NCBI GenBank assembly: GCA_017694295.1 | Contig: JADINA010000036.1 | Coordinates: forward strand, 1-34,829 | Direction: 5' to 3' | Length of the DNA stretch: 34,829 bases | Source: Candidatus Alloenteromonas pullistercoris | Lineage (GTDB): Bacteria; Bacillota_I; Bacilli_A; RFN20; CAG-826 | Shown: one piece after another, positions 1 through 34,829 of the stretch | Layout: the number at the start of each line of letters is the position of its first letter | Position numbering within the stretch: the first letter of the stretch is position 1 | Position numbers and translations under genes: made by a program | Notes under the pieces: model-generated | Seen by the model: only the letters and a program-made list of their open reading frames with translations | Told to the model about the DNA's origin: nothing | Database searches by the model: none

Positions 1-341
1 GGGGAGCCGATGTTCTTCTCGGCATAGTCCTTCATGTAGGCGAGGACCTTGGCCGAGATCTCCTGCGGGGTGTAATCCTTGTCGAGGCAGCCGATGTGGA
101 ACTTATCGGCGGTCCCCATCTTCCGCTTGGCTGAGCTCACGGTGTCGGGGTTGGTGATGGCTTGCCGCTTGGCGGCGTTGCCGATTATCTCCTCCCCGGA
201 CCCTTTGAAGCCGACGACGGACGGGGTCGTGTTGGTGCCTTCCGGGTTGGGGATGACTTTGACCTTCCCGTCCGGCTGCATGTAGCTGATGACCGAATTG
301 GTGGTGCCCAAATCGATGCCGACGATGATTTCTTTTGCCAT
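1..341 (-). CDS. dnaK: Chaperone DnaK (Hsp70), N-terminal part only
   Basis: Reading leftward from an ATG at 341, the frame stays open to the window edge and encodes the first 113 residues of an Hsp70. The start [17 protein letters not shown] is the classical phosphate-binding loop 1 of the DnaK ATPase domain, followed by the family-typical NTTPSVVGF-like stretch and the [13 protein letters not shown] region. DnaK is a cytosolic ATP-driven chaperone that binds exposed hydrophobic peptides and cycles with DnaJ and GrpE. The start is supported by an AAGGAGG Shine-Dalgarno at 351-357. It lies 18 bases after the grpE stop and is the third gene of the hrcA-grpE-dnaK operon, so it should be under CIRCE/HrcA control from 2072-2144. 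The rest of the gene lies outside the window. Confidence 0.97.
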
Positions 342-359
342 AGTTTTTTGCCTCCTTAA

Positions 360-1025
360 TTAGGCTTGCGCCGGATTTTCCGGCTTTTCCTCCGCCTTGC
401 TTTCCTCCTCCGCTTTCGCTTTGGAGACCACGACCATGGCCGGGCGGATCAGCCGGTCGTGGAGTTTATAGCCCTTGGCCATGACTTTGACGACCTTGTT
501 GGGGGCATCCCCCTCCTCGGTCTCGACCGCGTGCATCCGGCTCGGATCGAATTCCTCGCCGATGCTCGGGGCGATTTCGCTCACCCCCTCGTCGGTCAGC
601 GCCTTGACCAATTGGTTGTAGATGTAGGAGAACCCGATGAGGTAATTCCTCGTCTCCGGGCTCGGCGGCTCGTTTGATAAGGCGATGTGGAACGCGTCGA
701 GGGCCGGGAGGAGGGATGATAGGAAGCCCTCGCTCCGATACCGGTAGGCGACCCTGGCGTCCTCCTCAAGCGATTTGCGGAGGTTCTGGGTATCGGCGTA
801 GGCCCGGTAGTACTCGTTTTTCCAGTTCGCGGAGTCGGCATTGGCCTTCTCCAAGGCCTCCTTGGCCTCCTGCAGGTCCTTTTTCGCCTTTTCCAGCTCC
901 TTGCTTAGCGAGGCGATGGCCTTTTTCTCCTTGCGAGAGAGCTTTTCCCCTTCGTCGGGAGCCTCTTCCGCTTGTTGCTCCTTAGAGCCGATTTCTATTT
1001 TGCCTTCGTTTTCTTCTTCTGGCAT
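360..1025 (-). CDS. grpE: GrpE nucleotide exchange factor
   Basis: A 221-residue protein with a very charged N terminus, a long predicted coiled coil (about residues 28-75, Lys/Glu/Ala rich) and a C-terminal beta domain. Family signatures are LLPALDAFHIAL in the helical bundle and KGYKLHDRLIRPAMVVV near the C terminus, which corresponds to the conserved GrpE KGY..R.LRPA.V motif. GrpE dimers release ADP from DnaK and help reset the chaperone cycle in the cytosol. The C-terminal tail after the beta domain is an unusual run of Glu, Lys and Ala. The ATG at 1025 lies inside the end of hrcA (31-base overlap) with an AGGAGAG site just upstream, which suggests translational coupling. dnaK follows after 18 bases. 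Confidence 0.97.
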   Translation of the reverse strand: MPEEENEGKIEIGSKEQQAEEAPDEGEKLSRKEKKAIASLSKELEKAKKDLQEAKEALEKANADSANWKNEYYRAYADTQNLRKSLEEDARVAYRYRSEGFLSSLLPALDAFHIALSNEPPSPETRNYLIGFSYIYNQLVKALTDEGVSEIAPSIGEEFDPSRMHAVETEEGDAPNKVVKVMAKGYKLHDRLIRPAMVVVSKAKAEEESKAEEKPENPAQA

Positions 1026-2059
1026 TGGCTCTCTCCTTTCTTTATCCCCGCTTCGCCTTGGAAGTAGCGGTCCAACTGCTCGGCGACGTAGCTTAATAGC
1101 CCCATCGCCTTGTCGTAATCCATCCGCTTGGGGCCTAGCAGTGATATGGAGGCGCTTTGGCCCCCGGGGGTCCTGACCTCGGCCGAGACGACCCCGACGT
1201 CCTCGATCCCCCCGTCCTCGCCGCCGATTTTGATCTTGAGATCGCCGGCGTCGGCGGATTCGCTTAGGACGTGGCGAAGCTCCTCAGGTGAATCCAATAG
1301 GCCGAGCAATTGCCTTAGCTTCGAGGCGTCGGCCTGGTATTCGGGTTGGCTTAGCAGATTTGATTTGCCATATAGGCTCATCCGCGAGCTCGCGAACTTC
1401 AGGAAGGCCGAGAATATCGCCTGGTAGATGACGTCTTGCCCGACCATGTAGTCGGTGAGCGCCGGGCGCATGGCCTCCATCTTCCCGACCAATTCGCTTA
1501 TCGGGGTGCCCTGAAGGCGGAGGTTGAGGTTCTCGACCGTCTTCTTCACGTCATCCATCGAGACCGATTCGTCGAGGATGAAGGTTTTGTTCTCCACATA
1601 CCCCTGGTCGGTGACGAAGACGGCGGTGGCCGTTTGCCCGTTAAGCGGGATGACCTGAATCGAGACGAGTCGCTCCTCACTCACCTTCGGCCCCAAGACG
1701 ACCGAGGCCAGGTTGGTCATGTTGGAGAGGATCTCGCACGATTGGCGGATGACCTCCTCGACCGACTGGGCCCTTTTGTCGAGGACCGACTGGATGGCGT
1801 ATTTGACCGAATCGTCGATCCGATCGTCGCGAAGGCGCTCGACGTAGTATTCATAGCCGAGCTTGGAGGGCACGCGCCCGGAGGAGGCGTGCGGCTTCTC
1901 GAGCAATCCCTCCTTCTCAAGGGCGTTCATCTCATTGCGGATGGTGGCCGATGAGCAATCGAGCTTGTATTCCTCCAGCAGGGTCTGGCTGCCGACCGGC
2001 ATGGCGGTTTTTATGAAGTGCTCGACGATGAGTTTCAATATCGTGTCCCGGCGGTCCAT
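995..2059 (-). CDS. hrcA: Heat-inducible transcription repressor HrcA
   Basis: A 354-residue HrcA. The N-terminal winged helix (residues 1-75) carries the family pattern with SSATIRNEMNALEKEGLLEKP followed by SSGRVPSKLGYEYYV (given here in two parts), typical of HrcA. The remainder is the GAF-like dimer domain. HrcA binds CIRCE operators and represses heat-shock operons; its folding depends on GroEL in the families studied, so misfolding stress titrates it. It is first in the hrcA-grpE-dnaK operon, has an AAGGGAG site 8 bases before the ATG, and sits directly under two CIRCE-like operators, so it should autoregulate. The C-terminal end is rich in Lys and overlaps grpE by 31 bases. Confidence 0.97.
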   Translation of the reverse strand: MDRRDTILKLIVEHFIKTAMPVGSQTLLEEYKLDCSSATIRNEMNALEKEGLLEKPHASSGRVPSKLGYEYYVERLRDDRIDDSVKYAIQSVLDKRAQSVEEVIRQSCEILSNMTNLASVVLGPKVSEERLVSIQVIPLNGQTATAVFVTDQGYVENKTFILDESVSMDDVKKTVENLNLRLQGTPISELVGKMEAMRPALTDYMVGQDVIYQAIFSAFLKFASSRMSLYGKSNLLSQPEYQADASKLRQLLGLLDSPEELRHVLSESADAGDLKIKIGGEDGGIEDVGVVSAEVRTPGGQSASISLLGPKRMDYDKAMGLLSYVAEQLDRYFQGEAGIKKGESQCQKKKTKAK

Positions 2060-2071
2060 GTTCGCTCCCTT

Positions 2072-2098
2072 CTGGCACTCAGGCTACCCGATTGCCAA
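2072..2098 (-). promoter_or_regulatory. CIRCE-like operator 2
   Basis: A second repeat with the same 9-9-9 architecture: CTGGCACTC (2072-2080), 9-base spacer, GATTGCCAA (2090-2098). Arms pair in 7 of 9 positions. It lies downstream of the -10 box, over the predicted start site and into the hrcA leader, with a centre 46 bases from operator 1. Confidence 0.7.
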
Positions 2099-2102
2099 AC
2101 AA

Positions 2103-2130
2103 ATTATAGAGAAAGGCTTGGCACTGTCAA
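2103..2130 (-). promoter_or_regulatory. Consensus sigma-A promoter of hrcA-grpE-dnaK
   Basis: On the minus strand a perfect TTGACA (2130-2125) and a perfect TATAAT (2108-2103) are separated by 16 bases. Transcription should start near 2096, giving a leader of roughly 37 bases before hrcA. The -35 box overlaps the upstream CIRCE arm and the start region overlaps the second CIRCE-like element. Confidence 0.85.
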
Positions 2131-2144
2131 GGGGAGAGTGCCAA
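2118..2144 (-). promoter_or_regulatory. CIRCE operator 1 (HrcA binding site)
   Basis: The inverted repeat TTGGCACTG (2118-2126), 9-base spacer, GAGTGCCAA (2136-2144) matches the CIRCE consensus TTAGCACTC-N9-GAGTGCTAA in arm length and spacing. The arms are complementary in 8 of 9 positions. It covers the -35 box of the hrcA promoter. Confidence 0.92.
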
Positions 2145-2163
2145 ATATTTGCCCAAAGGCGGA

Positions 2164-2577
2164 TCAACGCCGGCTTAATGAGATGACCGTGCACTCGCAA
2201 AGGCGGTCGACGGGGCTGCGCTCGGTGTGGGAGCAAAGCATGTATATCGCCGAGGCGAGGTCAAAGGCCCAAACCCCGGTTATTATGGCGCGAAGCCATA
2301 TTTCTTTTCCAAGCAGCGGCGACCCGTCTTGGTGGACGGAGCGAAGCTTCAGGCAAACCATCCCCAGGCTCGCCCCTTCCTTTGCAAGAGCGAAAAGGGC
2401 GGTCGAGAGGATGTAGGTCAGATAAGCTGCAAGCGAAGACAGGGCGAAGGCGAAAAACCAGGAAAAAGACGGCGCCAGGTAAAGGATGACGACCATCAAG
2501 GCAATTAAGACGGCCAGGGGCAATATCTGGTCGATGAGCCAGCCGTATATCCGCTTGTAATAACGCGCGTTTCCCAT
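2164..2577 (-). CDS. RDD-family membrane protein
   Basis: A small membrane protein of about 137 residues. It starts with ARYYKRIYGWLIDQILP, the charged-then-hydrophobic entry typical of RDD proteins with the conserved Asp in the first helix. A second and third hydrophobic segment follow, then GASLGMVCLKLRSV and a further helix with a conserved Asp. RDD proteins are poorly understood integral membrane proteins; some are linked to ion transport, but nothing here shows a substrate. I prefer the ATG at 2577, which matches family N termini; a TTG at 2610, six bases after the hemW stop, would add 11 residues. It follows hemW closely and probably shares its transcript; its stop is only 20 bases from CIRCE operator 1. 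Confidence 0.75.
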   Translation of the reverse strand: MGNARYYKRIYGWLIDQILPLAVLIALMVVILYLAPSFSWFFAFALSSLAAYLTYILSTALFALAKEGASLGMVCLKLRSVHQDGSPLLGKEIWLRAIITGVWAFDLASAIYMLCSHTERSPVDRLCECTVISLSRR

Positions 2578-2615
2578 TCCTTTATAGGTTAAGGCAAATC
2601 CGGCCCTCAATCAAA

Positions 2616-3701
2616 CTAAAACAGGGATACGAGCACCGAATCGAGGAGATTAAGGCCCCTATTCGTCGGGCTTAGCCGCCCGGAAGATATCCTAAGCAGC
2701 CCCGCTTCCGCCATCGGCTTGGCCTTTTCCAAAAGAGTTTGCAGCTCCGCTTTACCGAAAAGAAGGCGGAAGCGATTGAGCTCGAAGCCCTTGGCCAGGC
2801 GGAGGTTGGTCAATAGGAAGATCTCAATCTTATCTTTTTCCCTTTCTTCCTCATAGACGCGCCTAGAGCCATATTCGAAATATTCAAATAGCCCCCTTTT
2901 TATCGAATAATGGGCGTTCCCGTCATATCCGCTCGCCCCCGGGCCCAGCGCCAAATACGGCTTATCCTCCCAATAGGCGAGGTTATGGGCGCATTCGCGT
3001 CCCTTTTTGCAAAAGCTCGACACCTCGTAACGGGACATCCCATGTCTGCTAAGCACCCCCTCGATCGCCTCAAACTGCGCCCCTTGCTCGTCTTGGCTTA
3101 GCTCCTTGACCCCGGAAAAGGAAAAATACGTCCCCTTCTCAAGGATAAGCGAATAGGCCGAGACGTGGGTTATCGGGAGGGCGGAAAAGGCCTTGGCGTC
3201 TACCGTCGCGGTGTGGACGCTGCTATTTGGCGAAGCGTAAATCAAATCGAGGTTGATGTTGTCTATCCCGGATGAAAGCAAATTCATGACGGCCCTCACC
3301 GTGTCCTCGTGGCGGTGGCGCCTTCCTAGCGAATGTAGGATCGCGTCTTGACTTGACTGCGCCCCGATCGACACCCGGGTTATGCCGGAATCGTAAAGCA
3401 ATCGGCAAAGGGGCCCATCGAAGGACTCCGGGTTGCCCTCGATGTCGAATTCGCCCCCTTCTTCCAATAAGCCCCGCAAAGCGGAAAGTATTTGGCCTAG
3501 AAGAGGCAAAGCTAGGCAAGTCGGCGTCCCCCCGCCAAGGTAAATCGACGAAAAAGGCCCGGTGAGGGCGGCTATCTCCCCCAATAGCTTGGAGGCGAAG
3601 CGCTTCCCCCATTCCGGGCGGTAGAGCGTCTTGTTGAAATCGCAATACGGGCAGATGCCCTGGCAAAAGGGGATGTGGACGTAAAGGGCCTTTTCCCTCA
3701 T
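2616..3701 (-). CDS. hemW: Radical SAM heme chaperone HemW
   Basis: A 361-residue radical SAM protein. The cluster motif is HIPFCQGICPYCDF, with Cys13, Cys17 and Cys20 in CX3CX2C spacing. YLGGGTPT, EGNPES, RVSIGAQSSQD and the DLIYASP segment follow the HemW/HemN series. HemW-type proteins were long annotated as oxygen-independent coproporphyrinogen oxidase; studied members insert or carry heme rather than make it, and the neighbourhood lepA-hemW-hrcA is the classical HemW context in Bacillota. The ATG at 3701 overlaps the stop of the upstream membrane protein by ATGA, so translation is likely coupled. No heme synthesis gene is seen in the window. Confidence 0.9.
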   Translation of the reverse strand: MREKALYVHIPFCQGICPYCDFNKTLYRPEWGKRFASKLLGEIAALTGPFSSIYLGGGTPTCLALPLLGQILSALRGLLEEGGEFDIEGNPESFDGPLCRLLYDSGITRVSIGAQSSQDAILHSLGRRHRHEDTVRAVMNLLSSGIDNINLDLIYASPNSSVHTATVDAKAFSALPITHVSAYSLILEKGTYFSFSGVKELSQDEQGAQFEAIEGVLSRHGMSRYEVSSFCKKGRECAHNLAYWEDKPYLALGPGASGYDGNAHYSIKRGLFEYFEYGSRRVYEEEREKDKIEIFLLTNLRLAKGFELNRFRLLFGKAELQTLLEKAKPMAEAGLLRISSGRLSPTNRGLNLLDSVLVSLF

Positions 3702-3988
3702 TCGCCCTTTTCGCCTTCCCCCTTCCCCTCCTCTTTGGCTGATTCGGTCTCTTTGGCGGGCTCTTCGGGGGCAGCTTCATCGCCCTCAGTGCCCTTCTCC
3801 TTCATCTCCTCGACGGGCTCAAGGAGGCGGTTAAGCTCCTCTTCGGCGATTTCCTTCTCGTTTTTGGGCTTTTCGTCGCTTTGGAAGAACTTGACGTGGC
3901 GCTTCAAAAGGATGACGGCGAGGACGATGACGCCGAAAGCGGCGATGATGATCAATGGGATGAGCCAGCTGGCGAGTAATGTCGGCAT
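3698..3988 (-). CDS. Small single-pass membrane protein with acidic tail
   Basis: A 96-residue protein I do not recognise. Residues about 5-28 form one strongly hydrophobic helix, followed by the positive LLKRHVK stop-transfer segment. The remaining two thirds are almost entirely Glu, Lys, Ala and Pro, with a predicted helical stretch EKEIAEEELNRLLEPVEEM and a disordered Glu/Gly/Lys tail. The topology is probably N-out, tail in the cytoplasm. A GGAGGG site sits before the ATG. Its TGA overlaps the hemW ATG (ATGA), so it may matter for HemW expression or localisation; that is inference. It begins 32 bases after the pseudo-Fic gene. Confidence 0.7.
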   Translation of the reverse strand: MPTLLASWLIPLIIIAAFGVIVLAVILLKRHVKFFQSDEKPKNEKEIAEEELNRLLEPVEEMKEKGTEGDEAAPEEPAKETESAKEEGKGEGEKGE

Positions 3989-4020
3989 ATTCGGATTCCC
4001 TCCTTCGACGGGTTAAGATT

Positions 4021-5478
4021 CTACCCGTTTCTCTTTATGGGTGTATAGACGTATTTGTTTTTTATCTGCAGTTTCCTATAAAACCCCTCTTCGGCGAGCT
4101 TATCCATCGACGTCCTCGCCGTCTCGTAGGCGCAGCGCGTCCATTTCTTGTAGTCGGCGATCGTGTAATAGGAGTTGACGGCGCAGTGGGAGACGTAGAA
4201 GTTGGCCTGTGACCTCTTTAGCGAGGGATGGGTCTCGGCGATGTAGCGGGCCGCCTCCTTTAGCTCCTTCTCGCTTAGCCCTGAACGCGGGACGTAGAGG
4301 GCGAGCTCGCTTGGCTTGGATTCGGGGAGCTTGTCGATTCGGGGGACCGGGGCCGCCTTTGGTTTCTCCACCTTCTCTTCGATCGGCTCTTCCATTTCCT
4401 TTTGGCTTAGTGCCTCAATCGGGGAAGGCTTCTCCTTCGCCACGGGCAATGGCTCAGCCGCCTTAACCGGCTTTTCCTCCGCCTTTTCGGCAAGTATGGG
4501 CCTTTCCGCCTCTAGCTTTGCCAAATCATCGCGAAGCGACCTTAGTCGCGGGGAGAGGAAGCGGATGTATTCGAAGATCGGGTAATTGAGGTCGTTGTTC
4601 TCAAGGCAGGACAAGGTGAAGTCGCGGTGGTCCTCGCTTTCCCGATACGCCCCCTCGATCGGGAGCAAAGGCGCCAGATGGGGGTAGGCGATGAAAAGGA
4701 CGTGCTTGCAATAGCCGTAGGAAAGCAATTCGCTTTGTTTGGAGAAGGGGCTGATGAAATCGAGGTAGAAAAGGCTCACGAGGGCCTTGACGAAGCAAGG
4801 CCGGGGGTCATCGAGGATGTAGTCGCGCAAAGCCTCGATGAACTCGGGGATGTCGCGGCTAAGCACCCCATCCCCATATTCCCAGGCGGCGTCGAGGCGG
4901 GTGAAGATGTTCTTCTTGTCGATGTCGCGGTAAAGGGTGCCCTCCTCGATGCCTAGCTCGGCGGAGAGGGCGTCGAGGAAATCGTCACTGTCTTCATGGG
5001 GGAGGGAGGAAAAACGGGTTAAAGCGCCATAATAGGCGCCTAGCCCCTTGGTCTTCCCGTTTCCGACGTAGGCCCCGACCTTCAAGGCCGAGGAGGCGGA
5101 GGAGAAATCCTCGCCGCTAGCTTCCGCGTAGCGGGCGCAGCAGGCCACGGCCAGGGAGCGGTACCCGGATTCATCTAGATTCCCGCAAAGGGCGTCAAGC
5201 TCCTTAAGCTCCGCGTCGAAGGCGGAAAGGCGGGAGAGGATGGCGCTGGTCAAAACGTAATGGAAGGGCCGCTTGCTCCTGTTTATGAGGTGGGAGGCGG
5301 CCGCGTAATTGCTCATGCGATAGGCGTTGACCGACTTCCAAATGCCGTCGATAAGCGACATCCGCAGCTCGGAGGCGACCATCTTCTTGGTCAAATACTC
5401 CTCGTCGGTGAAGCGGCGGTATTTGTCCTCGGCCGATTCCTGGCCTTTGTTGAGTATGCTATCGAGTCTTTCGCCCAT
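4021..5478 (-). CDS. Degenerate Fic-domain protein with C-terminal winged helix
   Basis: A 485-residue protein. Residues about 205-275 read like the core of a Fic domain: an acidic helix (EFIEALRDYI), a second helix (KALVSLFYLDF), then ISPFSKQSELLSYGYC where active Fic enzymes have HPFxDGNGRxxR. Pro244 and Phe245 are kept, but the catalytic His is Ser243 and the Gly-Asn-Gly-Arg loop is lost. Residues about 325-390 are a Glu/Lys/Pro-rich linker, and residues 395-485 resemble a winged helix. Active Fic proteins AMPylate targets; this one should not, and may bind protein or DNA instead. The ATG has a GGAGAGG site and its own promoter. The Fic assignment rests on pattern only. Confidence 0.6.
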   Translation of the reverse strand: MGERLDSILNKGQESAEDKYRRFTDEEYLTKKMVASELRMSLIDGIWKSVNAYRMSNYAAASHLINRSKRPFHYVLTSAILSRLSAFDAELKELDALCGNLDESGYRSLAVACCARYAEASGEDFSSASSALKVGAYVGNGKTKGLGAYYGALTRFSSLPHEDSDDFLDALSAELGIEEGTLYRDIDKKNIFTRLDAAWEYGDGVLSRDIPEFIEALRDYILDDPRPCFVKALVSLFYLDFISPFSKQSELLSYGYCKHVLFIAYPHLAPLLPIEGAYRESEDHRDFTLSCLENNDLNYPIFEYIRFLSPRLRSLRDDLAKLEAERPILAEKAEEKPVKAAEPLPVAKEKPSPIEALSQKEMEEPIEEKVEKPKAAPVPRIDKLPESKPSELALYVPRSGLSEKELKEAARYIAETHPSLKRSQANFYVSHCAVNSYYTIADYKKWTRCAYETARTSMDKLAEEGFYRKLQIKNKYVYTPIKRNG

Positions 5479-5513
5479 GAAACGGCCTCTCCGTGCTTTC
5501 CTTTTGCCCTTCC

Positions 5514-5543
5514 ATTATAAGAATAGGCCGGTTTCAAAATCAA
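5514..5543 (-). promoter_or_regulatory. Promoter of the Fic-like gene
   Basis: On the minus strand TTGATT (5543-5538) and a perfect TATAAT (5519-5514) are spaced by 18 bases. The gene starts at 5478, giving a leader of about 30 bases. Confidence 0.6.
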
Positions 5544-5579
5544 CTGAAAAACTACTAAATCGACGTCTTGCCGAATGAC

Positions 5580-5599
5580 GAAAAGGCCTTGGCGGGCCT
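5580..5599 (-). terminator. Weak terminator-like hairpin after lepA
   Basis: Minus-strand stem AGGCC/GGCCT (5599-5595 and 5588-5584) with a 6-base loop is followed by TTTTC. The stem begins within the lepA stop codon. It is only 5 bp, so it may be inefficient. Confidence 0.4.
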
Positions 5600-7412
5600 A
5601 TTTGTCCTCCTCGTCTATGGAAAGAAGGGACATGAAGGCCTCCTGCGGGACCTCGACCGAGCCGATGGCCTTCATCCGCTTCTTGCCCTCCTTTTGCTTC
5701 TCAAGCAGCTTCTTCTTCCGCGATATGTCCCCGCCATAGCATTTGGCCAAGACGTCTTTGCGCATGCTCTTTATGTCGGCCCTGGCGATGACCTTCCCGC
5801 CGATGGCGGCCTGCACCGGGACCTCGAATTGCTGTCTGGGGATGACGTCTTTTAGCTTCCTGACGATGGCTAATCCCCGCCTGTAGGCGTCTGGCCGGTA
5901 GACAATCGAGGAAAGGGCGTCGACGAGCTCGCCGTTAAGCAAAATGTCCATCTTGCATAGATCGGCCTTCCGATATTCCCGGAATTCGTAATCAAGCGAG
6001 GCATAGCCCTTGGTGAAGCTTTTCAGCTTATCGAAGAAATTGTAGATGATCTCGGAAAGCGGGAGCTCGTATTTGACGATGACGCGCTCATCGTCGAAGT
6101 ATTCGAGGTCGACGTAATTGCCCCGCCTATCCTGGCAAAGCTCCATGATCGGCCCGACGTAGTCCTTCGGGGCCATTATCGAGGCGAAGACGTAAGGCTC
6201 CTCGATCCGGGCGATGTTGCTCGGGGGCGGGAAGTCGCTCGGGTTGTCGACCATGATCTCGCTCCCGTCGGTGAAGACGACCTTGTAGATGACCGAGGGG
6301 GCGGTGAGGATGAGGTTGAGGCCGTATTCGCGCTCAAGCCGCTCCTGGACTACGTCCATGTGGAGCAATCCCAAAAACCCGGCCCGGAAGCCAAATCCGA
6401 GGGCCTTCGAGGACTCCGGCTCATAGACGAGGCTCGCGTCATTAAGCTCAAGTTTGGCCAAGGCGTCCTTGAGGTCGCCGTATTGCTTGGACTCGACCGG
6501 GTAAAGGCCGCAATAGACCATCGGGTTTATCTTCCGATACCCCGGAAGCGGCTCCTTCGCCGGGTTATCCTCCTTGGTTATCGTCTCGCCGGGGAAGACG
6601 TCATGGATGTCTTTTATCTGGGCGGCCAGGTAGCCGACCTCCCCGCATTCGAGTGAGGCGGTTTTTATCTCGCTTGGGTTTCTTATCCCGACCTCGGTCA
6701 CCAAATACGATTTCCCCGAGTTCATGAGCTTTATCCTCTCACCGGGCCTGATCGAGCCGTTTTTGACCCGGATGAGGACGATGACCCCGCGGTAGGAATC
6801 GTAATAGGAATCGAATATGAGGGCCTGCAGCGGGCCGTTGGGATCCCCGCTTGGTGCGGGGACGTATTTGGCGATGGCCTCCAATACCGCTTTCACCCCA
6901 AGCCCGGTTTTGGCGCTTACGAGGCAGGCGGAAGAGCAATCGAGGCCGATCCTTCCCTCGATCTCGGCTTTGGCGGTTTCCACCCTAGCCGATGGCAAAT
7001 CGATTTTGTTGATGACCGGGATGATGGAAAGGTCGTTATCGATGGCGAGGTAGACGTTGGCCAGCGTTTGGGCTTGGACGCCTTGGGTGGCGTCGACCAC
7101 GAGCAAAGCCCCCTCGCAGGCCGCGAGGCTGCGCGACACCTCGTAGGTGAAGTCGACGTGCCCCGGGGTGTCGATGAGGTTGTAGATGTATTTCTCCCCA
7201 TCCTCGGCGATGTAGGAGACGGTGACGGCGTTAAGCTTAATCGTGATGCCCCGCTCGCGCTCAAGGTCCATCGAGTCGAGCAATTGCTCCTTCATGTCGC
7301 GCTTATCGACGGTCCCGGTCAATTCCAAAATGCGGTCGGCCAAGGTCGATTTGCCATGGTCGATGTGGGCGATTATCGAGAAGTTGCGTATTTTGCTTTG
7401 ATCGAAGGCCAT
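5598..7412 (-). CDS. lepA: Elongation factor 4 (LepA), ribosomal back-translocase
   Basis: A 604-residue translational GTPase, full length for LepA. G1 is AHIDHGKST (residues 15-23), G3 DTPGH and G4 NKID are intact, and EF-G-like domains III and V are followed by the LepA-specific C-terminal domain with [18 protein letters not shown]. LepA acts on ribosomes during stress and in initiation/assembly and binds the 70S or 30S particle. It lies 18 bases after the helicase stop. I see no clear Shine-Dalgarno directly before this ATG, so translation may depend on coupling to the upstream gene. The position next to hemW and hrcA, with two inserted genes here, follows the Bacillus order. Confidence 0.97.
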
Positions 7413-7430
7413 AGAAAAGAACCGTGCGGA

Positions 7431-9815
7431 TTATATCGCCCCATCACCCTTTAAGGAAGGGTGTTTCCGATAGAATTCGCTTAGCTCCTTCCTAAGCTGT
7501 GAGGGTGAGAAGACGTAATCGCTATTGGGATAGCGGCGCTTGAAGGCATCGCGGTAGCGGGCTTGGCCGTAGCGGTCGTCGATAAGAAGCGCCGCCCCGA
7601 CGTCGCCTTCACCCCGAATAAGCCTTCCGACGGCTTGCATCACCTTGTTCAATCCCGGGTTCTCATAGGCGAAGCGGAAACCCGATTCCCCCTGTTTGTC
7701 CCAATATTCGCGGATAAGGTCGTTGCTTTGCCCAATTTGGGGCATCCCGACCCCGACCACGGCGACCCCGATGAGGCGGTCGTCAGGCAAATCGATCCCC
7801 TCGGAGAACGATCCCCCCAAAACCAGCAATGCCACATGCGATTCCTTCGGGTCGGATTCGAATTTGGAAAGGAGGTCGAGTTTCTCCTCCTCCCCCATTT
7901 CCCGCGATTGCATGTAGACGTGGCAGCCTATAAAGGACAAAAGGGGATAGGCGAGGCGGAGGTATTCATAGCTTGGGAAGAAGATGAAGTAGTTGCCTTT
8001 CCTGGCGGCGACGAACTCGCTTAGGTAGGCGGAAAGCTCGGGCAAGGAGGCAGCGCGGTCCTTGTAGCGGGTCGAGACCTTGGTGGCGAAGAAAAGCCGC
8101 ATGTTCTCCTTCGGGAAGGGCGAGGGGAGGGAAAGGCTTGGGGAGGAATCCTCGCCTAGGCAGCTTTTCTCGTAGAAGGGGATGGGCGAGAGGGTGGCGG
8201 AAAAGAAGACCTCGCCCCGCAGACGGAGCAAAGAGGAGGAGATGAACTGGCTCGGGTCAAGGCAATAAAGCTCGATGTATGGGTTCTTCTCGCCCCCGGA
8301 AAGGAGGCGGAAGCGGCTCCCGTCCCCGTAAAAGCCCTCGAGCAATTTGGCGGTCCGGGTGCATTCGCGGATGAAGTCGCGGGCTTGCTTGGGCATGCCG
8401 CCGCCCTGCTTCTTCCTTATCTCAAGCAAAACCCGCTTAAGCGAGTCGATTTGCTCTTTTAGCCCTTCGGGGATGCCGCTAAGGATCCCCGGCTCCTGCT
8501 GGCAGCTATCGCGGACGAGGTCGGCGATTTTGCCGATGCGCCGCTTTATCTTGCCCCATATTTTGCCCTTGCCTAGGCTTTTGCTGGCCTTCAAGGCGTC
8601 GAAATAGCCGATTCTCGCCCCATACATCATCCTCCCCCGCTCGATGAGGTTGTGGGATTCGTCAACCAAGGCGACGTAGCTGGTCGGATCGGCTTGTTCC
8701 CCGAAATACCTTTCCAACTTGACGAAGGGGTCGAAAAGGTAGTTGTAATCGGCGATTATGAGGTCGCTATTAAGCGAAAGGTCAAGTTGGAACTCAAAGG
8801 GGCAGATGGCGAATTCGCGGCAAAAGGCGCTTAAAAAGGCGCGCGAGGCGAAGGCGGTCCGTCTCTTGGCTTCCTCCAAGCAGGAGGCGAGTTTGGTGTA
8901 ATATCCCTTGGCGAAGGGGCAGTCGTCGGGGTTGCAAGAATGCCCCGAGCTTAGGCACACCTTGTCTTTGCTATAGATGCTCGACACCCTAAAGCTAAGC
9001 CCGGAATCAAGCAGCCTAACCGCGCTCGACTCGGCGATCTCGGCCCCCGAGTTTTTCGCCGTCAAATAGAAGATCTTATCGACCTTCCCTTCGGCAAAGG
9101 CCTTGCAGGAGGGGAAAAGAAGCGACATCGTCTTCCCGATGCCGGTCGGGGCCTCGGCGAATAGCCGCCCCCCGTTTACGCACACCCCATAGGCCCGCTT
9201 GGCGAGTTCCCGTTGCCCCTTGCGGAACTCGCGAAACGGGAAGGGAAGCGTTTTGGCGGAGGCGTCGCGGAGGGCCTTCCTATCCCTTTCCTCCCGCTCA
9301 CGCAGGAGGAAGCGGGAGGCCATCTCCTTGACGTCGCGTTCAAGCTCTTCAAAGGGGAAGGCATAGGCCTTATCCATCGTGCGGGAGGAATCGAGCTGGG
9401 AGATGTAGACGAGGCGGATGCGGGCATAGCGGCACTTCGGGTTGGAAAGAAGATACATGTAGGCGTAGCACTTGGCCTGGGCGAGGTGCCACTGCTCGGA
9501 TTCGGCAAAGAACTCGTCGAGGTCGGCGACCGTCGACTTGACCTCCTCGATTATCGGCGTCCCGTCCTCGATCCTGATGCCATCCGCCCGCCCGAAAAGG
9601 GAAATCGTCCCCTCCCTCACCTCGATTTTGGCCTCAAGGGGGTATTCGGAGAGGTAATCGGGGCTTTGCGCTTTCTGGTATTGGCCGTGCAGCCTCGTCC
9701 CCTCGGCCATCGTCTCCTGGTTATAGACCCGGTCATCGAGGTCGCCGGAACGGAAAAGGGGGTCGACGAGCCCATGGACCGCGACCCTTACGAAAAGACT
9801 CGTCCCCCCTTCCAT
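7431..9815 (-). CDS. RecB-like nuclease fused to XPD/DinG-type Fe-S helicase
   Basis: A 794-residue fusion. Residues 35-125 show a complete PD-(D/E)XK set of the RecB/Cas4 type: His43 in GTRLHGQ, Asp78 in GRADGI, Glu91-x-Lys93 in EEVKST and Gln113/Tyr117 in QAKCYAYMY. From about residue 190 an SF2 helicase follows: Walker A APTGIGKT (222-229), Fe-S ligand candidates Cys287, Cys294, Cys299 and Cys338, a DESH box (385-388), and motif VI QAVGRLIRGEGD near residue 730. Such proteins should unwind DNA 5'-3' and cut it, probably in repair. Unlike Cas4, no Cys cluster surrounds the nuclease. The ATG follows the fmt stop after one base, so it belongs to the fmt-helicase-lepA transcript. Confidence 0.85.
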   Translation of the reverse strand: MEGGTSLFVRVAVHGLVDPLFRSGDLDDRVYNQETMAEGTRLHGQYQKAQSPDYLSEYPLEAKIEVREGTISLFGRADGIRIEDGTPIIEEVKSTVADLDEFFAESEQWHLAQAKCYAYMYLLSNPKCRYARIRLVYISQLDSSRTMDKAYAFPFEELERDVKEMASRFLLREREERDRKALRDASAKTLPFPFREFRKGQRELAKRAYGVCVNGGRLFAEAPTGIGKTMSLLFPSCKAFAEGKVDKIFYLTAKNSGAEIAESSAVRLLDSGLSFRVSSIYSKDKVCLSSGHSCNPDDCPFAKGYYTKLASCLEEAKRRTAFASRAFLSAFCREFAICPFEFQLDLSLNSDLIIADYNYLFDPFVKLERYFGEQADPTSYVALVDESHNLIERGRMMYGARIGYFDALKASKSLGKGKIWGKIKRRIGKIADLVRDSCQQEPGILSGIPEGLKEQIDSLKRVLLEIRKKQGGGMPKQARDFIRECTRTAKLLEGFYGDGSRFRLLSGGEKNPYIELYCLDPSQFISSSLLRLRGEVFFSATLSPIPFYEKSCLGEDSSPSLSLPSPFPKENMRLFFATKVSTRYKDRAASLPELSAYLSEFVAARKGNYFIFFPSYEYLRLAYPLLSFIGCHVYMQSREMGEEEKLDLLSKFESDPKESHVALLVLGGSFSEGIDLPDDRLIGVAVVGVGMPQIGQSNDLIREYWDKQGESGFRFAYENPGLNKVMQAVGRLIRGEGDVGAALLIDDRYGQARYRDAFKRRYPNSDYVFSPSQLRKELSEFYRKHPSLKGDGAI

Positions 9816-9816
9816 A

Positions 9817-10755
9817 TCAGCTTAGAATCGCCTCGTTATGGTGCCCCAAAAGGTAGGAGCGACCATCCGTCGGCTTCTTCCCCTCCAGCTGCACCTCAAG
9901 CAGCTCGACCCGCCCATGGGCCAAATCGAGGTAAAGGCGGCCGTTTTCCCCGTAAAGCCGGCCCATCGCCTTGCTTTCCCCCGGCGCTACGAGGCAGCGG
10001 AGCAATTTGATTTTGCGTCCCTCCAATAGCAAATAGCCCCCGGGCTCATAGCTAAGCGAGCGGGCTTTGTCGGCGAAGCGCTTGGGAGAAAGGGAAAGGT
10101 CGAGCTTCTCCTCCTCCTTGCTTATCTTCTTGGCGAAGGTCACTTGGCTTTCGTCCTGCTCCACCCCAGGGAGTTCCCCATTTAGATAGGGGATTATGTT
10201 TTCGTCGAAGCATTTAAAGGCGGCCTCGGCCATTTTGGCGGAGACGTCGGTGAGGTTGTCGGTTTCTAAAATCGGGAATGAGCGCTTGGCATACATCCTC
10301 CCGGCGTCCATCTTCTCAACCATTTCCATGAGGGTAACCCCGGTTTCGGTCAGCCCAAGCTCGATGGCCCGCTGCATCGGGGCCGCGCCCCTAAGTTCGG
10401 GCAAAAGTGAGCCATGGAGGTTCAAACAGCCCTTGGGCGGGATCTCAAGTACCTCTTTGGGGACGATCTGCCCATAGGAGAAGGTGAGGTAGAAATCGGC
10501 TTGGACGGAATGGAGGAAGGCGTAATCGAGCCTTATCCTCTCCGGCTGGAAGACGGGTATCCCGCATCGGCAGGCCTCCGCCTTGGTGGGACAAGGGCAA
10601 AGAAGGTGCTTCCTCCCGACCGGTTTATCGGGGTTGCACACCAAAGCCGCCACCTGGTAGCCGGCTTCTATTAGACGATGAAGCAAATCGCCCGAGACCC
10701 CCGGGGTCCCGAAATAAACGAAGCGGAAATCGCCTTTATCGCAATATCGATCCAT
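9817..10755 (-). CDS. fmt: Methionyl-tRNA formyltransferase
   Basis: A 312-residue Fmt that transfers the formyl group from 10-formyl-THF to initiator Met-tRNA. The N terminus FVYFGTPGVSGDLLHRL, the catalytic NLHGSLLPELRGAAPMQRAI block (Asn, His) and the MDAGRMY segment with the catalytic Asp are all present, followed by a short OB-like C-terminal domain. A GGAGG site precedes the ATG with a 6-base spacer. Usually fmt sits with def, priA or rsmB; here it heads a nuclease-helicase and lepA, and is divergent from the ligase-ACP gene. The cytosolic role in initiation is well established for the family. Confidence 0.96.
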   Translation of the reverse strand: MDRYCDKGDFRFVYFGTPGVSGDLLHRLIEAGYQVAALVCNPDKPVGRKHLLCPCPTKAEACRCGIPVFQPERIRLDYAFLHSVQADFYLTFSYGQIVPKEVLEIPPKGCLNLHGSLLPELRGAAPMQRAIELGLTETGVTLMEMVEKMDAGRMYAKRSFPILETDNLTDVSAKMAEAAFKCFDENIIPYLNGELPGVEQDESQVTFAKKISKEEEKLDLSLSPKRFADKARSLSYEPGGYLLLEGRKIKLLRCLVAPGESKAMGRLYGENGRLYLDLAHGRVELLEVQLEGKKPTDGRSYLLGHHNEAILS

Positions 10756-10777
10756 CGAAAGCCTCCATTACGCTACA

Positions 10778-10807
10778 ATCGTACCACATTTTGTCCATCT
10801 ATTTAAA
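10778..10807 (-). promoter_or_regulatory. Possible fmt promoter
   Basis: Minus-strand TTTAAA (10807-10802) and TACGAT (10783-10778) with 18-base spacing. The TTTAAA box is a palindrome also used by the opposing candidate promoter. Confidence 0.4.
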
Positions 10808-10830
10808 CCTGCGGCACAGAAGGGTATTAT
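10802..10830 (+). promoter_or_regulatory. Possible promoter of the ligase-ACP gene
   Basis: TTTAAA (10802-10807), 17 bases, TATTAT (10825-10830), ending 43 bases before the ATG at 10874. The leader contains a GC-rich stretch with GGCCC and GGGCC arms that could form a hairpin. Confidence 0.5.
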
Positions 10831-10873
10831 AGGCCCGCCCGCCCGAAAAAGGGCCGGAAAGGAAAAAAACAAT

Positions 10874-12880
10874 ATGAAGAAATACACCCAGGCCGAGGTC
10901 CAGCGCTTCACCGACATCTCCGAGCGCCTCCTCTCCACCGGGATGAAGATGGAGGACATCTACCAAGCCATCATCTCCAACGAACCCAAATCCCTCTCCT
11001 CGATATCATTCGACGAATCGGGGAAGATGGTCAAGCAAACCTACTCCGAGTTCAAAGACGAGGTTTTCAAGACCTCATCCCGCCTCTCCAAGCTCCTTAG
11101 CAACATCGCCCCGGGGACGGTGGTCGGCATAAAGCTGAAGAACTCGCCGAAATGGCCGATAGTCTTCTGGGCCTTGCTCATGTGCGGCCATTCGCCTTTA
11201 TTGATCGACGCCCGCCTTCCCAAGGAAAACGCCGACAACCTCCTTCGCCAGGCCAAGGCCAAGGCGATAGTGAGCAACGACGAGGAGGAGTTCTCCGTCC
11301 CCAAATACCGGCTTAACGACATCGCCCGCGAGGAGGCCGACTACCAATTCCGCCCCGACTGGGCCAACCACCTCATCTTCTGCTCCTCCGGCACCACCGG
11401 CGACGCGAAGATGATGGTCTACACCGGGAAGAACATGGTCGCCCAGATTTTGGCCGCCAAAGACATCCCCAACAGCAGCCTCGACCTCATCTACCCGGGG
11501 GAGATCCGCAACTTCGCCATGCTCCCCTACCACCACATCTTCGGCTTCATCGCCGTCTACCTTTGGTTCGCCTTCTACGGCAAAACCCACGTCTACCCGG
11601 CCTCCGGGGCGGTCTCGGACATGCTTTACGCCATAAAGAAGGGCAAATGCAGCCACGTCTTCTCCGTCCCCTTGCTTTGGGACAAGATCGCCCAGACCGT
11701 CAACGTCACCATCGCCTCGATGAAGCCTGGGATGGCCGACATCTTCTCGCGGATGATCGCCTATAACACCAACAAGATATCGAAGAAGGAGGCGGGGTTA
11801 GGCGGATCGAAGCACATCCACCACCTCTTCCAAAAGAAGGTGCTCGGGACCAAGATCCGCTACTGCATCTCCGGCGGCGGCTTCCTCTCCCCCAAAACTC
11901 AAAACACCATCAACGGCATCGGCTACCCCCTATATAACGGCTTCGGCATGACCGAGGTCGGCATCACCTCGGTCGAGACCTCCCCGATCGTCGAGACCCG
12001 TTTGCGCGGCTCCATCGGCAAGCCCTTCTACGGGATATCCTATCGGATCGTGAAAAACGGCGAGGTCGTCGAGGGCGAGGACGCGGCCGGCGAGCTCCAG
12101 ATAAAAAGCGACATCGTCCATTCCCGTGAGATCATCGGCGGAGTTATGAAATACGTCTCCTTCCAAGACGGCTATTTCCCTAGCGGCGACATCGCCTACC
12201 GCAACTCCGAGGGGCAATATTTCCTCCGGGGCCGCATCAAGGACACGATCATCCTCTCCAACGGGGAAAACGTCTACCCCGACGAGATCGAAAGCTACTT
12301 CAAAGACGTCAAGAACCTCAACAACGTCGTCTGCCTCGGGGCCAAGTTCCCGGGCGAACGCGAGGAGAAGATCACCCTCGTCTGCGAGGTCGACAACTCC
12401 GTCACCCCCGAAACCCTTGAGAAGATCCACGAGGACATCAAGGCCATCAACGCCACTTTGCAGACCGAGAAGCGGGTCCAGGCCATCTTGGTCAACAAGC
12501 GCCCCCTCCCCCTCTCGGGCTCGATGAAGGTCAAGCGCTTCCTCATTAAGGAGAACATCGAAAAAGGCAATGGCGACTTCATCGCCTTCGACGCCCCCAA
12601 GAAAAAGATAGTCTCCTTTGAAGGATTCGACGCGGAAGAGGTGTCTGCCACCCTCTCTGGCGTCACCAAGGTGTTCGCCAAGGTCCTCGCCCTCCCCGAG
12701 TTCAAGATCGACCCATCGGCCGATTGGGGGGCCGACCTCGGCGGCGACTCGATGAGCTACATCGACATGTGCCAAACCCTCAACAAAGAATTCAAAGTCG
12801 ACATCCCCGAGGAACTTTGGGGGCAACTGATGACCGCCAACGACTTCGCCAAGGAGATATTGACCCTCAAAAAGCAATAA
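10874..12880 (+). CDS. Acyl-adenylate ligase fused to an acyl carrier protein
   Basis: A 668-residue two-domain protein. Residues 50-560 are an ANL-family adenylating enzyme: P-loop CSSGTTGDAKMM (170-181), YNGFGMTE (354-361), SGD (437-439), GRIKD (453-457) and the A10 Lys552 in SGSMKVKR. Residues about 595-668 are an acyl carrier protein with Ser626 in GGDSMSY, the 4'-phosphopantetheine site. It should activate a carboxylic acid, probably a fatty acid, as acyl-AMP and load it onto its own carrier arm. The acceptor is unknown; exogenous fatty-acid entry into phospholipids is one possibility. acpS (32329) could install the arm. No polyketide or NRPS genes are near. It has a purine-rich upstream region and stands alone on the plus strand. 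Confidence 0.85.
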   Translation: MKKYTQAEVQRFTDISERLLSTGMKMEDIYQAIISNEPKSLSSISFDESGKMVKQTYSEFKDEVFKTSSRLSKLLSNIAPGTVVGIKLKNSPKWPIVFWALLMCGHSPLLIDARLPKENADNLLRQAKAKAIVSNDEEEFSVPKYRLNDIAREEADYQFRPDWANHLIFCSSGTTGDAKMMVYTGKNMVAQILAAKDIPNSSLDLIYPGEIRNFAMLPYHHIFGFIAVYLWFAFYGKTHVYPASGAVSDMLYAIKKGKCSHVFSVPLLWDKIAQTVNVTIASMKPGMADIFSRMIAYNTNKISKKEAGLGGSKHIHHLFQKKVLGTKIRYCISGGGFLSPKTQNTINGIGYPLYNGFGMTEVGITSVETSPIVETRLRGSIGKPFYGISYRIVKNGEVVEGEDAAGELQIKSDIVHSREIIGGVMKYVSFQDGYFPSGDIAYRNSEGQYFLRGRIKDTIILSNGENVYPDEIESYFKDVKNLNNVVCLGAKFPGEREEKITLVCEVDNSVTPETLEKIHEDIKAINATLQTEKRVQAILVNKRPLPLSGSMKVKRFLIKENIEKGNGDFIAFDAPKKKIVSFEGFDAEEVSATLSGVTKVFAKVLALPEFKIDPSADWGADLGGDSMSYIDMCQTLNKEFKVDIPEELWGQLMTANDFAKEILTLKKQ

Positions 12881-12917
12881 AAGCCCTGCCTTTTGGCCCC
12901 CTTAAGCCAAATTTGCC

Positions 12918-12951
12918 TTGCATAGTCTTAGCCTAATGGCTAATATTAGGC
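12918..12951 (+). promoter_or_regulatory. rpsT leader: candidate promoter and hairpin
   Basis: A candidate promoter TTGCAT (12918-12923)-17-TAATAT (12941-12946) overlaps a perfect 7-bp inverted repeat GCCTAAT (12931-12937), 7-base loop, ATTAGGC (12945-12951). The -10 lies in the 3' half of the repeat, so the repeat is more likely an operator than an RNA hairpin if this promoter is the real one. Confidence 0.4.
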
Positions 12952-13004
12952 ACGTTCGCTAGGGATTTAGCCAATAGCAGAAAAAACAAAAGGAAAAAAG
13001 AAAA

Positions 13005-13268
13005 ATGCCAAACATCAAATCGCAAATCAAGCGCGACCTGACCAACGAAGCCGCCAGGCAGCGCAACGCCAGCTTCAAAAGCGAGGTCCGCACCGCCTGC
13101 AAGAAGGTCGAGGCCTTAGCCGCCGAAGGCAAGAAAGAGGAAGCCAAGGAAGCCCTCAAGGAAGCGGTCTCCAAGCTCGACAAGATCGCCCAATCCGGCG
13201 TCATCAAGCAAAACAACGCCGACCGCAAGAAGGCCCACCTCGAAGCCGTCGTCGCCAAGATCGCCTAA
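13005..13268 (+). CDS. rpsT: 30S ribosomal protein S20
   Basis: An 87-residue S20 of normal length, basic and wholly helical, beginning MPNIKSQIKRDLTNEAARQR and ending in a second helix with NNADRKKAHLEAVVAKIA. S20 binds 16S rRNA in the 5' and 3' minor domains during early 30S assembly. An AAAGGAA site lies in the A-rich leader. It is monocistronic, with a strong terminator 18 bases downstream. As in Bacillus it sits near comEC-holA and lepA, but on the opposite strand from both. Confidence 0.97.
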   Translation: MPNIKSQIKRDLTNEAARQRNASFKSEVRTACKKVEALAAEGKKEEAKEALKEAVSKLDKIAQSGVIKQNNADRKKAHLEAVVAKIA

Positions 13269-13285
13269 TCCAATAAGTAGAAAAC

Positions 13286-13307
13286 AGAGCCCGTTTGGGC
13301 TCTTTTT
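13286..13307 (+). terminator. Rho-independent terminator of rpsT
   Basis: Perfect 7-bp stem AGAGCCC/GGGCTCT with a GTTT loop, followed by a T run (13303-13307). Confidence 0.93.
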
Positions 13308-13329
13308 CTATATTTGTTCATTTTCTCTA

Positions 13330-13357
13330 TTGACTAAAAGCATCGCGGCCCGACAAT
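13330..13357 (+). promoter_or_regulatory. Candidate promoter of the lipoprotein gene
   Basis: TTGACT (13330-13335), 16 bases, GACAAT (13352-13357). It lies just after the rpsT terminator and 31 bases before the ATG at 13389. Confidence 0.5.
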
Positions 13358-13388
13358 AAGCGGCGTGTCAATGAAGGAGAAACCCCAA

Positions 13389-15296
13389 ATGGCCAAAAGA
13401 CAACCGCATTTGATATTGATGGCCGCCGCCGCCTTGCTTAGCTCCTGCGTCGGCCCCGCTACCTCCAGCTCAAGCGAAGGCGATTCGACCCCGCCGACTA
13501 GTGAAATCCCAAGTTCCTCGAGTGAGGCATCATCGAGTGAGGAATCCTCAAGTGAGAAATCCTCAAGCGAGGAATCCTCCGAATCGGAAGAGGGGGCGGT
13601 AGAAAGCATCGCCATCGACACCCTTCCCGCGATCAAGGTCGCCGAGTCCCTCGACCTTACGCCCTACGTCCATTTCCTTGACGGGAGCGGGAAAGAGGTA
13701 AGCGTGCCTCCGCTGCTAGAAATATCCGTTACCCAATCCTCGAGCAGCGAAGACAGCGGGCTCATCGCCCCGCTTGAGGGGCTTTCCATCGTCGGCTCCT
13801 ATCCCGGCACCGTCACTTTGTCCGTCTCCTTGCTCATGGCCGGGACCGCCATCGCCACCGCCTCCGCCCCACTAACCGTCGAGACCGGGTCAACCGAAGT
13901 TGCCGAATTGCTTCCAGAACTCGAAGTCGGGGGCAACTACACCTTGAAGACGGTTAACGATGAGGGGGAGGAAACTTATTCCGCCTATCGCGATGAGGCG
14001 TATTATTGCGATTCCTTGGGCGAAGGGGCGGCGATCCTCCAAGACGGATTGCTTTACGATCTAAAGCTCGACCCCCAAGGCGCCTTGACCGTCCTCCCCG
14101 GCGGGAAGGAAAACGCCGCCGAAGAGCTTTCCGAGCTCTTACCAGAGATCGCCATAATCGAGGAAGACGTCATCTACGATGAGCCATTCTACGCCGCCTC
14201 GGGGCTAAAGGCCGAATACGGCATTTACGGCTACGACGCCGTCGACGCGATCATGACCGCCGCCGGCATCGGGTCATACATCGAAACCTCCACCGACATA
14301 TTGCTGGCCTACGAATTGCCCATCCTCAAAGCATCCGAAGGGTCGATAAGCCTTGCCACCATCTACCTTTCCGCTTTGACCTACGACCTCTACCTTTTGC
14401 CCTACACCGTCGAAATCTCCGCGATCGGGACGACCGAAGTGAAGGCCATCGAGGACTACATCGCCTCTGGCGAGATACCGGTTTTCGAGGGCAATGAGGT
14501 CACCGATCGGATTTTGGAGGCCGCGAATGGGATGAACTACACCATCGAGGCGACGGGGAACCTCGTCGAGGTCGGAACCGACACCCCAATCGACAAAGCC
14601 GACCTAATCGAACAGGAGAAGATGGGCGACTTCTACCAAGCGACCTACGAGACCCGGTATATGTACTTCACCGAAGACGGGATGTGGGTCGATGACTACT
14701 ATTACGACGACTGGACCGGGACCGTCACCCACGAGGAATACGGCTACATGAACCACGTCGACGGTTACGTCTGCACCTTCGATTATTCCTCCGGGAAGGC
14801 CGAAATCGGGACTAAGGACACCGATTGGGCGACCGGCGCCCCGGTTGAAGCCCCCTTCTACGACACCTACCACAAAAACCTCTCGTCCATAACCGAGCAG
14901 ACGATCGTCGGGGCCAGGATGTCCATAGACGACGAAGACCCATCCATCATCCATTATTCCTATGCCGACGACGAAGGGGGGCTCGTCGCTGGGGTCGACA
15001 ATTCCTTTGGAGCGCTGCTGCTTGATTTGACCCATGAGGACCTCATAACCCTCGCCCTCGACGACTCGATGGGGGCGCCGCTTATTGAATCGCTGACGAT
15101 GGACCTTTGGCTGACGGAGGCAAACGGGGTTGGCTATAAAGCCCGTCTCACCTTGCCAATCGACGGACAAACCTCCTACGACTACATAATCGAGGGCGAG
15201 ATAAAAGACATCGGCACCACCGTCATCAACGGGTTGTCCGACATCCTCGACGACGAGCCCGAATACAATTGGGGCGGCGGCGGCTGGGAATGGTAA
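13389..15296 (+). CDS. Large surface lipoprotein with Ser/Glu repeat linker
   Basis: About 635 residues, function not recognised. A short positive N terminus (MAKRQPH), a hydrophobic helix and the lipobox LLSSC mark a lipoprotein; the Cys would be lipidated by Lgt and cleaved by LspA. A Ser/Glu-rich low-complexity linker follows for roughly 50 residues, then a region of about 100 residues that looks like a bacterial Ig-like fold (VESIAIDTLPAIKVAESLDL onward). The large remainder is acidic, rich in Tyr, Asp, Glu and Gly, and ends in GGGGWEW. I chose ATG 13389 over an upstream ATG (13371) or GTG (13365) because AAGGAG at 13374-13379 has a 9-base spacer to it. It is probably anchored to the outer face of the membrane. 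Confidence 0.8.
   Translation: MAKRQPHLILMAAAALLSSCVGPATSSSSEGDSTPPTSEIPSSSSEASSSEESSSEKSSSEESSESEEGAVESIAIDTLPAIKVAESLDLTPYVHFLDGSGKEVSVPPLLEISVTQSSSSEDSGLIAPLEGLSIVGSYPGTVTLSVSLLMAGTAIATASAPLTVETGSTEVAELLPELEVGGNYTLKTVNDEGEETYSAYRDEAYYCDSLGEGAAILQDGLLYDLKLDPQGALTVLPGGKENAAEELSELLPEIAIIEEDVIYDEPFYAASGLKAEYGIYGYDAVDAIMTAAGIGSYIETSTDILLAYELPILKASEGSISLATIYLSALTYDLYLLPYTVEISAIGTTEVKAIEDYIASGEIPVFEGNEVTDRILEAANGMNYTIEATGNLVEVGTDTPIDKADLIEQEKMGDFYQATYETRYMYFTEDGMWVDDYYYDDWTGTVTHEEYGYMNHVDGYVCTFDYSSGKAEIGTKDTDWATGAPVEAPFYDTYHKNLSSITEQTIVGARMSIDDEDPSIIHYSYADDEGGLVAGVDNSFGALLLDLTHEDLITLALDDSMGAPLIESLTMDLWLTEANGVGYKARLTLPIDGQTSYDYIIEGEIKDIGTTVINGLSDILDDEPEYNWGGGGWEW
13515..13589 (+). repeat. Five 15-base in-frame tandem repeats (Ser/Glu linker)
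   Basis: Units at 13515, 13530, 13545, 13560 and 13575 follow the pattern TCCTCAAGTGAGGAA with a few changes; the last is most diverged. Each encodes a Ser-Ser-(Ser)-Glu-rich pentapeptide, so unit loss or gain would change linker length without a frameshift. Confidence 0.85.
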
Positions 15297-15303
15297 AAGG
15301 AAA

Positions 15304-15334
15304 GGCTTAGGGAAATCGCCCTAGGCCTTTTTTT
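15304..15334 (+). terminator. Bidirectional terminator between lipoprotein gene and holA
   Basis: Stem GGCTTAGGG (15304-15312), loop AAATCG, CCCTAGGCC (15319-15327), with one G-T pair, followed by seven T. Read leftward it is followed by TTTCCTTTT, so it can also end the comEA-comEC-holA transcript, whose last stop codon overlaps the T run. Confidence 0.9.
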
Positions 15335-16319
15335 AACGGCGCAATTTGATGTTAAGCAAAAGAAGGGAGAAGGCGTAATAGGGCTTGATCTCGCCTTTCA
15401 ATATCCCGAGCTGGGTCGAATAAAGCGATTCCATCGCCTTCTCGACGCAGGATGAATCGAGGCGGCGCCACTTCGAGACGCTGTAGCGGACCCGCGCCGG
15501 CTTCACCGGCCGTCCATCGCTGACAAGAGGGGCGATTTGCTCGGCCTCAAGCCCTTTCGCGTCCAAATAGCCGACCATCTCGAGGAAACGCAGCTGATTG
15601 GCAAGCAGGGAAAGCAGCCCCACTTCCTCATAGCCGCTTTTAAGCAAGTCGGCGTAGATGAGGAAGGCGTCGCGACGTCGTTCCTCCAAGATGGCGTCGA
15701 TGAGGTCGAAGCAATTGGAGTTGAGCTTCCGGGTGACCAGCTCCTCGACGTCCTCCTTGCCGATGTGGCCCTTATCGGCGTAAAGGCAAAGCTTGTCGAC
15801 CTCGTTGAAGAAGCCACCATAGTCATCGCCCACCCGGGAAAGTAGCTCGTCGAGGGCGTTATCGGAGATAGTTCCGCCGCTTTTCATGATTCGGGCGGAG
15901 GCGTAATCGCGGAGCATCCGCTCATCGGGGACGCGGCTGTTGACGATTTTGCCGTTTTCCTTTATGGCGGCAAGCAAGGGGATCGATTCGTCGACCTCGG
16001 TTCCGGCGTAGGTCAAAATGAGGTCGGTATCCTGGTCTTTGGACTCGATGAAGGAAAGCAGCCGCCCAAGTGGGGAATCGTCCTTCCCTTTCTTGCCCCG
16101 GCCCTTTTTCTTGCCCGGAACCGGGAAGCGGAGACCCAGCACGACCTTCTTCCCCTCAAAAAGGGGAAAGGAAAGGCAGGCCGACACCAAATCCTCGATC
16201 CCATCGACGTTGCAGTCTATGACGATGGCGTTGGGGGCGGTTTCCTTTTCTTTTTTGTATAGCTTAAGCCCAGCTTGGTCGGCCAAGTAGGGGTCGCTGG
16301 AGAAGACGAGGGTTACCAT
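15333..16319 (-). CDS. holA: DNA polymerase III delta subunit
   Basis: A clamp-loader delta subunit of about 328 residues. It starts VTLVFSSDPYLADQAGLKLY, where delta proteins have the degenerate nucleotide-binding entry, continues with VVLGLRFPVP, a lid region and the helical C-terminal collar ending YYAFSLLLLNIKLRR. Delta opens the beta clamp within the clamp loader. I prefer ATG 16319; an ATG at 16373 overlaps the comEC stop, but its extra 18 codons have a low GC third position unlike genes here and a TATAAT lies inside them. A Lys/Gly-rich insertion (PGKKKGRGKKGKD) sits near residue 85. Position after comEC follows the Bacillus order. Confidence 0.9.
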   Translation of the reverse strand: MVTLVFSSDPYLADQAGLKLYKKEKETAPNAIVIDCNVDGIEDLVSACLSFPLFEGKKVVLGLRFPVPGKKKGRGKKGKDDSPLGRLLSFIESKDQDTDLILTYAGTEVDESIPLLAAIKENGKIVNSRVPDERMLRDYASARIMKSGGTISDNALDELLSRVGDDYGGFFNEVDKLCLYADKGHIGKEDVEELVTRKLNSNCFDLIDAILEERRRDAFLIYADLLKSGYEEVGLLSLLANQLRFLEMVGYLDAKGLEAEQIAPLVSDGRPVKPARVRYSVSKWRRLDSSCVEKAMESLYSTQLGILKGEIKPYYAFSLLLLNIKLRR

Positions 16320-16328
16320 AACTTCGCC

Positions 16329-16334
16329 ATTATA
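16329..16334 (-). promoter_or_regulatory. Possible -10 box directly before holA
   Basis: A perfect TATAAT lies 9 bases upstream of the preferred holA ATG, with no good -35. If used, the mRNA would be almost leaderless, in line with the lack of a Shine-Dalgarno there. Confidence 0.3.
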
Positions 16335-16369
16335 CCCGATACTGGGCCTACTTGATAATGGATTGGCCA

Positions 16370-18373
16370 TCATCCGACCCCAAACCGGCTTATGACGATG
16401 CTTCCTTCCTCACTCGTCATCCTGACCTTCGCCCCAATCGCCTCCAGCCGTCTAAGCACATCGGGCGAGGGATGGCCATAGGAATTGGAGGCGGCGACGC
16501 TTATGATGGCAAGCTTTGGCCTAACGGCAAGCAAAAACTCGCGGCAGGAGGAGGTATCCGAACCATGGTGCCCCACCTTCAAGACGTCGCAGGTAAGCCC
16601 TGGGTTATCAAAGACGATGCGCCGCTCGATCTCGCTAGTCGCATCGCCCATAAGGAGGAAGGAGGTCTTGAAAAGGGAGAAGCTAAGCACCAGGCTCGAT
16701 TCGTTTTCCCCTTCTATCCCGTAATCGTTTAGGTTATCGATACGTAGCGACCCAAGCTCATAGGGGAAAAAGGAGGGGGAATCGATGACCTGCTTTACCT
16801 CAAAAGAAGAAAGCAGGCTATCGGCGGCCCCCGAGTGGTCGAAGTCCCCATGGGTTATGATGAGGGCGTCAAGCGAATAGACCCGCCGCTTCCTAAGATA
16901 GGGGATCAACACCTCCTTTGCCATGTCGAACGAAAGCGAGCCGCCGGTATCGACCAAAGCCGCCTTCCCCCGATGCTCGATCAATATCGAATCGCCCTGC
17001 CCGACGTTTATAAAAGAGACTGAGGAGACGAGGCATCCCCTAATCGGCAAAAGGCTAAGCAAATATATAGCAACCGAGCTTATGCCGATGATCATCGCCC
17101 TATTTCTTTCCCCGAACTCGATAAGGAAGAGAAGACAAAAGGCCATTTCGTAAAAGAGCAATATGGAAAACGGGGTCAATGGGGGCAAAGGCAAGGCGGG
17201 GTTGGCCGAGCCAAAGACCGTTAACGCCCCCTTTAGCCCTTCGCCTAGCGGATTGACAAGCCCGGGGACGGGAAAGAAGAAAAAGGAGAAGAGCCCAGCA
17301 AGATAGATGAGGCTAAGCAAAGGGCTAAGCAAAACGGCGTAAAGAGGGCTAAGCAGGTGGAGGGTTCCGCTAGAGGAAGAAAGGGAGGCGGGGAGGCAAA
17401 TGAGGATGAGGAAAAGGCGCGAAAATACCCGCTTTCCCTTCCCCTTCACGTTGAAGGCGAAATAGAAGAGGAAGGAAAGGAAGTAGCCAAGCAAAAACCC
17501 GGATTGGTAGCCAAAATGCGGGTCAAAGGCCAATATCGCGAGCCCCGATGCCCCAAGGCGCGATGGGAAATCGGATGAGAAGCGTTTGCTCCGCTTTAGC
17601 AATATGTTGGCCAAGACGCGATAAGAACCGATCTTCGATATCGAAAAGGGGAAGAAAAGGAGACTTAGGCAAAGCTCGGCGATCCCGAAGGCTTTCTCCG
17701 AAATCCGCCTAAAGGGGGCGGAAAGGAGCCTAACGGCCCCGCCATAGAGGAACCCGGAGGCGCTAAGGAGATAGACGAGGTTAAGCTCCTCGGCCAATCC
17801 GGATAAGGCCATATTCGACCCCCGCCTCGAGAAGGTGATGGCCTTTAACGCCTCCGCCCCGGAAGGCGAAAGGGCGGACAATGCCCAGTCCTGCCTTTCG
17901 ATAAGCCGAACCGGGAAAAGCAATTCGGCGGAAAGCTTCTCGGGGTATAGGCGCGATTTCACCCCAAGCCCCTCCAAATACCTTTGGAAGTCGAATCGCG
18001 ACTCATAGCTATTAAGCGAAAGGGGAGAGAAGCTCCCCTCGACTCGCAGCAAATCCCCCACCTGGTAAGTCGACTCAAGGCTTAAATAGGCCTTCCCCCT
18101 CCAAGTCAAAACAAGCAAATACGAGTCGCTTCGCCTTATGACCAAGGCCAAGCCGGAGAATTCCCCCTCTAGCGGCGGGATGAATCGGCTTAGACCCCCA
18201 AAGGCAAGGCCAAGGGCAAGCCCAAGCAGGTAAAGGCGCCGCCGCTTTGCCTTTGAGGCGGAAAGAAGGAGGAAAAGGCCAAGGGGGAGCAAAAGGACAA
18301 GAAACCCCCACCCCTCATCCCGAATCGCCCATAATCCCAATAACGCCCCGAATAACGGGTAGAGGAACGCCAT
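16370..18373 (-). CDS. comEC: Competence protein ComEC (DNA uptake channel)
   Basis: A 667-residue polytopic membrane protein. The first part has several hydrophobic segments and an OB-like extracellular region with the LVLTWRGKAYLSL type of strand; the central ComEC/Rec2 domain (about 185-430) includes SASGFLYGG; the C-terminal 250 residues are a metallo-beta-lactamase-fold domain with FINVGQGDSILIEH, DTGG, THGDFDHSG (HxDxxH-like) and GHHGSD. ComEC forms the inner-membrane pore that takes up single-stranded DNA; the C-terminal domain is thought to degrade the other strand. It begins 9 bases after comEA, with no comEB between. The metal-binding residues appear intact. Confidence 0.93.
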   Translation of the reverse strand: MAFLYPLFGALLGLWAIRDEGWGFLVLLLPLGLFLLLSASKAKRRRLYLLGLALGLAFGGLSRFIPPLEGEFSGLALVIRRSDSYLLVLTWRGKAYLSLESTYQVGDLLRVEGSFSPLSLNSYESRFDFQRYLEGLGVKSRLYPEKLSAELLFPVRLIERQDWALSALSPSGAEALKAITFSRRGSNMALSGLAEELNLVYLLSASGFLYGGAVRLLSAPFRRISEKAFGIAELCLSLLFFPFSISKIGSYRVLANILLKRSKRFSSDFPSRLGASGLAILAFDPHFGYQSGFLLGYFLSFLFYFAFNVKGKGKRVFSRLFLILICLPASLSSSSGTLHLLSPLYAVLLSPLLSLIYLAGLFSFFFFPVPGLVNPLGEGLKGALTVFGSANPALPLPPLTPFSILLFYEMAFCLLFLIEFGERNRAMIIGISSVAIYLLSLLPIRGCLVSSVSFINVGQGDSILIEHRGKAALVDTGGSLSFDMAKEVLIPYLRKRRVYSLDALIITHGDFDHSGAADSLLSSFEVKQVIDSPSFFPYELGSLRIDNLNDYGIEGENESSLVLSFSLFKTSFLLMGDATSEIERRIVFDNPGLTCDVLKVGHHGSDTSSCREFLLAVRPKLAIISVAASNSYGHPSPDVLRRLEAIGAKVRMTSEEGSIVISRFGVG

Positions 18374-18382
18374 GGGAAAAGG

Positions 18383-18907
18383 TCACTTGATGGTCACTTT
18401 GTCCCGGGTCGAGGCGAAGGTCGCCGGGCCGATCCCGGTGACGTCGAGCAGCTCCTCGATGGCCCCGAAGGGATTGGATGCGCGGTAGCTCACGATCTCG
18501 GCGGCCACCGTCTTGTTGAAGCCGGCGACTTCCTTTAGCTCCTCGGCGTCGGCCTCGTTGATATTGGTTTTGACTATCGGGGTGGTGGCGCAGACGTCGC
18601 TATGGTCGTAAAGGGGGGCGATGTAGTATTCGTCGCCCTTTAAGACGTATTCGAGGTCGAAGGCCAGCCTATCGGCGTTGCCGGTGAGGCCCTCGGCCGC
18701 CTCGACTAAGTCGCCGAGGGTCGCGTATTCGCTTACGGCGTAGGTTCCGGGCTGGATGACCTCCCCGGAGATGGCGACTTGGCGCATATCCCCCTGCTCA
18801 AGGCTCCCGGCCGGGTCGATCATCGGCTGGGTGATAACCTGGTTTACGAAGCCGAAGGCCGTTAGGCCCACTAACGTGAGCGCGATGACGATGATTATCG
18901 TTTTCAT
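18383..18907 (-). CDS. comEA: Competence DNA receptor ComEA
   Basis: About 174 residues: one N-terminal membrane anchor (MKTIIIVIALTLVGLTAFGF), an SLBB-type beta domain (AISGEVIQPGTYAVSEYATL) and a C-terminal helix-hairpin-helix DNA-binding domain (NINEADAEELKEVAGF, then ELLDVTGIGPATFAS). ComEA binds incoming double-stranded DNA outside the membrane and hands it to ComEC. The ATG at 18907 is preferred because AAGGAGG ends 6 bases before it; an ATG at 18928 would place that site inside the gene. The first hairpin has GFN where GIG is common; the second keeps GIG. It heads comEA-comEC-holA and follows the greA terminator. Confidence 0.9.
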   Translation of the reverse strand: MKTIIIVIALTLVGLTAFGFVNQVITQPMIDPAGSLEQGDMRQVAISGEVIQPGTYAVSEYATLGDLVEAAEGLTGNADRLAFDLEYVLKGDEYYIAPLYDHSDVCATTPIVKTNINEADAEELKEVAGFNKTVAAEIVSYRASNPFGAIEELLDVTGIGPATFASTRDKVTIK

Positions 18908-18954
18908 GTTTTCCCTCCTTGCCTCCATATAGGCAAATTGAAGGGAAAAGTAAC

Positions 18955-18978
18955 AAAAAAAGAGGGGCTAAGCCCTCT
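18955..18978 (-). terminator. Rho-independent terminator of greA
   Basis: Minus-strand stem AGAGGG/CCCTCT with a 6-base loop (18978-18961) followed by at least six T (18960-18955). Confidence 0.9.
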
Positions 18979-19000
18979 TTCGTGGCCAATAGGCCGGGAT

Positions 19001-19477
19001 TTACATCTGAATCGACTCGATCTTGATGTCGTAGTCGCCGGAAGGGGATTCGACGGTCGCGACGTCCCCGGGCTTCTTGTCGAGGATGGCCTTGCCGATG
19101 GGCGACTCGTTGGAGATGGCCGGCGGGTTGGCGGTCGGGTTGGCCCCGACGTTGCCAACAAGCGCGACGGTCCGCTTCGACTTGTCGTCGAGCCGGATGA
19201 AGGTGACGGTGTGGCCGATCGAGACCTTGTCGGTCGTCCCGGCTTCGGCGATTTCGTGGTTATGGAGGATCTCCTCGATGGCGGCGATCCTCGCGGCCAC
19301 CTGGGCCTGCCGATCGCGGGCCGCCGAATAGTCGGCGTTCTCGCTTAAGTCGCCTTGGCTCCTGGCGAGCTCGAGCTTGGAGATGACATCGGGCATCTCC
19401 ACGTCGTTTAGGCGGCGGTATTCCTCGTTGAGCTCGTCAAGGCTCTCCTGGGTGATGATTATCTTCTTGTTTGGCAT
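19001..19477 (-). CDS. greA: Transcript cleavage factor GreA
   Basis: About 158 residues, normal GreA length. The N-terminal coiled coil carries the acidic tip ARSQGDLSENADYSAARDRQ, whose Asp/Glu residues reach the RNA polymerase active site, and the C-terminal FKBP-like domain includes SNESPIGKAILDKKPGD. GreA rescues backtracked polymerase by stimulating RNA cleavage. The ATG at 19477 has an AGAGGGA site and gives the typical N terminus; nine further codons upstream are probably untranslated. It has its own TATAAT promoter and a strong terminator, so it can be expressed independently of alaS-ruvX. Confidence 0.97.
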   Translation of the reverse strand: MPNKKIIITQESLDELNEEYRRLNDVEMPDVISKLELARSQGDLSENADYSAARDRQAQVAARIAAIEEILHNHEIAEAGTTDKVSIGHTVTFIRLDDKSKRTVALVGNVGANPTANPPAISNESPIGKAILDKKPGDVATVESPSGDYDIKIESIQM

Positions 19478-19503
19478 GTTGCTTCCCTCTTTTGCGCTTG
19501 GCA

Positions 19504-19533
19504 ATTATATTACTTAGCTTCCCTTCGGGGCAA
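19504..19533 (-). promoter_or_regulatory. greA promoter
   Basis: Minus-strand TTGCCC (19533-19528), 18 bases, perfect TATAAT (19509-19504). It lies just after the upstream stop codon and about 27 bases before the greA ATG. Confidence 0.65.
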
Positions 19534-19536
19534 TCG

Positions 19537-19803
19537 CTAATTCTTGGCCTTTTGGATCTCCGGGTCGGAGTTGTAGGCCTCGAAAACCTCGTTGGCTTCC
19601 TCGAATTCCTCCTCATCGACCTCGCGGAGGCTTTCCCCGTCGTCGCTGGCCATGACGACGCAGGTGTCGGGGTCCTCGAGCTTATAGAGGAAATAGTAGT
19701 CGGCCGACCTTTCGTCGTTATGGTAATAGAAGAGGATCTTGGCCTTGAACTCGGCCCCGTCCTCCCCGGTGAGGATTATGTCGTTGTCTTCGCTAATCTC
19801 CAT
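19537..19803 (-). CDS. DUF1292 family protein (YrzB-like)
   Basis: A small acidic protein of about 88 residues. The pattern IILTGEDGAEFKAKILFYYH followed by DYYFLYKLEDPD and a Glu-rich C terminus (REVDEEEFEEANEVFEAY) is that of DUF1292/YrzB proteins, which in Bacillota sit beside ruvX and alaS. No biochemical role is established. The ATG at 19803, inside the end of ruvX (11-base overlap), is preferred since GAAGGAG ends 6 bases upstream; an ATG at 19824 would add seven Lys/Glu-rich residues. Probably cytosolic and co-translated with ruvX. Confidence 0.88.
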   Translation of the reverse strand: MEISEDNDIILTGEDGAEFKAKILFYYHNDERSADYYFLYKLEDPDTCVVMASDDGESLREVDEEEFEEANEVFEAYNSDPEIQKAKN

Positions 19804-20254
19804 CGTCTTCTCCTTCTTCTTCAATCGCGGCCAAGGCCTCCTTCCTCATCAAATACGATTCGAGGATGACGGTCGCGGCCGCCTTGTCGATGACCTTATG
19901 CCTTTTCCCCCTACTTAAATCGGCTTCCAATAGGCGTTTCGAGGCCATGACTGTGGAAAGCCTTTCGTCGACCAGCTCTATTTTGAGGTCAGGGCGCTCC
20001 TTAAGCAAGGAAAGGCGGAACATCTCGCTGCTTTTGGCCCTTTCGCCGACGCTGCCGTCCATGTTGAGGGGGTAGCCGAGGGCGATTTCCTTTATCCCCT
20101 CCTTGTCGATGACCTCGATGGCGTGGCGGAGGGCTTGCCGATACGCCCCTTCGAGGAAACGGAACTCCTCATAGCCGTGGGCGATGCCCATGGCGTCGCT
20201 TTTAGCGATCCCAAGGGTCCTCGTCCCCAAGTCGAAGCCAAGCACCTTATCCAT
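19793..20254 (-). CDS. ruvX: Putative Holliday junction resolvase RuvX/YqgF
   Basis: A 153-residue RNase H-like protein. VLGFDLGTRTLGIAKSD contains the first catalytic Asp, GYPLNMDGSVGERA the conserved middle loop, LVDERLSTV the second acidic site and DKAAATVILESYL the final Asp helix. Members act in 16S rRNA 5'-end maturation and have been proposed as Holliday junction nucleases. It overlaps the alaS 3' end by 8 bases and the DUF1292 start by 11 bases, so the three genes form one unit under the T-box leader. Confidence 0.95.
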   Translation of the reverse strand: MDKVLGFDLGTRTLGIAKSDAMGIAHGYEEFRFLEGAYRQALRHAIEVIDKEGIKEIALGYPLNMDGSVGERAKSSEMFRLSLLKERPDLKIELVDERLSTVMASKRLLEADLSRGKRHKVIDKAAATVILESYLMRKEALAAIEEEGEDDGD

Positions 20255-22841
20255 TGAGCTTTTCCTTCAACAAGGCAATGGCCTCGGATAGGCGGGAGAG
20301 GTCTTTGGCGACGCCGCTGGCCATCTTGGCATTGCCTCCCCCGGCCCCGTTAAGGACCCCGGAGGCGAGCTTGAGGGCGTTAGAGGCCCCAATCGCCTCG
20401 CCTTTTCCGCCGGCGAAGAAGGCGATGGGCGCCTTCTCCCCTTCCCCGACTAGCCCGAAAAGGTAGTCGGAGCGGTTGGCTTTCAAGGCGTCGCCGTATT
20501 TAAGCAAAGCCGAGCGATCGCCTTTTATGCATAGAAGCGCGAAGTCGATTCCGCCTATTTGCTCGAAGTCGGCCTTCTTCGCCTCTTGGGAGCGCAGCTT
20601 ATCCTCCAAAGCGGCCTTTTCCTTCCTTAGCGAAGAAAGCTCTTCCTTAAGCGAAGCGAGTTTGCCCATCGGATCGGTTGGGGAATCAAGCCCCAAGCAA
20701 AGCTGCTCAAGCAGATGCCGCTTAGCGGAGAGGAAGCGATAGGCCCCAAGGCTCGTGTAGGCCTCTATGCGGCGGAGCCCGCTTCCGACGCTAGATTCCG
20801 AGGATATGGCGAATATGCCGATGTCGGCGGAGTTTTTCACATGCGTACCGCCGCAGAATTCCTTCGAATAGTCGCCAAAGCAGACGACCCGGACAGTGTC
20901 CCCGTATTTCTCGGAGAACTCCATCTCGGCCCCAAGCTTCTTAGCTTCCTCAATGGGGAGGACGAGGGTTTTTTCCTCTATATGCGAGGCGATGGCGAGG
21001 TTGACCTCCTCCTCGATCGAGCCTATCTCCTCTTCGGTTAGCTTCCTATCGAAGGAAAAGTCGAAACGGAGGTATTCGGGGCAGACGTAGCTCCCCTTTT
21101 GGTCGACGTGGGTACCAAGGACCTTTGAAATGGCGGCATGAAGCAAATGGGTGGCGCTATGGTTGCGCTCGATCAGCTGCCGCCTAGACGCATCGACGCA
21201 AAGCTTTATCTCATCGCCTAGCCCGACGTAGCCTTCTTCTACCTCGATGAGGTGGAGATGCTCCCCGCGCGGGGCCTTGCCGACCCCGATGACCCGGCCT
21301 TTGCCGTGAGTTGAGACAAAGGTCCCCTGGTCGCTAATTTGGCCGCCGGATTCGCTATAAAACGGTGTCACTTCGCAGCTGATTTCGCCGCATTTATCAA
21401 TCGTTTCGACCTTTTTCCCGTCGATGAAGAGCCCGTTTACCCGAGTAGAGGCGACAAGCGAATCGTAGTCGAAGCGGCTTTCTTCCTTAAACTCAAGCAG
21501 ATCCTTGCTTTGGCGATGGAAGGATTCGACCTCCCCGCGGGCGAGCCTCGCCCTTTCCTTTTGCCCCTCCATCAGCTTGGAGAAGGTGGCCTCGTCGACC
21601 GCGATTCCGGATTCGGCGGCGATTTCCTTGGTGAGGTCAAGCGGGAAGCCATAGGTGTCGTAAAGGAGGAAGGCGTCTTGCCCGCTTAAGGTCTTAGAAG
21701 GCAAATCGGCGATCATCTTCTTGAGCATCGCCTCCCCCTCCTTCAAGGTCTTGGCGAAGCGGCGCTCCTCCTCGAGGATGGATTTTTTGACTTTATCCGC
21801 GTGTTCCCTAAGCTCTGGGTAGAAATCCCCGTAATTGGAGGCGACGACGTCGACGAGCTTGTACATGAAAGGCCCCTCGATGCCGAGCTTTTGCCCGTAT
21901 CTTGCCGCCCTTCTGATGATGCGGCGGAGGACGTATCCCCGGCCTTCGTTGGAGAAGCTCGCCCCATCGGAAAGGGCGAAGCTCAGGCAGCGGGCGTGGT
22001 CGGCGATGACCCGATAAGGCAAAAGGTATTGGCCCTCATAGGGCTTATGGCAAATATCCTCGGCCGCCTTCATTATCGGGCGGAAGAGGTCGGTCTCGAA
22101 GTTGGTTTCCGTCCCCTGCGATATGCAGGCAAGCCTTTCTAGCCCCGAGCCGGTGTCGATGTTTTTCGAGGGCAGTTCCTTATAGTCCTTCCTGTCGACC
22201 CCATTGACCGCGTTGTATTGGCTGAAGACGATGCCCCAAATCTCGATGTAGCGGTCGTTTTCGATGTCGTCTTGGAGCAGCTTCACCCCAAGATGGTCGG
22301 GGTCATAGGCCTCGCCGCGGTCGTAGAAGACCTCGGTGTTGGGGCCGCAAGGGCCTTCCCCGATTTGCCAATAATTGCCTTCTAAGGGGATGAGGTGATC
22401 GGGCTTAACGCCTTGCTCCTGCCAATACTTGAAAGCCTCGAGGTCAGAGGGGTTATAGGTAATGTAAAGCCTATCGATGTCCATCGCGAACCACTTCGGC
22501 GACGTCAATATCTCGATGGCGAAGGCGATGACCTCCTTGCGGAAGTAATCCCCGATTGAGAAGTTGCCGAGCATCTCGAAGAAGGTGTGGTGCCTGGCGG
22601 TGTGGCCGACGTTTTCGATGTCGTTGGTCCTGATGGACTTCTGGACGTTGACTATCCGCCGGCACGGCGGGACCTCGGTCCCATCGAAATACTTCTTAAG
22701 CCCGGTGACCCCGGCGTTGACCCAAAGAAGCGATTTGTCGCCCTCGGGGATGAGGGAGACGCCTTTGACGTAATGGTGGCCTTTCGACTCGAAGAAATCG
22801 ATCCACATCTGCCGGATCTGGTTCCCGGTTAATCTTTTCAT
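20247..22841 (-). CDS. alaS: Alanyl-tRNA synthetase
   Basis: An 864-residue AlaS, near full length. The class II catalytic core carries VNAGVTGLKKYF (motif 1 region) and RHHTFFEMLGNFSIGDYF; the editing domain has HSATHLLH (near residue 558) and FCGGTHV (near residue 660) as zinc ligands for clearing Ser- and Gly-tRNA(Ala); the C-Ala part ends with a Gly-rich GVLNGAGGGNAKMASG DHHA1 motif. It charges tRNA-Ala with alanine in the cytosol. The ATG follows an AAGGAG at 22858-22853, which is sequestered in the predicted T-box off state. It leads the alaS-ruvX-DUF1292 group. Confidence 0.97.
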   Translation of the reverse strand: MKRLTGNQIRQMWIDFFESKGHHYVKGVSLIPEGDKSLLWVNAGVTGLKKYFDGTEVPPCRRIVNVQKSIRTNDIENVGHTARHHTFFEMLGNFSIGDYFRKEVIAFAIEILTSPKWFAMDIDRLYITYNPSDLEAFKYWQEQGVKPDHLIPLEGNYWQIGEGPCGPNTEVFYDRGEAYDPDHLGVKLLQDDIENDRYIEIWGIVFSQYNAVNGVDRKDYKELPSKNIDTGSGLERLACISQGTETNFETDLFRPIMKAAEDICHKPYEGQYLLPYRVIADHARCLSFALSDGASFSNEGRGYVLRRIIRRAARYGQKLGIEGPFMYKLVDVVASNYGDFYPELREHADKVKKSILEEERRFAKTLKEGEAMLKKMIADLPSKTLSGQDAFLLYDTYGFPLDLTKEIAAESGIAVDEATFSKLMEGQKERARLARGEVESFHRQSKDLLEFKEESRFDYDSLVASTRVNGLFIDGKKVETIDKCGEISCEVTPFYSESGGQISDQGTFVSTHGKGRVIGVGKAPRGEHLHLIEVEEGYVGLGDEIKLCVDASRRQLIERNHSATHLLHAAISKVLGTHVDQKGSYVCPEYLRFDFSFDRKLTEEEIGSIEEEVNLAIASHIEEKTLVLPIEEAKKLGAEMEFSEKYGDTVRVVCFGDYSKEFCGGTHVKNSADIGIFAISSESSVGSGLRRIEAYTSLGAYRFLSAKRHLLEQLCLGLDSPTDPMGKLASLKEELSSLRKEKAALEDKLRSQEAKKADFEQIGGIDFALLCIKGDRSALLKYGDALKANRSDYLFGLVGEGEKAPIAFFAGGKGEAIGASNALKLASGVLNGAGGGNAKMASGVAKDLSRLSEAIALLKEKLNG

Positions 22842-22852
22842 GTTTGCCTTTT

Positions 22853-22998
22853 CTCCTTGTTGGGTGAAGGAACGCCTGTTTTCGGCGCGGTACCATCCTT
22901 CTTCGCCCCGATATGGGGGCGCGCTTTCTTTTCCCTTATATCGCTAGGGGTGGGCGGCGGCATTGCCCGCGTAAGGGGGAGTGGCAAATTCCCGATGC
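22853..22998 (-). promoter_or_regulatory. T-box riboswitch controlling alaS, apparently translational
   Basis: Read leftward, the T-box core AGGATGGTACCGCG (22899-22886) differs at one position from AGGGTGGNACCGCG. A stem III hairpin GCCCC/GGGGC (22920-22905) sits just before it. The antisequestrator forms from GAAGGA (22901-22896) with TCCTTC (22871-22866), plus CGCC (22887-22884) with GGCG (22876-22873), leaving a TGGTACC bulge whose TGGT matches an ACCA tRNA end, as tRNA-Ala has. No T run follows. Instead TCCTT (22871-22867) can pair with the alaS AAGGA Shine-Dalgarno (22858-22854). Stem I appears short, with a possible CCCTTA/TAAGGG base (22977-22972, 22938-22933); I cannot assign the specifier with certainty (candidates include Ala codon GCG at 22944-22942). 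Confidence 0.85.
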
Positions 22999-23004
22999 GG
23001 CGAT

Positions 23005-23033
23005 ATCATAGCCTTCGCTTTAAGCGAAAGGAA
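23005..23033 (-). promoter_or_regulatory. Candidate promoter of the alaS leader
   Basis: TATGAT (23010-23005) with a poor TTCCTT (23033-23028) 17 bases upstream. The -10 overlaps the stop codon of the upstream lipoprotein gene. A palindrome TTCGCTT-A-AAGCGAA (23028-23014) lies in the spacer but encodes the last residues of that gene. Confidence 0.35.
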
Positions 23034-24283
23034 GCATTTTCTTCCCCGCTTGCCCATTGGCTTGGGCAATCGCGGTTCTCTTTAAACCATGGCTGGAGCT
23101 TAAGGACGTCGTTGGAGTGGGAGCATTCGACCTCGATTCCCGTCTGAAGGGAGCTACTGACCTTGATGGTCCCGTTAAGCGGCTCGACGTGGGAGCTATC
23201 CTCCCAGCTGCCAAGGCTAGTCACGTAAACCCGGTCGGTGTATTCGGCGATCCGGTCGATGGCCTCCTGGGCTGGGAAGCTATGCTTCGGGTTGGTGGCG
23301 TATTCCTGATTGCCCGCGCAGCAGCAGACGCAGACGATGTCGGGCTTGATTTCCGAAAGAAGCAACTCCCCGGAAGCCGTGTAGGAGCCATGGTGGCCGG
23401 CCTTGAAGAGGTCGACCTCGGGAAGGTCGTGGGTGGTGGCGAGGCTATACTCGCAATATTCCTCGGCGTCGCCGGTGAAAAGGAAGCTATGCTCCCCTTG
23501 GCGGAGCAATAAGCACACCGAGCAGTCGTTTTGGGCGCTGAAGCCGGATTTGGTGAAATCGGCGTTTAGCCCCTTTAGCTCGGCCGAGGTGTGGTCGTAG
23601 AAATAGGTGTAGAGGACGTCGAGGTATACCCCTTCCCCCAAATCGATGGTGTAAACCTCCTCGCCGGAGGCAAATAGCTCCTTGACCGTCTGCCAACTCG
23701 CCCCATTGCCTATCGCGTATTCCCTCGCCTCGCGGTAATCCTCGTAAATCGCGGTCGCGTCGTTATCAGAAGGCAAAGGCTCGGCGTTATCGTAGACGGC
23801 GCTGCCGCCGTCATCGTAGTAGGCGAAGTCGATGATGCTGCCGATTTCGTAATGGTAGAGGATCCCATCCCTCCCGCCCGGGGCGGAGGAAGAGGAATTG
23901 CCGACGAAGCCGGCGATGTGGTCTTGGTGGGCGTGGGTGGCGAAGACGTATTCGAGTTTGCCATCCTCGACTAAGGGGTCGAGATAGCTTTCGATGGCCG
24001 AGGCCGAGTTTTTCCGGCTCCCGGCGTCGATTAGGATGTCGTTGTCCCCAGCTTGGATGTAAACCGAGTCGCCGGTGTTGGCGTTGCCAAGCTCAAGGAA
24101 ATGGATCTCTAGCGGCCCATACTCCAATACCGGCGAGCTTAGCGAAGGGCTCTTTGAGCTTTCTTCGGTTGGGCTAGAGGCGCCATCAGATTCGCCTACG
24201 CTCACCACATCCCAAAATAGGTGGCATGAGCTTAATCCAAGCAAGCATCCGATCCCTAGTAGCAAGGTCAAACCACGCTTCAT
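23006..24283 (-). CDS. Exported metallo-beta-lactamase-fold lipoprotein, ComEC-C-terminal-like
   Basis: A 425-residue protein. The N terminus MKRGLTLLLGIGCLLGLSSC is a lipoprotein signal with lipobox LSSC, followed by a Ser/Glu-rich linker. The rest is a metallo-beta-lactamase fold: LEIHFLELGNANTGDSVYI, DAGS, THAHQDHIAG (HxHxDH), LFTGDAE and AGHHGSYTAS, all metal ligands present. This arrangement matches the hydrolase domain at the end of ComEC but freed from the membrane channel and placed outside the cell. Substrate unknown; extracellular DNA or phosphodiesters are reasonable guesses. A Cys cluster CVCCC near residue 325 is odd for an exported protein. AAGGAGGAG precedes the ATG. It follows mnmA by 44 bases. 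Confidence 0.85.
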   Translation of the reverse strand: MKRGLTLLLGIGCLLGLSSCHLFWDVVSVGESDGASSPTEESSKSPSLSSPVLEYGPLEIHFLELGNANTGDSVYIQAGDNDILIDAGSRKNSASAIESYLDPLVEDGKLEYVFATHAHQDHIAGFVGNSSSSAPGGRDGILYHYEIGSIIDFAYYDDGGSAVYDNAEPLPSDNDATAIYEDYREAREYAIGNGASWQTVKELFASGEEVYTIDLGEGVYLDVLYTYFYDHTSAELKGLNADFTKSGFSAQNDCSVCLLLRQGEHSFLFTGDAEEYCEYSLATTHDLPEVDLFKAGHHGSYTASGELLLSEIKPDIVCVCCCAGNQEYATNPKHSFPAQEAIDRIAEYTDRVYVTSLGSWEDSSHVEPLNGTIKVSSSLQTGIEVECSHSNDVLKLQPWFKENRDCPSQWASGEENASFRLKRRL

Positions 24284-24327
24284 ATCATCTCCTCCTTATA
24301 AATCGCGAGTTGCAAATCAATTCAGTC

Positions 24328-25449
24328 TCAATCGATTCTTTCCTTTCCCCTATATACTTCCTCGATTATACCAGATCCCATTAGGACATCCCCGTCGTAG
24401 ATGGCGGCGATCTGCCCGGGGGTGACCGATGACACGCCCTGTTCGTAGGTCAGTCTTATCCGCTCACCCTCAAAGGCCAAATGGGCCCTTTGGTCGGGTT
24501 GGCGGTAACGGAACTTGACCCCGTAATCGCCCTCTTCCCTTTCCCCGATCCAATTGACCTCGCCAAGAAGGCAGGAATCGCTTATAAGCAGGTGCTTTTG
24601 ACTTGGGTGAGCGACGTAGAGGATGTTGTTGGCCACGTCTTTGCGGTAAACGAAGAAGGCCCCTTCCTCATCCCCTTTGACCCCGCCGACGCCAAGCCCC
24701 TTATGCTGGCCGATCGTGTAATAAAGGACGCCCATATGCTCCCCGACGACCTTCCCGCTCGCCCCGTCGACTATCTTCCCCGGGGTGGCCGGGAAGTAGT
24801 TATGGAGGAACTCGCGGAAGTTCCTTTCCCCGATGAAACAGACGCCGGTCGAGTCCTTTTTGTCCATGACCGAGGAGAGCCCAAGCTCGTGGGCGAGGCG
24901 CCTGACCTCGCTTTTTTCCGTTTCCGCTAGGGGGAAAAGGCAGCTATCGATTTGAGGCTCGCTAAGCTGGGCGAGGAAATAACTTTGGTCCTTTTTCCCG
25001 TCTAGCGCCTTTTTGATGTGGACGTGGCCATTGCGGACACTCTTCCCGGCGTAATGCCCCATCGCGATCTTGCCAAAGCCACTCGCGAAGGCGAATTTGA
25101 GGAAGGAATCGAACTTGATGTACTTATTGCAGAAGACGTCGGGGTTCGGAGTCCTCCCCTTTTTGTATTCGGAAAGGAAATAGGAGAAAACCGAATCCCA
25201 GTATTCCTTGACGAAGTCGACGCGCAATAGCTTTATCCCAAGCTTTTCGGCGGCCTTGAGTGCATCTTGGTAATCGGCCTCCTGCGGGCATTGGGGGGAG
25301 TTGACATTCGGGTTGCCGAGGTAATCGGAATTGGCCAAGGAATCCCAATTCCGCATAAAGGCCCCGGTCACGTCGTGCCCTTGTTTCAAAAGCAAATAGG
25401 CGGAAACGGCCGAATCGACGCCGCCGCTGAAGCCAAGAAGCACCTTCAT
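24328..25449 (-). CDS. mnmA: tRNA-specific 2-thiouridylase MnmA
   Basis: A 373-residue MnmA. The PP-loop SGGVDS is at residues 8-13, the family N-terminal MRNWDS at 32-37, the catalytic Cys107 in NPDVFCN and Cys204 in TGVCFIGE form the persulfide/disulfide pair, and TIGQHKGLG leads into the C-terminal beta-barrels. It adenylates and thiolates U34 in tRNA-Lys, Glu and Gln. Start ATG 25449 overlaps the dtd stop by 4 bases (ATGA), so expression is coupled to dtd. A typical cysteine desulfurase neighbour is not in the window. Confidence 0.96.
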   Translation of the reverse strand: MKVLLGFSGGVDSAVSAYLLLKQGHDVTGAFMRNWDSLANSDYLGNPNVNSPQCPQEADYQDALKAAEKLGIKLLRVDFVKEYWDSVFSYFLSEYKKGRTPNPDVFCNKYIKFDSFLKFAFASGFGKIAMGHYAGKSVRNGHVHIKKALDGKKDQSYFLAQLSEPQIDSCLFPLAETEKSEVRRLAHELGLSSVMDKKDSTGVCFIGERNFREFLHNYFPATPGKIVDGASGKVVGEHMGVLYYTIGQHKGLGVGGVKGDEEGAFFVYRKDVANNILYVAHPSQKHLLISDSCLLGEVNWIGEREEGDYGVKFRYRQPDQRAHLAFEGERIRLTYEQGVSSVTPGQIAAIYDGDVLMGSGIIEEVYRGKERID

Positions 25450-25898
25450 CGGAAAAGCTCCTTGGAATCGAGAATAAGGGTGAAAGGCCCCTTGTTGAGG
25501 AGCCTAACGTCCATATCGGCCCCGAAGACGCCTTCTTTGACCTTGGCCCCCTCGAGGCGGAGCAAGGCGTTGAACCGCTCATAAAGGGGTTTTGATTCCT
25601 CCCCTTTAAGCGAATTGACGAAGCTTGGGCGGTTGCCTTCCTTAACCGAGGCGAGCAAGGTGAATTGGCTAATTGAAAGAATTTCCCCACTCACCTCAGA
25701 AAGGGAGAGGTTGGTCTTCCCCTGCGCGTCGGGGAAAAGGCGGAGGCGGGCAATCTTATGGGCCATTTTGGCCAATATGGCCTCCTCGTCCCCTTTTTCG
25801 AAGCCGACGAAAATCAAGAACCCCTTCCCGATTTCCGAGACGACCTCGCCCTTAATGGAAACGGAAGCCCCGTCGACTAGCTGCAAAACGGCTTTCAT
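25446..25898 (-). CDS. dtd: D-aminoacyl-tRNA deacylase
   Basis: A 150-residue Dtd, the usual length. SQFTL (77-81) supplies the active-site Ser/Thr region and the cross-subunit Gly-cisPro motif is Gly136-Pro137 in LLNKGPFTL. Dtd dimers hydrolyse D-amino acids, and glycine from tRNA-Ala, so it works alongside the AlaS encoded in this window. It overlaps both neighbours by ATGA: the phosphorylase stop at its start and the mnmA start at its end. Confidence 0.95.
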   Translation of the reverse strand: MKAVLQLVDGASVSIKGEVVSEIGKGFLIFVGFEKGDEEAILAKMAHKIARLRLFPDAQGKTNLSLSEVSGEILSISQFTLLASVKEGNRPSFVNSLKGEESKPLYERFNALLRLEGAKVKEGVFGADMDVRLLNKGPFTLILDSKELFR

Positions 25899-27196
25899 TT
25901 GACGTATTCGTAGACGATGGGGCGCTTCTTCGGCTCTTCATCGCCGTATTCAAAGGCTTGCTCGATGCCCTTGATGGCTTCCTCCATCCCTTCCTTGTCG
26001 GTGTGGGCGTAGGCCAAGACCTCGCCCTCTTTGGCGTATTCGCCGACCTTTTTGCATAAGACGATCCCGGCGGCCATGTCGATTTTATCCTCTAATGTCG
26101 CCCTGCCGGCCCCTAGCTGCATCGCCTTCACCCCGATTGAAAGCGAATCGATCCGCTTTATGTAGCCAGCGCGGCTCGCCCTAACCGGGACGATGTGCTT
26201 GGCAAGCGGGAACTTATCAGGGTCATCGATATAGCTTGGGTCTCCGCCTTGGGCGGCGACCATCTCGCGCAGCTTGGTTAATCCTTTGCCGGAACGAAGC
26301 GCCTCCTCGATCTTTTCCTTGCCCTCCTCCAAAGTAGAGGCGAGCTTAGCCTGGCAAAGCAATATCCCCCCGGCGTAGACGCAAAGCTCATGGAGGTCCT
26401 CGGGCCCCTCGCCCTTAAGCGCGGCGATGGCCTCCTTCACCTCAAGGGCGTTCCCAACCGCCTTCCCAAGCGGCTCGTCCATGTCGGTGATGATGGCCCT
26501 TGTGTCGCGGGAGAGGCTATCGCCGATGTCGACCATCGTCTTGGCCAGCTCGCGGGCGGATTCTAGGGTTTTCATGAAGGCCCCCGAGCCGAATTTAACG
26601 TCGAGGAGGATGGCGTTGGCCCCCGAGCAAAGCTTCTTGCTCATGATGGAGGAGGCGATAAGGGGGATCGACTCCACCGTCCCGGTGACGTCGCGGAGGG
26701 CGTAAAGCTTCTTGTCGGCCGGGTCGATGTCGGCGGTTTGCCCGATGATGGCGATGCCGATGCGCCTAACCTGCTGCTTGAACTCATCCTCGCTTAGGTT
26801 TATCCGCATCCCGGGTATCGACTCCAGCTTATCAAGCGTCCCGCCCGTATGCCCAAGCCCGCGGCCGGACATCTTGGCCAAAACCGCCCCACAGCTGGCC
26901 ACCAAAGGCCCGAGGACGAGGGACGTCTTGTCCCCGACCCCGCCGGTGGAGTGCTTATCGACCTTGACCCCGGGGACGTCGCTTAAATCGACTTTCTCCC
27001 CCGAATCGCGCATATGCTTGGTCAAATAGGCGATCTCCTCCTTGTCCATCCCGACGAAGAGGATGGCCATCAAAAGGGCGCTGGCTTGGTAATCGGGTAT
27101 CTCCCCTTTGGAGTAGCCGTTAACGAAAAAGGCGATCTCCTCCTCGCTAAGCTTCCCCCCGTCCCTTTTCTTCTCGATTATGTCAACTGTCCGCAT
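25895..27196 (-). CDS. pdp: Pyrimidine-nucleoside phosphorylase
   Basis: About 433 residues. N-terminal helical domain MRTVDIIEKKRDGGKLSEEE, the phosphate-binding glycine loop KHSTGGVGDKTS (81-92), SGRGLGHTGGTLDKLES and a C-terminal domain typical of thymidine/pyrimidine phosphorylases. It splits uridine, thymidine or deoxyuridine with phosphate into base and pentose-1-phosphate for salvage. Distinguishing DeoA from Pdp needs alignment; Bacillota usually carry Pdp. ATG 27196 with an AAAGGAA site is preferred over 27277, which would run into the neighbouring divergent region. It heads pdp-dtd-mnmA. Confidence 0.93.
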   Translation of the reverse strand: MRTVDIIEKKRDGGKLSEEEIAFFVNGYSKGEIPDYQASALLMAILFVGMDKEEIAYLTKHMRDSGEKVDLSDVPGVKVDKHSTGGVGDKTSLVLGPLVASCGAVLAKMSGRGLGHTGGTLDKLESIPGMRINLSEDEFKQQVRRIGIAIIGQTADIDPADKKLYALRDVTGTVESIPLIASSIMSKKLCSGANAILLDVKFGSGAFMKTLESARELAKTMVDIGDSLSRDTRAIITDMDEPLGKAVGNALEVKEAIAALKGEGPEDLHELCVYAGGILLCQAKLASTLEEGKEKIEEALRSGKGLTKLREMVAAQGGDPSYIDDPDKFPLAKHIVPVRASRAGYIKRIDSLSIGVKAMQLGAGRATLEDKIDMAAGIVLCKKVGEYAKEGEVLAYAHTDKEGMEEAIKGIEQAFEYGDEEPKKRPIVYEYVK

Positions 27197-27215
27197 GTTT
27201 TTTCCTTTCCCCCAC

Positions 27216-27221
27216 ATTATA
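27216..27221 (-). promoter_or_regulatory. -10 box of the pdp-dtd-mnmA operon
   Basis: A perfect TATAAT 20 bases upstream of the pdp ATG; I find no convincing -35. The region 27197-27281 is the divergent gap with the methyltransferase gene. Confidence 0.4.
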
Positions 27222-27281
27222 GGATAAATCACCCCCTTTTGGTGGTGGGAATATGGGCAAAGTAGGGATAAAATCAAGTGG

Positions 27282-28568
27282 ATGGGCGAATTTGAGGAAT
27301 CACTAGGCTATCTTGGGGCGGAGCGCGACCTCTTGCTTAAGGCTTTGGAGAAGGGGGAGCAAAACAAAATCGCCATCCTCGACGAAAGGCTATACGGAGA
27401 AGAGGAGGCTAAGCGACGCTTTCCCTTCCTAACCCCAGACCCCAACGTCAAAGGCGGCTTCTCCTATGACGCCTCCATCAAGCTCGGGGCAAGCCTAAGC
27501 TATTTCGCCGGGGCCTTTTCCATCCAAGACCCCTCCAGCGCCTTGCCTGCGGCATTGCTATCCCCGCTTAGAGGCGAGCGCGTCCTCGACATGTGCGCCG
27601 CCCCCGGGGGCAAATCGATCCAAATCGCCCTTGCTATCGGCGATTCGGGCCTATTGATCGCCAACGACAAAAGCCACTCGCGCGCCCTTTCCCTTTCTAG
27701 CAACCTCGAACGGATGGGGTTAGGCAACGCCATCGTGACCTGCTTCGATCTGCTTCGCGATTCCCCTTTCCCAAGCGGCTATTTCGACGCCATATTGCTT
27801 GACGCCCCCTGCTCCGGGGAGGCGATGTTTAGAAAAGACGAAGAGGCCAGGCGCGATTGGAGCCTAGCCAAGGTAAGTAGCTGTGCCCAAACCCAAGCGA
27901 GTCTGCTTGAGGTGGCCGCCAAATTGCTTCGGCCCGGGGGCAGAATGGTCTACTCGACCTGCTCGTTTGCCTACGAGGAGGACATCGGGATGGTGAAGGG
28001 CTTCCTTTCCCGCCATAGCGATTTTCGTCCCCTTTGCCCGATAAGCGACGAAAGGATCTTCCGCCACGCCGATTTCCCCGAGGCCGCCTATTGCCTCCCG
28101 CACCGCTACCCGGGCGAGGGACAATTCGCCTGTTTGCTTATAAAAGAGGGAAACGAAGAAAGGCGGAACCCGCGCCTAAGCAAAACCCAAATCTCGAGCA
28201 AAGCCAAGGAAAGGCTATCCGCCCTCGGGCTAGCTTCTTATTCCTTCGCCAGCAACCAGGAGGCCATCTACGCCTGCAGCCAGCCCTTCCCGGTAAGCCG
28301 GTTCATAAGATACGGCTACCAGGCCCTGCTTTTGCCCCGCTTCGAGCCAAGCAACGGGGTCAAGCGCCTTTTGCCGAAGCTGACCCTAAGCGAAAAGGAG
28401 GCGATCCTTTTCCTGCAAGGGCAGGAATTGCCCATGCCCGGGGAAGGCTATGTCTGCGCCTATTATGCCGCTTTGCCTCTTGGAATCGGCAAGCTCGGCA
28501 ACGGGAAGATGAAAAACCGCCTGCCCAAGGGGCTTAGGCGGCGTTTTGCTAAGGAAGAGCTCATTTAG
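27282..28568 (+). CDS. rRNA cytosine-C5 methyltransferase, RsmF/NOP2/Sun type
   Basis: A 428-residue SAM-dependent methyltransferase. AdoMet site DMCAAPGGKS (103-112), catalytic Cys177 in DAPCSGE and Cys227 in STCSF are those of m5C methyltransferases. The C-terminal 130 residues form a PUA-like extension (RFIRYGYQALLLPRFEPSNG), as in RsmF/YebU-type enzymes, rather than the NusB-like N terminus of RsmB. It likely methylates 16S rRNA. No clear Shine-Dalgarno is visible before the ATG. Its end overlaps the convergent membrane-protein gene by 8 bases. It stands alone on the plus strand. Confidence 0.93.
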   Translation: MGEFEESLGYLGAERDLLLKALEKGEQNKIAILDERLYGEEEAKRRFPFLTPDPNVKGGFSYDASIKLGASLSYFAGAFSIQDPSSALPAALLSPLRGERVLDMCAAPGGKSIQIALAIGDSGLLIANDKSHSRALSLSSNLERMGLGNAIVTCFDLLRDSPFPSGYFDAILLDAPCSGEAMFRKDEEARRDWSLAKVSSCAQTQASLLEVAAKLLRPGGRMVYSTCSFAYEEDIGMVKGFLSRHSDFRPLCPISDERIFRHADFPEAAYCLPHRYPGEGQFACLLIKEGNEERRNPRLSKTQISSKAKERLSALGLASYSFASNQEAIYACSQPFPVSRFIRYGYQALLLPRFEPSNGVKRLLPKLTLSEKEAILFLQGQELPMPGEGYVCAYYAALPLGIGKLGNGKMKNRLPKGLRRRFAKEELI

Positions 28569-28965
28569 CCCCGTCGTTAAGCGAGAAAAGCGATAATACC
28601 CCGATCGCGAGGACGCAGGCGGATACCCCCAAGGAACATCCCCCAAGCGTGGCGGAGGCAAAGCCGACCCAGATGCCGATGGAAAGGCCAGCGTAAACCG
28701 CCCCAACCGAGCAAACGAAGATGGCGGATATTAGCCGCCACCCCTTCCTTTCTAGCCGCGACATCAGGAATAAAGAAAAACCCAACGCGGAAAGGCAAAT
28801 GACCCCATAGGGGATACCATATGCTAGGCTTAAAGGAAGGCGGTCCCCCTCTATCCCATAAAGGCAATAGATGAGGCAAACCAAGACGGCAAGCGAGGCG
28901 ATGGAAACCGCCGAGCAGCCGGTTTTGAATAGCCCGAAGCTTTGTTTCCCCTCTTCCCTATTCAT
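28561..28965 (-). CDS. Four-helix membrane protein, unknown
   Basis: About 134 residues, not recognised. After a charged N terminus (MNREEGKQSFG) there are four hydrophobic segments: CSAVSIASLAVLVCLIYCL, YGIPYGVICLSALGFSLFL, ISAIFVCSVGAVYAGLSIGI and LGVSACVLAIGVLSLF. The layout resembles small DUF-type membrane proteins of Bacillota, but no motif names a function. ATG 28965 overlaps the plsC TGA (ATGA), so it is translationally coupled to plsC; an ATG seven codons upstream is less likely. The 3' end overlaps the converging methyltransferase gene by 8 bases. Confidence 0.7.
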   Translation of the reverse strand: MNREEGKQSFGLFKTGCSAVSIASLAVLVCLIYCLYGIEGDRLPLSLAYGIPYGVICLSALGFSLFLMSRLERKGWRLISAIFVCSVGAVYAGLSIGIWVGFASATLGGCSLGVSACVLAIGVLSLFSLNDGAK

Positions 28966-29783
28966 CCGTCGATCCTCTCTAGGCAAAGCGATTCGCCTTT
29001 GGGGAGCTTTTCCTTTTGCCGGTTGGCCTGGTAATACTCCGCGTCAAGCTGAAGCAGCCTCGCCCTTTCCGCGGCGATCGCCTTTTGCGCCTTCTCGGCG
29101 TAGGCAACGGTCGAAAGCCCCTCGTAATCGGAAGGCAAATCGGCTTTGAAGAAGGAAAGCAAGACGAGGTGGCGCCTATCCAAATCGCCGGAAAGGAGCC
29201 TCTCGGTGCCGGAAATGGCAAAGGGGAGCAAAGGGGCCTTGATGCGGAAGGCGATTTTGAATGACCCGGGATGGAAGGGAAGAAGGGTCGCGAAGGCCTC
29301 GCCCTTGGCCCTCGTCCCCTCGGGGAAGATGACGTAGCTTAGCCCCGTCCCCTTCATCCGCCTCTCGGCCTCCTTGAAGACGGCGATGGCCTGGCGCGGG
29401 TCCTCGCGGTCGAGGAAAAGCCCGTCGATGGCCTTGAAAACCCGCCCGACGAGGGGGATCTTCCTCACCTCCTTCTTGCCAACGAAGCTTATGGGCTCCT
29501 TCGAAAGCGCGATTAAGGCGATGACGTCGCAAACCGCCACGTGGTTGCCGTAGATGAGGCAGCCGCTTGGCCGGGAGAGGAATTCGCCATACCCCTTCAC
29601 CTTGAAATCGATTCGCAGGTGCTTGGCGACCTTGAGGATGAGCGCGCGCAGCCTGGCGTAGCGCAAGCTAAGGGGGTAGCGCTCCGGATGGCGCGAATAA
29701 GGCAAGATGATCCGGAAGTAATCGAGGATGAGCCGGGGGAGGAGGCAGGTTACGAGCCTCGCCCACTTAAGGAATCTTTTCAC
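28962..29783 (-). CDS. plsC: 1-acyl-glycerol-3-phosphate acyltransferase
   Basis: A 273-residue acyltransferase of the PlsC/LPLAT family. Motif I NHVAVCD (His81, Asp86; HX4D), motif II region FVGKKEVRKIPLVGR, and motif III FPEGTR (153-158) are intact. It makes phosphatidic acid from lysophosphatidic acid and acyl-ACP/CoA on the inner face of the membrane. The frame starts with GTG at 29783; I see no strong Shine-Dalgarno. Neighbours OB-fold-like gene and membrane protein lie in the same direction. The window also carries acpS and a ligase-ACP, so several acyl-transfer steps are nearby. Confidence 0.92.
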   Translation of the reverse strand: MKRFLKWARLVTCLLPRLILDYFRIILPYSRHPERYPLSLRYARLRALILKVAKHLRIDFKVKGYGEFLSRPSGCLIYGNHVAVCDVIALIALSKEPISFVGKKEVRKIPLVGRVFKAIDGLFLDREDPRQAIAVFKEAERRMKGTGLSYVIFPEGTRAKGEAFATLLPFHPGSFKIAFRIKAPLLPFAISGTERLLSGDLDRRHLVLLSFFKADLPSDYEGLSTVAYAEKAQKAIAAERARLLQLDAEYYQANRQKEKLPKGESLCLERIDG

Positions 29784-29841
29784 GTTGAAAAGGATACCAC
29801 CAAAAGCGGCCCCAAATCACCAAAGAAGCGAAACAGGCAAA

Positions 29842-30108
29842 CTAGGGGATGGGATTGATCTCCTCAACCTCGCTTACGATGAGCAGCCCGATCTCCTTGT
29901 CCATCTCCAGCCGGCCCTTCAAAACGATGGAGGAGCCGGGCTTGGCGGTGAAGAAGCAGCTGCCTTTGGAAAGGGGGCAGCGGACGGGGAAGGAAAAGAC
30001 GCCGTATCTCCCGCCCTGCTCGGGGATGACGCGGTCGACCTCGACGAGGCGGACGTTGGATTCGGAAAGCGGGCCAAGCCGCCCGGAGAGGAAAACTGAT
30101 GAAAGCAT
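29842..30108 (-). CDS. Small OB-fold-like protein (SSB/PriB-like), tentative
   Basis: An 88-residue protein without recognised homology. The order MLSSVFLSGRLG, VRLVEVDRVI, YGVFSFPVRCPLSKGS, SSIVLKGRLE and GLLIVSEVEEINP follows the five strands of single-stranded-DNA-binding OB folds, where VILIGRL and the later V.V.GRL.. strands are conserved. Aromatic residues for stacking (Tyr, Phe) are few. It may bind single-stranded nucleic acid; this is inference. ATG 30108 is preferred, with AGGAGG 10 bases upstream; a TTG at 30114 lies too close. It follows pulA by about 58 bases and precedes plsC. Confidence 0.55.
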   Translation of the reverse strand: MLSSVFLSGRLGPLSESNVRLVEVDRVIPEQGGRYGVFSFPVRCPLSKGSCFFTAKPGSSIVLKGRLEMDKEIGLLIVSEVEEINPIP

Positions 30109-30166
30109 AGCCAAAAGGCCTCCTATTGATGTTATATCGGGCAGCTAGAAGATCCCCCGCGCTCTA

Positions 30167-32266
30167 TCAAGGCAAGCAGACGACTAGCGACGAGCGGCCC
30201 GGGGCAGCCGCGTCGTCGACCCGGGACGATCCGGGATTCCCCTTGTGGTCGAATAGGACCGTGGAAGGGGCGTTAAGGTGAAAGCAAATGGGTTTTGGGG
30301 AGGGGTTTATGAAGTATTCAAGCCCCTTGCGCGGCGCGATGAGGTTCGCGTCTACGAAATAGACGTGGAGGGCGTCATCGACGTCGGTTATGTCGACGGC
30401 GGTGAATATGACCCGGGGGTCATAGACGTGGAGGAAGCGGCTTTGGCGCCGGAACTTGGCGTAATTCCTGAAATAATCATACATCCATTTTCTCTTCCCC
30501 AAAAGGGAATAGGAGAATTTGTTGTAGTGGTCGCCTTTGTTGTAGGTGTTGTCCTCGCCCCACTTCGAGGCGCCGATCTCCTGCCCGGCGTGGATGAAGG
30601 GGACGCCGAAGCTTAAAAGGATGGTCGAGTTGGCCAGGCAGACAAGATCGAGCTTCTCCTGCTCGGAAAGGTCGCCCCGCTGGGCGGAAAGGTAATCGAA
30701 GAAGGTGGCGTTGTCATGGCATTCGACGTAGTTGATCGATTGCCTAGCGTCGAGGAAATGGGGGCCGACGATGAAATCGACGCAAGAGCCCACCAAGGCG
30801 TTTTTGAAAGGCTGCATCGCCTCGAGGTCGCCTTTGAAGTAGGCCTTCATCTTCTCCCGGTAGAAGTCGTTGAAGAAGCCAACGCCGGGGAGAAGCTGGT
30901 AATTGCCCATGTGGGCGAGCGGGCAATTGACCTCCCCGCCCATGTTCCACCCTTCGCCATAGACGACGAAGCTTGGGTCCTTCCGCTTCGCCCGCCTCTC
31001 GACGAGCTTGATGGTCTCGGCGTCCAAAATGCCCATCAGGTCGAAGCGGAACCCGTCGATGCCGTATTCGTCTTGCCAATAGGCGCAGCAATCGAGGATC
31101 ATCTTCCTGACCATGAGCCTCTCGGAGGCGAGGTCGTTGCCGCATCCCGAGGTTTGGGCCATCTTGCCCGACCTCCTCTTGCGGAAATAGTAATTGGGGA
31201 CGACCCGCTCGAAGACGGAGAACTGGTATTCGTAGACGTGGTTGTAGACGACGTCCATCACGGCCCTAATCCCCTTCCGGTGGAGCGCCTTAACGAGGGT
31301 TTTGAGCTCTTTTATGCGCGAATAGGGGTCATCGGGGTCGGTCGCGTAAGACCCCTCGGGGACGAAATACTGGGCTGGGTCGTATCCCCAGTTATAGGAG
31401 GAATCGGGGTTAAGCTCGTCGACGGTCTGGTAGTCGTAGATCGGCAAAAGCTGGAGGTGGGTGATGTTAAGGGAGCTAAGGTAATCAAGCCCGGCCGGAA
31501 GCCCGTCTTTGGTTTTCCTCTTTTCCTCGGATAGCCCAAGGAACTTGCCCTTGGCCTTGATGTCGGTATAGGAGGAGATGGTCAAATCGCGGACATGGCC
31601 CTCGTAGATGATCGCGGAGGTCGGGGAATCGAGGACGGGGAGGCATTCCCGGCCGAGGGCGTCCCCGGTTTTGGAAAAGTCGATGACGTAGGAGACGCGC
31701 CCATTGGCCCCGCTTGATTTGGCGTAAGGGTCGGTCGATTTGCGCTCGATTTCGCTATTGACGATCGAATAAACGTATTCATAGCCCTCGTAATCGCCTT
31801 TTAGCTTGGCCCGGTAGACGCCCTTCTCCGTCCTTTCCATCACCTGCAACAGCCAATTCTCATCGCCCCTTTTCCTATAAAGCAAAGAGCACTTCGAGGC
31901 CAAGGGGGCCCAAAGGGCGAAGCGGGTCTCCTGCTTGGAGTAGGTGAAGCCGAGGTCGTCCCCGGCGTAATAGAAATCGGATTCGAAATTGGGAAACTCA
32001 GTCGCCTCGGAGACGTCTAGCGGGATGGCCCCAAACTGCGGGAAGACAAGGAAATAGCTATGCCCGAGCTCTAGCGGCCTCGGAAGAGTGTATTCAAGCG
32101 AGGCGAGCTGAGGCATGGTTTGGGTGATGCTCGGATGGAGGACGCCGCTTTTGACGTCGTCGATGAGCAGCACCGGCTCAAGGCGCTCGAAGGGCAAGGC
32201 CGAGAAAACGACAAGCCTAATGGCGTCGGGCCTGATCAATTTGGCTTGGATATAGGAATCGCGCAT
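30167..32266 (-). CDS. pulA: Type I pullulanase (GH13 alpha-glucan debranching enzyme)
   Basis: A 699-residue enzyme, no signal peptide, so probably cytosolic. An N-terminal beta domain and a CBM48-like domain (RFALWAPLASKCSLLY) precede the GH13 barrel. The type I pullulanase signature YNWGYDP is at 291-297. Catalytic residues are Asp409 (GFRFDLMG), Glu438 (VVYGEGW) and Asp518 (ECHDN). It cleaves alpha-1,6 branches of pullulan, glycogen-derived dextrins or limit dextrins. An AGAGGT site precedes the ATG by 6 bases. Consecutive TGA and TAG end the gene. No glycogen genes are beside it; it lies between acpS and the OB-fold gene. Confidence 0.95.
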   Translation of the reverse strand: MRDSYIQAKLIRPDAIRLVVFSALPFERLEPVLLIDDVKSGVLHPSITQTMPQLASLEYTLPRPLELGHSYFLVFPQFGAIPLDVSEATEFPNFESDFYYAGDDLGFTYSKQETRFALWAPLASKCSLLYRKRGDENWLLQVMERTEKGVYRAKLKGDYEGYEYVYSIVNSEIERKSTDPYAKSSGANGRVSYVIDFSKTGDALGRECLPVLDSPTSAIIYEGHVRDLTISSYTDIKAKGKFLGLSEEKRKTKDGLPAGLDYLSSLNITHLQLLPIYDYQTVDELNPDSSYNWGYDPAQYFVPEGSYATDPDDPYSRIKELKTLVKALHRKGIRAVMDVVYNHVYEYQFSVFERVVPNYYFRKRRSGKMAQTSGCGNDLASERLMVRKMILDCCAYWQDEYGIDGFRFDLMGILDAETIKLVERRAKRKDPSFVVYGEGWNMGGEVNCPLAHMGNYQLLPGVGFFNDFYREKMKAYFKGDLEAMQPFKNALVGSCVDFIVGPHFLDARQSINYVECHDNATFFDYLSAQRGDLSEQEKLDLVCLANSTILLSFGVPFIHAGQEIGASKWGEDNTYNKGDHYNKFSYSLLGKRKWMYDYFRNYAKFRRQSRFLHVYDPRVIFTAVDITDVDDALHVYFVDANLIAPRKGLEYFINPSPKPICFHLNAPSTVLFDHKGNPGSSRVDDAAAPGRSSLVVCLP

Positions 32267-32291
32267 CGGGTGACCTCTATTTTGCTTGCAA

Positions 32292-32314
32292 GGAGAAACT
32301 TACCCAAAAGTAAG
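32292..32314 (-). terminator. Weak hairpin between acpS and pulA
   Basis: Minus-strand CTTAC/GTAAG, 6-base loop (32314-32299), followed by TTTCTCC. Stem of 5 bp and few T; may attenuate but is not a strong terminator. Confidence 0.3.
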
Positions 32315-32328
32315 GCAAAAGACAAGGG

Positions 32329-32640
32329 TTATCCCTCGTCCAAGGCCACGGCGAAGGCCAAGGAGGCGTCGTGGCTAAGCGAGCATTCTAAGCGCCGGCC
32401 TTGGTAAGATGCGTAAATCGCCCCGCTTTCCTCGCTTTGAATCTCGATGTTCTTGAATCCGGCCTTCATGCCTAGCCCCAAAGCCTTCATCACCGCCTCC
32501 TTAAGGGCGAACCGCCCGCCGAGGAACTCGGTTTTGTTGGGGGAGACAAGGTAGGCGGAAAACTCGCTCTCAGTCAAAATCGCCTTGGCCAATTCCGGTT
32601 TGATCCGGCTTAAATCGACGATGTCGCAGCCGATCCTCAT
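32329..32640 (-). CDS. acpS: Holo-acyl-carrier-protein synthase
   Basis: A 103-residue AcpS. GCDIVDLSRI has the Mg-binding Asp6, GRFALKEAVMKALG has Glu48 and Lys47 of the active site, and the last strand CSLSHDASLAFAVAL has the conserved SLSH. It transfers 4'-phosphopantetheine from CoA to the Ser of carrier proteins. The ligase-ACP fusion (Ser626) in this window is a plausible client along with the fatty-acid ACP. The ATG overlaps the ftsK stop by ATGA. It is short for the family, missing most of the usual C-terminal extension. Confidence 0.93.
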   Translation of the reverse strand: MRIGCDIVDLSRIKPELAKAILTESEFSAYLVSPNKTEFLGGRFALKEAVMKALGLGMKAGFKNIEIQSEESGAIYASYQGRRLECSLSHDASLAFAVALDEG

Positions 32641-34829
32641 CCTTCGCCCTCGACCGAATGGACCAAGACCTTGTTGCCCTTGGTCGAGTTGGGGTTGGCC
32701 CCATCGGCCGCCACGATCCCCTCCTGCTGGAGGCGGCGCATGATCTTGCCCCCGCGGGTGAAGCCGACGGAGAAGTCGCGCTGGATCTGGGAGATGGAGC
32801 AGTATTCGCGGGCCATGATGGCCGTTTTGATCATTTGGTATTTCTCCTCGTCGCTCGCGGCCTTCAAATCGGCGGCCGAGGGCATCGCCTGGGCGGCGGC
32901 TTCCTCCTCGACTGCCTCATCGTCATCGAGGTTAAGGAACTCGGGGTCGAAATGCTGGGCCTGCTGCTGCTTCACCCATCCGGCGACCGCCCTCATCTCG
33001 CCCGGATCGACCATGCAGCCCTGGCAACGGGCCAATTGCTTCCTTAGCACCTGGGGGCAATCGACGAGCATGTCGCCATGGGGGGCGAGCTCCTCGGCCC
33101 CGGCGCAGCCTAAGATGGTCTGCGAGTCGATGGTGTTGGCGACCATCAGGGCGACGTGGACGGGCAGATTGGCCTTGATGGTGCCGGTGATGACCTTGAC
33201 GTCGGGGCGCTGGGTGGCGACGATGAGGTGGATGCCGCAGGCCCGGGCTTTCTGGGCAAGACGAAGCACATAGCTCGAGACGTCTTTGCATTGCTCGTTC
33301 AAATCGGCATATTCGTCGATGATGACGACGATATAGGGCATTTTGGCGACGTGGGCGTATTCGCAATAGTCGCGGTTGAACTCGTCGATGTCGTTGACCA
33401 TCGCCTTCTCGAACACCTTATAACGCCTATCCATGAGGTCGCAAAGCTTCTTGAGGGCGTTCCTCGCCTGGGAGGGCTCTTTGAGGATCGGGCAAAGAAG
33501 ATGGGGGATGTCGGCGATTTTGGAGAAGGAGACGGTTTTCGGGTCGATGAGGACGAAGCGGACCTGCTCGGGGCGGTAACGCATCAATATGGCCATGATC
33601 ATCGAGGAGATGAAAACCGATTTGCCAGACCCGGTAGTCCCGGCCACCAGCATATGGGGGAAGCTCGTCAAATCGGCCCCAAGGACCTTCCCGTCGATGT
33701 CCTCGCCAAAGGGGACGATTATGCCCTTGTCCTTTTTCGGGAGTCGCTCATTGACCTCCTTGAAGGAGACGATGCGGGAGGTCGAGTTGATCACCTCGAG
33801 GCCCGAGGTGATCTTGCCCGGGACGATCTCGGAGAAGCGGACCGAGACGCCGCCAAGGCGCAAGGCGACATCGTTCATGTACTTGGAAAGGCTCGAAACC
33901 GAGACGTCGCGGTCGGTGGCGACATCGAAGCGGGTGACCGAGGGGCCGATCTTATGCCCCACCACCTTAGCCCCGGCCCCAAGGTCGAGGAAGGTTTGGT
34001 TGATGATCTCGGTCCGCTGCTCGCATTCGTTCTCAAGCTCGGCCTCGCGCTCAGGGTCGTTGCCGTATTCCTTCAATAGGCTTTCGGGGGGAAGCGAATA
34101 CGGGGGCCAGGGGGTTTCTGGTTCGAAAAGGCTTTCCTCATCGTCGCCATTTGCCGGGGCGCTTTGGGCGTTAACGGGCGAGGGGGCGGGCGAAGGCACG
34201 GGAGAAGGGGCAACGACGGGCTCAGGTTCCTTTTCAAGCGAAAGATCGGGGGCGAAATCCTCCGGCTTAGGGAAGCTCACCTCCTCGATGATCGGCTCGG
34301 GGCGATCTTCCTGAGTGAGGAAAGTCGGCTCGGCAAGCCTTTCCACGGGTTGGTCGTTTATAGCAGATGGCAAAGGATCCCTTGCCTGCTCAGCCGGGGC
34401 GAAAGAAGGATTCGAAGGCGATAAAACCGGGGTCGCCGCGACCCCCAAATCGGGTGAGGGGGATGGTTGGGGGCGCCTAGGGAATTCGGCGGTGTTGCGC
34501 CGAAGCGGGTTGTCGACCCGCTCCTCGGGCGCTTCCTCGGGCTCGGGCTCGACGACGAGGTGGACCGGGGGCTCGCTGACGTGGGTTGGGGTGAAATGGG
34601 CTTCCTGAAGGCCGCTAAGGCGGGCCTGACCCTTTTTGACGAACTCGGGGGAGATGGTCGGCACCTCCTGGGGGCCGACGTCGGCAAGGCGGCCGAGGCT
34701 ATTGACGTTTCCCCGCCTCAAAGGCAGGCTCGCCTCCCCCGCCGGCTCGAAGCGGAAGCCGCTTAGGGGGTTGTCGACCTTGGTGTCGTAGGAAAACGAA
34801 TCGTCGATGTCCTCGGGGGCGATGTAGGG
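32637..34829 (-). CDS. ftsK: DNA translocase FtsK/SpoIIIE, 5' end cut by window
   Basis: The frame is open to the window edge, so more than 730 residues are present and the N-terminal membrane part is missing. A long Pro/Glu-rich linker leads to the alpha/beta motor: Walker A GTTGSGKS, Walker B VVIIDEYADL, an ATQRPDVKVITG segment, and the C-terminal gamma winged helix (SISQIQRDFSVGFTRGGKIM) that reads KOPS/SRS-type DNA signals. FtsK moves chromosome DNA through the division septum. A TTG at 34721 is not the true start because coding sequence continues upstream without a stop. It ends overlapping acpS by ATGA. Confidence 0.95.
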   Translation of the reverse strand, partial: PYIAPEDIDDSFSYDTKVDNPLSGFRFEPAGEASLPLRRGNVNSLGRLADVGPQEVPTISPEFVKKGQARLSGLQEAHFTPTHVSEPPVHLVVEPEPEEAPEERVDNPLRRNTAEFPRRPQPSPSPDLGVAATPVLSPSNPSFAPAEQARDPLPSAINDQPVERLAEPTFLTQEDRPEPIIEEVSFPKPEDFAPDLSLEKEPEPVVAPSPVPSPAPSPVNAQSAPANGDDEESLFEPETPWPPYSLPPESLLKEYGNDPEREAELENECEQRTEIINQTFLDLGAGAKVVGHKIGPSVTRFDVATDRDVSVSSLSKYMNDVALRLGGVSVRFSEIVPGKITSGLEVINSTSRIVSFKEVNERLPKKDKGIIVPFGEDIDGKVLGADLTSFPHMLVAGTTGSGKSVFISSMIMAILMRYRPEQVRFVLIDPKTVSFSKIADIPHLLCPILKEPSQARNALKKLCDLMDRRYKVFEKAMVNDIDEFNRDYCEYAHVAKMPYIVVIIDEYADLNEQCKDVSSYVLRLAQKARACGIHLIVATQRPDVKVITGTIKANLPVHVALMVANTIDSQTILGCAGAEELAPHGDMLVDCPQVLRKQLARCQGCMVDPGEMRAVAGWVKQQQAQHFDPEFLNLDDDEAVEEEAAAQAMPSAADLKAASDEEKYQMIKTAIMAREYCSISQIQRDFSVGFTRGGKIMRRLQQEGIVAADGANPNSTKGNKVLVHSVEGEG

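Follow-up and report, generated by a model that had tools for sequence, protein, structure and literature searches.

The alanyl-tRNA synthetase gene alaS in the window, that is, the whole stretch of 34,829 nucleotides of Candidatus Alloenteromonas pullistercoris DNA that was analysed, is preceded by a leader that is best explained as a T-box riboswitch that has an ultrashort Stem I and acts on translation. This explanation is considered reasonably probable as a whole. The gene, at 22841-20247(-), encodes an alanyl-tRNA synthetase of 864 amino acids, which matches Pfam PF01411 (tRNA-synt_2c, E 3.2e-176) and PF07973 (tRNA_SAD). Its start is separated by a gap of 164 nucleotides from the stop codon (TGA at 23008-23006(-)) of the upstream gene, which is also on the minus strand and encodes a metallo-beta-lactamase-superfamily protein. 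All the leader features named in a preliminary description of this DNA map to the minus strand; the features are collected in Table 1.

Table 1. Elements of the alaS leader, in the order of transcription, with their positions in the window
Feature	Sequence	Position	Strand	Remark
-10-like element	TATGAT	23005..23010	-	From sequence; overlaps the TGA stop (23008-23006) of the upstream metallo-beta-lactamase-superfamily gene
Ultrashort Stem I	GGGA-[AUUUGCCAC]-UCCC	22977..22993 (22993-22990 / 22980-22977)	-	4 bp, 9-nt loop
Specifier	GCC (Ala)	22983..22985	-	In the Stem I terminal loop; followed by A22982
Stem II	GCGG/CCGC, loop GCAAUG	22957..22970	-	Both-sided changes at 1/4 pairs, in 4/26 rows
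Stem IIA/B hairpin	CCCU/AGGG, loop AGCGAUAUA	22933..22949	-	Covariation
Purine string	AAGCG	22922..22926	-	Ahead of Stem III; sequence and alignment
Stem III	CGCCCC/GGGGCG	22904..22921 (arms 22921-22916 / 22909-22904)	-	2 nt before A1
Antisequestrator		22866..22901	-	A1, T-box bulge and A2
A1	GAAGGA/UCCUUC	22901-22896 / 22871-22866	-	Paired in 100% of cells, 26 leaders
T-box bulge	UGGUACC	22895-22889	-	7 nt; invariant in 26/26
A2	GCGCC/GGCGU	22888-22884 / 22876-22872	-	Terminal G-U pair in 26/26
Proposed sequestrator / Shine-Dalgarno (SD)	UUCCUU / AAGGAG	22853..22872 (22872-22867 / 22858-22853)	-	6 bp, 8-nt loop

The identification of the leader as a T-box, made at first from the letters of the DNA, was borne out by covariance models, and the leader at 23002-22865(-) can be taken as a confirmed, real T-box on this sequence evidence. 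A model, R2, built from 22 leaders of the genus with the window and its three nearest relatives excluded, matches the window at 22865-23002(-) with 106.1 bits (E 3.9e-31); its sole other match in the window up to E 1 has an E value of 0.025. Among 395 genomes of the class, 20 were matched by R2 at E up to 1e-15, 17 of them in the family, two elsewhere in the order and one elsewhere in the class. Within the genus, an alaS match is present in 29 of 31 genomes. The Rfam T-box model RF00230, which the preliminary description had suggested running, gave a T-box match at 22865-23018(-) with an E value of 3.5e-6 (421 bases searched), but its 34.6 bits fall under the gathering score of 93, and the window holds no match of gathering level. 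The genome has five Rfam T-box matches at E up to 10, the best with 85.4 bits, and the gathering cut-off does not discriminate here because none of the five reaches it.

Twenty-eight leaders of the genus were extracted, and a T-box core is found in 27 of them. The window is leader L006, and L007 (also L066) belongs to a near relative, Candidatus Alloenteromonas pullicola. The alignment used below has 26 rows: L020, at a contig edge and with no T-box in the 109 nucleotides before the alignment start, was omitted, as was L014, which is at a contig end and comes from the same genome as L035. L032 and L034 are without the 5' end of alaS. In the 26 leaders, 98.2% of the cells of a 23-pair structure are paired, both-sided changes occur at nine pairs versus 1.8 in shuffles, and the covariation of the structure is 0.106 versus 0.047 in shuffles.

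Transcription probably starts near 22996, approximately at Stem I, since the -10-like element sits shortly before Stem I. A -10-like element is found 6-14 nucleotides ahead of Stem I in 24 of the 26 leaders (4-6 of 6 matches), each being the best match within an 18-nucleotide range, placed without a chance control and misplaced in L013 and L017. The promoter downstream of 22920 that the preliminary description had contemplated did not appear: the sole promoter-like match of the promoter scan is on the plus strand, and TATGAT lies upstream of the whole element. A perfect inverted repeat, TTCGCTT-T-AAGCGAA, is located at 23014-23028, immediately upstream of the -10-like element, and other inverted repeats were seen by eye at the corresponding place in L012, L016, L028 and L033. 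A base helix, AUAUCGC/GCGAUAU, also drawn by eye, was rejected because it would start inside the -10-like element.

Stem I had been described as apparently very short and its specifier as not settled. The first point holds: Stem I is a hairpin of four base pairs with the GCC in its loop, and it covaries, both-sided changes being found at three of the four pairs, all of them in L018 (GAGAG/CUCUC). The second is superseded, the specifier now being settled as GCC. The UGCCA of the Stem I loop is invariant in all 26 leaders, and the same genome encodes a tRNA-Ala(GGC) (C30:3721-3793, 3' end ACCA), whose anticodon-loop UGGCA is complementary to this UGCCA and whose ACCA end is complementary to the UGGU of the T-box bulge. 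The supposed sensing of tRNA-Ala is strongly supported. The tRNA scan covered 23 of 30 loci, with 13 of 43 tRNA hits lacking a locus, and the Ala anticodons found in it were GGC and CGC. With the specifier in its apical loop and without an elbow-binding module, Stem I belongs to the ultrashort class as this is defined in the available text of PMC7583486.

Longer forms of Stem I are found outside the genus in L073, L083, L084, L087, L099 and L101, and L080 and L104 have the form GGGA-AAGAA-[hairpin]-GGGCCAC-UCCC (all by eye). The ultrashort form is read from this series of leaders as the loss of everything above the specifier loop. Another genus of the family, g7 (L151, L158, L159, L166), has an ultrashort Stem I built on a different stem, UAAAGGA-[ACYUGCCAC]-UCCUUUG, and its alaS leaders retain a U-tract. 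An automatic classifier called 44 rows ultrashort, of which only those checked by eye were used; for L017, L021, L029 and L031 it printed a hairpin other than Stem I. Rows outside the genus with GUAAUGCCAcc were rejected as ultrashort Stems I, being Stem II hairpins, and L188 is doubtful too.

The discriminator proved to be as first described. The T-box core, AAGGAUGGUACCGCG at 22900-22886(-), has a single mismatch to AGGGUGGUACCGCG, the T-box core consensus; Stem III stands next to the core, and the 7-base bulge lies between A1 and A2 of the antisequestrator. One pair of Stem III has changed from A-U to G-C in L006, L008 and L009. AAGCG-stem III-AA of the window fits the pattern RRRxG-stem III-AA published in Table 1 of PMC7583486. 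The same source, as far as its available text goes, treats the terminal G-U pair of A2 as a steric sensor. Stem IIA/B, in T-boxes a pseudoknot with an F-box, is read here as a strongly covarying hairpin with a CGUUA-like loop. Its covariation is 0.997 versus 0.239 in shuffles (23 distinct rows), 24 of the 26 rows having been entered and L009 and L016 omitted as near-copies. The AGCGAUAUA loop holds an F-box-like CGAUA, which is CGUUA in most relatives.

The claim that the leader has no terminator T run was correct: a U-tract is absent from the window, with zero T in the 25 nucleotides between the A1 strand and the start codon, and a terminator scan of the stretch gave no match in the alaS leader. 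When a U-tract is defined as at least six T in the nine nucleotides after the A1 strand, one precedes the Shine-Dalgarno sequence in 23 of the 27 T-box leaders of the genus. The four leaders without it, L006 (the window), L007, L008 and L009, form one clade (SH-aLRT 99) in an AlaS tree of 48 rows, made by a quick method with SH-aLRT only, and their sister L011 keeps the U-tract. From the family outside the genus 80 regions were requested and 79 examined, L205 having only 22 bases; 77 of these leaders have a T-box, and 74 of the 77 have a U-tract. The leaders of genus g24 (L126-L136) stand outside the U-tract count. L145 and L146, a separate clade, are without a U-tract, and L171 was scored so merely because its stretch ends inside the leader.

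The loss in L145 and L146 is independent and has the same outcome. Between the A1 3' strand and the SD, both included, the two leaders have the same sequence, UUCCUUCAAGCAAGAGGAG, although the AlaS proteins of the two genomes (G144, G149) are far apart, by 0.41 + 0.51 changes per column. L141 and L127 have short hairpins with U-rich stretches and are ambiguous. With these two so treated, the leaders point to two clear terminator losses, one in the window clade and one in L145/L146; the tree needs four platform changes if both are coded as terminator-less. The alaS leaders L143 (G139) and L167 (G107) have no T-box core at all, and in the AlaS tree the ambiguous G134 has G139 as its sister.

The other four T-boxes of the genome, which precede genes read by eye as pheS, ileS, thrS and valS, have hairpins with U-tracts (also by eye). 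In three sister genomes, 12 other T-boxes were matched and 10 could be parsed; eight of these have a U-tract by the script rule, and the remaining two (thrS of G029 and G030) have a hairpin and a weaker T-rich stretch. Since the other T-boxes of the genome and its sisters mostly keep the U-tract, it is the alaS switch itself that lost its terminator. A leader that is still transcriptional, with its terminator further downstream inside alaS, is highly improbable: there is one minus-strand terminator-like match, at 22818-22800, but it lies in coding sequence, the stretch has two such matches versus 1.1 expected, and the leader is without a U-tract.

Canonical T-box terminators take up antiterminator sequence. 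In 29 leaders with a U-tract, pairing of the arm that precedes the tract was computed with two partners. With the 5' strand of Stem III and the purine string its mean energy is -11.6 kcal/mol, and -10.7 kcal/mol when partners are exchanged between species (5 of 5000 permutations reach so low a value); with the 3' strand of A1 it is -5.1 kcal/mol, and -5.0 kcal/mol after the exchange (327 of 5000). Both permutation tests ignore relatedness. As the arm pairs well with the 5' strand of Stem III and weakly with A1, it may be Stem III, and not A1, that the terminators of the relatives compete for. Examples of the 3' arm (L015, L024, L017) are AGAGCACCC with GGGGUGUUUU and AAGCGC with GCGCUU.

Because no terminator is left, the output is most likely sequestration of the SD by the A1 3' strand. 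Uncharged tRNA-Ala(GGC) would base-pair at two places, through its anticodon at the GCC of the Stem I loop and through its ACCA end at the UGGU of the bulge. The bound tRNA would hold A1 together and so occupy the A1 3' strand UCCUUC; the SD AAGGAG would be left free and AlaRS would be made. When the tRNA is charged, A1 would open and its 3' strand would pair with the SD 8 nucleotides downstream. This translational platform would have arisen by loss of the terminator that most congeners keep. Binding of the tRNA, sensing of its charging and the translational output are what we infer from the arrangement of these elements.

In the window, the SD has a computed accessibility of 0.32 if the A1 3' strand is free; when that strand is absent the value is 0.78. 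The mean difference is 0.34 in the six clearly terminator-less leaders versus 0.09 in 32 leaders with a U-tract (Mann-Whitney p 0.002, not corrected for relatedness; L014 was in the computation but outside the 32-row comparison). Several results stand against sequestration. L128 and L144 have a U-tract, yet their differences, 0.57 and 0.59, are as large as those of terminator-less leaders. L007 switches little, from 0.42 to 0.51 (difference 0.09); this leader, from one of the three nearest relatives, has a weak SD pairing, the feature whose covariation the preliminary description had proposed to check. The complementarity of the A1 3' strand to the AAGGA of alaS, noted from the start, does exist as UUCCUU/AAGGAG, but it is not above chance: among 59 ribosome sites of the genome alaS ranks 52 for complementarity to the A1 strand, and the median site is better. 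This complementarity is generic, because the purine-rich 5' strand of A1 makes its 3' strand an anti-SD. Shuffled linkers give an equally large switch in 165 of 200 cases for the window and switch similarly in the six clear leaders; closeness therefore suffices for the computed switch. Without tRNA, moreover, the open state of the window is computed to be favoured by 2.9 kcal/mol (-15.6 versus -12.7 kcal/mol). The open state is the more stable one without tRNA in five of eight leaders, and the closed state is favoured in L009, L141 and L127.

In L141 (G128), a 9-bp hairpin, CCUUCAAAG/CUUUGGAGG, begins in the A1 3' strand and holds the SD. It is specific to its linker, being more stable than in 200 of 200 linker shuffles, and L141 is the sole such leader. 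The output of L141 is ambiguous, because the leader might also form a weak hairpin with UUUUUCUUU.

Folds of the full leader pair the SD of the window with Stem I and not with A1, a further point against sequestration by A1. In a different OFF state, the specifier hairpin would pair with the ribosome site (UUUGCC..CUCC/GGAG..GGCAAA) and anticodon binding would free it. In tRNA-free folds this pairing has a probability of 0.61 in the window and 0.62 in L007, and at most 0.21 in 22 leaders of the genus with a U-tract. It is, however, 0.00 in L008 and 0.05 in L009, spacer shuffles reach it in 28 of 300 cases for the window and 90 of 300 for L007, and its duplex energy ranks 9 of 59 for the loop and 21 of 59 for the whole Stem I; charging, besides, would not be sensed by Stem I pairing alone. 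Masking of the ribosome site by Stem I was rejected as the main mechanism on these fold, shuffle and rank results, and the arrangement is considered very unlikely. Translational action through the A1 3' strand, as the preliminary description had it, keeps in its favour a clade without terminator, a conserved structure and the U-tracts of the other four T-boxes; the generic nature of the pairing and the favoured open form remain against it.

The same two unfavourable results, an open state more stable without tRNA and a generic SD pairing, would also be expected of a relic, in which loss of the terminator left a T-box without regulatory effect and a constitutive alaS; the T-box has been lost altogether in the family leaders L143 and L167. 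The rate of change of the leader argues otherwise. In three within-clade pairs, Stem I plus Stem II are 90-93% identical and the discriminator 83-94%, and the fourfold-degenerate alaS sites of the same pairs are 53-57% identical. The leader is still under selection, because 83-94% identity is retained versus 53-57% at fourfold sites. Compensatory changes are found in A1 of L007, where an A-U pair became G-C, and in Stem III, where the change is common to L006, L008 and L009. Judged by these substitutions, the leader of the window clade is not a decaying element and is still selected; that it is a relic is unlikely.

A leader that is selected yet without terminator, and whose SD pairing is thermodynamically weak, could also bind tRNA-Ala and act on mRNA stability or processing, by way of a nuclease site that the discriminator would cover or uncover. 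The SD is, however, within reach of the A1 strand, and an output of this kind is thought decidedly unlikely.

The terminator-less alaS clade hints at how one kind of T-box turns into the other. It is proposed, tentatively and with slightly less than even confidence, that the T-box classes interconvert in one step, the loss of the terminator putting the SD beside the anti-SD-like A1 3' strand, and that the ultrashort Stem I came first in the lineage of the window. The SD-like 5' strand of A1 would make the 3' strand a ready-made anti-SD, and no fewer than two conversions would have taken place in the family, in the window clade and in L145/L146, and perhaps as many as four, with L141 and L127. 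In the lineage of the window, the ultrashort Stem I would have arisen in T-boxes still bearing a U-tract. If true, this order would speak against a general need for a long Stem I for timely capture of tRNA in transcriptional T-boxes. The available text of PMC7583486 states that a long Stem I is in general a requirement of transcriptional T-boxes, that translational ones come mostly from Actinobacteria and that the class which evolved first is unknown. The alaS leaders of one family span long to ultrashort Stem I and U-tract to none. A side-by-side assay of sister leaders could put to the test both the order in which the changes occurred and the kinetic case for a long Stem I.

According to the accessible part of PMC7778990, the class II sequences of TBDB were found by searching Actinobacteria, and class I hits with a truncated Stem I were searched with the class II model as well. 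A literature search of titles and abstract openings found no ultrashort-Stem-I or translational T-box of Bacillota, an earlier mention being possible. The translational T-boxes of Actinobacteria (ileS; Nocardia farcinica, Mycobacterium) have an intermediate or ultrashort Stem I, as far as PMC7583486 and PMC10651847 are available. As in the window, their Stem I is short, lacks the tRNA-elbow module and carries the specifier in its apical loop, and Stem II, Stem IIA/B, Stem III and the antisequestrator are present; their output is SD masking, which is presumed here for the window. Unlike them, the window is from Bacillota and concerns alaS and tRNA-Ala, not ileS and tRNA-Ile; its Stem II is a 4-bp hairpin in which no S-turn was recognised, and a U-tract is retained by close congeners that share its Stem I. 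The alaS T-boxes of the genus and family that have a U-tract share with the window the gene, the GCC and the discriminator, and within the genus the ultrashort Stem I; they differ in a terminator-like 3' arm and, in many cases outside the genus, in a longer Stem I. The alaS T-box of Clostridium acetobutylicum, of the canonical transcriptional kind, has a long Stem I. It has alaS, tRNA-Ala and the T-box in common with the window and differs in its terminator/antiterminator output, as given in the available text of PMC4695836.
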